Part shown: positions 1 to 50,871 of the stretch, one piece after another
Numbering within the stretch: the stretch's first letter is position 1
Layout of the letters: each line of letters opens with the position of its first letter
Source of the DNA: a virus
Strand: one strand, 5' to 3'
Length of the DNA stretch: 50,871 bases
Virus record (IMG/VR): IMGVR_UViG_3300025860_000019
Location: 1-50,871 of that record
Program-made: the position numbers and the translations under genes
Notes under the pieces: generated by a model
What the model was told of the DNA's origin: nothing
The model's database searches: none
Seen by the model: only the letters and a program-made list of their open reading frames with translations

Positions 1-149
1 CTAAATTTTTTTAATATGCAAGTTTTTTAACACTTATTTTCAAATTATTTTTAATATAGTATAAATTATGTATATGTATGGCTTATTTATATTGAGAGTG
101 TGAAAAAAATTATTTTAAAAAATTTTTAGAAAAGTATTTTTTAACGAAT

Positions 150-230
150 GTGTGGACTAACCCAATACATCACCCCCTCTTCCGTTTCGTTTGGGGTTAC
201 CACCCCTTCACTTCACTCCAGGGGTCACAC
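150..230 (+). ncRNA. Putative branched structured RNA (three-way junction)
   Basis: The outer stem pairs 150-157 with 224-230 (one bulged G). Inside, AACCC (159-163) pairs with GGGTT (194-198) and CCCCT (203-207) pairs with AGGGG (220-224), giving a three-way junction. The last two stems share the junction base G224, so one pair must open. C-rich and G-rich blocks are rare in this AT-rich genome, which suggests selection on pairing. I do not recognise the RNA class, and the strand is assigned only by agreement with the neighbouring genes. Confidence 0.4.
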
Positions 231-287
231 TCTTCTTTAGTTTTGGAGGGATTAGGTTTTCTTCATTGATTAAGTGTTAATCAGTAG

Positions 288-345
288 TTAGTTGAGTAAT
301 CCGTGCAATAGCCGTAATAACTTAATAGTCCGTAAGGTCAACTAA
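288..345 (+). ncRNA. Putative structured RNA closed by an 8-bp stem
   Basis: TTAGTTGA (288-295) is perfectly complementary to TCAACTAA (338-345). Between them are two similar short motifs, 'atccgtgcaatagccg' and 'agtccgtaagg'. No class recognised. Confidence 0.3.
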
Positions 346-429
346 TTATTAATATTAGGTGCTTAATCTAATGTCATCAGCCCTATGATAATACCAGCAA
401 TGGTATTTGGTTCTACTTAAATGGTGTCA

Positions 430-457
430 ACACTCAATGGTAGTTAAGAGTGTTTTA
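430..457 (+). terminator. Terminator-like hairpin before the first gene
   Basis: ACACTC (430-435) pairs with GAGTGT (448-453) and is followed by TTTATT. The loop contains 'caatggtagt', which recurs at about 721-730. The T run is short, so it may be an attenuator rather than a full terminator. Confidence 0.4.
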
Positions 458-491
458 TTAACTAATATTAATCAACTAAAATATAAAGATT

Positions 492-689
492 ATGGAAGGT
501 TTAAAAGATTTAACAATTGGTTTTTATCAAACTAAAGAGTTAGAAGTATCATTATTAACTATAACAAAGTTATTAAATGAAGTACGTGGTACTAAAGATT
601 ATTTTACGCTACGTTTATTAGGGTTAGCTATAAATGATATTGAAGAGAGTATTAAAAAACGTTCTGAAAGAGAACAACTTAATGCTTGA
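492..689 (+). CDS. Hypothetical protein, 65 aa
   Basis: Small, mostly helical-looking protein with alternating Leu/Ile and Lys/Glu and a charged C-terminus (ESIKKRSEREQ). There are no cysteines, signal peptide or membrane segment. It is the first gene of the rightward small-gene block, starts after an A-rich stretch without a Shine-Dalgarno site, and ends in TGA. Function unknown; the length and heptad-like pattern would suit a small helical regulator, but nothing shows that. Confidence 0.6.
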   Translation: MEGLKDLTIGFYQTKELEVSLLTITKLLNEVRGTKDYFTLRLLGLAINDIEESIKKRSEREQLNA

Positions 690-955
690 GGATAAACTGA
701 ATACTTACAATCTTAATATTCAATGGTAGTAAGGGTTGAGGGTGTGTTTATTTGATGATGATTGTGTGTAATAAGTCTCACATCATCTCTCACACACAAA
801 ATCAACCCTTCAAAAACATCATTAAATTAAGCATCACAAAATATATAGCTTAATTAAATTACAACAGTCAAAGCTAAACTGTACACAATTAGCATTTAAC
901 AATTATAAACGACACTTAAGTCACAAAAGCTGAAGAGCCTTATACTAAACAAAAT
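690..955. other. Non-coding gap with one long hairpin
   Basis: No gene seen. GATGATG (754-760) is complementary to CATCATC (781-787) with a 20-base loop, and GT-rich/CA-rich strings on either side could extend the pairing. The copy of 'caatggtagt' at 721 matches the loop of the hairpin at 430. A CTGAAGA string at about 929 recalls a hammerhead core but lacks the rest. Confidence 0.4.
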
Positions 956-1363
956 ATGGAAGTAACAAGATTTGAAAAAGACGGACAAAAGATTTGGGAA
1001 AAAAATGGTATATTCTCTGGGTGTATTAAAGCAACTCAAGAAACATTTAACCCTGAAACAGGATTTGTAAATGTAACAACACATATGAATTGGGTTAAAG
1101 CTAATTCTGAAGAAGTTGTTGAAAGAATGATTACAAGTGTATCATCAATGATTGAAACAGGTAAATTAGTGCCATTTAGAGTATTCTCTTTAACACCTAT
1201 TTATGCAGGTCAAGAAGAAGATATTAATCCACAAACAGAAGTTAAATTAGGTAGATATTCTCAATCAAGATTGGGAACACCAGCTAAAGCTTTAGAAATG
1301 GATAGAACATTCATTGAAGTTGAAGTACCAGTTGCTAAAGTTAAAGTAGAAGCTGAAGCATAA
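956..1363 (+). CDS. Hypothetical protein, 135 aa
   Basis: Soluble protein of 135 aa with no signal peptide or membrane segment. The first two thirds are mixed alpha/beta with several beta-like stretches (SGCIKATQETFNPETGF, KLVPFRVFSLTPIYAG). The C-terminus is a Val/Glu/Lys/Ala-rich tail (VEVPVAKVKVEAEA). It is isolated between non-coding stretches and has its own strong terminator downstream, which suggests a separately expressed and possibly abundant product. Small nucleic-acid-binding proteins can look like this, but I cannot name a family. Confidence 0.7.
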   Translation: MEVTRFEKDGQKIWEKNGIFSGCIKATQETFNPETGFVNVTTHMNWVKANSEEVVERMITSVSSMIETGKLVPFRVFSLTPIYAGQEEDINPQTEVKLGRYSQSRLGTPAKALEMDRTFIEVEVPVAKVKVEAEA

Positions 1364-1371
1364 TAATATTA

Positions 1372-1396
1372 GGGGAGTAAAATCCCCTTTTATTTT
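1372..1396 (+). terminator. Rho-independent terminator
   Basis: GGGGA (1372-1376) pairs with TCCCC (1383-1387) across a 6-base loop and is followed by TTTTATTTT. It lies directly after the stop of the 135-aa gene and just before the hammerhead ribozyme. Confidence 0.85.
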
Positions 1397-1401
1397 ACTT
1401 A

Positions 1402-1453
1402 AAACCTCTGAAGAGTCTTTGAAATTAAGACGAAACATATTAATGTCAGGTTT
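1402..1453 (+). ncRNA. Type I hammerhead ribozyme
   Basis: All invariant core residues are present in order. Stem I 5' strand AAACCT (1402-1407) is followed by CUGAAGA (1408-1414). Stem II is GTCTT/AAGAC (1415-1419/1427-1431) with a 7-base loop. Then come GAA (1432-1434) and stem III ACAT/ATGT (1435-1438/1443-1446) with loop ATTA, which includes the required A15.1-U16.1 pair. C17 is at 1447 and stem I 3' strand AGGTTT is 1448-1453. Cleavage is predicted between 1447 and 1448. The open end is stem I, which makes it type I. It sits between a terminator and the start at 1486, so cleavage would release or process the downstream mRNA's 5' end. Confidence 0.88.
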
Positions 1454-1485
1454 AAAAATATAAATTAACACTTAAATACACAATT

Positions 1486-1722
1486 ATGAAAAACTATCAA
1501 ATTATTACAGGAACACCTAAAAAAGATAATGCCCAATTTCCTACAACATCACGTAGAGTAATTAAACACGGTAAAAGACCAAGTAAATTTCAATTAAAAA
1601 TGAATAGATTTAGAGCATTTATTTATAAAGAAACTGATGAATTTAGTGTTAACAGCTCTAAAATAGATAATGTTAAACGTGTTAAATTACGTAAACAAGC
1701 ATTAGCTCACGCTGGCTTTTAA
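1486..1722 (+). CDS. Hypothetical basic protein, 78 aa
   Basis: Highly basic protein rich in Lys and Arg (SRRVIKHGKRPSKFQLKMNR, VKRVKLRKQ) with no cysteines or membrane segment. The charge suggests nucleic-acid binding, but no fold is recognised. It begins about 32 bases after the hammerhead and is closed by an 8-bp hairpin after its stop. Confidence 0.65.
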   Translation: MKNYQIITGTPKKDNAQFPTTSRRVIKHGKRPSKFQLKMNRFRAFIYKETDEFSVNSSKIDNVKRVKLRKQALAHAGF

Positions 1723-1731
1723 AAACATTAA

Positions 1732-1768
1732 ACCTCACAGAGATAACATCAATGTGAGGTATTATTAA
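1732..1768 (+). terminator. Hairpin with weak T tract, possible terminator
   Basis: ACCTCACA (1732-1739) pairs perfectly with TGTGAGGT (1753-1760) and is followed by ATTATTAAT. The 8-bp stem is strong but the T tract is interrupted, so partial termination or mRNA 3'-end protection is as likely. Confidence 0.5.
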
Positions 1769-1784
1769 TCTTAAATTATAAACT

Positions 1785-2078
1785 ATGAATAAAGAAGATG
1801 CTAATTTATTAACAGAGGAAGAAATAAAAATAATATTAGAGTTTGAAGAAACAGACTCAATGTTTGAAGAAGAATTTTATCACGATAGTATTAATGAAAG
1901 ATATCAAGAATATTTATTAAGAGGCGATAGTCAAGAACACGCATCTAATTTATCATTTGATGATAACATAGGTTGTGATATAGAATATACTGAAGAACAA
2001 AAAAGAGTTTATTGTAAACATATTATAATAAGAAATATAATAATGGCATTAGGACCATATTATGAATTTGATAATTAA
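1785..2078 (+). CDS. Hypothetical acidic protein, 97 aa
   Basis: Very acidic protein, with Glu/Asp dominating (LTEEEIKIILEFEETDSMFE), and no signal or membrane segment. The middle contains an EYLLRGDSQEHASNLSF helix-like stretch. Acidic small phage proteins are often host-protein inhibitors or DNA mimics, but there is no specific evidence here. It is in the same direction as its neighbours, with a 36-base gap to the next gene. Confidence 0.6.
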   Translation: MNKEDANLLTEEEIKIILEFEETDSMFEEEFYHDSINERYQEYLLRGDSQEHASNLSFDDNIGCDIEYTEEQKRVYCKHIIIRNIIMALGPYYEFDN

Positions 2079-2114
2079 CACTACATATAACGTAGTAATC
2101 TAAAACTAAACGAA

Positions 2115-2351
2115 ATGATAAACATTAAAATATTAATACTAATATGGTTATTAGTAGGATTAGCTACATCTTTAATAGTAGTAGCAACATCACAATCACC
2201 TAAATATGAAAAAGGAGATTGGAAATACATATTAGCAGGAACATTTGGAGGTATATTAACAGCACTTGTAGTTGTTATTATATTATTTGATATACATATA
2301 ATATCACCAAATAGAGAACTTAAAAGAAAGAGTAAATGTTCAATTAAATGA
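2115..2351 (+). CDS. Small two-helix membrane protein, 78 aa
   Basis: Two hydrophobic segments (about residues 4-24 and 38-60) are separated by a short charged loop (SPKYEKGDWK), followed by a basic tail (RELKRKSK). The layout and length match the membrane protein at 4617: start of helix 1 I-x-x-WLL/WFL-x-GL, Lys/Asp loop, then a Gly-containing second helix. The two are probable diverged paralogs. The role could be holin-like or membrane-anchoring; neither is established. Confidence 0.65.
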   Translation: MINIKILILIWLLVGLATSLIVVATSQSPKYEKGDWKYILAGTFGGILTALVVVIILFDIHIISPNRELKRKSKCSIK

Positions 2352-2409
2352 ACTCTAACTAAAACTACAAATAGTTTGTAGATATATAGCTAAATTAAAT
2401 AATATACAA

Positions 2410-2673
2410 ATGAAAAGAATTAAAACATTATTATCAATACTAATGATATTAGTATTATTAACATCTTGTGCAGACAGTAAAGAATTTACAATAGATGGTA
2501 AAAAACAAACAATTGAACCTTATGGATGGTTTGATTTAGAAGCTAAAAATGATAGTATTAACTATAAAGTAAATACAGGTAATGTTATTTTATCCATTAT
2601 TTTAGTGGAAACAGCGTTTGTACCTATATTAATAACAGGTAACCAATTATTCGAACCAGTTAGTAAAAAATAA
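2410..2673 (+). CDS. Putative lipoprotein, 87 aa
   Basis: The N-terminus has Lys/Arg followed by a hydrophobic stretch and a lipobox ending LLTSC (Cys about residue 20), a signal peptidase II site. A second hydrophobic stretch lies at about 59-77 (VILSIILVETAFVPILI). The protein is therefore expected to be exported and lipid-anchored in the host envelope, with a further membrane-associated segment. Phage lipoproteins sometimes block superinfection; this is inference from location only. Confidence 0.65.
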   Translation: MKRIKTLLSILMILVLLTSCADSKEFTIDGKKQTIEPYGWFDLEAKNDSINYKVNTGNVILSIILVETAFVPILITGNQLFEPVSKK

Positions 2674-2679
2674 ATAACT

Positions 2680-2766
2680 ATGAGAAATAATGACAGTAGA
2701 TTAATTAAAAATGCATTTATAATAATTATAGTAATTGTAATATTTTTAATATCAGCATTAATATAG
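2680..2766 (+). CDS. Single-span membrane peptide, 28 aa
   Basis: The 28-codon frame starts ATG six bases after the lipoprotein stop. It has a charged head (MRNNDSRLIKN) and one transmembrane segment made almost entirely of Ile/Val/Phe/Leu. The spacing and composition support translation, but the size makes this uncertain. Confidence 0.45.
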   Translation: MRNNDSRLIKNAFIIIIVIVIFLISALI

Positions 2767-2913
2767 TCAGACAAAAGACTTAAAAAGAGGGGAAAGCAGA
2801 AATCCCTTAAACAAATAGAAGCTTAGAGCTACATGAAATCATCTGTAAAATAGATTGACACTTTCACAAAAAGAAGAAGTGCTGATGTAGAAGTAATAAC
2901 AAACAGTAAAATT
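2767..2913 (+). ncRNA. Putative structured RNA with three-way junction
   Basis: CTACAT (2829-2834) pairs with ATGTAG (2885-2890) and encloses two hairpins, ATCT/AGAT and CACTT/AAGTG. A separate hairpin (AAGAGGGG.../TCCCTT) precedes it near 2779-2802. The string 'gagctacatg' is shared with the RNA at 5982-6081. No coding frame is present and no class is recognised. Confidence 0.35.
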
Positions 2914-3003
2914 AAACTCTCATCCAATTGCAGGGCATGGATTACCAAGCAGTAAAAGTTCTACAGGATAGAGCCAAGGTGCAACCTTGTGGGAGTTTTT
3001 AAT
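2914..3003 (+). ncRNA. Kissing-loop RNA element, copy 1
   Basis: The closing stem AAACTCTC (2914-2921) pairs with GGGAGTTT (2991-2998, one G-U) and is followed by T residues. Hairpin 1 is ATCCA/TGGAT with TTGCA in its loop. The last hairpin is CAAGG/CCTTG with loop TGCAA, which is exactly complementary to TTGCA, so a loop-loop kissing contact is predicted. The element at 5615-5705 repeats the design. This suggests a defined RNA class (cis element or small RNA) that I cannot name; the T tail would allow termination. Confidence 0.5.
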
Positions 3004-3487
3004 ATAATAGTGTAAGATGTTGGGCTCATAATTTGACACAACTATTAATATAGGTTAAACATTGAAACCTTTGTGAATTAACCTCGGTCCTGAATAAGGA
3101 TAAAACCGTGGTCAATGTTCACATAAAGATACTAATCCTGAATTGACAGGAAGAAGATTATAGTCACTTAGATGATTATATACCAAGGAGTAATCCTAGA
3201 GTGTTGTTCCCTTGAGAAAGGAATACCTAGTGCCATGTTTTAGAACTAGTGTGAAAACTAATTCCTCTGCATTAGAACACAAATGAGTTCTCAGCAAGTA
3301 GTTATTAATAATAAAGCCTAAAGTCCTGGCGGATATATTGAAATCTTTAGGTATAACTACGCTACCCTACTCTTATTAGTAAAAAAATTAAAGACAGTTG
3401 GGCAGACAACCTGCACTAATAAGAAAGAGGGTTATAAATCCTATACACGTAGAGAATATTGTATAGGATTACTAAATAATATTTAAA
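2999..3487. other. Structured non-coding stretch upstream of the tmRNA
   Basis: No coding frame. Several strong inverted repeats: CCTAAAG/CTTTAGG (3317-3323/3345-3351); a long interrupted stem from 3357 to 3452 (CTACG/CGTAG, ACCCT/AGGGT, then CTTATTAGT/ACTAATAAG); and AATCCTATAC/GTATAGGATT (3437-3446/3461-3470). The apex of the long stem contains GTTG/CAAC with GCAG in its loop complementary to the following CTGC, an H-type pseudoknot. This may be the 5' part of the tmRNA acceptor segment, an intron-like RNA, or an independent RNA. Strings resembling group I intron core elements are present but not convincing. Confidence 0.4.
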
Positions 3488-3738
3488 AAGCAGTAACCTG
3501 CTAAGTTAATTGCTAATATATTAGGACGAGGGTTCGATTCCCTCCATCTCCACAATAATACGTTTAAAAAGTAAACAATCCGTAAGTCTTTACAGAGCAT
3601 GGTCTGTTATTTGGGGATGACTGGTATTGACTGTATAATATAGTAGATTAAATAGGGTTATAGCAACCAATAACTGGAAAAGTTATTAATATGTTTGGAC
3701 AACCTCAGCTTAGAGCTGTAGCATAACCAACGTTTCTT
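3488..3738 (+). ncRNA. ssrA: Circularly permuted (two-piece) tmRNA
   Basis: The conserved tmRNA 3' end comes first: GGACGAGGG-TTCGATT-CCCTC then CATCTCC-A (3524-3552). It is preceded by a pseudoknot (AGCAG/CTGCT at 3489-3502, with its TAAC loop complementary to GTTA at 3505). About 60 bases later comes the tmRNA 5' end, GGGGATG-ACTGGTATTGAC (3613-3631). GGGGATG pairs with CATCTCC over 7 bp with one G-U. Downstream, a hairpin AATAAC/GTTATT precedes a short frame (3691-3726) ending GQPQLRAVA-stop, resembling a degradation tag with a small hydrophobic C-terminus. The gene order (acceptor piece, intervening segment, coding piece) is that of permuted two-piece tmRNAs. Exact processed ends and the resume codon are inferred. 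Confidence 0.85.
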
Positions 3739-3739
3739 A

Positions 3740-3764
3740 GGGTGTACGACAACACCCTTTTTTA
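3740..3764 (+). terminator. Rho-independent terminator after tmRNA
   Basis: GGGTGT (3740-3745) pairs with ACACCC (3752-3757), followed by TTTTTTATTTT. It marks the 3' end of the permuted tmRNA transcript. Confidence 0.85.
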
Positions 3765-3799
3765 TTTTAAAACAACATTAACAATATAAAACTAATAAG

Positions 3800-4435
3800 A
3801 TGAAACTGAAATGTAAAGTAATAATGTTACCTACAAATGATTTAACATTTATAAGATTTAACAAATCTTTAAATATTATATCACCTGATATAAGTGATTA
3901 TGGTGTTAAAGTAAATAATTATATAAGTTGTCAACACCTCTACATCACTTCAGATGATGAAATTAAAGAAAGTGATTGGGTTTATAACAAAGTTCAAAAA
4001 ACAGTTTTCAAAGCTGATGCATCATTTATGAAATTAATAGGTAATAGTTTATCTACTAATCATAAAATAATAGCAACTACTGATAAATCTTTATTAAGTA
4101 GTAATTCTATACCTCATCCAAGAGGAGGTAATAGTAAACAAATGGTAGGTACACTACCTCAACCATCACAAGCATTTATTGAGAAGTATTGTAAAGAAGG
4201 TGATATTGATGAAGTGTTGGTTGAGTATGAAAGAATAGATACTTATCATAAAACGTTGGATGGTAGTAGCTGGGGAAAATTAATACCTAAAGTAGATTCA
4301 CATAATACTATTACTATTCATTCAATTAAAAATAGTTGGAACAGGGAAGAAGTGATAGAATTATGTAAAACTGCTGCTAATGACTATGTAGAAATCATAA
4401 CTAATGAAGCTAATTGGATTAAAGAAAACTTATAA
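3800..4435 (+). CDS. Conserved phage protein of unknown function, 211 aa
   Basis: Soluble alpha/beta protein. Recognisable blocks are HLYITSDDEIKESDWV (about 47-62), IIATTDKSL (about 91-99), LPQPSQAFIEKYC (about 119-131) and a C-terminal SIKNSWNREEVIELC helix. This combination is one I associate with hypothetical proteins recurring in phages of Bacteroidota, usually near the small-gene region; the function is unknown. No catalytic motif stands out. It starts 36 bases after the tmRNA terminator, so it likely has its own promoter or leader there. Confidence 0.75.
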   Translation: MKLKCKVIMLPTNDLTFIRFNKSLNIISPDISDYGVKVNNYISCQHLYITSDDEIKESDWVYNKVQKTVFKADASFMKLIGNSLSTNHKIIATTDKSLLSSNSIPHPRGGNSKQMVGTLPQPSQAFIEKYCKEGDIDEVLVEYERIDTYHKTLDGSSWGKLIPKVDSHNTITIHSIKNSWNREEVIELCKTAANDYVEIITNEANWIKENL

Positions 4436-4437
4436 CA

Positions 4438-4620
4438 ATGAAAACACATAGAATTTACACAGTTAATAATAAAGCTGTATTAATATTACAGAGATTTACT
4501 CATGCATATTTAGTACAATTTATTAAAACTGGTAAACAAGCTAGTGTTAGTAAAAATTGTATTAAATACTTTAATAAACAAATAAAAACAAACATTAACC
4601 AATTAAAATTACAACTATGA
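4438..4620 (+). CDS. Hypothetical basic protein, 60 aa
   Basis: Basic 60-aa protein with many Lys/Asn residues and two cysteine-free beta-like stretches near the N-terminus (RIYTVNNKAVLILQRF). It starts three bases after the previous stop, and its stop overlaps the next ATG (ATGA), so the three genes are probably translationally coupled. Function unknown. Confidence 0.6.
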   Translation: MKTHRIYTVNNKAVLILQRFTHAYLVQFIKTGKQASVSKNCIKYFNKQIKTNINQLKLQL

Positions 4621-4835
4621 CAACAGAAACAATTATATTAATAACTTGGTTTTTAGCAGGTTTAATAGCTGCATTATTAGTAATAAATGATATGAAAGAA
4701 GATATTAAAATTAAAGATATCTTACCAGCATTATTATTTGTAATTCTTGGTTATTTAACATTGATAGCTACAATAATAGCACTTGCAGTAAAAAATAGTG
4801 ATGTAGTAATATGGAAACATCCTAAAAACAGATAA
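4617..4835 (+). CDS. Small two-helix membrane protein, 72 aa
   Basis: Two hydrophobic segments (about 4-23 and 35-59) flank a charged loop (NDMKEDIKIKD); the tail is basic. It overlaps the preceding stop by four bases. It resembles the 78-aa membrane protein at 2115 in length, topology and helix starts. Candidate roles are membrane insertion or lysis control; neither is shown. Confidence 0.6.
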   Translation: MTTETIILITWFLAGLIAALLVINDMKEDIKIKDILPALLFVILGYLTLIATIIALAVKNSDVVIWKHPKNR

Positions 4836-4864
4836 ACAATTAAATTAAACTTAAATTAAATAAA

Positions 4865-5122
4865 ATGAAAAAAGAGTATATAGTATATGTGACAAAAGTT
4901 TCACATAAGAAATTAAGAAAGTCTACTTATTGGGCAACAGGAAGTGGAGAAGAAATTCTTATTAAAGATATTGAATTTAACCACCTAATAAATATTATTA
5001 AGTATTTATTAAAAGCTAAAGAAGAATCTTTAAAATATGATTTACCAATGTTAGAATTTGAAACATTTAGTTTAGAAAAATGGATTGAAGTTCTTAAAAA
5101 TGAATTAAACTTTAGAAAATAA
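4865..5122 (+). CDS. Hypothetical protein, 85 aa
   Basis: Mixed alpha/beta protein with an N-terminal strand (YIVYVTKV), a SGEEILIKDIEF stretch and a Leu/Lys-rich helical C-terminus. No signal, membrane segment or metal motif. Ten bases separate its stop from the next start. Confidence 0.6.
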   Translation: MKKEYIVYVTKVSHKKLRKSTYWATGSGEEILIKDIEFNHLINIIKYLLKAKEESLKYDLPMLEFETFSLEKWIEVLKNELNFRK

Positions 5123-5131
5123 ACAAAAACA

Positions 5132-5608
5132 ATGAAAAAATTTATAACAATATTAATATTATTAATATCATTACAATCGTATACTCAATCTACTTTAGAT
5201 AGTATACCAAATATTACAGAAACAGAAAGAATTATTGATAAATATGGTAGTAAAATATCAGATGGTTTCAATAAAATGGTAGAAAATGTAGCACCAATGG
5301 CTGAACAAGGTTTTACAATGGTTGTAAAATTGAAATTCGTTGAAGGTATTATATTGTTATTACCATTATTATTTGCAATTATATTTTTAATATTATTTAA
5401 AAAAGAATATAATAAAGTATATAATGAAATTAAAGATACTCATTATAATGATGTTTTTGATTGCGATAATATTACAGCATTTATAGTAATATATTTAATA
5501 TTATTTAGTATATTTACATTAATTGCAATATTTACAACATATGATGCAATTATACATATATTTATACCAGAATGGTTTGCAATTAAAGAAATATTAAATT
5601 TAATATAA
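5132..5608 (+). CDS. Membrane protein with signal peptide, 158 aa
   Basis: The N-terminal signal peptide (MKKFITILILLISLQSYTQ) has a plausible cleavage after YTQ, typical of Bacteroidota exported proteins. A helical block follows (IIDKYGSKISDGFNKMVEN), then hydrophobic spans at about 72-90 and 112-135 and a further hydrophobic C-terminus. The IIDKYG...GF..MV.......EQGF..VVK block is one I associate with phage and prophage proteins in Bacteroidota. Holin or envelope-modifying roles are possible but unproven. Confidence 0.65.
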   Translation: MKKFITILILLISLQSYTQSTLDSIPNITETERIIDKYGSKISDGFNKMVENVAPMAEQGFTMVVKLKFVEGIILLLPLLFAIIFLILFKKEYNKVYNEIKDTHYNDVFDCDNITAFIVIYLILFSIFTLIAIFTTYDAIIHIFIPEWFAIKEILNLI

Positions 5609-5614
5609 AAAAAT

Positions 5615-5705
5615 AACTATTATTCCAATTGCATGGACTAGTAATCTCAATGTGGCAAAGTGCAACAAGTTTCCATAAAGATTATAATAGTTTTTAAATT
5701 AACCT
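5615..5705 (+). ncRNA. Kissing-loop RNA element, copy 2
   Basis: The closing stem AACTATTAT (5615-5623) pairs with ATAATAGTT (5694-5702), followed by TTT. Hairpin 1 is TCCA/TGGA with loop ATTGCA. A later hairpin (GG-AAA/TTTCC) carries TGCAA in its loop, complementary to TTGCA. Closing stem, first hairpin TCCAATTGCA and a GTGCAAC loop are shared with the element at 2914-3003, while the closing stems differ in sequence. That is the pattern expected of a conserved RNA fold. Confidence 0.5.
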
Positions 5706-5720
5706 AATAATACATAAAGT

Positions 5721-5975
5721 ATGTTTACAACAGAAGATAAAGTAACTAAAAAAATAGGAGATGCTTATTATTGTATACAAGATGGTAGTAAATTCAACCA
5801 TCATTATCCTTTTACAATACAATTAATTAAAATAGAAAATAATAGTACTGCAACAAGTAAAAGAGAACATGATTCAAGAATTGATTTAAATGATCCTGGA
5901 GTTAAAAGATTTCACAATAAAAAAATAGCAAAAGCTTATTTAAAATATCTTAAAATTTTACATAACAAAATATAA
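5721..5975 (+). CDS. Hypothetical protein with FTTED domain, 84 aa
   Basis: It starts MFTTEDKVTKKIGDAYYC and ends in a helix KKIAKAYLKYLK. The same layout (FTTEDGVDV...GGEFQYW... then a Phe-Ser-Thr-Lys-x-Lys-Ala-Glu-Glu-Tyr helix) forms the C-terminal part of the protein at 7638-8633, so the two share a small domain. I associate this repeat domain with Bacteroidota phages; the function is unknown. It lies between two structured RNAs. Confidence 0.65.
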   Translation: MFTTEDKVTKKIGDAYYCIQDGSKFNHHYPFTIQLIKIENNSTATSKREHDSRIDLNDPGVKRFHNKKIAKAYLKYLKILHNKI

Positions 5976-5981
5976 TAAACT

Positions 5982-6081
5982 AAAACTATTTACAAAGTAA
6001 TAAAACTCGTAGTGACTCTTAACTGAGAGCTACATGTATACTAGAAGGCTGGTAAAGATCCAGAAGTAAATAGTTTTTAAA
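5982..6081 (+). ncRNA. Putative structured RNA with 12-bp closing stem
   Basis: AAAACTATTTAC (5982-5993) is perfectly complementary to GTAAATAGTTTT (6066-6077), followed by T. Inside are a two-part hairpin (GTAG-TGA-CTCT/AGAG-CTAC, about 6009-6034) and CTGG/CCAG (about 6049-6063). It ends two bases before a tRNA-like gene. Either a terminator of unusual size or a small RNA; class unknown. Confidence 0.5.
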
Positions 6082-6082
6082 C

Positions 6083-6155
6083 AGTCAAATCGTCTAATTG
6101 GTTAGGACAATTCGCTAATCGCTTATAAATATAGGTTCGATCCCTATTTTGACTA
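6083..6155 (+). tRNA. tRNA-like gene with degenerate anticodon arm
   Basis: The acceptor stem AGTCAAA/TTTGACT (6083-6089/6148-6154) is perfect. The D arm is GTCT-AATTGGTTA-GGAC and the T arm ATAGG-TTCGATC-CCTAT; the discriminator is A and total length is 73. The anticodon stem (6110-6114/6122-6126) has two mismatches. The loop reads CTAATCG, so position 37 would be C and the nominal anticodon AAT. It may be a decaying tRNA, possibly of Asn or Ile type, or have an altered anticodon arm. CCA is not encoded. Confidence 0.7.
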
Positions 6156-6189
6156 CAAATTAATAATTAAACATAAATAAACAAACATT

Positions 6190-6321
6190 ATGCAAAAACA
6201 AGAAAACAGAGTATTATTAAACAGAGGACAAATTATTGACAGAATTATTATGAATTTAAATAAAAGAAATGTTTTAGATCATAAAAATTATTTAGTACAA
6301 CCTGGTACTATTGTAGTATAA
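6190..6321 (+). CDS. Hypothetical protein, 43 aa
   Basis: ATG frame of 44 codons after the tRNA. The protein is basic and polar, with a helical centre (RGQIIDRIIMNLNKRN). A-rich leader. Size alone makes it uncertain, but spacing and codon choice match the neighbouring small genes. Confidence 0.5.
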   Translation: MQKQENRVLLNRGQIIDRIIMNLNKRNVLDHKNYLVQPGTIVV

Positions 6322-6347
6322 CAATTAATCTTATAAATTATAACACT

Positions 6348-6515
6348 ATGAAATTACAACGTAAAAGAATTAATAAAAATACAGGTATTCCTGTAAGATC
6401 ACAATTAGACATGATGACTATGTTTTTATCTTTAGGATATACAAAGAAACAATCATGGGATAAACTTAAAATGAGTAATTGTAGAAGTGCTAGTCGCTTA
6501 CAATTTGCTAATTAA
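6348..6515 (+). CDS. Hypothetical basic protein, 55 aa
   Basis: Starts MKLQRKRINKNTGIPVR and has an amphipathic centre (QLDMMTMFLSLGYTKKQSWDKLKM) resembling a helix-turn-helix-sized motif. It is followed six bases later by the next gene. A DNA-binding role is possible but unsupported. Confidence 0.5.
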   Translation: MKLQRKRINKNTGIPVRSQLDMMTMFLSLGYTKKQSWDKLKMSNCRSASRLQFAN

Positions 6516-6521
6516 CAACTT

Positions 6522-6665
6522 ATGAAATATTTAATATTTATAAGAAATAGAATAGGCGGTGGTAGATTCATCGCCTATTTTAATAGTGGCTTTTTTCATT
6601 TCAATGATGAAAGTGGGTCAAGAACAGTACATATGAGAGATGTTAAACGAAGTTATTTAAAATAG
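6522..6665 (+). CDS. Hypothetical protein, 47 aa
   Basis: Beta-rich small protein (MKYLIFIRNRIGGGRFIAYF, then SGFFHF), basic at the end (DVKRSYLK). Begins six bases after the previous stop, consistent with co-translation. Confidence 0.5.
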   Translation: MKYLIFIRNRIGGGRFIAYFNSGFFHFNDESGSRTVHMRDVKRSYLK

Positions 6666-6714
6666 TTTATCATCTATAACAATATTATTTGAAGTTCATA
6701 GTTTTAAATAATTT

Positions 6715-6819
6715 TTAAGGTTAATTGAAGTAAATAGTCTCTAATGATGAAATTGAAGTAATCATTAGAGTTCTATTTATACTTTTAAAGCATTTTAAGT
6801 ATGTTTTAAACAACCTTAA
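6715..6819 (+). ncRNA. Long nested inverted repeat / structured RNA
   Basis: TTAAGGTT (6715-6722) pairs with AACCTTAA (6812-6819). Inside, AGTAAATAG (6729-6737) pairs with CTATTT...ACT (6773-6783) with a small bulge, and CTCTAATGAT (6739-6748) pairs perfectly with ATCATTAGAG (6761-6770). The second stem is a long rod. No tail of T residues, so not a standard terminator. Confidence 0.45.
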
Positions 6820-6871
6820 CAATAATTTAATATACTTATATAACTTAACAAATTTAAATCTCTTAAAACTT

Positions 6872-7057
6872 ATGAAATTAAAACTTAAATATAGAAATAA
6901 TAAATATTTCAATGAGAATGATATTTTTGTATTTTATGATAAACCCCTAAAAAAGATATTCACAAGTAAATGTTTTTTCTCTAAGGGATTTTATTATACA
7001 ACTAAAAGTTTGCAGTACAAATGTAACTCAATTAGATCCAAAAAACTTGAGTGCTAA
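6872..7057 (+). CDS. Possible hypothetical protein, 61 aa
   Basis: Lys/Phe/Tyr-rich frame with four cysteines. An A-rich leader precedes ATG. The composition is what low-complexity AT-rich DNA could yield by chance, and it sits between two structured RNA regions, so this call is weak. Confidence 0.35.
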   Translation: MKLKLKYRNNKYFNENDIFVFYDKPLKKIFTSKCFFSKGFYYTTKSLQYKCNSIRSKKLEC

Positions 7058-7123
7058 AGAAAAGTAACATAAAAGAAATATATATAAGTATATAAATATA
7101 CTTAGATCATAGCTTTTTTATTT

Positions 7124-7268
7124 TAAACTCATTTGATTGAAGATAAACAATAATGGAGAATCTGAATTAACAGATACGGATACTAAAGGAAATCCTAAAT
7201 TATAGACTGTATCAGCAGTCGTGTTTATAAAGTGAAGACTGATGTTCACTGTTAAATCAAAGAGTTTA
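7124..7268 (+). ncRNA. Putative multi-branched structured RNA
   Basis: The closing helix is TAAACTC (7124-7130) with GAGTTTA (7262-7268), continued by TTTGATT/AATCAAA. Inside are four hairpins: ATCTG/CAGAT, GGAT/ATCC, GACTG/CAGTC (7205-7220) and AGTGAA/TTCACT (7231-7250). The total is about 145 bases without a coding frame. The fold resembles a multi-stem ncRNA or riboswitch-size element; I cannot name a class. Confidence 0.5.
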
Positions 7269-7297
7269 TTATAATTAATAATTAAAAAATATATAAA

Positions 7298-7324
7298 ATG
7301 AAAAAATACAAATTAGTTAAATAA
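7298..7324 (+). pseudogene. Duplicated start of the 7638 gene (8 codons)
   Basis: The first 18 bases (ATGAAAAAATACAAATTA) are identical to the start of the gene at 7638, but a TAA follows after eight codons. It looks like a gene start left behind when the block 7325-7637 came between it and the rest of the gene, or a local duplication. Confidence 0.4.
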
Positions 7325-7331
7325 ATAAGCA

Positions 7332-7565
7332 ATGAATAAATACAGAATTGAATATTGTGAAGAAAATGGAATTAAAGTAAAAGAATTTAATAAATATAAC
7401 GTAAATAATTACACTGACTTTTTAGAGAAGAAATTAGAAGCTATTAATTATACACGTTGTTGTAAAAGCGATAGCGAGCAGTTGTGCGATGAAGGAAACT
7501 TAGGTAAGATTAAAAAACTTTACACTACAATTGGCGGTGAGTGGATAGAATATAAAACAGAATAG
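7332..7565 (+). CDS. Hypothetical protein, 77 aa, possibly recently acquired
   Basis: Soluble protein with a Cys-Cys pair (INYTRCCKSD) and ending GGEWIEYKTE. Its second half and the following 50 bases are less AT-rich than surroundings (for example 'gcgatagcgagcag'). The downstream string 'acaacgtatatggttaaggttagttgcgga' resembles dispersed intergenic sequence of Flavobacteria. Together with the truncated gene start upstream, this suggests a small block from a host chromosome. Function unknown. Confidence 0.55.
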   Translation: MNKYRIEYCEENGIKVKEFNKYNVNNYTDFLEKKLEAINYTRCCKSDSEQLCDEGNLGKIKKLYTTIGGEWIEYKTE

Positions 7566-7637
7566 CACAATTGTTTACAACGTATATGGTTAAGGTTAGT
7601 TGCGGATAGATTATTAATGAATAAAATAAATACAAAA

Positions 7638-8633
7638 ATGAAAAAATACAAATTATTGAAGATTTACAAAGGATCACCTAAAATAAATACCGAGATTGTA
7701 GAAACTATGATTATGGGTTCTAGACCAAAGTTTAGAACGTTTACTATTTCAGGACCTAATAAAGGTGATTTTAGAATAGATAACCCAGAAATTAGCCCTG
7801 AATATTGGGAGGAAATAGTTGAATATCCAATAGGAACTAAAGCTACAGATACTAGAATTAACAAAACTTTTGTAAAAAAAGTAGATGGTTGGTATAATTC
7901 TAATAGAACAGCTCATACTGATGAATCTATTAGTGGTGCTAAATGGATAAATATTGTAGAAAATGAAATAGTTGAAAAAGATTATGAGATATTATCTTTT
8001 AAACAAAATTCTGGAATTACAGATTTATGGACTAATTTTGGGTTAAATCCTAATTGTTGGTGTAGAAATAAAAATAATTTTGCAGTTACATCTGGGTATA
8101 CTTTAGAACAAATTTTAAATAATCCACTATATTCAATTCATTCAGTAAAAAGATTATCTGATGGTGAAGTGTTTACTGTTGGGGATAATTTAAGTAGTAA
8201 TGCTAATATTTTCACACTTGATAGTATCATTTTAGATGTTCACATGGGATTAAGAATATCTCCATATGAGGTAGTAGGTACTATAGCCTTGAAAAATGTT
8301 GTTAAATGTAAAAAACCATTATTTACAACAGAAGATGGTGTTGATGTAATACCTAAAATAGGTGGCGAGTTTCAATATTGGAGTTTAAAGTTAGATAACT
8401 GGAGAATTAGTGATGCTCCTCATATTTTAAACAGTAATACAATTATACCAATATCAACAAAAGATTTATTAAGATGTTGTAATGAACTAAGATTTTCAAC
8501 AAAAGAAAAAGCTGAAGAATATATTTTATTAAATAAGCAACATTTAAGTATGCAAGATTTAAAAAATACAGGTTGCATAAGTCAAATACAATGGGATATT
8601 ATACTTGATTATATTAGAACTACTAAATTATAA
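7638..8633 (+). CDS. Conserved phage protein with C-terminal FTTED domain, 331 aa
   Basis: I prefer the ATG at 7638 (MKKYKLLKIYKGSP) over an in-frame ATG at 7617, because the same start is duplicated at 7298 with an A-rich leader. The first third has beta-rich blocks and a W-x-x-x-V-E-N segment. The middle contains YDEILSF-type strands. The last 100 residues carry LFTTEDGVDV and FSTKEKAEEYI, a domain shared with the protein at 5721. No enzyme motif is visible. It resembles hypothetical proteins of Bacteroidota phages. Confidence 0.7.
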   Translation: MKKYKLLKIYKGSPKINTEIVETMIMGSRPKFRTFTISGPNKGDFRIDNPEISPEYWEEIVEYPIGTKATDTRINKTFVKKVDGWYNSNRTAHTDESISGAKWINIVENEIVEKDYEILSFKQNSGITDLWTNFGLNPNCWCRNKNNFAVTSGYTLEQILNNPLYSIHSVKRLSDGEVFTVGDNLSSNANIFTLDSIILDVHMGLRISPYEVVGTIALKNVVKCKKPLFTTEDGVDVIPKIGGEFQYWSLKLDNWRISDAPHILNSNTIIPISTKDLLRCCNELRFSTKEKAEEYILLNKQHLSMQDLKNTGCISQIQWDIILDYIRTTKL

Positions 8634-8636
8634 ACT

Positions 8637-9500
8637 ATGTTTAACAAAGGAGATGTAGTTGTAAAAACATACACCACTAATACAACTAATAGAGTTGGAA
8701 GTAAAAAAGATGATATTTGGAAAATTAATAAATTAACTTCATTTACAAAAGACTCCGCTTATTATCCAGATGGTAAAAGTCATTCTATAGACGTTAGAAA
8801 AGCTACAGATAATGAAATTAAATGGTTTGAAGCAGGTATAACAAATATTAATCAAATACCTGAAGTAGGTGGTACTTTTTGTACAGAAAAAATTAAAAGA
8901 ATTGATTATACTTTAAAGTATTCTATTATAACTAATGGAGGGACTTATAGTTTAAAATATTGGTTAGAAACCTATTTAAAAAGATACAAACCACCTATTA
9001 AATCACCAAATATTTGCAATGAAGTAGCAATAGAAGAATTATTCAAAGTGGAAGATTTAAAGAACTGTAAAATAGGTAATTTAACACCTGAAGATCATGA
9101 AATTATACAACCTTGGTTATTTAGTTTAGGGTATGAATGGCAAAGTGGTGCACATCTTACAAAAACAGACCAACCTTATTTATGCACAACAGGTAATAAT
9201 CACATTTTTAAAAAATCTAATGTAACAGATTTTAATAAATTACAAAGAACACCAATTAAAAAAGAATTAATTTTAAATTATATTAAACAATTAAATACAA
9301 ACAATAATTATGAGCAAATTAACAAGAAAAGAGAGATTAAACCAGAGTCAAGAACAATTAGAGGCGCAAGTATTAGGATACCAGTTATCACAGGAAGAAT
9401 TGCAAGCGCAAGCAGACTTATTGGCAACAAAGCAAGCGGTAAGTGCGTCAAAAGCCAAATTAGAAAGTTTGAAATCGTCGCAAACATTATCACTTGTTGA
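8637..9500 (+). CDS. Hypothetical protein, 287 aa, with overlapping C-terminus
   Basis: Begins three bases after the previous stop. The first about 220 residues look like a normal phage protein (MFNKGDVVVKTYTTN..., ATDNEIKWFEAG, a GYEWQSG segment). The last about 64 residues are encoded in the same DNA as the start of the 9310 gene, and their Arg/Ile/Ser-rich composition looks like a frame shadow. Either the natural stop has been lost or the two genes truly overlap by 191 bases. Function unknown. Confidence 0.6.
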   Translation: MFNKGDVVVKTYTTNTTNRVGSKKDDIWKINKLTSFTKDSAYYPDGKSHSIDVRKATDNEIKWFEAGITNINQIPEVGGTFCTEKIKRIDYTLKYSIITNGGTYSLKYWLETYLKRYKPPIKSPNICNEVAIEELFKVEDLKNCKIGNLTPEDHEIIQPWLFSLGYEWQSGAHLTKTDQPYLCTTGNNHIFKKSNVTDFNKLQRTPIKKELILNYIKQLNTNNNYEQINKKREIKPESRTIRGASIRIPVITGRIASASRLIGNKASGKCVKSQIRKFEIVANIITC

Positions 9501-9591
9501 TATTGTATCTGCTGAAAATGAAGTTGAAGCTTTAACTAAAGGTCAAAAACGTTTAGAAGCTTTAATTAAAGAATTATTTCCAACAAAATAG
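9310..9591 (+). CDS. Coiled-coil protein, 93 aa
   Basis: Almost entirely heptad-like helix rich in Gln, Glu, Leu and Ala (QEQLEAQVLGYQLSQEELQ), with a second helix toward the C-terminus. It is likely a dimeric or structural helper protein. The 5' half overlaps the previous reading frame by 191 bases. A terminator follows directly after the stop. Confidence 0.65.
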   Translation: MSKLTRKERLNQSQEQLEAQVLGYQLSQEELQAQADLLATKQAVSASKAKLESLKSSQTLSLVDIVSAENEVEALTKGQKRLEALIKELFPTK

Positions 9592-9600
9592 TAAAAATAA

Positions 9601-9630
9601 GGAGAGTTATTATATTAGTAGCTCTCCTTT
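9601..9630 (+). terminator. Rho-independent terminator
   Basis: GGAGAG (9601-9606) pairs with CTCTCC (9622-9627) and is followed by TTT. It closes the transcription unit of the coiled-coil gene. Confidence 0.7.
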
Positions 9631-9642
9631 AAAATATTAAAT

Positions 9643-9768
9643 ATGAATAATCAAAATAATACACAACAAACAAGAGAGTCAGTTAATAAAAATGTATCTA
9701 AATACAATTTAATTAATAAATCTTATAGACAAGTTTGGGAATCTAAAAGAAAATATAGATCAATTTAA
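9643..9768 (+). CDS. Hypothetical protein, 41 aa
   Basis: Asn/Gln-rich start (MNNQNNTQQTRESVNKN) and basic aromatic end (QVWESKRKYRSI). Lies between a terminator and the phosphoesterase, with its stop two bases before that ATG. Likely a small basic accessory protein; function unknown. Confidence 0.5.
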   Translation: MNNQNNTQQTRESVNKNVSKYNLINKSYRQVWESKRKYRSI

Positions 9769-9770
9769 TT

Positions 9771-10475
9771 ATGAAAATTTGGCACCTTGGAGACACTCAC
9801 TCATATCACAGTTTATTAAAAATACCTGATGATATAGATATAGTTATACATTCTGGTGATTTTAGTAATTATAAAGATGTATATAAAAATGAACCTGAAA
9901 CTAGAGATTTCTTAAATTGGTACTCAGCATTACCTATTAAACATAAAGTATTAATTGCTGGTAACCACGATGCTGTAGCATTTCATAGAGGTAAAGAGTT
10001 TAGACAACTTTGTAAAGATTTAAATATTATATATTTAGAGAATGATCATGTAGCATTACCTACTGATGAGCCATCTCCTAATAAAGGATTTATTAAAATA
10101 TGGGGAAGCCCTCATACACCTCAATTTGGAGATTGGTATTTCATGAAGAATAGAAGTAAACTTGATAGAGTTTGGCAATCTATACCTGATGACACTGATA
10201 TAGTAGTTGTTCATGGTCCACCTAAAGGAATGTTAGATTTATCTTATGATAGATATAATACTGTAGAAATGTGTGGTTGTAGTGCTCTTAAAAAGAGAAT
10301 GCTTGCTATACAACCTAAGTTATGTTTATTTGGACATATTCATAATAACAAAGATATTATAAATGCTGGAAAAACTAAATTAGCTGGATATGATACTATA
10401 TTTAGTAACGGAAGTGTTTTAACAGATGGTAAGTTTGGAGAATTAAGTAGTAATGGTAACATATTAGAAATTTAA
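9771..10475 (+). CDS. Calcineurin-like metallophosphoesterase, 234 aa
   Basis: All dinuclear metal motifs are present in order: GDTH (about 7-10), HSGDF (about 27-31), GNHD (about 64-67), VVHGPP (about 145-150) and FGHIH (about 187-191). It is a compact single-domain enzyme of the MPPED/YfcE-like type, expected to hydrolyse a phosphodiester or phosphomonoester such as a cyclic nucleotide or oligonucleotide end. It sits immediately upstream of the DNA polymerase, suggesting a role in DNA or nucleotide processing. The substrate is not deducible. Confidence 0.9.
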   Translation: MKIWHLGDTHSYHSLLKIPDDIDIVIHSGDFSNYKDVYKNEPETRDFLNWYSALPIKHKVLIAGNHDAVAFHRGKEFRQLCKDLNIIYLENDHVALPTDEPSPNKGFIKIWGSPHTPQFGDWYFMKNRSKLDRVWQSIPDDTDIVVVHGPPKGMLDLSYDRYNTVEMCGCSALKKRMLAIQPKLCLFGHIHNNKDIINAGKTKLAGYDTIFSNGSVLTDGKFGELSSNGNILEI

Positions 10476-10506
10476 ATAATATATTAATGAAGAAAGATGA
10501 TGAAGA

Positions 10507-12462
10507 ATGAAATATATATACGATTTAGAAACGTACCCTAACATGTTTCTAGCTAGTTTTAAATGTATAATAACTAATAAATATTATGAATTTGAGATTA
10601 GTGATAGAAAGAGTGATATAGTTGAATTAAGAAAGTTTCTATATCAAAAAGGGTTAAAATTAATAGGGTTTAACAACCTTAACTTTGATTATCCTGTATT
10701 ACATAATAGTATATTAAAGGATAAAACTGATTGGAATGCAAATCAAATATATAAACAAGTTGAGTTAATTATAAATTCTGAATATTCTGCAATATGGGAA
10801 AATCAAATTAAGATACCTCAGCTTGATTTATATAAAATTTGGCATTATGATAATCGTAACAAATCAACTAGCTTAAAATGGTTAGAATTTGCTATGAGAT
10901 TACCTAATGTAGAAGATTTACCATATAAACCTGGTACAATATTAACCTATGATGAAATGGATCATATAATAAAATATTGTAGAAATGATTTAGATGCTAC
11001 ACACGATTTTTTTAATTTAAGTGGTAAACATATAGCTATTAGACAATTTTATACTAAAAAAGAAGATATTAATTTAATAAATGCTTCTGAAACTAAAATT
11101 GCAAAAGATGTATTTGGTAAGTATTTATCTAAAGAAATGGGAATATCTTATAAAGAATTGCGTAAACTACGTACTGAAAGATATCATATTTCAATTAAAG
11201 ATTTAATATTTCCTTATATTAAATTTGAAGATGAAGAAAATATTAAATTATTAGAATACTTTAATAGTATTGAATGGAAATCTAATGGTGATTATTCTAC
11301 TAAAATACAATATTCTAACACTTACTTAAATGTTAAAAGAGAATATGGTGAAGGTGGACTTCATAGTTTTGATAAAGGTGCTATTTATGAGTCTAATGAT
11401 GAATATATGATATACGATTTAGATTTTGCTTCATATTACCCTCACTTATCATTTAAGAACGGGCTACATCCTGAACATATACCTAATGAAGTATTTAATA
11501 CTTTATATGAAGGTTTTTATACAGAGCGTAAGAATTACCCTAAATCAGATCCTAGAAATTATGTATTAAAAATTATTTTAAATGCATCTTATGGTTTAAG
11601 TAAAGATAAACACGCTTATTTGTATGATCCTAAATGGCAATTAGCAATTACTATTAATGGTCAACTTTTGTTGACAATGTTGTCAGAATGGGTTAATAAA
11701 GCAACTACATATTGTAAAATATTATTTGAAAATACTGATGGTGCAGCATTTATTATTAAACGCTCTGAAAAACACTTAGTTGATGATGTTTGTAAAAGAA
11801 TGGAAGCATTATCTAGTATAGGTTTAGAAGCTCAAGAATGTGATAGAATGATAATGCGTGATGTTAATAATTATATTAATGTTATAGAAGGCTATAAAGT
11901 TAAGTTTAAAGGATGTTTTGAGATTGATAGAGATTATCATAAGAATCATTCTAAACGTATTATACCACTAGCATTAGCTAACTATTACATAAATAATATA
12001 CAACCTGAAGAAACTATATATAATCACCTAAATAAAGATGATAATTATAGTTTTGCAGATAATCACGGAGTATATGATTTTTGTTTAGGTGCTAAAATGA
12101 AAGGTTCTAATAAATTATATAGTAGAAATATTATTGATAATGCTGTTGTGGATGAAAGTCTTAACAAAATGAATAGGTATTATGTTTCTAATAACGGTTG
12201 TGAATTAATTAAAAAATTACCACCGTTAGAAAAGAACTATTTAACTGAAACTGAAAAACATAATATTAAAACTGGTAATAACCAATTAGATATATTTAAT
12301 TTTGTAAAAGATGTTAGAGTTGAACCTGAAGATAGAGAGAGTAATCTTGAAGCTGGTTGGAAATGTACTTTATTTAATAAGTATAAAGAATCTGATAATT
12401 ATGATATTAATTATGATTATTATATTAAAGAGTGTAACAAAATAATTAATAATATAAAATAA
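10507..12462 (+). CDS. Family B DNA polymerase with 3'-5' exonuclease, 651 aa
   Basis: Exo I is YDLETYP at the N-terminus, Exo II GFNNLNFDYP (about 56) and Exo III YCRNDLDATHDF (about 156). Polymerase motif A is DLDFASYYPH (about 300), motif B KIILNASYG (about 355) and motif C NTDGA (about 409). Motif C has Asn where most family B enzymes have the first Asp of DTDS; the metal-binding second Asp is kept. At 651 aa it is compact. Crass-like phages carry either family A or B polymerase; this one carries B. It is the replicative polymerase of the phage, acting with the helicase, primase and SSB encoded downstream. Confidence 0.92.
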   Translation: MKYIYDLETYPNMFLASFKCIITNKYYEFEISDRKSDIVELRKFLYQKGLKLIGFNNLNFDYPVLHNSILKDKTDWNANQIYKQVELIINSEYSAIWENQIKIPQLDLYKIWHYDNRNKSTSLKWLEFAMRLPNVEDLPYKPGTILTYDEMDHIIKYCRNDLDATHDFFNLSGKHIAIRQFYTKKEDINLINASETKIAKDVFGKYLSKEMGISYKELRKLRTERYHISIKDLIFPYIKFEDEENIKLLEYFNSIEWKSNGDYSTKIQYSNTYLNVKREYGEGGLHSFDKGAIYESNDEYMIYDLDFASYYPHLSFKNGLHPEHIPNEVFNTLYEGFYTERKNYPKSDPRNYVLKIILNASYGLSKDKHAYLYDPKWQLAITINGQLLLTMLSEWVNKATTYCKILFENTDGAAFIIKRSEKHLVDDVCKRMEALSSIGLEAQECDRMIMRDVNNYINVIEGYKVKFKGCFEIDRDYHKNHSKRIIPLALANYYINNIQPEETIYNHLNKDDNYSFADNHGVYDFCLGAKMKGSNKLYSRNIIDNAVVDESLNKMNRYYVSNNGCELIKKLPPLEKNYLTETEKHNIKTGNNQLDIFNFVKDVRVEPEDRESNLEAGWKCTLFNKYKESDNYDINYDYYIKECNKIINNIK

Positions 12463-12464
12463 AT

Positions 12465-12602
12465 ATGATGTTTATACAAATAATGCCACCACCAACTATA
12501 CCACCTCCACCACCAGGTTTAACTATTGGAAGTGGAGAAGTTAGTTTAATAATAATAGTATTAATAATACTTTATTTAAAATATATTTATAAAAACAAAT
12601 AA
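12465..12602 (+). CDS. Proline-rich membrane peptide, 45 aa
   Basis: ATG frame (a second ATG directly follows) encoding MMFIQIMPPPTIPPPPPG, then a transmembrane segment of Ile/Leu/Val and a basic tail (KYIYKNK). The proline run is a strong coding signal because it needs CC-rich codons in an AT-rich genome. The topology suggests an extracytoplasmic Pro-rich head and one membrane span, reminiscent of small lysis or envelope proteins; not proven. Confidence 0.6.
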   Translation: MMFIQIMPPPTIPPPPPGLTIGSGEVSLIIIVLIILYLKYIYKNK

Positions 12603-12603
12603 T

Positions 12604-12813
12604 ATGAAATATAACCATATTAAATTAGCAATAGATTTAGTTACAAGTACTTATAATATTACTGAACCTTTTGAAATACAAGAGAAAATTGAAGAAAATT
12701 TAGATATGGAATTACATATTAATGATATATTAAAACATTTAAAAATAGATACTTATGACACCAAAAGCATTTACAGGTTACAGATGGTGGGAACAAAAGA
12801 ATCCTGCTTATAG
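12604..12813 (+). CDS. Hypothetical protein, 69 aa
   Basis: Acidic-helical protein (FEIQEKIEENLDMELHINDILKHLKI), probably regulatory-sized. The last about 19 codons overlap the next small gene (12755) in another frame, so the natural end may be earlier in ancestral versions. Function unknown. Confidence 0.5.
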   Translation: MKYNHIKLAIDLVTSTYNITEPFEIQEKIEENLDMELHINDILKHLKIDTYDTKSIYRLQMVGTKESCL

Positions 12814-12901
12814 AGAAGCTTGTTTTAGAAAAAGTATTAAAGAAACAATAGAATTGAAAGGTAAGTATGATTATTTTATAAAACAAACTAATAAAAAATA
12901 A
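12755..12901 (+). CDS. Hypothetical protein, 48 aa
   Basis: Frame starting MTPKAFTGYRWWEQKNPAYR, then a basic helix; ends two bases before the next gene. The aromatic and charged composition (YRWW, FRKS) looks coding. Overlaps the preceding frame by 59 bases. Confidence 0.5.
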   Translation: MTPKAFTGYRWWEQKNPAYREACFRKSIKETIELKGKYDYFIKQTNKK

Positions 12902-12903
12902 TT

Positions 12904-13314
12904 ATGGAAGAGCAATTAATAACATTTAAAACAGCTAAATTAGCTAAAGATAAAGGATTTGATGAACCTGTATTAGCAATATATTCAGGTAATCAACTAG
13001 GCTACATACAAGAGGGAGATAAGTTATTTAGAAAATGGAATCATTGTAGAGATGCTACATATTCAGCTCCAACACAATCTTTATTACAAAAATGGTTAAG
13101 AGAAAAACATACTATAGACATATGTATAGAATCATATAGAAAACACTCAACTAAAGTTTATGGACAACAAGTTTTTTATGGAGAATTTATACCTACAGAT
13201 ACTGGATTTATTAGAAAAACAGCAAGAAAAAACAGTGTTTTTATAGCATTTTTATCTTACGAAGAAGCTTTTGAAGTTGGTTTACAAGAAGGATTAAAAT
13301 TAATAACAAAATAA
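12904..13314 (+). CDS. Paralog family A hypothetical protein, 136 aa
   Basis: First of three paralogs (others at 23633 and 25727). All share an N-terminal L-I-x-F-x-x-A-K-L-A-K-x-K-G-F block, a central APTQSLLQKWLRE-x-H segment, a strand-rich middle and a C-terminal SYEEA...GL..GL.L helix. I associate such proteins with phages and mobile elements of Bacteroidota; the function is unknown. No catalytic residues are evident. Confidence 0.75.
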   Translation: MEEQLITFKTAKLAKDKGFDEPVLAIYSGNQLGYIQEGDKLFRKWNHCRDATYSAPTQSLLQKWLREKHTIDICIESYRKHSTKVYGQQVFYGEFIPTDTGFIRKTARKNSVFIAFLSYEEAFEVGLQEGLKLITK

Positions 13315-13330
13315 TAATTAAAATAAATTT

Positions 13331-13969
13331 ATGAATAAACAAATTATATTAGATGCTGAAGTTTTAGCAAAGAATAATTTGTCTATAAATGAATTTTTAT
13401 GTTTACTAAAGATATACTTTAGTGAATTAAATGAAGATATAGATTATGATGATTTATATTTACATTATCAAAGTTTAGAAAGTAAAAAATTTATAAAAAT
13501 AACAATAAGAGAAGAAAATGAAAGAAAAGAAATAAAATATATACTAAGAGAAAAATCTAAAGTATTGATTGAAAATTCTTTTACAGATAAAAAAGTTTCT
13601 GTTAAAAAAGATAGTATTAAAAAGAAACTATCTCAAAGATACATAAACGAAGCTGTTGAAAATGGTATTGATGAATATCGTAAACAATGGCAAGGTTTAA
13701 AACCTGGTTCAATGGGTTCACCAAAGAGCTGTAAAGATAAATTAAAGCGTTGGATGCTTGAAAATCCTGAATATACTTTTGAAAATATATTAAAAGCTGT
13801 AAGTATTTATATTAATCAATTTAATGGTGATTACAGATTTTTACAACAAGCTGATTATTTTATATTTAAAAGAGATGGTAAAGAAGAATCTTCTAGACTG
13901 TCTGCATTTATAGATGAAATAGATTTAGTAGGAAATAAAAATGAAAATTGGACTAACACTTTAAATTAA
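13331..13969 (+). CDS. Possible replication-associated winged-helix protein, 212 aa
   Basis: The N-terminal about 85 residues resemble a helix-rich winged-helix unit (SINEFLCLLKIYFSEL...LESKKFIKI). A Lys-rich linker (KKVSVKKDSIKKK) leads to a C-terminal helical domain (WQGLKPGSMGSPKSCKDKLKRWM, TFENILKAVSIYINQF). A wing-helix plus C-terminal helical bundle is the layout of phage replisome organisers and helicase loaders. The gene lies between the polymerase and the helicase, which fits, but no family is certain. Confidence 0.6.
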   Translation: MNKQIILDAEVLAKNNLSINEFLCLLKIYFSELNEDIDYDDLYLHYQSLESKKFIKITIREENERKEIKYILREKSKVLIENSFTDKKVSVKKDSIKKKLSQRYINEAVENGIDEYRKQWQGLKPGSMGSPKSCKDKLKRWMLENPEYTFENILKAVSIYINQFNGDYRFLQQADYFIFKRDGKEESSRLSAFIDEIDLVGNKNENWTNTLN

Positions 13970-14016
13970 AATATAATACTAAAAGTTTAATTTAATCTTA
14001 AAAATAGTGAATAAAA

Positions 14017-14667
14017 ATGACAAATGATGAAAAAATAGAAAAGATTATTGATATTGTTGAAATAAATGATAGAATGGAAGTTACTTATGCGTTATATGGT
14101 AAATATAATAAATTAATTAAATCTTCTGTTAATACAGTTTGTTTTAGTGGATTACCTAGAAATGATAGTTGGTTTAAATTAAAACTTAAATTAAAATGTT
14201 CTGGAATGAATAAAGATTTAATAAAGTTTTGGATTGAATTAATGATTAAAATTGAATCTAAAATTACTATAGAAAATGATTATTTAGTTATACCTAATTT
14301 AGGTTATGGTAAAACAATGATTATATTAACAGCTATAAGATTTTTATGGGAAGGTAGTAATCATTATGATTGTATACCTAGATTAACTAAAAACATATTA
14401 GATTTAAAACCTAATATAGACCCATTAAAAGCTATATTACTTGCAAATAGCTGTACTATAAAGTCTTGTGGTTGGGGACATTCTTTAGTATGTTCTGTAG
14501 TTAAAGATTTAAAAAATATTTGGCATTATAGAAGATATAAAGGTAGTACTGTATTTGGATTTACTAATTCTGGTTATGGAAATAGTAATTTGTTAGCTAA
14601 AATTAGAAAAGCTAAGATGAATGATTATGATGTATTACCAGTATTAAAACAATATGGTTATGAATAG
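14017..14667 (+). CDS. Hypothetical protein, 216 aa
   Basis: Soluble protein with an N-terminal helical region (KIEKIIDIVEIN), a central NLGYGKTMIILTAIRF segment and a C-terminal SCGWGHSLVCSVVKDLKNIW block. GYGKT looks superficially like part of a P-loop but lacks the GxxxxGK spacing. The DNA overlaps the next gene by 14 bases. Function unknown. Confidence 0.6.
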   Translation: MTNDEKIEKIIDIVEINDRMEVTYALYGKYNKLIKSSVNTVCFSGLPRNDSWFKLKLKLKCSGMNKDLIKFWIELMIKIESKITIENDYLVIPNLGYGKTMIILTAIRFLWEGSNHYDCIPRLTKNILDLKPNIDPLKAILLANSCTIKSCGWGHSLVCSVVKDLKNIWHYRRYKGSTVFGFTNSGYGNSNLLAKIRKAKMNDYDVLPVLKQYGYE

Positions 14668-15109
14668 ACAAAAAATGATTAATGGTTTAAATAATATTGA
14701 AGTTGCTTTATTACATTATTTTAATAAAAATGATTCAATGTGGTTGGATGTATTAGATGGTGATTCTAGAAAATATGTTGCAGATTATTCAGATTATTCT
14801 TTAAAGGGATATTCTGGAGTTACTGTAAAATATCTCAGAACTTATTTATTTAATAAGAAATATAGTATTTCTATGATTAGCTATGTATTATTAAAATTAC
14901 TTTCAGAAGATTGTATTAAGACATTACATTGTCGTGATATTGAACAAGTAGTTTTTGAATCTACAGAAAGTAGTCACGAAACTTATTATTTTATAAACAA
15001 TTATGATTATGATGAAGATGAAGATGAAGATGATATTGAAAATAATGAATATAAATGTTATAATTCAATGATTAAATCATACTACGCAATTAATAATTAT
15101 TTAAATTAA
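14654..15109 (+). CDS. Hypothetical acidic protein, 151 aa
   Basis: Start at 14654, or the second ATG at 14660; both overlap the previous stop. It contains helices (EVALLHYFNKND, ISMISYVLLKLLSED), then a run of alternating Asp/Glu (YDEDEDEDDIENNEY) near the C-terminus encoded by a short gat/gaa repeat. It could be a regulatory or DNA-mimic-like protein; no evidence beyond charge. Confidence 0.55.
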   Translation: MVMNRQKMINGLNNIEVALLHYFNKNDSMWLDVLDGDSRKYVADYSDYSLKGYSGVTVKYLRTYLFNKKYSISMISYVLLKLLSEDCIKTLHCRDIEQVVFESTESSHETYYFINNYDYDEDEDEDDIENNEYKCYNSMIKSYYAINNYLN

Positions 15110-15118
15110 ACTTTTGGT

Positions 15119-15136
15119 ATTATGTAAAAACATAAT
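15119..15136 (+). promoter_or_regulatory. Perfect inverted repeat abutting the helicase start codon
   Basis: ATTATGT (15119-15125) and ACATAAT (15130-15136) form a perfect 7-bp inverted repeat with a 4-base A loop, and the helicase ATG follows at once. It could be an operator or an mRNA hairpin controlling ribosome access. Confidence 0.4.
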
Positions 15137-16264
15137 ATGAGCGATAAATTATTTAATAGAGTATATGAAGACCTGATAGATCGTCGTAAAAGAATTCTAT
15201 CAGGCAAAATAAATTGTATTCCTTGGGGATTACCTAGATTTGAGGAAGAATCTCCAGGGATTGAACAGGGTAAATCTTATTTAGCAACCGCATCTAGTAA
15301 AATAGGTAAGTCTCAAATAACTAACTGGTTGTTTGTATTTAATCCAATTAGACAAATTATAGATGAAGGTTTAGATATTAAATTAAAGATATTTTATTTT
15401 AGTTTAGAAATGACATCAGGAGAATTAATGAGGTCAATATTTTCTAATATATTATATTTAAAAGAAGGTGTAAGAGTATCACCTAAAGATTTAAGGAGTA
15501 CTAAAAAAGATGCTCCAGTATCTCCAGAGATATTAGAGTTAATTATTAAGTATAAACCTTATTTTGATAAAGTTGAAGAGATTGTTACATTCCATGATTC
15601 AGTACGTCACCCTACAGGAATTTTTAAAGTATTAGAGGGTTATGCTAAGGAAAATGGTAAAACTCACTTTAAAACAGTTAAAACTGAATCTGGAGAAGTA
15701 GAAGCATTTGATTATTATGTACCTAATGATCCTGATGAATATGTAATGTGCATTATTGATCACGTAGGTTTAATAGATGCTCAAAAGTTTCATGGTGTAC
15801 AATTATCATTAAGAGAATCAATTGGATTACTTTCTTCTAATTACTTAGTTAAGCTTAGAAATAGGTATAACTACACACCTGTTGTAATTCAACAGCAAGC
15901 TGCTGCAAGTGAATCTATTGAACACGGTAAAGCTAGACAAAATAAACCTACAATGGATGGTTTAGGTGATAATAAAACAACTCAAAGGGATTTTAATTTG
16001 ATATTAGGTTTACATAGTCCATTTAGATATGGAATACCAACACATTTTGACTACGATATAACATTCTTTAAAGATAATATTAGATTTTTAGAAATATTAG
16101 GTGGTAGAGAAGGTGGTGCTGGTACAATATGTCCATTATATTTTGACGGAGCTGTAAACATTTTTAAAGAATTACCATTACCAAATGATGAATTAAATTT
16201 AAGAAAAGTGTATAGAAAAATAGAAAACATAAGAAAAAAAGATAAACAAAATGGAAAAACATAG
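15137..16264 (+). CDS. DnaB-like replicative helicase (SF4), 375 aa
   Basis: RecA-fold core: SYLATASSKIGKSQ (about 49-62) is the P-loop, with Ala in place of the first Gly; FYFSLEMTSGELMR (about 93) is the helicase H1a-like segment typical of DnaB; VMCIIDHVGLID (about 203) is Walker B. PVVIQQQAAASES and GLGDNKTTQRDFNLILGL follow, matching DnaB H3/H4 regions. The N-terminal domain of DnaB is largely missing (family about 450 aa or more). It likely unwinds the phage fork with the TOPRIM primase at 21251. Confidence 0.88.
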   Translation: MSDKLFNRVYEDLIDRRKRILSGKINCIPWGLPRFEEESPGIEQGKSYLATASSKIGKSQITNWLFVFNPIRQIIDEGLDIKLKIFYFSLEMTSGELMRSIFSNILYLKEGVRVSPKDLRSTKKDAPVSPEILELIIKYKPYFDKVEEIVTFHDSVRHPTGIFKVLEGYAKENGKTHFKTVKTESGEVEAFDYYVPNDPDEYVMCIIDHVGLIDAQKFHGVQLSLRESIGLLSSNYLVKLRNRYNYTPVVIQQQAAASESIEHGKARQNKPTMDGLGDNKTTQRDFNLILGLHSPFRYGIPTHFDYDITFFKDNIRFLEILGGREGGAGTICPLYFDGAVNIFKELPLPNDELNLRKVYRKIENIRKKDKQNGKT

Positions 16265-16550
16265 AACAGATTGTTGTGCATTAATGCAATTAAGTAGAGT
16301 TGATAATAATACTTCTTTAGGTGCTTTAAATGCAGCTATTGTAAAATTAACTAAAGAGAAATATGCTAATACTGAAGTAGGTATTACAACTGGTAATGGA
16401 CAAACTGCAATATTTACTATTGTAAGTCCTGGAGAAGATATTCTTGCTGAGAATTTAACAACAGTGGGATTTAAACCTGTACATACTTTTGAAAGAAGAG
16501 TTGGTTACCCTAAACATGGTGATTTAACAATGTATATTAAAAATCTTTAA
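16251..16550 (+). CDS. Hypothetical protein, 99 aa
   Basis: Overlaps the helicase end by 14 bases, indicating coupling. Alpha/beta protein with a near-N-terminal Cys-Cys pair (RTDCCALMQLSRV), a GITTGNGQTAIFTIVSPGED strand-turn block and YPKHGDLTMYIKNL at the end. Conserved-looking but not recognised. Confidence 0.6.
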   Translation: MEKHRTDCCALMQLSRVDNNTSLGALNAAIVKLTKEKYANTEVGITTGNGQTAIFTIVSPGEDILAENLTTVGFKPVHTFERRVGYPKHGDLTMYIKNL

Positions 16551-16551
16551 A

Positions 16552-17052
16552 ATGGATAAATTATACGTAAAAGATAAAAGAAAGGTTAATGAAAAACCTG
16601 AAGATTTTTTTAATAGATTATATGAACATAATTATGATTTTCCCACTACTTTTTATGATAAAGATTGTGTAAACAGACAATGTAAATTTGGTGCTAGAAG
16701 ATCATTTTCTGATTTGTATAAAATAATGAAGACTTATTATTCTAAAATTACACATAAACAATTAATAAAAATTATAATTGATAAATGTACAGATAATACT
16801 TATTATAATTTAATATATTGCCCTCACGTTCATAAAATTGTATTATATACAGGAGATTGGGAAGTGGATGAAGAAGATATAATTAATAAAACAGCATTTA
16901 ATAGAACTTATTATGATTATAGTAGGTTATTTGGTAAAAATGAAATTAAAGAAATAGATAAATTTACTATATATTATTTATATAAAAAATTAGGTTACAC
17001 AACAGAAGAAATTAAACAACAAGTTAAAAAATTAAAAACTAAAGATGAATAA
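16552..17052 (+). CDS. Paralog family B hypothetical protein, 166 aa
   Basis: Related to the 152-aa protein at 19227. Both have a Cys-containing loop followed by R-S-x-x-D-L/I helix, KYY/TYY-x-K-x-T-x-K-Q-L/I-I-K, then a tyrosine-rich YYNLIYCPHVHKI / FYFGWCPNIRKT block. The conserved CP-x-x-x-K and His residues could bind metal. The helical segment with repeated Lys could contact nucleic acid. The stop overlaps the next gene by eight bases. Function unknown. Confidence 0.6.
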   Translation: MDKLYVKDKRKVNEKPEDFFNRLYEHNYDFPTTFYDKDCVNRQCKFGARRSFSDLYKIMKTYYSKITHKQLIKIIIDKCTDNTYYNLIYCPHVHKIVLYTGDWEVDEEDIINKTAFNRTYYDYSRLFGKNEIKEIDKFTIYYLYKKLGYTTEEIKQQVKKLKTKDE

Positions 17053-17743
17053 AAAAACAATAGGAATTTACGCAGATAGTATTGGTGGTGAAATGAAACA
17101 AACTGCACCTTATATTAATTTTATATTAAATTTTGGAATACCAAGATTAATTACACAATATGATGACCCTGAAAAAGTATCTGAAGAATGTGATATGTTA
17201 TTAATTCCTGGAGGTGCTGATATTAATCCAATGAGATATGGTGAGATTCCTCATCACAACACAGGTAGATGTAATGTTCAATATGAATATTTAGATTCAG
17301 TAATGATTCCTGCGTTTATTCTTGCTGATAAACCTATTGTTGGTATTTGTAGAGGTTTTCAAACTTTAAATGCTTACTTTGGTGGAACTTTATTTCAAGA
17401 TATTAAAGGACATAATCAAACTAAAGGTTATGGTGCAAGATCTGAAACTAAAGATGATTTATGGACTGAAGATAAAATTTATAAAATTAATACTATTCAT
17501 CATCAATCAGTTAAAAAATTAGGAGATGATTTAGTAGCTATTGGCTTTAGTCCAGTAATTGCAGGTTGCCCTTCTTTACTAGAGGATCAATTTCTAACAA
17601 TTAAAACTTATGGTGTAAAAAGTTATATTAGTTTTACAGAAGCTTTTAAGCATAAAAGTTTACCTATTGTAGCTTTTCAATATCATCCTGAAGAATTTAA
17701 TTGTGAATTTGCAATAAGTGAAATTAATAAAATTTTAAAATAA
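17045..17743 (+). CDS. Class I glutamine amidotransferase-like hydrolase (C26 type), 232 aa
   Basis: LLIPGGADINP (about 56) and GICRGFQ (about 100) carry the catalytic Cys in the nucleophile elbow; AFQYHPEEF (about 209) supplies His and Glu of the triad. The pattern is that of peptidase C26 enzymes (gamma-glutamyl hydrolase, PuuD), which cut gamma-glutamyl amide bonds, rather than of synthetase-bound amidotransferase domains. It lies directly before the DUF1599-like gene and thymidylate synthase. A second enzyme of this kind is at 24594. Substrate unknown. Confidence 0.85.
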   Translation: MNKKTIGIYADSIGGEMKQTAPYINFILNFGIPRLITQYDDPEKVSEECDMLLIPGGADINPMRYGEIPHHNTGRCNVQYEYLDSVMIPAFILADKPIVGICRGFQTLNAYFGGTLFQDIKGHNQTKGYGARSETKDDLWTEDKIYKINTIHHQSVKKLGDDLVAIGFSPVIAGCPSLLEDQFLTIKTYGVKSYISFTEAFKHKSLPIVAFQYHPEEFNCEFAISEINKILK

Positions 17744-18114
17744 TGAGTAAACAGAAATTACATAATTTATTTTTAGAAGGTTTATCACAAGAAGATTTTG
17801 ATAAATACTTTGATAAAATAATGGAAAGAACTAAAAATGTTCTTAAAATTAAAGCAAAAGAATATGCTCGTGGGGGAGATAGAATGCATAATTTTAATAA
17901 AGCATCTATAAAAAACCAAGAAATTAGAGAACGTACTTTAGCAGGTATGAGATTAAAACATGAAGTTTCTATTGATGATATGATTGATGACATTGAATTA
18001 GGTTTAACACCTTCTGAACCTGTTGTTAATGAAAAATTTGGAGATAGATTGAATTATGATATCTTAGAAGAAATTAGTATTTTACACAGAATAGATTATG
18101 GCAACAATAGATAA
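17743..18114 (+). CDS. DUF1599-like (nucleotide-modification-associated) protein, 123 aa
   Basis: Key blocks are KAKEYARGGDRMHNFNKAS (about 38-56), LAGMRLKHEVSIDDMID (about 66-82) and NEKFGDRLNYDILEEIS. These match a small phage family (DUF1599, all-alpha, MazG-like) linked to nucleotide modification or nucleotide pools. It overlaps the thymidylate synthase start by 17 bases and abuts the class I amidotransferase, suggesting one functional set. The family assignment is from memory of motifs. Confidence 0.65.
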   Translation: MSKQKLHNLFLEGLSQEDFDKYFDKIMERTKNVLKIKAKEYARGGDRMHNFNKASIKNQEIRERTLAGMRLKHEVSIDDMIDDIELGLTPSEPVVNEKFGDRLNYDILEEISILHRIDYGNNR

Positions 18115-19210
18115 AACTTATCATCATCTTTTACAAACAATACTAGATGATGGTTTTACGTATGAAGACCCTAATAGAAAAGGTATAAATAGAATACAAA
18201 TACCATCTTACACATTTAAACATGATTTTAAAGATGGTTTTCCAGCTATAACTACTAAAAAGTTATATTGGAAAGGTATTGTAGGTGAGTTAATTTGGTT
18301 TTTAAGAGGTGATACAAATATTAAATATCTTGTAGATAATGGTATTAATATTTGGAATAAAGATGCTTATAGTTACTATTTAAAACAATATGATTTAAAT
18401 AATTGGCAACATAATAAATTAACTTTATTAGAATTTGTAGAAAATATAAAAAAAGGTAATTTAAAAATAAGTGGTGTCAGCTTTTATAAGTTAGGAGATT
18501 TAGGTAGAGTATACGGTGCTCAATGGAGAGACTGGAAAGGTTTTAGTCAAGGATTGTATGCAGACTTTGAAGAAGGTACACATGATAAAATGAAAAAAGG
18601 TTTAGATCAAATATCTAATCTTATTAAAGGATTAAAAGAAAATCCTATGGGTACTAAACACATAGTAACTGCTTGGAATCCTGCTGAATTAGATAATATG
18701 GCTTTACCACCTTGCCATTGGAGTTTTGAAGTGTTAGTTGAACCTATTCATTGGAAAAGTAGAATAGATAAATTAGAAGATTTAGGTGCAACTTGGGAAT
18801 CCAAAACAGATATTACGAAGGTACTGAAAAAATGGAAAATTCCAGAATACCAATTTACTTTAAAATGGCATCAAAGAAGTGTAGATACATTCTTAGGGCT
18901 ACCGTTCAACATAGCTTCATATGCATTATTAGCACAGATTATTGGTAAGTTAACTAATATGAAACCTAAAGGTATTATAGGAGATTTATCTAATGTGCAT
19001 ATTTATAAACCTCATTTAAATGTTGTTAAAGAACAATTAAATAGAGATGTAAATAAATATAATGATGATGTGTTTGTAAATGTTAAACATATGCATGAAC
19101 CAAATGATATTGATAAATATATAAATAGATTAAAAATATCTGATTTTATATTAGAAAATTACAAATCATATCCTACAATACCAGCAGAAATGTTACCTTA
19201 TTCAAGTTAA
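18098..19210 (+). CDS. thyA: Thymidylate synthase family protein, 370 aa
   Basis: Catalytic blocks are intact: GELIWFLRGDTNI (Glu), IWNKDA (Trp), GRVYGAQWRDW (Tyr), ALPPCHWSF (nucleophile Cys about 206), QRSVD (Arg-Ser-Asp) and PFNIASYALL (Asn about 271, the uracil-selecting residue; dCMP hydroxymethylases have Asp). VHIY supplies the sugar-binding His/Tyr. The protein is about 100 aa longer than ThyA because of insertions before GRVYG, after WRDW and after FEVLV. The cross-subunit Arg-Arg that grips the dUMP phosphate is replaced by Thr-Lys (MGTKHIVTAW). It is likely a dUMP-acting enzyme; a dUMP hydroxymethylase cannot be excluded. Confidence 0.9.
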   Translation: MATIDKTYHHLLQTILDDGFTYEDPNRKGINRIQIPSYTFKHDFKDGFPAITTKKLYWKGIVGELIWFLRGDTNIKYLVDNGINIWNKDAYSYYLKQYDLNNWQHNKLTLLEFVENIKKGNLKISGVSFYKLGDLGRVYGAQWRDWKGFSQGLYADFEEGTHDKMKKGLDQISNLIKGLKENPMGTKHIVTAWNPAELDNMALPPCHWSFEVLVEPIHWKSRIDKLEDLGATWESKTDITKVLKKWKIPEYQFTLKWHQRSVDTFLGLPFNIASYALLAQIIGKLTNMKPKGIIGDLSNVHIYKPHLNVVKEQLNRDVNKYNDDVFVNVKHMHEPNDIDKYINRLKISDFILENYKSYPTIPAEMLPYSS

Positions 19211-19226
19211 TAATTAAATTAAAATA

Positions 19227-19685
19227 ATGAAAAAAAGTGAAGTAAAGACAAAAGAAGATTTAGAGAATTATTATAACACTTGTAGAAAGATTAAATTTAG
19301 AAAAGATACTGAAGTACCAAAAACTATTAGAAGTATTTTAAAAAGGATATTAGACTACCAAGATGGAGAATCTGAAGCAACTGTATTTTCTAGAGAAGGA
19401 CATCATTGTCATAAAAACAAAAGTAGAAGTTTAGATGATATTATTAGAATATGTAAATATTATTTCCCTAAGCATACAGTTAAACAAATAATAAAAGGTA
19501 TTTTAGATTATCAAGATACTTTTGATTATAAATTTTATTTTGGTTGGTGTCCTAATATTAGAAAAACTAACTTTAGAGGAATTGGTTTTTATTCAGCTAA
19601 TTTTGGACAGCATAACCGTTATTCAAGTTTTAAATGTCAAGGTTTTCAAAATTGCAGTATTAAAGTAAACGATTATATAGATTAA
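19227..19685 (+). CDS. Paralog family B hypothetical protein, 152 aa
   Basis: Diverged copy of the protein at 16552. A Cys/His loop (EGHHCHKNKSRS) is followed by a helix (LDDIIRICKYYFPKHTVKQIIKGIL) and FYFGWCPNIRKT. The C-terminus has further aromatic and Cys residues (KCQGFQNCSI). Cys and His density suggests a structural metal site. Located between thyA and the RecA-like ATPase. Confidence 0.6.
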   Translation: MKKSEVKTKEDLENYYNTCRKIKFRKDTEVPKTIRSILKRILDYQDGESEATVFSREGHHCHKNKSRSLDDIIRICKYYFPKHTVKQIIKGILDYQDTFDYKFYFGWCPNIRKTNFRGIGFYSANFGQHNRYSSFKCQGFQNCSIKVNDYID

Positions 19686-19718
19686 TTAAAGTGGTGGTAG
19701 GATGGAAGAAGATGAAAG

Positions 19719-20480
19719 ATGGAATTACCAATAAAGAAAGAAAAAGCTAATAGAGTTAACCCTAAAAAGATTATCATTTATGGTAATCCTAAAACAGGTA
19801 AAACAGTCGCAACAGCTCAATTAGATAATTGTTTAAATATAGATTTAGAAGATGGTAGTAATTTTGTAGAAGCATTAAAAATAAATGTACTTCAATTAGC
19901 TAGAGAATCTGATAGATCACCTTTAATAGTATTAAAGGATGTTATTAATTCAATTAAAGCTAATAATAAAGAAAGTGGTACTTATTTATATAAATATATT
20001 GCAATAGACACAGTTTCTGCTTTGGAGGAAATCGTGTTACCATTAGCAAATAAAATGTATAAAAATACCAGTCAAGGTAAAAATTGGGATGGAAATGATG
20101 TAACTCTCTTGCCGAACGGAAGCGGTTATAGGTGGACGAGAATAGCTTTAAGTATGGTTTTAAATGAATTAGAAGAGATTTGTGATACTCTAATTATTTT
20201 AGGACATATGAAAGAGAAATTAGTAGGTAAAGGTGCTGAAGAAATGAATGAAAGAGGTTTAGCATTAACTGGTCAAATGGCTAGAATTACAGCTTCTCAA
20301 GTAGATGCAGTAGGTTATATCTATAGAAAGGACAACCAAACTATAGTAGACTTTACAGCAACTGAATCATTAGTTTGCGGTGGTAGATGTGCTCATTTAG
20401 TAAACAAAAAAGTAGTATTGATTGAATCTGATGAGGATAACAATATTAAAGTAGATTGGTCTGAAATATTTTTAGACTAA
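19719..20480 (+). CDS. RecA-like/AAA ATPase (Sak4-like), 253 aa
   Basis: Walker A IIIYGNPKTGKT (about 18-29), Walker B-like KYIAIDTVSALEE (about 91-103) and a sensor region TLIILGHMKEK. It is a short single-domain P-loop ATPase of the AAA_24/Sak4 type, which in phages pairs with SSB for strand annealing and recombination; the SSB-like gene is next. An unusually G-rich leader (gtggtaggatggaagaagatgaaag) precedes the ATG, a possible ribosome-binding stretch. Confidence 0.82.
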   Translation: MELPIKKEKANRVNPKKIIIYGNPKTGKTVATAQLDNCLNIDLEDGSNFVEALKINVLQLARESDRSPLIVLKDVINSIKANNKESGTYLYKYIAIDTVSALEEIVLPLANKMYKNTSQGKNWDGNDVTLLPNGSGYRWTRIALSMVLNELEEICDTLIILGHMKEKLVGKGAEEMNERGLALTGQMARITASQVDAVGYIYRKDNQTIVDFTATESLVCGGRCAHLVNKKVVLIESDEDNNIKVDWSEIFLD

Positions 20481-20535
20481 TAAAAAAATAGTAAATAGTA
20501 ATAAATAATAATAATAGTAAAAACGAAGATAGATT

Positions 20536-21078
20536 ATGATCGATTTGAATGGAGTAGATTTCGCAGAGAAAGTTGTTAAAGTATTTAATAACGGTGTAGG
20601 AGGGAAAGTTGACAATGTTACAATAAAAGTAGAAAAAAAGTCATTGGATGGACATGTAAATGCTCCAGATTACAATGTAGTATTTACAGATAGTGAAGGT
20701 GCTTCTGCAAGTGCAGGATTTTATTACGAAGGTAGTGAACAAATTCTTATTAGTAGAGCATTACACGTTGGTAGAGCTGTTTTAGGAGCAGAATATAAGT
20801 TTCCTCCAGCAGAGAATACTAAAGATGCTTTGAATAAAATTATGAAGCTGATTAAAGATAATAGTGAAGGTAAATTATTTAACACTTTCTGTACTTACGG
20901 AAATGCTAATTATAAACCTTCTCAGTATCTAAACATTAGATTCTTTGATTTTATTGAACCAGCAGATGTTGAAAATACAAGATTGAGAGTTAAAAATGGT
21001 GATTTACTTGAAAAAGTAGCACAAGATGCACCGTCAACAAAAGCTTCTGATGCAGGAGCTGATGATGATTGGGTATAA
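20536..21078 (+). CDS. Putative single-stranded DNA-binding protein, 180 aa
   Basis: Beta-rich core and an acidic, disordered tail ending ASDAGADDDWV, the hallmark of SSB C-termini that recruit partner proteins (terminal hydrophobic after Asp run). The position directly after the RecA-like ATPase, own terminator and codon quality (less AT-biased than neighbours) suggest high expression. OB-fold membership is inferred from pattern and context, not from a firm motif. Confidence 0.65.
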   Translation: MIDLNGVDFAEKVVKVFNNGVGGKVDNVTIKVEKKSLDGHVNAPDYNVVFTDSEGASASAGFYYEGSEQILISRALHVGRAVLGAEYKFPPAENTKDALNKIMKLIKDNSEGKLFNTFCTYGNANYKPSQYLNIRFFDFIEPADVENTRLRVKNGDLLEKVAQDAPSTKASDAGADDDWV

Positions 21079-21087
21079 TTAATATTA

Positions 21088-21116
21088 ATAGGGGTTGGAA
21101 ACAGCCCCTATTTTAA
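21088..21116 (+). terminator. Rho-independent terminator
   Basis: AGGGG pairs with CCCCT across a TTGGAAACAG-type loop, followed by ATTTT. It ends the ATPase-SSB unit. Confidence 0.8.
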
Positions 21117-21129
21117 TAAACTTAAAAAT

Positions 21130-21237
21130 ATGAACGATAAAATTAAAAGTAATGAGTTTTGTAAATGTGAAGGAGTGCAAGATTTACATATAATGACTGG
21201 TGAATGTAGAAAATGCGGAAAACAATGTACTTATTAG
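21130..21237 (+). CDS. Small zinc-ribbon-like protein, 35 aa
   Basis: Cysteines are arranged C-x-C (FCKCEG) and C-x2-C-x3-C (ECRKCGKQCTY), enough for one zinc site. Short A-rich leader after the terminator; 13 bases to the primase gene. Such mini-ribbons can bind nucleic acid or protein. Confidence 0.55.
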   Translation: MNDKIKSNEFCKCEGVQDLHIMTGECRKCGKQCTY

Positions 21238-21250
21238 ATTATATTAATCT

Positions 21251-22294
21251 ATGAACTTAAATGATAAAAAATATTTAGAGAAACCATTAGTTACAAAACA
21301 AGGTATTCTTGAGTATATACAAGATATTGATGTTTATAAAAAATATATGGATGGTAAAGATGTTGAACTTAGAGGAGGATTACATTCCCCTTTAAGAGAA
21401 GATAATAACCCTTCTTTTGGATTTTTTATAGGTAAAGATGGTGAAGTATGTTTTAAAGACTTTGTTAAAGGTAGTGGAGATTTTGTAAAGTTTGTACAAA
21501 TAAAATTTAATATTGATTTTATACAAGCTTTATCTAAAATTATTGTAGATTTTAATATACAAGATAATTTTGTATATAAAAAATATGATAATGTTGTTAA
21601 TAAAACTACTTATAATAAACAAGATAGAACTAACTTAGTTAAAGATGGTAATCCTGTTAGGCTAAATAAACGTTCTAGAGATTGGAGAATGTATGATGTG
21701 AAGTTTTGGAGTGATTTTGGTATAACTAGAAAAACTTTAGATAAATATTATGTAAAGCCAATTGACTATATTTTTATAAATGATCAAATAATAAAAGCTG
21801 ATAAATATGCTTATTGTTTCACGGAATATAAAGATGGATTAGAGACGTTTAAAATATATCAACCTTTCAATGAAAAATATAAATGGTTAAATAATCACGA
21901 TTATTCTACTTGGCAAGGTTGGGAACAATTACCTGAAAGTGGTAGTCATTTGATAATTACTAAGTCATTAAAAGATGTTATGGCTATAACTGAGGTATAT
22001 GGAATACCTGCTGTTAGTTTACAAGCTGAAAGTGTAACACCTAAAACACATATAATTGAGGAACTTAAAAATAGATTTTTTAATGTTTATTTATTATATG
22101 ATAATGATTTTGATAAAGATGAAAATTGGGGACAAATATTTGCAGAAAAATTATCAAAAGAATTTGATATTGAAAATGTATTTATACCTACAATTTATAA
22201 AAGTAAAGATTTTTCTGATTTAATTAAAAATACTAATAAAGAAGAAGCTATTACAATTTTAGAACAAGAACTTAATAATATATTACCTTTTTAA
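21251..22294 (+). CDS. DnaG-type (TOPRIM) primase, 347 aa
   Basis: The N-terminal SPLREDNNPSFGFF...CFKDF (about 45-75) is the CHC2-like primase segment, here without the full Cys/His set. The TOPRIM part has HLIITKSLKDVMAI (about 232-245) and VYLLYDNDFDKDE (DxD about 280). The C-terminus is short. It lays RNA primers for the PolB replisome, probably with the DnaB-like helicase. The near loss of zinc ligands at the N-terminus is common in compact phage primases. Confidence 0.82.
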   Translation: MNLNDKKYLEKPLVTKQGILEYIQDIDVYKKYMDGKDVELRGGLHSPLREDNNPSFGFFIGKDGEVCFKDFVKGSGDFVKFVQIKFNIDFIQALSKIIVDFNIQDNFVYKKYDNVVNKTTYNKQDRTNLVKDGNPVRLNKRSRDWRMYDVKFWSDFGITRKTLDKYYVKPIDYIFINDQIIKADKYAYCFTEYKDGLETFKIYQPFNEKYKWLNNHDYSTWQGWEQLPESGSHLIITKSLKDVMAITEVYGIPAVSLQAESVTPKTHIIEELKNRFFNVYLLYDNDFDKDENWGQIFAEKLSKEFDIENVFIPTIYKSKDFSDLIKNTNKEEAITILEQELNNILPF

Positions 22295-22301
22295 AAAAAT
22301 A

Positions 22302-22724
22302 ATGAAAATAATGAACAACAATAAAAAATATTTAGTAGCTGTATATGGTTCTTTAATGAAAGGATTACATAATCATATATATTTAGAAGATAGTGAATTT
22401 AAAGGTTCTTTTATAACTGAACCTGAATTTACATTAATTGATTTAGGAAGTTATCCTGGATTATATAAAAATGGTAATACTTCTGTAAATATGGAAGTAT
22501 ATGAAGTTGATGATCATACATTAGCTGACTTAGATAGCTTAGAAGGTTTTAATGAAGATAATCCTTCTATGAGTATGTATTTAAAAACAACTATTGAAAC
22601 TCCATTTGGAGAAGCTATTAGTTATATTTATAATACACCATTAAATAAACAAGAAATCGTAAAAAGTGGCGATTGGAAAGAACACTTAATGTTTAAAAAA
22701 AGCCTTGCACAACATGCCTGTTAG
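22302..22724 (+). CDS. Gamma-glutamylcyclotransferase-like (AIG2/GGCT) protein, 140 aa
   Basis: YLVAVYGSLMKGLHNH (about 10-25) is the YGSL substrate loop of the GGCT fold; DLDSLEGF (about 78) carries the general-acid Glu, and a SYIYN strand follows. These enzymes release gamma-glutamyl groups as 5-oxoproline. A second ATG at 22311 is an alternative start. Its stop lies 11 bases inside the ATP-grasp gene, so the two are coupled; this gene opens the amide-bond island. Confidence 0.85.
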   Translation: MKIMNNNKKYLVAVYGSLMKGLHNHIYLEDSEFKGSFITEPEFTLIDLGSYPGLYKNGNTSVNMEVYEVDDHTLADLDSLEGFNEDNPSMSMYLKTTIETPFGEAISYIYNTPLNKQEIVKSGDWKEHLMFKKSLAQHAC

Positions 22725-23595
22725 AAATAGATTTACAAAGTTTAGACCAATTATACGTTCTAGACACCCAAGCCACGACATATTAAGACGTGAAAATAAA
22801 ACATTACCATTATTACCATTTAAATCTGTAATTAGATTTGGTAGTAGTAAAGAATTTACAGATGGTAGAATTGAATTAAATACTGTTGAAGCTATTAAAA
22901 ATAGTAGTAATAAAGAATTAATGAAAGCTTGTTTTACTGATAATGAAGTTAAAACTGCTAAATGGTGGATATATTCTGTAAATCAAAAAGAATTCATGAG
23001 AATGTCTTTACAGGAAGAAGATAATGACCATGATGTGGATTATACAATAGAAGATTTACCATATCCAATTATATCTAAAAATATATTTGGTAGCAGAGGA
23101 ACTGGTAATAAAAAACATGATAATAAAGAATCATTAGAAGCTTGGATGGAAGGTAAAGATTTAAGTAAATATATATTTGAAAAATATTATAATTATAATA
23201 GAGAATATAGATTACATATTTCTAAAAATGGATGTTTTTACACTTGTAGAAAAATGTTAAAAACTGAAGCACCTCAAGAAGCTAGATGGTATAGAAATGA
23301 CCAACATTGTGTCTGGGTATTAGAAGAAAATGAATCTTTTGATAAACCTGTTAACTGGGATAATGTTGTTGAAGAATCTGTAAAAGCTTTAAAAGCTGTT
23401 GGATTAGATTTTGGAGCTGTTGATTTAAGAATACAATCATCTAAAAATAAAGATGGTGATTTAAGAGAAGCTCCTAAATTTATAGTGGTAGAAATAAATT
23501 CTGCACCTTCAATGGCTGCTATAACTACAGAAAGATATATTGAGGAACTACCAAAGCTTTTACAAGAAAAAGCTATATTACAGGGCATTTTATAG
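22714..23595 (+). CDS. ATP-grasp carboxylate-amine ligase, 293 aa
   Basis: I choose ATG 22714 over an upstream TTG. DLPYPIISKNIFGSRGTGN (about 110-128) resembles the ATP-grasp Lys/Gly-rich loop, EYRLHI (about 164) the central strand, and FIVVEINSAPSM (about 255-266) the metal-binding E-x-N motif. ATP-grasp enzymes form amide or peptide bonds through an acylphosphate. It is coupled to the GGCT-like gene and close to two amidoligases. Its C-terminal ITTERYIEELPKLL is partly duplicated at 24098. Confidence 0.82.
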   Translation: MPVRNRFTKFRPIIRSRHPSHDILRRENKTLPLLPFKSVIRFGSSKEFTDGRIELNTVEAIKNSSNKELMKACFTDNEVKTAKWWIYSVNQKEFMRMSLQEEDNDHDVDYTIEDLPYPIISKNIFGSRGTGNKKHDNKESLEAWMEGKDLSKYIFEKYYNYNREYRLHISKNGCFYTCRKMLKTEAPQEARWYRNDQHCVWVLEENESFDKPVNWDNVVEESVKALKAVGLDFGAVDLRIQSSKNKDGDLREAPKFIVVEINSAPSMAAITTERYIEELPKLLQEKAILQGIL

Positions 23596-23632
23596 TAAAT
23601 AAATTAGGATAATTGAAATAAATTAAAATAAA

Positions 23633-24097
23633 ATGAAAGAACAATTAATAAGTTTTAAAACAGCTAAATTAGCTAAAGATAAAGGATTTTTTATTAAATG
23701 TAAGAACTACTATAATACAGAAAATCCTTTAGGAGCTGATGGGTTATTCCCTCCTGTATTTGAACATTCTTGGTCTTTAGACAAATATGTTGGAGAAGAA
23801 TTTACAGAAAAACATACTGAAGACAGAATTGAAACTGGTTTTTTAAAATATCAAATAAATAATTTTGTAGAAGCACCAACACAATCATTACTTCAAAAAT
23901 GGTTGAGAGATGTTCACGACAGTTATATAATGGTAGATTTAGAACCAATAAATATTATTAAATGGCACTACGTTATTAAATATAAAAATAAAACATATTT
24001 TAATGTAACAGGTGAAATACATAAAACTAAATCATATGAAGAAGCTTTGGAAGAAGGTTTATTACTAGCATTAGAATTAATAAAAAAAATAAAATAA
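23633..24097 (+). CDS. Paralog family A hypothetical protein, 154 aa
   Basis: Second of three paralogs. The start (EQLISFKTAKLAKDKGFF) is near-identical to that at 12904. It shares APTQSLLQKWLRDVH and SYEEALEEGLLLALEL, but has a longer middle (ENPLGADGLFPPVFEHSW). Placed inside the amide-bond island; function unknown. Confidence 0.75.
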   Translation: MKEQLISFKTAKLAKDKGFFIKCKNYYNTENPLGADGLFPPVFEHSWSLDKYVGEEFTEKHTEDRIETGFLKYQINNFVEAPTQSLLQKWLRDVHDSYIMVDLEPINIIKWHYVIKYKNKTYFNVTGEIHKTKSYEEALEEGLLLALELIKKIK

Positions 24098-24175
24098 ATG
24101 AAAAATAAAATAACTACTGAAAAGTATGTTGAAGAATTACCTAAATTATTAATAGATAAATATGAAAACATTTAA
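24098..24175 (+). pseudogene. Remnant copy of the ATP-grasp C-terminus, 25 aa
   Basis: Encodes ITTEKYVEELPKLLIDK, matching ITTERYIEELPKLLQEK at the end of the ATP-grasp protein (about 23518-23568). The rest of a ligase is absent. DNA identity is only moderate, so the duplication is not recent. It might still be translated as a small peptide, since the ATG directly follows the previous stop. Confidence 0.5.
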
Positions 24176-24389
24176 AATATTATTAATACTTTTATTATTA
24201 TATGGTTGTGCTTTAGATACACAACCTATAGAAAAATATAAAAATAAAGGCATTGTTGTTATAGAAAATAATAATCCTAATTATACTGGAGATGATGGTG
24301 TAAGAGTTAAAACTAAAGATAGTATATATAGAATATATTTAACATATTATGATAGAAAAAACTTAAAAGTAGGAGATACAATTAAATAA
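24162..24389 (+). CDS. Putative lipoprotein, 75 aa
   Basis: The N-terminus MKTFKILLILLLLYGC is a signal peptide with lipobox LLYGC (Cys about 16). The mature part has an IVVIENNNPNYTGDDGVRVKT beta-like domain and a YRIYLTYYD strand. Exported and lipid-anchored; might act at the cell envelope alongside the amide-bond enzymes. It overlaps the remnant at 24098 by 14 bases. Confidence 0.65.
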   Translation: MKTFKILLILLLLYGCALDTQPIEKYKNKGIVVIENNNPNYTGDDGVRVKTKDSIYRIYLTYYDRKNLKVGDTIK

Positions 24390-24396
24390 ATAAAAT

Positions 24397-24582
24397 ATGA
24401 AAACTTATAAATTACATGTAAGTATGCCAATAGCTAAATTTCATGTAAATGTTGTAGCTGACTCTTTTTCATTAAAAGATGATAGACTTAATTTTTATAG
24501 AAAAAATGGTAGTAATACGAATTTACAAGCAAGTTACCCAAGTCAATACACAATAATAGAATCAATTAAAGAAAATAAATAA
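24397..24582 (+). CDS. Hypothetical protein, 61 aa
   Basis: Beta-rich small protein (LHVSMPIAKFHVNVVADSF, LNFYRKNGSN) with an ASYPSQYTIIESI end. No signal or membrane segment. Seven bases after the lipoprotein stop. Confidence 0.55.
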   Translation: MKTYKLHVSMPIAKFHVNVVADSFSLKDDRLNFYRKNGSNTNLQASYPSQYTIIESIKENK

Positions 24583-24593
24583 AATAAAAAATT

Positions 24594-25274
24594 ATGTCAA
24601 AAATTAAAAAAAATATTATTATAGTAGGAAATTCTAACAATGATTATTTAACTTGGTTAGGAAAATTAAAAGATTTTAATATCAAAGTTATTAACAGTTT
24701 AACAGATTTTAATAAATTAGTTAAAAAAGAAGAAACTATTGATTTAGTTGTATTTACTGGTGGTTCTGATGTTAATCCAGATTATTATGGACAAAACATT
24801 GGTAAATTTACTCATATTGATAAAGAAAGAGATTCTTTTGAAGTTAGTATTTGGGAAAGAGTACCTAAATCTGTAGTTAAAATTGGAATTTGTAGAGGAG
24901 CTCAGTTTTTAACAGCACTTTCTGGTGGTAGTTTAGTACAACATGTTAATGGACATGGTGGAGAACATACTATTAGTACAAAAGAAGGTCTTATTTTAAA
25001 TATGACTTCTACACACCATCAAATGATGTATCCTAATGAATTAAGTAAAGATGCTTATGATTTAATAGCTTGGTCTACTTATTTTAAAAGTGATACTTAT
25101 TTAAATGGTAGAAATGAAGAAATGGAAATTCCTAGAGAGTTTTTAGAACCTGAAATTGTATATTATAAAAACACAAATGCTTTAGCTATACAAGGACATC
25201 CAGAATTTAGTAGCTGTGATACAGAAACTTCTAATTATTGTTTAGATTTAGTTAGAAACTTATTAAGCAAGTAA
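24594..25274 (+). CDS. Class I glutamine amidotransferase-like hydrolase, second copy, 226 aa
   Basis: LVVFTGGSDVNPDYYG (about 54), GICRGAQFLTALSGG (catalytic Cys about 100) and AIQGHPEFSS (His/Glu about 202) give the full C26-type triad. Relative to the copy at 17045 the sequence has diverged widely but keeps the GGxDxNPxxYG signature. In the island it would release or transfer a gamma-glutamyl or amide group. It ends one base into the next gene. Confidence 0.85.
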   Translation: MSKIKKNIIIVGNSNNDYLTWLGKLKDFNIKVINSLTDFNKLVKKEETIDLVVFTGGSDVNPDYYGQNIGKFTHIDKERDSFEVSIWERVPKSVVKIGICRGAQFLTALSGGSLVQHVNGHGGEHTISTKEGLILNMTSTHHQMMYPNELSKDAYDLIAWSTYFKSDTYLNGRNEEMEIPREFLEPEIVYYKNTNALAIQGHPEFSSCDTETSNYCLDLVRNLLSK

Positions 25275-25714
25275 TGATAGAAAATTTAAAATCTGTTACT
25301 TTAAAATATGATGATATACAAAAATGTTTTTTAGTAAATGAAAAACCTTGTGATTACAATAGTTTATTTGGATTAGAAGGTGAAATGCAAGGAAATATTG
25401 AAGAAGGTGTAATATTATATGGTGATATTTATACTTCTGATTTCTCTATTTTAAATATTATAAAAATACTAGGTGAATCTTATGATAAAATGGATGCTTA
25501 TGATGAAATAACATCAATGGGTAGAGGTAGTAGTAAATATTACGCTACTGAAAATATAATAGGTACGAAGGGAGCAATAGTAATTAGAAATTTTGAATTT
25601 TTAAAAGATGTTAAAATAAAACCAATTTCAGAATTTATAAAAGAATATCCTAATTACAATGAGCATAATTATAATTTAGTAATGGATGCTTTTGATAAAT
25701 ATTATTCAAATTAA
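25274..25714 (+). CDS. Hypothetical protein, 146 aa
   Basis: Soluble alpha/beta protein beginning MIENLKSVTLKYDDIQKC. A LEGEMQGNIEEGVILYGDIYTSDF segment and a GSSKYYATENIIGTKGAIVIRNF block suggest a compact beta domain. It overlaps the amidotransferase stop by one base. Not recognised. Confidence 0.6.
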   Translation: MIENLKSVTLKYDDIQKCFLVNEKPCDYNSLFGLEGEMQGNIEEGVILYGDIYTSDFSILNIIKILGESYDKMDAYDEITSMGRGSSKYYATENIIGTKGAIVIRNFEFLKDVKIKPISEFIKEYPNYNEHNYNLVMDAFDKYYSN

Positions 25715-25726
25715 AAATTTAAGAAA

Positions 25727-26116
25727 ATGAAAGATGAATTAGTAGGTTTTGAAGTTGCTGAATTAGCTAAAGAGAAAGGGTTTAGATTTGTAACAAATAT
25801 AGTTTATAATCAAAAAGGTCAATCTATGCCCTGTCATAGTGTTAAGTCATGGTTTGAAAATGTTAAACCTCCTATTGATGCACCAACACAGAGTTTATTA
25901 CAAAGATGGTTAAGAGAAGTTCATAAATTACATATAAGAATTGATACTTATACAGCAGATAAAATGACTTTTACAATATATGAAATTAATGGTATTGTAA
26001 CTATAAAATATATATCTGGACGAGATATTAATGCTATAGCTAGTAATAAATCATTTTTAACTTATGAAAAAGCTTTAGAAGAAGGATTAAAAAGTGCATT
26101 AGAATTAATAAAATAG
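25727..26116 (+). CDS. Paralog family A hypothetical protein, 129 aa
   Basis: Third paralog (12904, 23633): the N-terminal VGFEVAELAKEKGFRF, central APTQSLLQRWLREVHKLHI and C-terminal TYEKALEEGLKSALELI blocks are retained. Two of the three copies flank the class I amidotransferase in the island, but the third is next to the polymerase, so a link with amide chemistry is not implied. Confidence 0.72.
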   Translation: MKDELVGFEVAELAKEKGFRFVTNIVYNQKGQSMPCHSVKSWFENVKPPIDAPTQSLLQRWLREVHKLHIRIDTYTADKMTFTIYEINGIVTIKYISGRDINAIASNKSFLTYEKALEEGLKSALELIK

Positions 26117-26137
26117 TGAAAAACAAATATAAAATAA

Positions 26138-26956
26138 ATGAAAAAAAATAAAATAACATTAGGATGTGACCCAGAATTATTCTTAGAAAAAGATGGTCAA
26201 ATTATATCAGCAGAAGGATTAGTTGGTGGTACAAAAGAAGAACCTTTACCTATTACAGATAAAGGTCATTGTGTACAAGAAGATAACGTAATGGTGGAGT
26301 TCAATATTCCACCATCAAATAATGTAGATGAATTTAAAGATAACATTAACCTTGTAAAAAATTATTTAACTGAGAAGTTTGAAAAAAATAATATATCTTT
26401 AAATTATTCAGCTTCAGTAATGATAGATAAAAAATATCTTAAAACTGAACAAGCTAAAAGATTTGGTTGTGAACCTGATTTTAATGTTTGGAAACGTGAA
26501 GCTAATACACCACCAGCATCTAAAGGAAGACTTAGAAGTGCTGGAGGGCACGTTCATATAGGTTTCCCTGATGTAACTCAAGAAAAACAAGAAAACGTTG
26601 TTAAAGCTTTTGATACATTACTAGGTTTACCTTCAGTATGGTTAGATCCTGATACAAGACGTAGAAGAATGTATGGTAAAGCAGGAGCATTTAGATTTAA
26701 AGATTTTGGTGTTGAATGTAGAATATTATCTAACTTTTGGATACAATCTGATGAAAGTATTGAATGGGTTTATAATGAAACTATTAAAGCTGTAGAATTA
26801 GCTTTAAACAATGATTTATCAGAGATATTTGAAAAGTATGGTGATAATATACAATTAGCAATAAATGAATCTAATGTAGATTTAGCTAAAGAATTATATT
26901 TAGAAATAAATAAAGAAACAACAACAATATTAACAAAAGAAAAAATAAATATATAA
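26138..26956 (+). CDS. Amidoligase of the phiEco32-like COOH-NH2 ligase type 2, 272 aa
   Basis: TLGCDPELFLE (about 7-17), VMVEFNIPPS (about 51), RFGCEPDFNVW (about 107) and RSAGGHVHIGFP (about 132-143) form the glutamine-synthetase-like active site of this family. Such enzymes are predicted to ligate amino groups to carboxylates in phages (comparative genomics of amidoligases). It is the first of three adjoining genes: amidoligase, class II amidotransferase, second amidoligase. This is the strongest evidence that the island is a functional unit. Confidence 0.85.
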   Translation: MKKNKITLGCDPELFLEKDGQIISAEGLVGGTKEEPLPITDKGHCVQEDNVMVEFNIPPSNNVDEFKDNINLVKNYLTEKFEKNNISLNYSASVMIDKKYLKTEQAKRFGCEPDFNVWKREANTPPASKGRLRSAGGHVHIGFPDVTQEKQENVVKAFDTLLGLPSVWLDPDTRRRRMYGKAGAFRFKDFGVECRILSNFWIQSDESIEWVYNETIKAVELALNNDLSEIFEKYGDNIQLAINESNVDLAKELYLEINKETTTILTKEKINI

Positions 26957-26957
26957 T

Positions 26958-28802
26958 ATGTGCGGAATCATAGCTTATGCTGGTAACGATGTTAAAAATT
27001 TTAACATAGATAAATTTAATATATTAGGAATAATTAATGAAACACGAGGTAAACATTCTTGTGGAATTACTGTAGATGGTACTATAAAATACGGTACAGC
27101 AGGACAAAAATTATTTAGAGATTTTGTTGCTGACAATAGAGAATATATAAACCCTGTAACAATACCAATTGTTATAGGGCATACAAGATGGGCTACAAGT
27201 GGAGCTCATAATGAAACAAATGCCCATCCATTTGGATTTGGCAATGGTGATGGTACTTTAGATTTTATTGGAGTACATAATGGCTCTTTACATAATGAAG
27301 ATGTTCTTGCTGAAAATTATGGTATTGAAAAAAATGTTAGAGAAATTTCTGAATTAAAAAATGGACGAGAATTAATCACTTATAGAAATAAAATTGATTC
27401 TGAAATATTATTAGAAATTATTCATCAAGAAAACGATTTTAAAGTACTTAACACTTATAATGGAGCAGCAGCATTAATATTTTATAATGTTAATGAACCT
27501 AATGTAATGTATTGTTATCATGGAGCAAGTAAAAAAAATAAACACAGTTCTGAAAATATTGAAGAAAGACCTTTATATTATTATAAGGAATCTAAAAATA
27601 GCTTATATATTTCTTCTATAGAAGATTCACTTTATGCTATAGGTGCTGATATTAAAAATGTAGGAGAATTTGAACATAATAAAGTATATAAAATTACTGA
27701 TGGTGATGTAGATAATGCTGTTATAATTAAAGTAGATAGATCTAATTCAATGCAAACTTATGATTATCAATATAAACAAATTTATAGTAATAAGTTTAAT
27801 AGAACTCATGAACCTGTTAAAAATTTAATAACAGGAGGTGCTACAACTAGAAGACTTGCTGGAAAAGCTAAACAACAGCTTAAATCTTCTGAAAATTCTT
27901 CAAAAGTTAGTATTCATGATGAAAAACCTATTAGAAATATAAATGATTATAATGGTAGAGTATATTTTAATAAACTTAGATTTTATAGAAATGGTCATTT
28001 AATAAATGGTATTTATACTTTTGTTAAAGGATATGGATATTACTTTTTAGATGAAAAAGATCCTAAAGCTGCTAGTGATGCATTTTATGATATTGTAAAT
28101 AAAGAATTTTGGCAAGGAGATTTCATAAAAGATGAGTTTGAATTAGATAAAAATTCTTTTATACCATTTGTACATGGTGTAGATGGTAAAGAAATCGCTA
28201 ATCCACCTTTATATTATTTTATTAATGGTATTCAACTTAAAACTGATTTAGATTTTACACAATTAAATACTTTTGTAATAGATGGAGATATGATACTTGA
28301 TATAAAAAGATTATCTTGGGCTGCAAAACATCCTATTGTAGATATAACAAAAAAATTTCCACATTATAATAATCAAGGTATTATGAGAGATGGTATTTTA
28401 TTTACAGGAATATATTGTATGTTAGGTTCTGATAGAATTTATAAAATAAAAGATGGTAATTTAATAGAAACTAAACCAGCTAGAAATGCAACTGTAGTTC
28501 CTTTTAAACCTGAAAAGAAAAAGGATTTATTTTCAGATAAAGATTTACTGAAAACAAGTACTGCATTAATGACAATAGTGTTAAATGATAAAAAGGAAGA
28601 AACTAAACCTCAAATAAATTTTACTAATGACTTAGTAAGAGCTGATTTAGATAAAATGTTAATAAACTTTTATATATCATTACCATCTTTTATAAGTCAA
28701 TTAGAAAAATATGGTGATAATAAAATAGCAATAGATTCTATTAAAATATTAAAAAATGTAACACGTAAAATGGAAAAAATAGCAACTTTACAAATAAATT
28801 AA
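26958..28802 (+). CDS. Class II glutamine amidotransferase, 614 aa
   Basis: Starts MCGIIAYAG, so Cys2 becomes the N-terminal nucleophile. RGKHSCGI, GHTRWATSG (about 74) and VHNGSLHN (about 105) are the glutaminase substrate motifs shared with GlmS, PurF and AsnB. The C-terminal about 350 residues contain neither SIS, PRTase nor synthetase domains, so this is not GlmS. It would supply nascent ammonia from glutamine or act on a glutamyl amide for the two flanking amidoligases, from which it is separated by only 1-3 bases. Confidence 0.88.
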   Translation: MCGIIAYAGNDVKNFNIDKFNILGIINETRGKHSCGITVDGTIKYGTAGQKLFRDFVADNREYINPVTIPIVIGHTRWATSGAHNETNAHPFGFGNGDGTLDFIGVHNGSLHNEDVLAENYGIEKNVREISELKNGRELITYRNKIDSEILLEIIHQENDFKVLNTYNGAAALIFYNVNEPNVMYCYHGASKKNKHSSENIEERPLYYYKESKNSLYISSIEDSLYAIGADIKNVGEFEHNKVYKITDGDVDNAVIIKVDRSNSMQTYDYQYKQIYSNKFNRTHEPVKNLITGGATTRRLAGKAKQQLKSSENSSKVSIHDEKPIRNINDYNGRVYFNKLRFYRNGHLINGIYTFVKGYGYYFLDEKDPKAASDAFYDIVNKEFWQGDFIKDEFELDKNSFIPFVHGVDGKEIANPPLYYFINGIQLKTDLDFTQLNTFVIDGDMILDIKRLSWAAKHPIVDITKKFPHYNNQGIMRDGILFTGIYCMLGSDRIYKIKDGNLIETKPARNATVVPFKPEKKKDLFSDKDLLKTSTALMTIVLNDKKEETKPQINFTNDLVRADLDKMLINFYISLPSFISQLEKYGDNKIAIDSIKILKNVTRKMEKIATLQIN

Positions 28803-28805
28803 ACA

Positions 28806-30557
28806 ATGGACGAAAATATAGAAGAAAAAAAAGTAGTTATGGTTACTACAATCAATGGAGTTTCTATTGATAAATCAAAATGTCGTAGAATATCTGGAGA
28901 TTATTATATTATAGGAGATGTTAAAATAATAGATTCAGGCGATTGTTATTATATTAATGATAAATATTATAGAAATGAAACTGGTTATATAACATATGAC
29001 TATGAAATTGAAGAGTATGTAGTTAAAAATACTTCTAATTTATTAAATGGTATTATTGATGTAGTAAATGGTAATTTAATTTATGGATATTTTACACCTA
29101 ATAAATTTAAAAATGTATATGTTAATAATAATAATGGTTGTATTATTAGTTTATCGTCAGATGTTTTTAAAAATACTAATAAATTTAGAGAACGTTTACA
29201 AGATGGTATATTTTATAATATAAATAGTATTCAAGCAGAATCATTTAATAAAAAACATATACCTAAATCTTCTTATAAAAGAAGTTTAGAATATAATTGT
29301 AAAAATATTATAGGTAATTATACTGAAGATTACAACAATAATAATCTTGAAATTAATAGAAATATTAAAAAATATGGTGATATTGTTAAAGGGTTAAGTT
29401 TTGGATTAGAATTTGAAACTACTAAAGGTAATATTCCTGATAGATTAGCTAAACCATTAGGATTAATTCCTTTAAGAGATGGTAGTATTACTGGTATTGA
29501 ATATGTAACCATACCTTTATCTGGTAAAAAAGGTTTACAATCTGTAGTAGAATCTTGTAAATTATTAAAAGATAGAACTGATTATGATGATAATTGTGCA
29601 TTACATTTACATATAGGTGGTATTCCTAGGACAATGGAGTTTATTTTAGCATTATATAAAACTTTAGTTCATATTCAAGATGATGTTTATGAATTATTTC
29701 CTTTATATAAGAAATATAATTTTGGAGTTAAACAAAATGATTATACTCAGCAATTACCATCGCATACGTTAATAAGTCAAATGGATAAAGTTATTAACAG
29801 TAAAAATATTGTTGATAACTTTGATGTTTTATTTACTTATTTATCGCAAGGAGTTTGTTTTAAAGGTAATTATAGTTCGTTAGATGATGTTCATTCACAT
29901 CCTTCAGATCCAAATGGTAATAGAAAATGGCAAGTAAGTACACGTTATTTATGGGCTAACATGTTACCATTAATCTTTGATAATAAACAGACGGTTGAAT
30001 TTAGAATTCATACACCTACATTTGAAGCTAATAAAGTAATTAACTATATTATGATGTGTGGTAATATTATTAATTTTGTTAAAGATAACACTACTGCTAT
30101 TTTATCTAATTACAAAAGAACTTTTAAACGTGCTAATTTAAATAGTATATTAGAAAAAAGTATTTATAATAATCGTAATCTTAGTGATTCTAATCAAGCT
30201 AATTTATACAGTTGTATTTATAGTTATGTTAGAGATAGAAAAGATATTACTTATTCTCAAAACTGTCAAGGTAATGTTAAAGGTGATGAAAGTGCAATAC
30301 CTTCATATTCTAGAATAGATTGGAATACTCCTATTAGAAAGAAAAAGATTATTAAAACTGAAGAATTTAGTTGGGATATTATGCCAAAAGCAACAATTGA
30401 GAGAAGAGTTCAAAATGAACCTTTTAGAGCAAGAGATGTTAGAGTATTTTTAGAAGGATTAGAAAATCCTCTAGTTGAACCTATTCAAGATCATAATAAT
30501 GATGAAGAAATTGCAAATGCATTAATTGAAAATTTAGAAATAGAAGATGAATTTTAA
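28806..30557 (+). CDS. Amidoligase_2-family protein, 583 aa
   Basis: About 190 N-terminal residues are of unknown type with several YYIND/YYRNE repeats. The ligase part follows: GLSFGLEFETT (about 197-207), DNCALHLHIGG (about 263-272) and TVEFRIHTPTFEANKVINYI (about 395-415), the metal-binding and substrate motifs of the glutamine-synthetase-like Amidoligase_2 family. The C-terminus is charged and probably disordered. Together with the 26138 gene it gives two distinct amidoligases in one operon. The next gene starts 11 bases before its stop. Confidence 0.82.
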   Translation: MDENIEEKKVVMVTTINGVSIDKSKCRRISGDYYIIGDVKIIDSGDCYYINDKYYRNETGYITYDYEIEEYVVKNTSNLLNGIIDVVNGNLIYGYFTPNKFKNVYVNNNNGCIISLSSDVFKNTNKFRERLQDGIFYNINSIQAESFNKKHIPKSSYKRSLEYNCKNIIGNYTEDYNNNNLEINRNIKKYGDIVKGLSFGLEFETTKGNIPDRLAKPLGLIPLRDGSITGIEYVTIPLSGKKGLQSVVESCKLLKDRTDYDDNCALHLHIGGIPRTMEFILALYKTLVHIQDDVYELFPLYKKYNFGVKQNDYTQQLPSHTLISQMDKVINSKNIVDNFDVLFTYLSQGVCFKGNYSSLDDVHSHPSDPNGNRKWQVSTRYLWANMLPLIFDNKQTVEFRIHTPTFEANKVINYIMMCGNIINFVKDNTTAILSNYKRTFKRANLNSILEKSIYNNRNLSDSNQANLYSCIYSYVRDRKDITYSQNCQGNVKGDESAIPSYSRIDWNTPIRKKKIIKTEEFSWDIMPKATIERRVQNEPFRARDVRVFLEGLENPLVEPIQDHNNDEEIANALIENLEIEDEF

Positions 30558-31236
30558 TGTACAAAAACAAGTATTTAATACTTGGTATAGTTTATTAAGA
30601 CAGGATTTATTAGATAGTAAATATATGCATAAACTTATTAAATTTATTAATGAAGAATATAGAAGTGGTAAAAAAGTATTTCCTCTTAAAAAGGATATAT
30701 TTAAAGCTTTTACAGACACTGATTATAATAAATTAAAAGTTGTTATATTAGGAGATAATCCTTATGCTTCTGATAAAGATATTGGTATTGCATTTGCTAA
30801 TGAAGAAAAACATGGGGTTCACATAAGTGAGCCCCTTTCTAAAATAGAGAAATGTATAAATAATAATGTTAAAGATGGTTTATATTTTATGGATTATGAT
30901 TTAAGTAATTGGTCTAAACAAGGTATTTTATGTATTAATACTTCTTTAAGCGCAATTAAAGGACAACAAGGAAGTCATGCTATGTATTGGAGTTACTTTA
31001 TTAAATATTTATTAAAGTCTCTTAGCGAGGTTAATACAGGTATTATATATTGTTTATGGGGTAATCAAGCTCAATCATTTAAACAATATATAAATAGTAA
31101 TAATAATTATATCTTAGAATTTACAAACCCAAATGATGCTGTTAAAAAAGGTATTGATTGGAATTGTACACATTTTAATGATATTAATAAAATAATAGAA
31201 GAAAATAATGGAAAAAGTGAATGTATCAATTGGTGA
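30547..31236 (+). CDS. Uracil-DNA glycosylase fold protein, catalytic residues replaced, 229 aa
   Basis: The UDG framework is clear: VVILGDNPYAS (about 65-75) for VVILGQDPYH, GIAFAN for GLAFSV, QGILCINTSL for QGVLLLNTVL, IYCLWGNQAQ for VFLLWGSHAQ, and EFTNPNDA for APHPSPLS. The water-activating Asp is Asn and the His of HPSPLS is Asn, while the uracil-binding Asn and stacking Phe remain. The enzyme is therefore likely inactive or strongly altered. It may bind uracil DNA, act as a polymerase processivity factor (as the poxvirus UDG does with a family B polymerase) or be regulatory. Confidence 0.82.
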   Translation: MNFNVQKQVFNTWYSLLRQDLLDSKYMHKLIKFINEEYRSGKKVFPLKKDIFKAFTDTDYNKLKVVILGDNPYASDKDIGIAFANEEKHGVHISEPLSKIEKCINNNVKDGLYFMDYDLSNWSKQGILCINTSLSAIKGQQGSHAMYWSYFIKYLLKSLSEVNTGIIYCLWGNQAQSFKQYINSNNNYILEFTNPNDAVKKGIDWNCTHFNDINKIIEENNGKSECINW

Positions 31237-31567
31237 TAAAATAAAAGAATTACAAGATTATTTTATTAATAAAGTAAAAACTGGAGATTATGAAGTTATA
31301 AAAATAGAAAAACATACTACTAAAATAAAAATAGATAGTTTATATGAATTTAATATGTGGACTGGAAATGGTAAATTTAGTTATGATTTTTATGAAAGTT
31401 CGTTTTTATCAATAAAAAGTCTTGATTTAACTATGAAAGGTTTAGAAAGTAGAGGTTGGATTCATATGAAAAAACATTTAACTGGAGAAGTAGCTAAAAA
31501 AGCTAGGAGAGAAAAAATGAAAGAATTTAACCGTCTAAAAAAAGAACTTAATATTAAATGTAGTTAA
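31208..31567 (+). CDS. Hypothetical protein, 119 aa
   Basis: Overlaps the UDG-like gene by 29 bases. Begins with a helix (IGDKIKELQDYFIN), then strands and a basic C-terminal helix (EVAKKARREKMKEFNRLKKEL). The basic tail could bind nucleic acid. Not recognised. Confidence 0.6.
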   Translation: MEKVNVSIGDKIKELQDYFINKVKTGDYEVIKIEKHTTKIKIDSLYEFNMWTGNGKFSYDFYESSFLSIKSLDLTMKGLESRGWIHMKKHLTGEVAKKARREKMKEFNRLKKELNIKCS

Positions 31568-31587
31568 ATTTATAAAATGGTATACTA

Positions 31588-31722
31588 ATGAAAAAAGTTA
31601 AATTTAAAGATTTACGCTGTAAAAGATGTAAGAAAGAAACAACACATATTCCTAAAATGGATGCTGTTAAAAATGGCAATCAAGTATGTGGTATTTGTAG
31701 AACTGAAAATAAAGATGAATAA
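31588..31722 (+). CDS. Zinc-ribbon-like protein, 44 aa
   Basis: Two C-x2-C pairs (RCKRCKKE and QVCGICRT) spaced about 21 residues apart define a zinc ribbon. Basic overall. Four bases before the next ATG. Confidence 0.6.
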   Translation: MKKVKFKDLRCKRCKKETTHIPKMDAVKNGNQVCGICRTENKDE

Positions 31723-31725
31723 ATT

Positions 31726-31896
31726 ATGAGCTTAACAGTAGGAGAAGTATTAGAAAATGCTGAGTATAATGAACAAAATGCATTTCACCCAATTCAAAAA
31801 GAATTAGCTAAATCTCAAAGAGATAATTATAATAAAGCTAAAGAATTAGGTGCAGACGATTATGATGATTGGAGTGAATGGGAAAATAAAATATAA
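31726..31896 (+). CDS. Hypothetical acidic protein, 56 aa
   Basis: Helical, polar protein ending in acidic-aromatic DDYDDWSEWENKI. Its stop TAA shares a base with the next ATG (TAATG), a classic coupling overlap. Confidence 0.55.
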   Translation: MSLTVGEVLENAEYNEQNAFHPIQKELAKSQRDNYNKAKELGADDYDDWSEWENKI

Positions 31897-32120
31897 TGAA
31901 TTTATATTATGTAATAGAAAAGGAAACTAGTGTTGATGATAATTTTGAATTCGCAACAGGTAGTAAATCAATTAGAGTTTATGATATTGATACACAAAGT
32001 ATGCAATTAGTTATAGTTTGTGAGATTGATAGTTTTAACTTTAAAAATACTGAAACTGAGATAGAAACTTGGTTAGAAAATAATGATTATGAAGATGAAT
32101 ATAATTTAATACAATTATGA
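31896..32120 (+). CDS. Hypothetical protein, 74 aa
   Basis: Acidic beta-rich protein (LYYVIEKETS, IRVYDIDTQSMQLVIVCEID) with an acidic C-terminus. Overlaps the neighbouring genes at both ends by 1-4 bases, so it is part of a tightly coupled run ending in the resolvase. Confidence 0.6.
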   Translation: MNLYYVIEKETSVDDNFEFATGSKSIRVYDIDTQSMQLVIVCEIDSFNFKNTETEIETWLENNDYEDEYNLIQL

Positions 32121-32584
32121 TTTTTATACCGGGTTCTGTCCCAAGTTTAAAAAACAGCAAAGTGAAAACTGCCAGGGGAATATTTCATTCTCCTACAGTT
32201 TCAAAATATATTAGAACATTAGGAATACAACATTTTGACTCAAGAAAGAAAGAAGTTAAAGGTTATGTAGATCCTAATAGACCTAATGAAATAGAAAAAC
32301 TTAGAAGTAAGTTTGAAGAAATGATGATTGGTAAAGAAAATCCTATATTTATAGGTTATTATCACGTAAGAAAAACTAAAGCTCTTTTTGATTTTAGTAA
32401 TAGTGTAGAATTAATACAAGATTTGTTAACATCTCATGATATAATAGAAGATGATAATGTAAAATATGTATTTCCTATACCTATGACAATTAATGGAGAA
32501 TTACCAAATGAAAATAATTTAAGAACAGAACAATGGTACTCAGTTGATAAAATAAATCACGGAGTCTATATAAAAATATTTTAA
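32117..32584 (+). CDS. RusA-family Holliday junction resolvase, 155 aa
   Basis: The GSVPSLKNSK start is the RusA N-terminal strand with its substrate-binding Lys/Asn. DFSNSVELIQDLLTSHDIIEDDNV (about 92-115) carries the catalytic Asp array (D..N...Q/K..D.L....I.DD) of RusA. It resolves branched DNA after recombination or before packaging. Length is slightly above the usual 120 aa because of a loop after residue 40. Confidence 0.8.
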   Translation: MIFIPGSVPSLKNSKVKTARGIFHSPTVSKYIRTLGIQHFDSRKKEVKGYVDPNRPNEIEKLRSKFEEMMIGKENPIFIGYYHVRKTKALFDFSNSVELIQDLLTSHDIIEDDNVKYVFPIPMTINGELPNENNLRTEQWYSVDKINHGVYIKIF

Positions 32585-32806
32585 ATGATTAAATTAACAA
32601 AAATAGTAGCACCAATTTTAGGTGAAGAAGATTTAGTAAAATTTAATGATTTTATTAAAAAAGATAATATTAATAGTGCAAGACTATTAATTGAAAGAAA
32701 AATGATTGATATGGATAAAGATGGTATTGAATATGCTGTTTTAAATGAAGTACAAGATACTTTAATTAATGAAATTGAAGTTGCTTATGATGAATTAGGT
32801 TATTAA
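32585..32806 (+). CDS. Hypothetical protein, 73 aa
   Basis: Directly follows the resolvase stop. Helical protein with alternating charged and hydrophobic residues (EEDLVKFNDFIKKDNINSA) and an acidic end. Function unknown. Confidence 0.55.
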   Translation: MIKLTKIVAPILGEEDLVKFNDFIKKDNINSARLLIERKMIDMDKDGIEYAVLNEVQDTLINEIEVAYDELGY

Positions 32807-32820
32807 CTTAAACACAATAT

Positions 32821-33822
32821 ATGACGTTAGATGATGCAATGATTGAGAATAATTTAATTACAGATTTAAGACTCTCATTTAGTAGAGTATCTGAATTTGA
32901 TAGGAATGGACCACGTTCCTTAATTGATAGAAAGAAAATTAGTGGTGAATTTTTAGACTTTGGTAGTTTAGTAGATGATATGTTACAACCAGATTTTAAA
33001 ATTACAGATAAATACTATGTATTTGATGGTGAAAAACCTACAGCAATGTTAGGTATTTTATGTGAGTATTTAGTAGAACACCTAAAGAAAGTTGATTACA
33101 AGGATTTAAATGATTTTATATTAGAATCAATTAAGCAACTTGGACTTTGGAAAACAACTAAAGATGATGTAAAGTTATTAGCTAAATATACAGAACAAGC
33201 TCATGATTATGTAGTAGCAATGACTGAATCTACAGGTAAAACTCTAGTAACTAATTTATTAGTACAAGAAGCTGAAGAATTAGTAAGTGTATTAAAAACA
33301 CATGAATTTAGTAGAGATTTTATTTTAGGTGATTTGGAGTATCAAGTTGAAGTTAACTTTGAAATTGGTAATTTTAAATTCTTATCATTTTTAGATTATA
33401 TTAAAATAGACCACGTAAATAAAACTATTAGAGGTATTGATTTAAAAACTGGAAGTAAACCTGTTGGTGATTTTATGACTAACTTTGTAAAATATAGATA
33501 TTATTTACAAGGACAAATATATAAAATGGCTTTATATAATTATGCAATTGATAATAACTTAGAAGAATATGAAATATTACCATTTCAGTTTTTATATTGT
33601 GGTAGATATGAAAAAATACCTACGTTCATAGAAATGTCTATTAAATGGGAAGAAGCATCTCTAAATGGGTTTACAACAACTTCTGGATATAAATATAAAG
33701 GTTTATATGATTTAATAGATTCTATTGAATGGCATTGGAGAAATGAAGTATTTAATATGTCTAAAGAACAATTTGAAAATAATGGTTTAGTTAAAATTAA
33801 TGATGAATTTATAAATATTTAA
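32821..33822 (+). CDS. PD-(D/E)XK nuclease, 333 aa
   Basis: NFKFLSFLDYIKID (about 185-196) and RGIDLKTGSKP (about 203-213) give the Asp and D-x-K of the PD-(D/E)XK core, followed by the Gln-containing YYLQGQIYKMAL helix typical of Cas4/RecB-like exonucleases. No cysteine cluster for an Fe-S site is visible. Likely a DNA exonuclease working with the RecA-like ATPase and SSB or in host DNA breakdown for the nucleotide pathway. Confidence 0.82.
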   Translation: MTLDDAMIENNLITDLRLSFSRVSEFDRNGPRSLIDRKKISGEFLDFGSLVDDMLQPDFKITDKYYVFDGEKPTAMLGILCEYLVEHLKKVDYKDLNDFILESIKQLGLWKTTKDDVKLLAKYTEQAHDYVVAMTESTGKTLVTNLLVQEAEELVSVLKTHEFSRDFILGDLEYQVEVNFEIGNFKFLSFLDYIKIDHVNKTIRGIDLKTGSKPVGDFMTNFVKYRYYLQGQIYKMALYNYAIDNNLEEYEILPFQFLYCGRYEKIPTFIEMSIKWEEASLNGFTTTSGYKYKGLYDLIDSIEWHWRNEVFNMSKEQFENNGLVKINDEFINI

Positions 33823-33824
33823 AA

Positions 33825-34166
33825 ATGAGAAAGAAAAAATATAATTTACCTAAATATGTACATCTTACTCATGGTAAATACCAAGTTAATTTACCTAGAA
33901 AAAAAGGTGACGCTGTTAGTATTGGGACATTTGAAGATATATCAGCAGCAGTTATACATAGAGATTATATGTTAGAACAAAGTGAGAAAGGTTTGATTAA
34001 TTTAGATACTTATAATATCAATAAATATCCTAAAGGAATTGCTAAAGATCGTAATAGATATAGAGCTGAATTAGGTATTAAAGGTAACATTATTTATATA
34101 GGTAGATTTAAAACCGTGGAAGAAGCTGTTAAAGAAAGAGAAAATTTTATAAATAAATTATTTTAA
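33825..34166 (+). CDS. Tandem AP2-like DNA-binding protein, 113 aa
   Basis: Two similar halves: one with GKYQVNLPRKKG...IGTFEDISAAVIHRD, and one with YPKGIAKDRNRYRAELGIKG...IGRFKTVEEAVKERE. Each has the three-strand plus helix pattern of AP2/ERF-like domains seen in phage homing endonucleases. No HNH nuclease is attached, so this may be a stand-alone regulator or the DNA-binding remnant of a homing endonuclease. Confidence 0.68.
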   Translation: MRKKKYNLPKYVHLTHGKYQVNLPRKKGDAVSIGTFEDISAAVIHRDYMLEQSEKGLINLDTYNINKYPKGIAKDRNRYRAELGIKGNIIYIGRFKTVEEAVKERENFINKLF

Positions 34167-34174
34167 TATAATAA

Positions 34175-34780
34175 ATGGTAAAAAAAGTTAAGTTCAATAA
34201 ATCAAAAACTTACCTTTTACCTCTAATATCAGAACTTGTAAATATAGAAAAACAATACTTACCTTATTTAAACAACACATTTATGGTTGATAATGAAGGT
34301 AAATATGAAAATTGTATTTATATATTACATGATTTTGATTTGTCAAATCCAAAATTTACAACCTACGAACATCACCTAATAAATAATGAGTTATTTGTAG
34401 ATATGTATGATATAGGTAATCAAGTTTTGTATGTTTTTAAATTTCCTGAAGAATATTTACATGAATATAATTGTTTAAAAAACAGTAAATACTCAGAATT
34501 TAAAGATGATGCAAAAGAATTGATATTAGAATTTTGGACAGTAATGTATGGAGAGAATCCAAATTCATTACCGTTTTTGACAAAAGTTAAAGATATATTA
34601 TTTAAAACAACTAAATATAGACAAAAATTAGAACAATCTTTATCATCAAAAACTCAAAAAATAGTTATTAGTAGTGAAGCTGAATTAGGTGACATTATTG
34701 ATATTGAAAATGAGACTTTTGATTTTAAAGTATTAGAAAACATTAAAACAAAATTAAACAAAAACACAGAAATGTGGTAG
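34175..34780 (+). CDS. Hypothetical protein, 201 aa
   Basis: Soluble protein, starting with basic residues, then ENCIYILHDFDLSNPKF and VLYVFKFPEEYLHEYNCL segments, a helical centre (EFKDDAKELILEFWTVMYG), and a Lys/Ser-rich, probably disordered end. Directly upstream of nrdB with a gap of 56 bases. I associate similar proteins with phages of Bacteroidota but know no function. Confidence 0.65.
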   Translation: MVKKVKFNKSKTYLLPLISELVNIEKQYLPYLNNTFMVDNEGKYENCIYILHDFDLSNPKFTTYEHHLINNELFVDMYDIGNQVLYVFKFPEEYLHEYNCLKNSKYSEFKDDAKELILEFWTVMYGENPNSLPFLTKVKDILFKTTKYRQKLEQSLSSKTQKIVISSEAELGDIIDIENETFDFKVLENIKTKLNKNTEMW

Positions 34781-34836
34781 TATATTTTTTATTAAATAGA
34801 GTTAAAAGATAATCTTATAATAATAAAAAATAAATA

Positions 34837-35805
34837 ATGAGTAAAATTAACGAAGGAAGAGTTGCTTTCAAACCTTTTCAATATCAATGGGCATATGACT
34901 ATTGGTTTAAACAACAAAATGCACATTGGTTACATACTGAAATAAATATGCAAAATGATGTTACAGATTGGAGAGAGCACTTAAATGAAGAAGAGAAAAA
35001 TGTAATAGGTAATATCTTAAAAGGTTTTACCCAAACAGAATGTGAAGTTGGAGATTATTGGAGTTCTTATGTTCCAAAATGGTTTCCAGTTCCAGAAATA
35101 AAAATGATGGCTCAAACTTTTGGAGCTTTTGAAACTATACATGCTAATGCGTATTCATATTTAAATGATACATTAGGATTAGATAATTTTGAAGCATTTT
35201 TAGAAGATGAAGCTACAATGGCTAAATTAAAAGTATTAATGGATGTTGATCCTGATACAACAGATTTAACAGAAATAGCTAGAAGTATAGCACTATTTAG
35301 CGCAGCAGCAGAAGGAATACAATTATTTAGTTCATTTGCAGTATTATTATCATTTAGGAAATCAAATAGACTAACTGGTATAGGACAACAAATGATTTTT
35401 AGTGTAAAAGATGAAAGTACACATAGTGAAGCTGGTTGTAAAATATTTAGAACTATAATTGAGGAAAATCCTGAATTATGGACTGAAGAATTGAGAAAAT
35501 CAGTTTACGATGGTATTCATTATGCAATACAAAGTGAATTTACATATATCAATAAAATTTTTGAGTTAGGTGATTTAGAAACAATTACTAAAGAGCAACT
35601 AAAGAATTTTATGTATGATAGGGCTAATAGAAAATTAGTAGAATTAAATTTAAAACCTATTTATAATGTAAATAAACAATTATTAAATGAAATGGAGTGG
35701 TTTTATATATTAGTTTCAGGCGAACAGCAAACAGATTTCTTTGCTAATCGTGAAACTGGTTATAGTAAACCTAATGAAGATTGGAACGATAATGATTTAT
35801 TTTAA
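34837..35805 (+). CDS. nrdB: Class I ribonucleotide reductase small subunit, 322 aa
   Basis: Metal ligands can be placed: Glu in FTQTECEVGD (about 67, where E. coli NrdB has Asp84), E-x-x-H in FETIHANAY (about 98-101), Glu in AAEGIQLF (about 158) and E-x-x-H in DESTHSEAG (about 192-195). The radical Tyr is kept (HANAY, spacing as in Tyr122). The C-terminal PNEDWNDNDLF is the tail that docks on the large subunit. It makes the radical used by NrdA. The Glu at the first ligand position is a feature also found in some manganese-using or class Ic enzymes. Confidence 0.93.
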   Translation: MSKINEGRVAFKPFQYQWAYDYWFKQQNAHWLHTEINMQNDVTDWREHLNEEEKNVIGNILKGFTQTECEVGDYWSSYVPKWFPVPEIKMMAQTFGAFETIHANAYSYLNDTLGLDNFEAFLEDEATMAKLKVLMDVDPDTTDLTEIARSIALFSAAAEGIQLFSSFAVLLSFRKSNRLTGIGQQMIFSVKDESTHSEAGCKIFRTIIEENPELWTEELRKSVYDGIHYAIQSEFTYINKIFELGDLETITKEQLKNFMYDRANRKLVELNLKPIYNVNKQLLNEMEWFYILVSGEQQTDFFANRETGYSKPNEDWNDNDLF

Positions 35806-35808
35806 ATT

Positions 35809-36012
35809 ATGAAAAAATATAGATTTTTTTATCATTATTATAAACAATATAAATGTATGAGTGTACATTATAGAAATAAATGTTATAAAGTTGATGATGT
35901 AGAATGTAATGTATCTACTGAAACCAAATGGAATGCTACACAACCTCAATTAGTTATAAGAGGATTTGCATCTAATTTAGAAATTATTAATAATAAAGCA
36001 TTTATAAATTAA
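35809..36012 (+). CDS. Hypothetical protein between nrdB and nrdA, 67 aa
   Basis: Aromatic and basic N-terminus (KKYRFFYHYYKQYKCMSVHY) with three cysteines, then a beta-like end. Only 3 and 5 bases from its neighbours, so it is co-translated with the reductase. It might be a redox or assembly helper, but there is no CxxC thioredoxin/glutaredoxin motif. Confidence 0.55.
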   Translation: MKKYRFFYHYYKQYKCMSVHYRNKCYKVDDVECNVSTETKWNATQPQLVIRGFASNLEIINNKAFIN

Positions 36013-36017
36013 AATAT

Positions 36018-37742
36018 ATGATAGAAACACATAAAAAAGGTAAAGATAAAGGTTGGGAAGTAAATGTTGATTATCCTGAATGGGGTAATAATGATTTATA
36101 TTTAACAACAATACAAGGTAATTATTTAAATGGTGATGAAACACCTAAACAAGCATATAAAAGATTGGCTAAAACAGCTAGTAAATTATTAAATAATCCT
36201 GAATTAGAAAGTAAATTCTTTCATATATTTTGGAATGGTTGGTTAATTCCTTCAACTCCAGTTATGGTTAATTTTGGTACAAACAAAGGTTTACCAATAT
36301 CATGTTTTAGTGGTAGAGTTGGCGATGATATGCATGATATAGGTCGTAAAGAACTTGAATTAAGAATGTTATCTAAACATGGTGGAGGAACTGCTTATGA
36401 TTTTACACCTTTAAGAAGTGCTGGTACACCAATTAAAAATGGTTTATTAGGTACATCTGATGGAGTAATTCCATTTATGAAATCATATGATAGTACAATT
36501 ATATCAAGCAAACAAGGTTCAACTCGTAGAGGGGCTGTAGCAATGTATCTTGATATTGAACATAATGATTATGATGACTTCTTAGAGGTTAGAGAACCTA
36601 AAGGTGATATAAACAGACAATGTCATAATATACACCAAGGAGCTGTTATTTCTGATAGTTTTATGCATGCTGTACAAGCTTCTGATGGTAGAGAACGTAA
36701 ACGTTGGTTAGCTACTCTTAAAACGAGAGTTAAAACAGGTGAACCTTATACAATGTTTAAAGATAATGCTAATAGAAATTTACCTGAATTTTGGAAAAAA
36801 CATAATTTAAAAGTTCATCATAGTAATTTATGTACAGAAATATTTTTACCCACTGATGAAAATCATACTTTAGTATGCTGTTTATCTTCTATGAATTTAC
36901 ATAAATTTGATGAATGGAAAGATACTGATACAGTTGAATTAGCAATATTCTTTTTAGATGCTGTAATTCAAGAATTTATTAATAAAGGTGAAAATATTAA
37001 AGGTATTGAAGATGCGGTTAGATTTGCTAAAAAATCAAGAGCTTTAGGATTAGGTACTTTAGGTTGGCATAGTTATTTACAAAGTAAAAAGATACCTTTT
37101 ATATCAATATATGCTATTGGTCAAACTAATAAAATATTTGGTTTAATTCGTAAACAAGCTGAATTAGCTACTACAAAATTAGCTGAATTATATGGTGAAC
37201 CTGAATGGACTAAAGGATACAATAGGAGAAATTTAACATTGATGGCTATAGCACCTAATAGAAGTAGTTCAAAACTTGCTGGTAATTTATCACAAGGTAT
37301 TGAACCTATTGCTGCTAATGTATATGTAGATGATGATGCTAAAGGACTGCATATTAGAAGAAATCCTGAATTAACTAAAGTGTTAGAAGCTAAAGAACGT
37401 AATATACCTGAAGTATGGGATCAAATTATTGCTGATAAAGGTTCTGTTATTAATATTAGATGCTTATCTGAAGAAGAGAAAGATGTCTTTAAAACATTTA
37501 AAGAAATTAATCAACTTGAATTAGTTAAACAAGCTGGTATAAGGCAACAGTATATTGATCAAGGTCAAAGTTTAAATTTAGCATTTCAACAAGATGCACC
37601 TGCTAAATTTATAAATCAAGTACATATGACAGCTTGGGAAGTTGGACTAAAAGCTTTATATTATTTTAGAAGTGAAAGTATATTAAAAGCTGATGGAGGT
37701 AGAAGAGATTTATACGATGAATGCGTGATGTGTGAAGGTTAA
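36018..37742 (+). CDS. nrdA: Class I ribonucleotide reductase large subunit, 574 aa
   Basis: Active-site residues: first redox Cys in ISCFSGRV (about 96), NLCTEIFLP (Asn, thiyl Cys and Glu about 270-274), second redox Cys in LVCCLSSMNL (about 287), radical-path Tyr pair ALYYFRS, and shuttle cysteines CVMC at the extreme C-terminus. At 574 aa it lacks the N-terminal ATP-cone of about 100-150 aa, so dATP feedback inhibition is probably absent. It reduces ribonucleotides for phage DNA synthesis with NrdB. Confidence 0.93.
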   Translation: MIETHKKGKDKGWEVNVDYPEWGNNDLYLTTIQGNYLNGDETPKQAYKRLAKTASKLLNNPELESKFFHIFWNGWLIPSTPVMVNFGTNKGLPISCFSGRVGDDMHDIGRKELELRMLSKHGGGTAYDFTPLRSAGTPIKNGLLGTSDGVIPFMKSYDSTIISSKQGSTRRGAVAMYLDIEHNDYDDFLEVREPKGDINRQCHNIHQGAVISDSFMHAVQASDGRERKRWLATLKTRVKTGEPYTMFKDNANRNLPEFWKKHNLKVHHSNLCTEIFLPTDENHTLVCCLSSMNLHKFDEWKDTDTVELAIFFLDAVIQEFINKGENIKGIEDAVRFAKKSRALGLGTLGWHSYLQSKKIPFISIYAIGQTNKIFGLIRKQAELATTKLAELYGEPEWTKGYNRRNLTLMAIAPNRSSSKLAGNLSQGIEPIAANVYVDDDAKGLHIRRNPELTKVLEAKERNIPEVWDQIIADKGSVINIRCLSEEEKDVFKTFKEINQLELVKQAGIRQQYIDQGQSLNLAFQQDAPAKFINQVHMTAWEVGLKALYYFRSESILKADGGRRDLYDECVMCEG

Positions 37743-37760
37743 TAATTAATTAATATTAAG

Positions 37761-37951
37761 AGAGTAGTGGTGGAATTGGTAGACACTAAAGAAAATAAGA
37801 TAAATGAAATGCACACTTAACATCAGTTAGGGTAAATGGAAGAAAGTATGTGTGTATATTATGTAGACTGTAGCAAGACTTAGCATCTTAGATGTGCCTA
37901 ACAGCTTATGAAGGAACAGTTATCATGTAGGTTCAAATCCTACCTACTCTC
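37761..37951 (+). tRNA. tRNA-Leu-like gene interrupted by a large insert
   Basis: The acceptor stem AGAGTAG/CTACTCT (37761-37767/37944-37950) is extendable by two pairs at the outer end. The D arm GTGGAATTGGTAGACAC (37770-37786) and T arm GTAGG-TTCAAAT-CCTAC (37927-37943) are those of a class II leucine tRNA. Between them lie 140 bases instead of about 40. Two readings of the anticodon exist: a local CTTAGAT loop (UAG), or GCACA-CTTA (37811-37819) joined to AGA-TGTGC (37890-37897) after removal of about 70 bases (UAA). The insert is too short for a normal group I intron. The apparent discriminator is C. Confidence 0.65.
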
Positions 37952-37974
37952 TTATTAATAAATGAAGGAGATTG

Positions 37975-39225
37975 ATGAAGAATATTAAAAAGAAAGATAC
38001 AATTCAAAAAGCAGCATTAAAAGCTTGGTTGGAAAGTGGTAAAAAAGGTTCTGTTGAAATATCTACGGGTATCGGTAAAACGTTTTTAGCTTTACATGCT
38101 TTATATGAAATGTCTAGAGATTGGAGTATAGAACATTATTTTTTTGCTGAAGTAACAGATAGAAAATTAGATTTAATTAAGCAAATAAAATTATATAATG
38201 AAATCTTTGATAGAAATGTATTAGAAGATTATAATTTACATTTTAAAACATATCAAGGAGCTTATAAATGGAAAGATAAAAAAATTGGTTTAGCTATAAT
38301 GGATGAAGTGCATGAACTTTGTTCTGTAGAATACTCTAAATTATACTATAACAACCATTTTAAGGCTATTATAGGGTTATCTGCGACAATTGATAAGGAA
38401 ACATATTATAATAGTATAAAACGCTTTAAAATAGATATTTTAAACGACATTGCACCAATATGTTTTACTTATTCTTTAGATGATGGTTTAAAAGATGGTA
38501 CATCTAGACAATTAGATATATATGTTATATATAACCAACTAAATAATAAAGATAAAAGTATATCTGCAGGAAGTAAATTACGACCATTTAAGCAAACTGA
38601 ACAAGCTGCTTACGATTATTGGAATAAAGTATTTACTAAAAATGTTAGTGAATTTATAGATTATAGCAAAGGAAGTAATGAAAGTGATAGTGCTTACCAA
38701 TCTAGAATTAGTAAGTCTGAAGGAATTAAATCTGCTAAAATTAGAAATGCAGCAGCTAGAAGAAGTAAATTATTATATAAATTACCTTCTAAAATACCAA
38801 TTATAAAACAATTACTTGATTATACAAAAGGTAAAACAATTATATTTGGTAATGATATAGATGCTTTATTACAAGTTACTAAAAATGTAGTATCTTCTAG
38901 GAATAAACCACCTATAAATGATAAGATTAGAGATGATTTTGACAATGATAGAATACAAATAATAGGTTCATTTAAAAAGCTTAAACAAGGAGCTAATTTA
39001 AAGGATTTAGATAATTGTATAATAATGTCTTACTTCTCTAAAGAATTGGATTTAAAGCAACGTTTAGGACGTTTAAGAGATGATGGAACTATTGGTAAAG
39101 TATTTATAATAGTAACTAAAGAAACACAAGAAGAAGTATGGTTTAATAAAATGTTTGAGAATTTAAATAACTTAAATATGATTTATTGTAACAATATAGA
39201 TGATTGTATAAATAAAATAAAATAA
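37975..39225 (+). CDS. Superfamily 2 DNA helicase, 416 aa
   Basis: ATG 37975 is chosen over TTG 37972 because an AAGGAG Shine-Dalgarno-like site lies just upstream, unusual in this genome. Motif I is STGIGKTFLAL (about 25-35), motif II MDEVHELCS (DExH type, about 109), motif III GLSATI and motif VI QRLGRLRDDG (about 361). Compact DExH helicase, likely for recombination or fork repair, typical of crAss-like phage replication blocks. Confidence 0.88.
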   Translation: MKNIKKKDTIQKAALKAWLESGKKGSVEISTGIGKTFLALHALYEMSRDWSIEHYFFAEVTDRKLDLIKQIKLYNEIFDRNVLEDYNLHFKTYQGAYKWKDKKIGLAIMDEVHELCSVEYSKLYYNNHFKAIIGLSATIDKETYYNSIKRFKIDILNDIAPICFTYSLDDGLKDGTSRQLDIYVIYNQLNNKDKSISAGSKLRPFKQTEQAAYDYWNKVFTKNVSEFIDYSKGSNESDSAYQSRISKSEGIKSAKIRNAAARRSKLLYKLPSKIPIIKQLLDYTKGKTIIFGNDIDALLQVTKNVVSSRNKPPINDKIRDDFDNDRIQIIGSFKKLKQGANLKDLDNCIIMSYFSKELDLKQRLGRLRDDGTIGKVFIIVTKETQEEVWFNKMFENLNNLNMIYCNNIDDCINKIK

Positions 39226-39275
39226 TGAATTACGGAACAGCAACAAAAAAGATTGAAAATAAAAAATAATAAATA

Positions 39276-40043
39276 ATGGCAAAAATAGAAATGGATCTTT
39301 CTGAATTTAAAATAATGGAAGATAATAAAAGACTTTTAGAAGAGTCTTTAAAAAGAGAAAAAGAACAAAATGCTAAAATTGAATCTTTTAATCAAGAAAA
39401 AATAGATATTTTAAAGAGTAATGAAAAATCTGTAACAATTATTAAAAGAACTGAACGTACTGATTTAATACGTCCTAAAGTTAAGAGCAACCTTATTTTA
39501 AATAGATTACAAGCTGGTTTTAATAATAGACGTAATTCAATGGATTATAAAACTGATTTAGATAGATTACAAGCTGGTTTTAATAATAGACGTAATTCAA
39601 TGGATTATAAAACTGATTTAGATATTATCATAGATAGTTGTTTTGAAATATTAAAATCTGAATCATTCCCACCTGAAGAAGAAGTTGTGATTAAAGGTTT
39701 AGAAGATGTTAAAGCAGACTTACGTAGTGAAATTATTAAAGATTTTGAGAAACAAATTAATAATCTTAATAATAAAGTTAAATCTTTGAAGGATTTAAAT
39801 GAATTATTAGAAAGTAACAGTCTTGTAACAAAACAACAACTTTTAGATACTAATGATAGTTTAAAATCTGCTGAAAAAGATATTTTTAAATTGGCTGTTG
39901 AAAATATTGAATATGAAGAATATACTGAAGCTTTAGAACTTCAATTAGAAAATTATAATAAAATTAAAAAATTGTCTAATAATAAAGTAAATATTTTTAA
40001 TTTTATAGGATTTGTTAAAAAGGTTAAAAATTTACTTTTATAA
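39276..40043 (+). CDS. Coiled-coil protein with exact 20-residue tandem repeat, 255 aa
   Basis: Long helical protein (LLEESLKREKEQNAKIESF and a C-terminal coiled coil with NNLNNKVKSL, LEDTND-like heptads) ending in a short hydrophobic tail (FNFIGFVKKVKNLLL). Residues about 77-96 and 97-116 are identical copies encoded by a perfect 60-bp DNA duplication. Probably a scaffold-like or membrane-tethered protein; no enzyme motif. Confidence 0.65.
   Translation: MAKIEMDLSEFKIMEDNKRLLEESLKREKEQNAKIESFNQEKIDILKSNEKSVTIIKRTERTDLIRPKVKSNLILNRLQAGFNNRRNSMDYKTDLDRLQAGFNNRRNSMDYKTDLDIIIDSCFEILKSESFPPEEEVVIKGLEDVKADLRSEIIKDFEKQINNLNNKVKSLKDLNELLESNSLVTKQQLLDTNDSLKSAEKDIFKLAVENIEYEEYTEALELQLENYNKIKKLSNNKVNIFNFIGFVKKVKNLLL
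39502..39621 (+). repeat. Perfect 60-bp direct tandem repeat (two copies)
   Basis: Copies 39502-39561 and 39562-39621 are identical base for base and in frame (20 codons). The absence of any synonymous change points to a very recent duplication or to copy-number variation (slippage). Confidence 0.95.
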
Positions 40044-40044
40044 T

Positions 40045-40293
40045 ATGAAAAATCCAATAATAGATAACAGAATTGTAAGAGATAAAACTTTTGCATTAAG
40101 ATTACTAAGTTTTACAACAGATACAACTGTAAATGATGCTTGTAGTGAAGATGAAAGAGAATCTATGATTAGTTATTCAAGTAAATTATTAGAATACCAA
40201 ATTGAAACTGCAACTGATAAATATGAATTAGATTATTTGGAACGATGTAACGCAAGTAAAAGATTAAAAGAAGCTAAAAAATTTTTAAGATAA
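40045..40293 (+). CDS. Hypothetical protein, 82 aa
   Basis: The ATG at 40045 (MKNPIIDNRIVRDKTF) lies just after the previous stop and is preferred over an overlapping one at 40012. Helical, with an acidic centre (NDACSEDERESM) and a basic end (SKRLKEAKKFLR). The stop overlaps the next ATG by one base. Confidence 0.55.
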   Translation: MKNPIIDNRIVRDKTFALRLLSFTTDTTVNDACSEDERESMISYSSKLLEYQIETATDKYELDYLERCNASKRLKEAKKFLR

Positions 40294-40406
40294 TGAAAAA
40301 TAAATCAAATTTTTTGAGAGGAATTTCTATGTTTATAGGAATATCTCTAAGTATAGAAATTATATTATTAGCATTAGGGTATTTTATAATGTTAATGTTA
40401 AAATAG
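40293..40406 (+). CDS. Single-span membrane peptide, 37 aa
   Basis: Basic head (MKNKSNFLRG) and one transmembrane span (FIGISLSIEIILLALGYFIML). It overlaps the previous stop by one base and is followed by a terminator. Confidence 0.5.
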   Translation: MKNKSNFLRGISMFIGISLSIEIILLALGYFIMLMLK

Positions 40407-40416
40407 TTAAATTATT

Positions 40417-40457
40417 AAAAAAGTAGTTACATTAATTTGTAGCTACTTTTTTTATTT
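40417..40457 (+). terminator. Rho-independent terminator
   Basis: AAAAGTAG (40417-40426 region) pairs with CTACTTTT (40443-40450) and continues into a T run. It separates the replication unit from the radical SAM gene. Confidence 0.75.
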
Positions 40458-40468
40458 AAAATAATAAT

Positions 40469-41329
40469 ATGATTAAAAGTGTAATAAGAAAATCATTAAA
40501 AATTAGATATAGTGGAAGAAGTAGTGATTATATAACACCATCTTTTGGTTATGGTTGTTTATATAAATGTGCTTATTGTTATATGAGAAGGCATGTAAAT
40601 AAAGGTCTTACAATTGCTACAAATACAGATGATATAATTAATAGTATTTATGAACATGTAAATACATTAGGTGTTAAAAAACCTAATCAAACTCATAATA
40701 AATATTGGACTTATGATTTATCTTGTAATGAAGATTTTGCATTACATGCTAAATATCATGATTGGACAAAAATATTTAATTTTTTTAAAAATAATGATAA
40801 TGTTTTTGGAACATTTGCAACTAAAAATGTTAATAATAATTTATTAAATTTTAATCCTTTACGTAAAATAAGAATTAGATTTAGTTTAATGCCCCAAGAA
40901 TTATCTAATATATTAGAACCTAATACTAGCTTAATTATTGATAGAATTAAAGCTATTAATACTTTTTATAAAGCTGGTTATGATGTACATATAAATTTTA
41001 GCCCAGTTATTATTTTACCTCATACTAAAAAATTATATGAAGAATTATTTAATTTAGTAAATGATATTGTATTAGATAAAATTAAACCTTATGTATTATC
41101 AGAAGTTATATTATTAACACATAATAAAAAAATGCATGAATATAATTTAATACATAATCCTGAAGCTGAAGAATTATTGTGGCAACCTGATAAACAAGAA
41201 TCTAAAGTCAGTTCTTATGGTTCTGAAAATTTAAGATATAAATGGCAAAATAAAAATAAATATGTTGATTCTTTTAAAAAATTACATAATAGTATAATAC
41301 CTTGGAATCAAATAAGATATATTTTTTAA
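40469..41329 (+). CDS. Spore-photoproduct-lyase-like radical SAM protein, 286 aa
   Basis: SFGYGCLYKCAYCYM (about 26-40) gives a Cys-x3-Cys-x2-Cys cluster for the 4Fe-4S/SAM site, in the C-Y-C-Y context seen in SPL-type enzymes. The TIM-barrel part includes VFGTFATKN, IRFSLMP and YDVHINFSPVI strands. SPL enzymes reverse UV thymine photodimers (5-thyminyl-5,6-dihydrothymine). Whether this one repairs DNA or modifies another substrate is unknown. It has its own promoter space after a terminator and ends at the bidirectional terminator. Confidence 0.78.
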   Translation: MIKSVIRKSLKIRYSGRSSDYITPSFGYGCLYKCAYCYMRRHVNKGLTIATNTDDIINSIYEHVNTLGVKKPNQTHNKYWTYDLSCNEDFALHAKYHDWTKIFNFFKNNDNVFGTFATKNVNNNLLNFNPLRKIRIRFSLMPQELSNILEPNTSLIIDRIKAINTFYKAGYDVHINFSPVIILPHTKKLYEELFNLVNDIVLDKIKPYVLSEVILLTHNKKMHEYNLIHNPEAEELLWQPDKQESKVSSYGSENLRYKWQNKNKYVDSFKKLHNSIIPWNQIRYIF

Positions 41330-41332
41330 AAC

Positions 41333-41380
41333 AAAAAAGGGTGAACGCTACATTTATTTGTAACATTCACCCTTTTTAAA
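41333..41380. terminator. Bidirectional terminator between converging gene arms
   Basis: AAAAAGGGTGAA pairs with TTCACCCTTTTT with an inner stem around TACATTTATTTGTAAC. The A run on one side and T run on the other make it functional in both directions. It separates the rightward replication arm from the leftward virion arm. Confidence 0.88.
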
Positions 41381-41398
41381 TTTTTTTAAGACCCTTTA

Positions 41399-44300
41399 TT
41401 ATTTAGTTAATACATTATCCAAATAATTAAATTTCTCTTCATTACTAATATCAGTTCTATTCCATAAAGGAACTAAATCTTGAACTAATTTAGTAATTTT
41501 CATTTCTCCTTTTCTTCTACCAGTTTCATATTCTTCAGCCCATTTTGAAGGACTTGCTATTCTACCTAATAAACTTATAGATGATTCTAATGTACGTAAT
41601 GATGCAAATGGAGATTTAGTAATCATAACTGCTTCATTTGGATCTCTAAATTGCCATAATTCAGATTCTAAACGTCTTAATTCATATGCTAAAAAGAATA
41701 ATAATTCATCATCATCTTCATCTGCAGCTTGAGCTAGTAAAGTAGAAACTATACCAATTACTTGAGCTAATACAGCTTCTATACTAGCTTTTTTAATATT
41801 ACCTTTATCATAATCAGTAAGTTTATTATAATCAGAAATTATACTTTTTAAATTAAGTATTTTAGCATTCTTTATAACATTTTGTAATAAAAATCTTGCT
41901 GTTGTAGTATAATAACCTTCTTCAAATCGTTTATTAGCATTAGAATAAAACTTTAAATCATCATCAATATTATCCTTATCTTTAATACTGTGTCCAATAT
42001 TTCTAAACCTGCTAACACCCATTGATAAGAAATATCTTTTATACATAAATAATAAACTACCTAACCAAGTTTTTTCAAACTCAGATTTATGATTATTATC
42101 ATATCTACCAAGAGTTTCCATCATTTTATACTTAATCTTAGATTGCATTTGCACTCTACCACCATCTTCCCATTTAGTAAGTGGTGAATGACTTGTATAA
42201 ACTAATTTAGGATTCATTTTTAATTTACCATCTTCTAACTTTATAGCGTCTAATACAGTAAGCTCCTTATTAGCTTCTTTAAGAACACTTCCATTATTAT
42301 CTAATGCTTTAGTTGAATTAAGCACAGCCATCGTTAAAATAGACTGTAATTGATGTTCTCCTAATGAATGCATAAATGTTAATCCATGCATATTAGCAAA
42401 CTTCTTCCAACCTTTATCTTTAATAAATGATTCTGTACCAATTTGTTGTCCACCAAAAGTATCAAACATTACATTAATTTTACCAACAAATGAATCTTCA
42501 CCAGCAGAATTTAAATCTTTAGCATTATCTACAGTATTTTTATGATAAACAGCAAATGCTTTTGTTAAATCTTTAACACTAATAACGTCTTTAGCTACAG
42601 CACTTATTATAAATTGTGCATAACCACCTGCTAAATTGACTAATGCTGAATGATAATTCATTGACATACCAATCATACCAGTATAACCATTAATCATTCC
42701 TGTTAGCTTTTGAACATCAATAGGACCAAGTTTACCAGCATCTTTTTTAGTTATATCATACATGAAAGTATCCATTATATCACGTAACTTATCTTCTATA
42801 TTACTACCACCTTTTTTAATAACTTCTTTATTGTGTTTAGCATATTTAGAAAATTGTTTAGTAACACTAGTTCCTTTAGTAACATAAAAATCTTTATTAC
42901 TAACCATATCAATAACCATATTCATATAAATCTCTTTCTTAGCACGATGTTTATATGCAATACCATTATGAGATTCCATTTTTAACATTGTAAAAATATC
43001 CCAAGATTGAGTTTTAGAATCAATTTTATTTCTAAAATGTATTGGTAAATCTTTTAATATTTCACCAGAAGAATTAGTTTTAACTGTAGCATATCCAATA
43101 TCATCAGCTTTTATAGTAGTTAAATCTTTAATTTTATCTACAACTAATCCTTTAGTATTACCAGATTGTACTAATTCAAAATTACTAGCTGTAATAGATG
43201 GTAATTTATAAAATAAAGTATCTGGTACAAAACCAACATCCATTATTAAAGAACTGAATCCATTAGTATTAAGATTAGCAGTTTCTAATCTATTATAAGC
43301 TTCATTTAACACTTTCATATTAGATTCACTTACTTTACTAAAATCATTTAACCATTTAGGTCTAACTTTGGATACTTTATAGTTAGTTGAAATATATAAA
43401 TCATCTTTAAGAGATTTAGTAATTTTTTTTAGACCCTTTAATTCAGCTATAAGAGTTTTATCTGTACGATTGTCTTTTAGTTTTTCTTTAATAGCTGACA
43501 TCTCACTATATTTATTTTGAAGCTCATAATGCTTTTCCATAAATTCAGTTTTATATTTACCTTTAAAGAAATGATTACCTTTAGAATCAACTTCTATAAT
43601 ATCTTTAAATTGTTTACGAGGATTATAACCACCATTAGTTTTATTATATTCTTTAAATAATGTATCTAATTCGCCATCTACAACAGTAACGTCAGCAATA
43701 ATATTATCACGTACTTCTAAAGCCATTGAAGTAAACATTTGTACTATGTCAGAGTTAATTTCAAAGCCACTCATCAAGTTTTTTGCAAATCCTGATATAT
43801 CATAAGCAGTGTTATCAATTAATGCATCTGTAGCCTTATTTATATCTTTTTGTATTTGAGGTTTAAATTCTTGTAATTTTTCATTAATCCAATTTTCTTT
43901 ATGAGTTTTACCTTTACTACCATAGACTTTACTAACAGTTTCATTATATTCTTTCTCTAAAGTATATTTCCATTTACTTTCAACTTTAGGAAAGTTTTTA
44001 ATATCATTTAAAGTATGTCTTAAATAATCTTTAACTAAACCACTAATATCACTATTGATGTTATTATGTTTACTTTTAATATAGTTGATTTGCTTTAAAA
44101 TATCAGGTTTAGCAGAGATATGTCCAGCACGTATAGAATCGTGATATAATTCAGATATATCATCTATAATATTAAATATGGCTTTGTAAGATTCATAATT
44201 TTTTATTACTTGCTCTATATCATCAACTGATTTATCTTTCTTACGTAAGCTATTTTCAAGTGTTGTAATACTCTTTTGAGCATGTTCTAAATAAGTTAAA

Positions 44301-44881
44301 ACACCTTTAAGTTTATTAACATCTCTATAATTTTCAATAGTTTTAGTTAATTTCTGAAAATCTTCAATTCTTTGCTCTTTATTACCACCTTCTAATCTTT
44401 TAATAAGTCTAAATTGATGATCAATAGTATCTTGTAGTTTATTATAAACTTTCTCAATCTTACCTTCAACAGTAGTTAAATCTATTTTAGAATCATAATT
44501 ATCATCAACAGTTTCAGTTATAGATTTTAAGATTATATTTTTCTTACTTTCAACCCATTTTTCATCAACTTCTAAGATATTCTTATCACCTGTTTCAATA
44601 GTTTCAAATAATTTACCATATTCTTTATTAAAGAATTCTATAGTTGGTTCACCATTAACATCTAAATCACCTATAAATTCATCAGGATTATTTTCCCAAT
44701 CTCCAAATTTCTTCTTAAAATCATCTAAATAAGCAGTAACCCATTGTCTAACTGCTAATTCTTTATCACCATTAATTTCAGATGATTCTAATATAGATTT
44801 GAATAATAGAGACTCCTTTTTATTAGGAGCCTCTACTTTAACTATTTCATTATCATTATTTCTAAATACTTTACAAGCCAT
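41399..44881 (-). CDS. Giant crAss-like virion protein downstream of the RNA polymerase, 1,160 aa
   Basis: The N-terminus (WVTAYLDDFKKKFGDWENNP) carries a KFGDW motif. Long charged helical regions follow (about residues 120-560). The rest is alpha/beta, with hydrophobic helices toward the C-terminus (about 1030-1060, VLAQVIGIVSTLLAQ). In crAss-like phages such large proteins lie next to the RNA polymerase and travel in the virion for ejection with the DNA. It begins 11 bases after the polymerase stop, so they form one leftward unit. No enzyme motif recognised. Confidence 0.72.
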   Translation of the reverse strand: MACKVFRNNDNEIVKVEAPNKKESLLFKSILESSEINGDKELAVRQWVTAYLDDFKKKFGDWENNPDEFIGDLDVNGEPTIEFFNKEYGKLFETIETGDKNILEVDEKWVESKKNIILKSITETVDDNYDSKIDLTTVEGKIEKVYNKLQDTIDHQFRLIKRLEGGNKEQRIEDFQKLTKTIENYRDVNKLKGVLTYLEHAQKSITTLENSLRKKDKSVDDIEQVIKNYESYKAIFNIIDDISELYHDSIRAGHISAKPDILKQINYIKSKHNNINSDISGLVKDYLRHTLNDIKNFPKVESKWKYTLEKEYNETVSKVYGSKGKTHKENWINEKLQEFKPQIQKDINKATDALIDNTAYDISGFAKNLMSGFEINSDIVQMFTSMALEVRDNIIADVTVVDGELDTLFKEYNKTNGGYNPRKQFKDIIEVDSKGNHFFKGKYKTEFMEKHYELQNKYSEMSAIKEKLKDNRTDKTLIAELKGLKKITKSLKDDLYISTNYKVSKVRPKWLNDFSKVSESNMKVLNEAYNRLETANLNTNGFSSLIMDVGFVPDTLFYKLPSITASNFELVQSGNTKGLVVDKIKDLTTIKADDIGYATVKTNSSGEILKDLPIHFRNKIDSKTQSWDIFTMLKMESHNGIAYKHRAKKEIYMNMVIDMVSNKDFYVTKGTSVTKQFSKYAKHNKEVIKKGGSNIEDKLRDIMDTFMYDITKKDAGKLGPIDVQKLTGMINGYTGMIGMSMNYHSALVNLAGGYAQFIISAVAKDVISVKDLTKAFAVYHKNTVDNAKDLNSAGEDSFVGKINVMFDTFGGQQIGTESFIKDKGWKKFANMHGLTFMHSLGEHQLQSILTMAVLNSTKALDNNGSVLKEANKELTVLDAIKLEDGKLKMNPKLVYTSHSPLTKWEDGGRVQMQSKIKYKMMETLGRYDNNHKSEFEKTWLGSLLFMYKRYFLSMGVSRFRNIGHSIKDKDNIDDDLKFYSNANKRFEEGYYTTTARFLLQNVIKNAKILNLKSIISDYNKLTDYDKGNIKKASIEAVLAQVIGIVSTLLAQAADEDDDELLFFLAYELRRLESELWQFRDPNEAVMITKSPFASLRTLESSISLLGRIASPSKWAEEYETGRRKGEMKITKLVQDLVPLWNRTDISNEEKFNYLDNVLTK

Positions 44882-44892
44882 ATTTATTATTT

Positions 44893-47800
44893 TTATTGTT
44901 TACAACCATCATCAAATTCATCTAACTTTTTAGTCACATCATCACTATATTCATCAACTAATTCTTGATATTGAGTTTTAGCATCTGAAGTAGTTTCATT
45001 TTTAGACCAAACTCCTAATTTATTACCATCAACTGTTATTTCAGAATAATTATAATTTTTATGCTCTAAATTAGCTTTTAATCTTTTTTCACCCTCATTA
45101 TATGTGCTTGAATCAGTATATTCTTGATTATCTGTAATAATAGTAGCTCCAGCTTCAATAGCTTTAACAACCTCTCTAATGGTTTTATCTTGAGCTGCTT
45201 TACGTACATTTAAAGAACCTCTTTTACCTCCAATTGAAGTAAATATAACATCGTTTGAATTATAATTACCTGTATTAGCAAATTTACCAGCTTGTTTAGC
45301 ATATAACGCTGTACTACTGTTTTCTATACCATCTCCAAAACCAATATATTGTGTTGCAATTTTAGCTTTTGACTGAGCCTTTTTATCCACTCTTTGAGAA
45401 GGAATTACTGTAAATTTATTTTTAGGTGATTTAATATAATCAATATTATTAGGTTCATTAAATATCTCATTAAATTCAACTTCAGTTTTAGTTAAAGTAT
45501 TATCAACATATTTAGTTTTAGATTTAAATTCTCCAGGTAATTTAGCTATTTGTAATGTTTTAACATATTCATTAATTTCAGCTAAATTATTTGGGTTATT
45601 AGCTGGTAATTGAGATTTACTAACATCTGTATCAAATTTATATTCAATAATTTTACCATTGTTTTTTTCAATACCTAATTTAAATGTTTTAACATAAATA
45701 CCATTTCCATTAGCATCATACCCTTCTAATTTTACTAGATTATCACCAACTTTAGCAAATAATTTTAATTCAGTCATATTTATATTATCAAAAATATATG
45801 ACATATCTTGTTTAAGTACACTAACTTGTTTTTTAGGTAAATTAGGAACTATTAAAGTATTATTAAAATTATGTCTATACATCTGGTCTATAAACTTAGT
45901 TTGTAAACCATTAGTTCTCATATCTAAATCATAAATATAACGATTTAATTTACTCTCAACAAAATACTCATGTGGTATATGACTAAAAAATTCATTAATA
46001 TTACTATTAAATCCAGATTGATAATAAGAATACTTTACTAATTTAGTAGCTAAATCAGGATTTTCTTCAAATAAGTCTTTCCAACCTCTATATAATTTAT
46101 TCTGAATACCTTCTGAACGTTTTTTGTTCTGCAATTTAATAAAGTTTAAACCATCTTCTTGAATAACTTCTAATTGATTTAGAAAATAATTATCTTCATT
46201 TTCAAGTTTTTCATTAGTTAATTCAGAAGCTAAATCTATAAATAATAATTTAGCTGAACTTTTAAGTTTTAATCCTTCAAATCCAGATAAAGAATATGTA
46301 TAATAATCTTTATATAGTTGATCTGCTATTTTTTCATTTAATAATTTAGTACCTCTAAGTTGTTGTGAAATAACGTTAATTGTATTCTCAACATGTTTAT
46401 TAGCCATTTGAAATAACTTAGGATTAGCTTTAGTTACTTTATCAAGCCAGTAAATAGAATTATTAACATAATGTCCTAAAATAGTTTCCTCACCAGTTGT
46501 AGGGTCTACTAATTTATCACTAAAATTAGTTAAAGCCCCTTCAACTTTATTATAATCATCATTTTCAATTTCTTCAATTACATTTTGAGCAATTAACCTA
46601 CTTGATAAATCTTTACCAGCTCCATCTGTATCAGGTTTAGCAGCTTTAATACCTCTAACTACTGTTTTAGAATGATCCTGTAATTCAAAGAATTTTTTAA
46701 TAATACCTAATTGATTATGAGGTTGAGGGTTATTAATTTGAGAATCAAATCTTTTTAATGAAAAATCTGATGATTCAAATTTAGCATCATATCCTTCTAA
46801 CCCATTTTCATATATATAATTTTCTATGAATAACGTTCTGATATTACCTTGTTCATTATTAAATTTAGATTCAGCATTTACTACAAAATCAATATATTCT
46901 TTAATAACAGGTTGTCCTATAAATCTATTAACGTACATTGGATGCATTCCAGCTCTTAACATCATAAACCCAGTGTTAGAAGTCTGTGTAGTCCAGTTAC
47001 CACGAGTTACATAAGGATCTTTAGCGATATCAACGAAAGCATTTAAGAATGCAGAAATTGAGTTACTAATTTTATACTTTTTAACTTCTTTAAGTGGTAA
47101 ACCTACTTTTTCATTTATATATTTAGCATCTTCAGTACTTAATTCTTGAGAATATTCATTATCAAATAAAGTTTCATTATTTTCATTTTTATGTCCCCAA
47201 CCAATATAAGTATCTCTTAAAGAGTTTTTAGTAAACATTCCTCTTACGTGATCCACTAACATATTAGCAGTTTGTCCTACACCAGCTTTACCAGCTAAGA
47301 AATCATATTTAACATTTATCTGATTAATAACATCAAAATGATATAAATCACTCTTTTGTCCACTATCATCAAATATACTATTAATATCTTTTTTAATATA
47401 ATCAAAATCAATAGGTGTCATCACATCTTTAACAACATCTGAGTGTAAGAATACAGCTTTATAAGACTCAATTAATTTATTTTGTAATACTTCTTTAGGT
47501 TGTTCTGAAAGCGGTAACTCATTACCTTCTTCATCTAACTTAGGTTTAGCGTAAACTAAATTATCATTTTCATCTTGTGAGAATGAAGGAATCATCATAA
47601 ACATTTTATCAATATCAAAATCCGAACCTGTTTTAGTAGGTATTTCAGAATAAGCTACAACAGCATCTCCCATACCTTCAGGTAAGAATCCTACAATCTC
47701 TAAAGCATCGTTTGATGATAAACCTTGATTTGGTATTCTATATCCAATAATATTTTCTAATATTTCAGGAGATATCATTGCTTTTAAATCACCAGCATCC

Positions 47801-50800
47801 ATATCTTTCCAATTGGGAATGTATTTAGTTAATAATGAACCAGGTAATAATACTTGACCAGGTTTAATAACACCATCTTCAATATGAGGTGGTCTTAACC
47901 CTGTTTTAGGATCTATAAACCATTTAACACCAGTTTCCTGCCCTTCAGTAAGTGTATCTATACCAAAGTTAGAAACTTGTATAAAAGATCCACCATTGGT
48001 CTTAATTTTAACTAATCTATCTTTAACGATAGACATAAACATATTCATTAATTTACTTTGAGATTGAGGTATACCATAAATAGTTAACTCTTTCTCTAAA
48101 GCTTTAATTAAATTTTCATTAATGTTACGCTTTTTAGCTTCATCCAGTAATAAATTATATAAAGCAGATTTATTACCAATAACTCCAGATTCATCAATAC
48201 TTAATTCATTTGATAAATCTTGAACACCTCGTTGAGATAACTCCCCAACAATACTGTTCATATCTTTATATAAATCAGAACCTTTAATATCTAATCCATT
48301 ACGACTAAACATTTTCTCCATATTATAAGCAATACCAGCTAATACATTCTTTTGTATTTGAGAACCTGTATCAGTTTCCTTATATCCTTTGATAGGTAAA
48401 TTTTGTTGTAATTTCCAACCTCTATTATCTAATTCTAAAGGTGTTAAATCAAATTCATCAGCTAATGTACCATCTTCATTATGTATTAAATCAGTAACAG
48501 TAGCACCAACTTTAATACCATCTAATGTAATAGTTTCGTCAATTCCATTTTCAATCATTTTATCATATACTCGCTGTAAATCAGTACCTTTAATTAAATC
48601 AGGTAATAATACAGCTTGAGAATACTTTAAAAATGTTGGAACACCATTATTTCTTTTATAATAAACACCCTTCAAAGGTTGTGCAACAGCTTTAGCTTCT
48701 TTTTCTGTAAAAGGAGTTTTATCAGTTCCTAACATTTTAGGTAAAGCAGTTTCGTGATACTTAGTCCATAAACCAAGTCTTTTAATTAAAAATTCCCAAC
48801 GTGAAGGTAATATATATGCTTGTGCATCTGTAGTATTAACTTTACCTTTAGAATACATTTTAGCAATAGTTTTACCAGCAATTTCTTCAATATCTTTAAC
48901 ATTTCTACCAGCAACTTCAACACCTGTTACAATAGCAACTTTATATGTTAAACTATCTCCATGTTGTAATCTAAGTTGTAATCCATCAGTATAAGTAGAT
49001 GGTATACGTTTAGCGTAATCAACCATATTTTTATAATATGCTGAATCTCCTGAAAACATTTTACCATACTCAATATTACTGATTAATCCATTAATATAAA
49101 AATCACTAACAGCATTCATAACAGGATAATTATAAGCTTCATAAGCTTTCATAATTGAAGCGTCAATACCTCTAGAATCATAACCACCTTTAGTTTCATT
49201 ATTAGGTGATATAATATCTTTACTTGTTAAAAAACTAACTTTTTCAGCAATACCATCTTTTAATATATTATGGATATAATCTTTAATTTCAGTTTCATAT
49301 GAATTAATAGAATCTAATGCTGGTGTACCATCATCTTGATAAATTCTATCGGCAATTTCAGGTAAAACATCTTTTATATTTTCAAAACTTAATCCTTCAA
49401 ATATTTGAGATTTAAAAGCATTACCAATTACTTTACCATCTTTATGAGTTTCACCACGTTTATTAGCGTGATAATGAACATATTTCTTAGCGTTAGGATC
49501 ATTTATATCTTTAGTAGCTTTAATCATTCTATTATACTCACTACTAAAATAATCATAAAAAACTTGTATTACTTTAGATGGTAACACAGCTCTTTTATCT
49601 ACAATTTCATTTACATTAGTATTTAAGAAATAACCATGTGATAATAAATATGAAGTTAATTTATCTGCTGGTGTAGGAGTATTAAATAAACTATTTTCAC
49701 CTTTAACAGACATTAAAATTCTATTCATACTATCTACAACGGCATCGTCTTTAGCTAACTCACCATTATTTTTTGGATCAGATTTATTTTTATCAGTTTT
49801 TCTTTCTTGAAATACATTAAATATACCTAGTTTAACTTCTTTAATTCTTTGTTTAGCAATCTTTAATCTATCATCAGGTCTTCTATTTTGATCATAACCA
49901 AGTATATACTCTAACCATTTAGATGATTCATTACCAGGTTCTCTATATAAACTTTCTAATTCTTCAATATTAGATTTCCATTTATTAATTTCACCAGCTA
50001 AATAAGAAGGTAAACTATAAATCCAATATGATTTGTTAGCACTATAAATACTAGCATCAGAACCATCTGGTTTATAAAAAGCTTCTTCTTTAGCTAAATC
50101 AGAAAATATAGCTTGGTCATTAAAAGGGTTTATAAATTTACCATTTTCATTAAAAACTTTAATTTTATTTTTAATGTCTGTTGATAATAATCTTTTACTA
50201 AATAATTCTAAAATAGATAAAACATCATTAGTTTTATCAAATAATTCTTCATTATTTAAAATGACATCTTCTAAGTTACCTATATAGGAGTTAAATCCCT
50301 GTTCTGTAGTAACAGCTCCCATATCATGTAACGTCCTAATAATAGTGTTTATATGTTGTGATAAATCAGAAAGAATAACATCCTGTTTACCAACTTTACC
50401 ATTTTTAGTAACTTTTTTAAATTGATCAAATTCAGATCTAATAACTTTCAAATCATCATTAATCTCTGTAAGTTTAGCAGTATTTAATTTACCATCTTCT
50501 ATAAAAATAGTTTCAAAATTAAATCCCCACTCACGTTTAATTGAATTAAAATTAGCATTTACTTGACTAACATCTTTGGTAGTATGTTTAATATTTTTAC
50601 CATTAAAATCAACTTCTGATACAAAAAATGGATTTTTAACTAAATTAAAAGCTTGTGTAAATTGAGACTTTTTATCTTCTGATAAACTTGGGTTATTTAA
50701 TATGTTTAATAATTCTTTAAAATAAGGTTTCTTATGAGCTAATGTACCTATTTTAGTTAACATTGTTTCATAAAGGTCTTCTACTTGACCACCTATAATA

Positions 50801-50871
50801 GTAGGGCTTAAATCACTTAATTCAGTTTGTAAAGTTTGATATACATCATTAACATCTTCAAAACTTGTTTT
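44893..50871 (-). CDS. crAss-like virion RNA polymerase, 5' end beyond window (at least 1,992 aa)
   Basis: The frame is open to the right edge of the window: 36 codons precede the first in-window Met at 50763 without a stop, so the true start lies outside. TKTGSDFDIDKMFMM (coding 47608-47622 for DFDID, about residue 1084 of the visible part) is the metal-binding Asp triad of the crAss-like single-chain polymerase, which resembles fused bacterial beta/beta-prime catalytic barrels. IPNQGLSSNDALEIVGFLPEGMG just before it fits the preceding barrel. The C-terminal about 220 residues hold a separate domain (IGFGDG..STALYA..ANTGNYNSNDVIFTS). Transcribes early phage genes after ejection. Confidence 0.9.
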   Translation of the reverse strand, partial: KTSFEDVNDVYQTLQTELSDLSPTIIGGQVEDLYETMLTKIGTLAHKKPYFKELLNILNNPSLSEDKKSQFTQAFNLVKNPFFVSEVDFNGKNIKHTTKDVSQVNANFNSIKREWGFNFETIFIEDGKLNTAKLTEINDDLKVIRSEFDQFKKVTKNGKVGKQDVILSDLSQHINTIIRTLHDMGAVTTEQGFNSYIGNLEDVILNNEELFDKTNDVLSILELFSKRLLSTDIKNKIKVFNENGKFINPFNDQAIFSDLAKEEAFYKPDGSDASIYSANKSYWIYSLPSYLAGEINKWKSNIEELESLYREPGNESSKWLEYILGYDQNRRPDDRLKIAKQRIKEVKLGIFNVFQERKTDKNKSDPKNNGELAKDDAVVDSMNRILMSVKGENSLFNTPTPADKLTSYLLSHGYFLNTNVNEIVDKRAVLPSKVIQVFYDYFSSEYNRMIKATKDINDPNAKKYVHYHANKRGETHKDGKVIGNAFKSQIFEGLSFENIKDVLPEIADRIYQDDGTPALDSINSYETEIKDYIHNILKDGIAEKVSFLTSKDIISPNNETKGGYDSRGIDASIMKAYEAYNYPVMNAVSDFYINGLISNIEYGKMFSGDSAYYKNMVDYAKRIPSTYTDGLQLRLQHGDSLTYKVAIVTGVEVAGRNVKDIEEIAGKTIAKMYSKGKVNTTDAQAYILPSRWEFLIKRLGLWTKYHETALPKMLGTDKTPFTEKEAKAVAQPLKGVYYKRNNGVPTFLKYSQAVLLPDLIKGTDLQRVYDKMIENGIDETITLDGIKVGATVTDLIHNEDGTLADEFDLTPLELDNRGWKLQQNLPIKGYKETDTGSQIQKNVLAGIAYNMEKMFSRNGLDIKGSDLYKDMNSIVGELSQRGVQDLSNELSIDESGVIGNKSALYNLLLDEAKKRNINENLIKALEKELTIYGIPQSQSKLMNMFMSIVKDRLVKIKTNGGSFIQVSNFGIDTLTEGQETGVKWFIDPKTGLRPPHIEDGVIKPGQVLLPGSLLTKYIPNWKDMDAGDLKAMISPEILENIIGYRIPNQGLSSNDALEIVGFLPEGMGDAVVAYSEIPTKTGSDFDIDKMFMMIPSFSQDENDNLVYAKPKLDEEGNELPLSEQPKEVLQNKLIESYKAVFLHSDVVKDVMTPIDFDYIKKDINSIFDDSGQKSDLYHFDVINQINVKYDFLAGKAGVGQTANMLVDHVRGMFTKNSLRDTYIGWGHKNENNETLFDNEYSQELSTEDAKYINEKVGLPLKEVKKYKISNSISAFLNAFVDIAKDPYVTRGNWTTQTSNTGFMMLRAGMHPMYVNRFIGQPVIKEYIDFVVNAESKFNNEQGNIRTLFIENYIYENGLEGYDAKFESSDFSLKRFDSQINNPQPHNQLGIIKKFFELQDHSKTVVRGIKAAKPDTDGAGKDLSSRLIAQNVIEEIENDDYNKVEGALTNFSDKLVDPTTGEETILGHYVNNSIYWLDKVTKANPKLFQMANKHVENTINVISQQLRGTKLLNEKIADQLYKDYYTYSLSGFEGLKLKSSAKLLFIDLASELTNEKLENEDNYFLNQLEVIQEDGLNFIKLQNKKRSEGIQNKLYRGWKDLFEENPDLATKLVKYSYYQSGFNSNINEFFSHIPHEYFVESKLNRYIYDLDMRTNGLQTKFIDQMYRHNFNNTLIVPNLPKKQVSVLKQDMSYIFDNINMTELKLFAKVGDNLVKLEGYDANGNGIYVKTFKLGIEKNNGKIIEYKFDTDVSKSQLPANNPNNLAEINEYVKTLQIAKLPGEFKSKTKYVDNTLTKTEVEFNEIFNEPNNIDYIKSPKNKFTVIPSQRVDKKAQSKAKIATQYIGFGDGIENSSTALYAKQAGKFANTGNYNSNDVIFTSIGGKRGSLNVRKAAQDKTIREVVKAIEAGATIITDNQEYTDSSTYNEGEKRLKANLEHKNYNYSEITVDGNKLGVWSKNETTSDAKTQYQELVDEYSDDVTKKLDEFDDGCKQ

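Follow-up and report, generated by a model that had tools for sequence, protein, structure and literature searches.

Circularly permuted tmRNA of a crAss-like phage and related genes in phages of Bacteroidota

A permuted tmRNA gene in a fragment of a crAss-like phage

The analysed stretch of DNA (50,871 nucleotides, hereafter the window) is a 50.9-kb virus record representing a fragment of a phage genome. We could confirm that it carries a genuine circularly permuted tmRNA gene, located at positions 3494-3757 on the + strand, in a crAss-like phage. The permuted Rfam covariance model, proposed as a check in the preliminary description, matched well above its threshold (RF04321, tmRNA_permuted, positions 3502-3726, 60.3 bits for a cut-off of 47, E = 2.8e-9 with cmscan, and 6.5e-11 when only a short stretch was scanned). 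ARAGORN independently reported a tmRNA* in permuted form at 3463-3817 with the tag GKVINMFGQPQLRAVA. A standard-order gene at this locus was rejected: the standard model RF00023 covered the 3' half only, with 31.3 of the 47 bits required, and thus gave no support for such an order. None of the alpha, beta and cyano subtype models (RF01849, RF01850, and RF01851) reached its cut-off within the window. The features of the locus are the following:

3437-3470, + strand: perfect hairpin of 11 bp with loop CGTAGAGAATAT, upstream of the tmRNA
3494-3524, + strand: 3' strand of the P2 stem, in the acceptor piece, pairing with 3631-3660
3524-3552 (G3524-A3552), + strand: 3' half from the T arm to A73 (model match and covariation)
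3553-3612, + strand: intervening segment of 60 nt between the halves, predicted to be excised from the precursor
3613-3631, + strand: start of the 5' half, with acceptor GGGGATG, D-arm analogue and first P2 base C3631
3631-3660, + strand: 5' strand of the P2 stem, in the coding piece (pairing test across 16 phage loci)
3676-3726, + strand: tag frame GKVINMFGQPQLRAVA with stop codon TAA at 3724-3726 (ARAGORN and relatives)
3731-3763, + strand: post-tag hairpin GGGTGT/ACACCC (3740-3757) and T run (recurring in relatives)

The permuted order and the pairing of the two acceptor halves, both read from the letters alone in the preliminary description, were recovered: the T arm and acceptor strand run to A3552 and, after the 60-nt spacer, GGGGATG begins at 3613. 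The T arm GAGGG-TTCGATT-CCCTC (3528-3544) has a loop of the TTCGA type and is followed by the acceptor 3' strand CATCTCC (3545-3551) and the discriminator A73 (3552); CCA is not encoded after A73, the sequence there being CAA. The 5' half opens with GGGGATG-ACTGGTATTGAC, and its acceptor strand (3613-3619) forms with 3545-3551 a 7-bp stem whose pairs are all standard and include the alanine identity pair G3-U70. The D-arm analogue, ACTGGTATTGA, reads TATTGAC where TTTTGAC or TTTCGAC is usual, and a long P2 stem takes the place of an anticodon arm. The 3' strand of P2 consists of TAACCT, a six-base bulge GCTAAG, TTAATT, and GCTAATATATTAG.

The resume codon GGA is preceded by AATAACT, a context conserved in relatives. 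The tag-like frame ending in LRAVA and the terminator behind it were also borne out, with the stop codon at 3724-3726 and a hairpin with T run at 3740-3763. The hairpin loop ACG (3746-3748) could pair with CGT (3731-3733), giving a possible small pseudoknot 3' of the tag; the hairpin and a CGT/ACG or CGC/GCG pairing are also present in L079, L063, and L096, so that this 3-bp pairing occurs at four loci in total. Between P2 and the tag, the permuted model expects a hairpin or pseudoknot that the window lacks, as seen from gaps in the alignment; P2 ends 15 nt before the resume codon, which leaves no room for a pseudoknot ahead of the tag. Neither did we find the pseudoknot that had been described before the 3' half; that region is occupied by the 11-bp hairpin (3437-3470) and, at 3494-3524, by the P2 3' strand. 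This hairpin perhaps serves precursor processing or marks the end of an upstream RNA; comparable hairpins, with other stems, occur around the permuted tmRNA of G008, a relative introduced below.

Covariation between the two halves

We aligned 16 permuted tmRNA sequences from phage loci. Acceptor stem pairing was found in 100% of the cells, a result partly conditioned by the fact that some 5' halves were recognised through acceptor complementarity; P2 played no part in the selection. Position 5 of the acceptor occurs as CG, GC, AU, and UA, positions 6 and 7 show two pair types each, and G3-U70 is invariant (16/16). In two phages, U-A replaces C-G as the first P2 pair. In all, we counted 29 cells with double changes versus 9.1 in shuffles (0 of 500), and the signal disappeared when the partner was slid by 1-3 columns. 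P2 exceeds the length given in the model, its helices lying on either side of a six-base bulge that is conserved and reads GCTAAG here. Its mean pairing energy was -16.1 kcal/mol with the true partners and -10.9 kcal/mol with shuffled ones (sd 0.72), none of 20,000 shuffles equalling the former. The covariation test in relatives, suggested beforehand, thus gave a strong signal for both stems, and at the level of the aligned sequences it shows selection across the permuted group.

The carrier phage and its close relatives

The carrier can be assigned to Crassvirales as judged from its shared replication genes. Its DNA polymerase is 57% and its primase 43% identical to those of Cellulophaga phage phi14:2 (Crassvirales, Steigviridae, Asinivirinae), which is the nearest isolate in terms of the polymerase; the order of the primase, thymidylate synthase, and further replication genes also matches that in phi14:2. 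This relatedness makes a host in Bacteroidota likely. Two side observations concern the DNA polymerase gene, which additional DNA splits in L006 (4361-7262), a near-identical relative, and which had to be joined from two pieces in phi14:2 (L058 9636-12081); both interruptions are probably an intron or inserted element.

Among the close relatives of the window, one has a permuted tmRNA and four have a standard one (phi14:2, G007, G009, and G012), all five being related by DNA polymerase, and one lacks the core. The permuted one, in the phi14:2 relative G008, has a 340-nt spacer and was missed by the Rfam search. The core-less one, L112, has flanks nearly identical to those of the window and continuous with each other, 237 bases corresponding to the tmRNA core (window 3501-3737) being missing; the gene is therefore dispensable. 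In phi14:2 and G012, the standard tmRNA is located downstream of the phrog_15656 gene, and in the window and G008 the permuted one is on its upstream side; from these opposite sides we conclude that the two forms were probably gained separately in this phage group. Permutation in place of the phi14:2 gene was set aside for the same reason, since the standard tmRNAs lie across phrog_15656 and so probably occupy a different locus.

A separate conserved structured RNA of about 400 nt adjoins the tmRNA on its upstream side (window 3050-3440, + strand). An exact 28-mer from it, ACACAAATGAGTTCTCAGCAAGTAGTTA, was present in 51 IMG/VR contigs, corresponding to 46 non-redundant stretches including the window. 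It exhibits conserved blocks, recurrent long-range helices, and double changes at ten predicted pairs, and the window copy has a fold z of -3.4. It had no match in Rfam, whether to a group I intron or to a known large RNA, and its class is unassigned there; it is possibly more novel than the tmRNA itself. tmRNA genes were found nearby in 8 of the 51 loci. In L112 (4728-4802), the region corresponding to window 2800-3469, which contains this RNA, is replaced by 43 nt; as the tmRNA core is missing too, a clean junction is left at 4801/4802.

Distribution among phages and hosts

Relatives were sought by blast, pattern scans, and covariance searches. The preliminary description knew of no permuted tmRNA in phages of Bacteroidota, a statement that does not hold, as such genes are present in GenBank records of several of these phages and in many IMG/VR contigs. 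The same order, which it had proposed to look for in related phages, was found in G008, in the isolated Chryseobacterium phage MA9V-3 (69.5% over 195 bases compared to the window) and in seven Suoliviridae crAss-like phages (cr50_1, cr10_1, cr114_1, cr125_1, cr53_1, cr52_1, and cr273_1). Further carriers were about ten IMG/VR contigs, a contig binned with an archaeon and one Bacteroidota genome. GenBank annotates a tmRNA in MA9V-3, cr50_1, cr10_1, cr114_1, and cr125_1 with its form unstated, and the record of cr53_1 has no annotation of it. RF01850 matched only partially (40.7 bits in MA9V-3 and 28.5 in cr10_1, of 84). The spacer between the halves ranged from 41 to 340 nt among relatives and was longer in the Suoliviridae phages than in the window. 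Seven of 20 loci, versus 2 expected, had a TAnnTTTG promoter 30-50 bases 5' of the T arm; the window has none at that position.

Within a panel of 18 further records picked by primase, two carried a permuted tmRNA (cr52_1 and cr273_1), one a damaged-looking gene (cr118_1) and one a weak standard ARAGORN match (cr106_1); the rest of this panel, including crAss001, crAss002, DAC15, and crAssphage LMMB, gave no clear tmRNA match. The cr118_1 locus (L140 1350-1750, - strand) retains the 5' half and the tag frame and lacks the T arm before the acceptor strand; it is apparently a decayed or altered permuted tmRNA.

Several loci had features of their own. The intervening segment of cr114_1 contains a tRNA-His gene (L100 1565-1637); one earlier case of a tRNA gene so placed is on record, in a tmRNA nominally from an archaeon (PMC11915505). 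Near the permuted tmRNAs of cr50_1 and cr10_1 there are RAGATH-22, Hatchet ribozyme, and RAGATH-9 RNAs (L003 1859-2025; L004 147-273 and 1126-1304). The contig binned as a Woesearchaeota genome (L071 4396-4840) has a permuted tmRNA with the Bacteroidota-like tag GNTTPTRMAA and is probably a misbinned phage contig.

Only one of 395 Bacteroidota genomes was above the permuted cut-off, in a search whose stricter filters may miss weak copies. This single copy lies near genes for a DnaB-like helicase, a DNA polymerase, and an exonuclease of phage families, and its genome has its own standard tmRNA elsewhere. We thus rejected a host-borne permuted tmRNA: the sole copy above the cut-off sits in a phage-like region beside a standard gene, and the permuted form looks phage-borne in Bacteroidota. 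Three further weak matches in Bacteroidota genomes were standard tmRNAs, as were the loci that the genome scan had picked in Bacteroidales and Marinilabiliales, which met the pattern by chance.

Tags and resume sites

The tag frame was intact in 19 of the 20 permuted loci, with 10-17 codons, a Gly as first residue in 17 loci and often an AATAACT-like context before the resume codon. The last residue is Ala in 17 of the 19 tags and Val in two, the C-terminal sequences otherwise differing between phages; many end in R-x-[AV]-[AV], RAVA in the window. The tag expected in cells infected with MA9V-3 is GNVIDINKYVAKLEVAA. The Bacteroidota standard tmRNA tags compared (GENNYALAA, GENNFALAA, and GEDNYALAA) are shorter, different in sequence and end in YALAA or FALAA. 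Given the terminal Ala or Val, the simplest reading is a degradation tag: with its small nonpolar C terminus, the tag predicted in the window resembles ordinary ones. As a separate observation, the standard tmRNAs of phi14:2, G009, and Calle_1 (L058 4031-4500, L062 1501-1901, and L104 1172-1531) appear by eye to have very long tags of ~30-41 residues, such as GNDTDNTQLKANMTVVHNILNGSDALIGSSVQKLAMVA, for which ARAGORN gives shorter ones.

Proposed function and alternative explanations

The order, structure, covariation, tag, and distribution described above, together with signatures of the host type (Gly resume codon, no encoded CCA, and a short D-arm analogue), lead us to consider the locus as a working permuted ssrA gene, whose two-piece tmRNA would use the host SmpB and tag proteins for proteolysis (probability of about 0.83). 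For processing, charging, SmpB use, and the benefit to the phage, we infer the following course. Transcription would yield a single precursor that opens with the acceptor part, made up of the P2 3' strand, the T arm, and the 3' strand of the acceptor, and continues with the coding part, which comprises the 5' strand of the acceptor, the D-arm analogue, the P2 5' strand, and the tag. Host RNase P would generate the 5' end at G3613 and host nucleases would trim the 3' end to A3552, the 60-nt intervening segment being lost; CCA, not being encoded, would need to be added by the host. In the Caulobacter two-piece tmRNA, tRNA-processing enzymes cut a single precursor, according to the accounts that cite the original work (Keiler et al. 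2000, cited in PMC9004378 and PMC11915505), and the window precursor may by analogy be processed into two pieces. These would be held together via the acceptor stem and the long P2 stem, and alanine would be loaded through G3-U70. Host SmpB would bring the RNA to stalled ribosomes, no smpB gene having been found within the window; translation would resume at GGA and add GKVINMFGQPQLRAVA, and the tagged protein would be released and sent to proteases. During infection, this would probably provide extra rescue and clearance when mRNA breakdown and heavy translation give many non-stop complexes. The marine two-piece phage tmRNAs have been proposed to sustain the hijacked machinery or to recycle host proteins (PMC9004378).

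Three points speak against a working gene: the TATTGAC variant, the missing hairpin or pseudoknot before the tag and the loss of the core in L112. That loss, the apparent break in cr118_1 where the T arm is missing and the patchy distribution would fit a non-functional remnant of a gene acquired by a phage ancestor; we consider this improbable, as the stems, G3-U70, A73, and tag are all intact in the window and the covariation shows selection across the group. The AT-rich sequence and the metagenomic origin of several carrier contigs might raise the suspicion of a chance resemblance or of an assembly artefact joining two halves, to which the E-value of 2.8e-9, the covariation, and the many independent contigs leave a practically negligible probability; the occurrence of the same order in the isolated MA9V-3 and in other complete records refutes it.

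The other alternatives concern what the RNA does. It might act as a decoy, its tRNA-like domain binding host SmpB, AlaRS or ribosomes and dampening trans-translation, with tagging incidental: phage DS6A is reported to have an RNA limited to the tRNA-like domain, and host tmRNA is inhibited by a molecule similar to it (PMC4131195). A decoy would have no need for a tag frame, a resume context, and a nonpolar C terminus, all of which are kept in 19 divergent loci, and we give this explanation little credence. Redirected tagging, by which the tagged proteins would survive or reach another protease because the phage tag differs from that of the host, seems unlikely to us though worth bearing in mind. 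The greater length of the phage tags, their dissimilarity to GENNYALAA, and the frequent R-x-[AV]-[AV] ends in place of YALAA or FALAA speak for it; against it, the terminal Ala or Val is that of ordinary degradation tags, and the C termini vary. We retain the working two-piece tmRNA with a degradation tag as the preferred explanation.

Origin of the permuted form

Three features unite the standard tmRNAs of Bacteroidota with the majority of the permuted phage group: a shorter D-arm analogue containing TTTGA, the absence of an encoded CCA, and a tag starting with Gly. The permuted phage copies of alpha- and beta-like type lack them. Such a pattern would be expected if a gene of the Bacteroidota type had been permuted separately, and equally if a permuted gene had been acquired and had become adapted to the SmpB and processing of Bacteroidota. 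In a tree based on about 66 aligned bases, the alpha- and beta-like permuted copies grouped together (0.92) and the phage and host forms of Bacteroidota were intermingled, an alignment of this length being insufficient to decide on the origin. Shared features noticed by eye, such as a GTTGA bulge in P2, could speak for a common ancestry with the beta-type permuted genes. That the permutation arose once more, independently, within Bacteroidota phages whose hosts keep the standard form is thus a tentative proposal, to which we give somewhat less than even odds.

As far as tested, this permuted group is confined to phages of Bacteroidota, including crAss-like phages of the human gut. If it is a separate one, phages would maintain or even invent a two-piece architecture beside hosts with a standard gene. 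Permuted, standard, and missing tmRNAs occur in related phages, some of them isolated, so that cost and benefit can be tested within one group. Trans-translation would also be a function that phages carry repeatedly, in a group that is among the most abundant of the human gut.

Comparison with known systems

Permuted tmRNAs have been described in Alphaproteobacteria, Betaproteobacteria, and Cyanobacteria (PMC11915505) and, in phages, mostly from aquatic samples. A search of open papers on crAss, Crassvirales or Bacteroidetes and tmRNA gave no mention of the permuted form in these phages. RefSeq viruses are covered by the tmRNA database of 2025, which has 79 sequences from phages, and some of the present genes may therefore be listed there. 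The permuted form is thus known, and the group in Bacteroidota phages is apparently undescribed so far.

The window resembles the alpha, beta, and cyano permuted tmRNAs (RF04321; RF01849, RF01850, and RF01851) in gene order, intervening segment, tag frame, acceptor and P2 pairing between the pieces, and G3-U70. The alpha- and beta-like phage copies compared have TTCGA or ATCGA, a longer D-arm analogue, an encoded CCA, and Ala-first tags, whereas in the group of the window TTTGA or ATTGA predominates, the D-arm analogue is shorter, CCA is not encoded, and tags begin with Gly. The two-piece tmRNAs of marine phages (Melnitz and pelagimyophages; PMC9004378) are likewise phage-borne and permuted but of the alphaproteobacterial type and associated with a glutamine riboswitch, whereas the window has the Bacteroidota type and the Rfam scan gave no riboswitch match in it. 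The standard tmRNA of Bacteroidota shares the short D-arm analogue with TTTTGAC, the lack of an encoded CCA, and the Gly resume codon, but has the normal order, about 395 nt, a long middle region, and short tags. The standard tmRNAs of the phi14:2 group belong to related phages, lie in the same part of the genome and have a resume context like AAACGGAAA, but are in normal order, across phrog_15656, with tags that are very long by eye. The tmRNAs of MA9V-3, cr50_1, cr10_1, cr114_1, and cr125_1 have the same permuted architecture as that of the window, with different tags.
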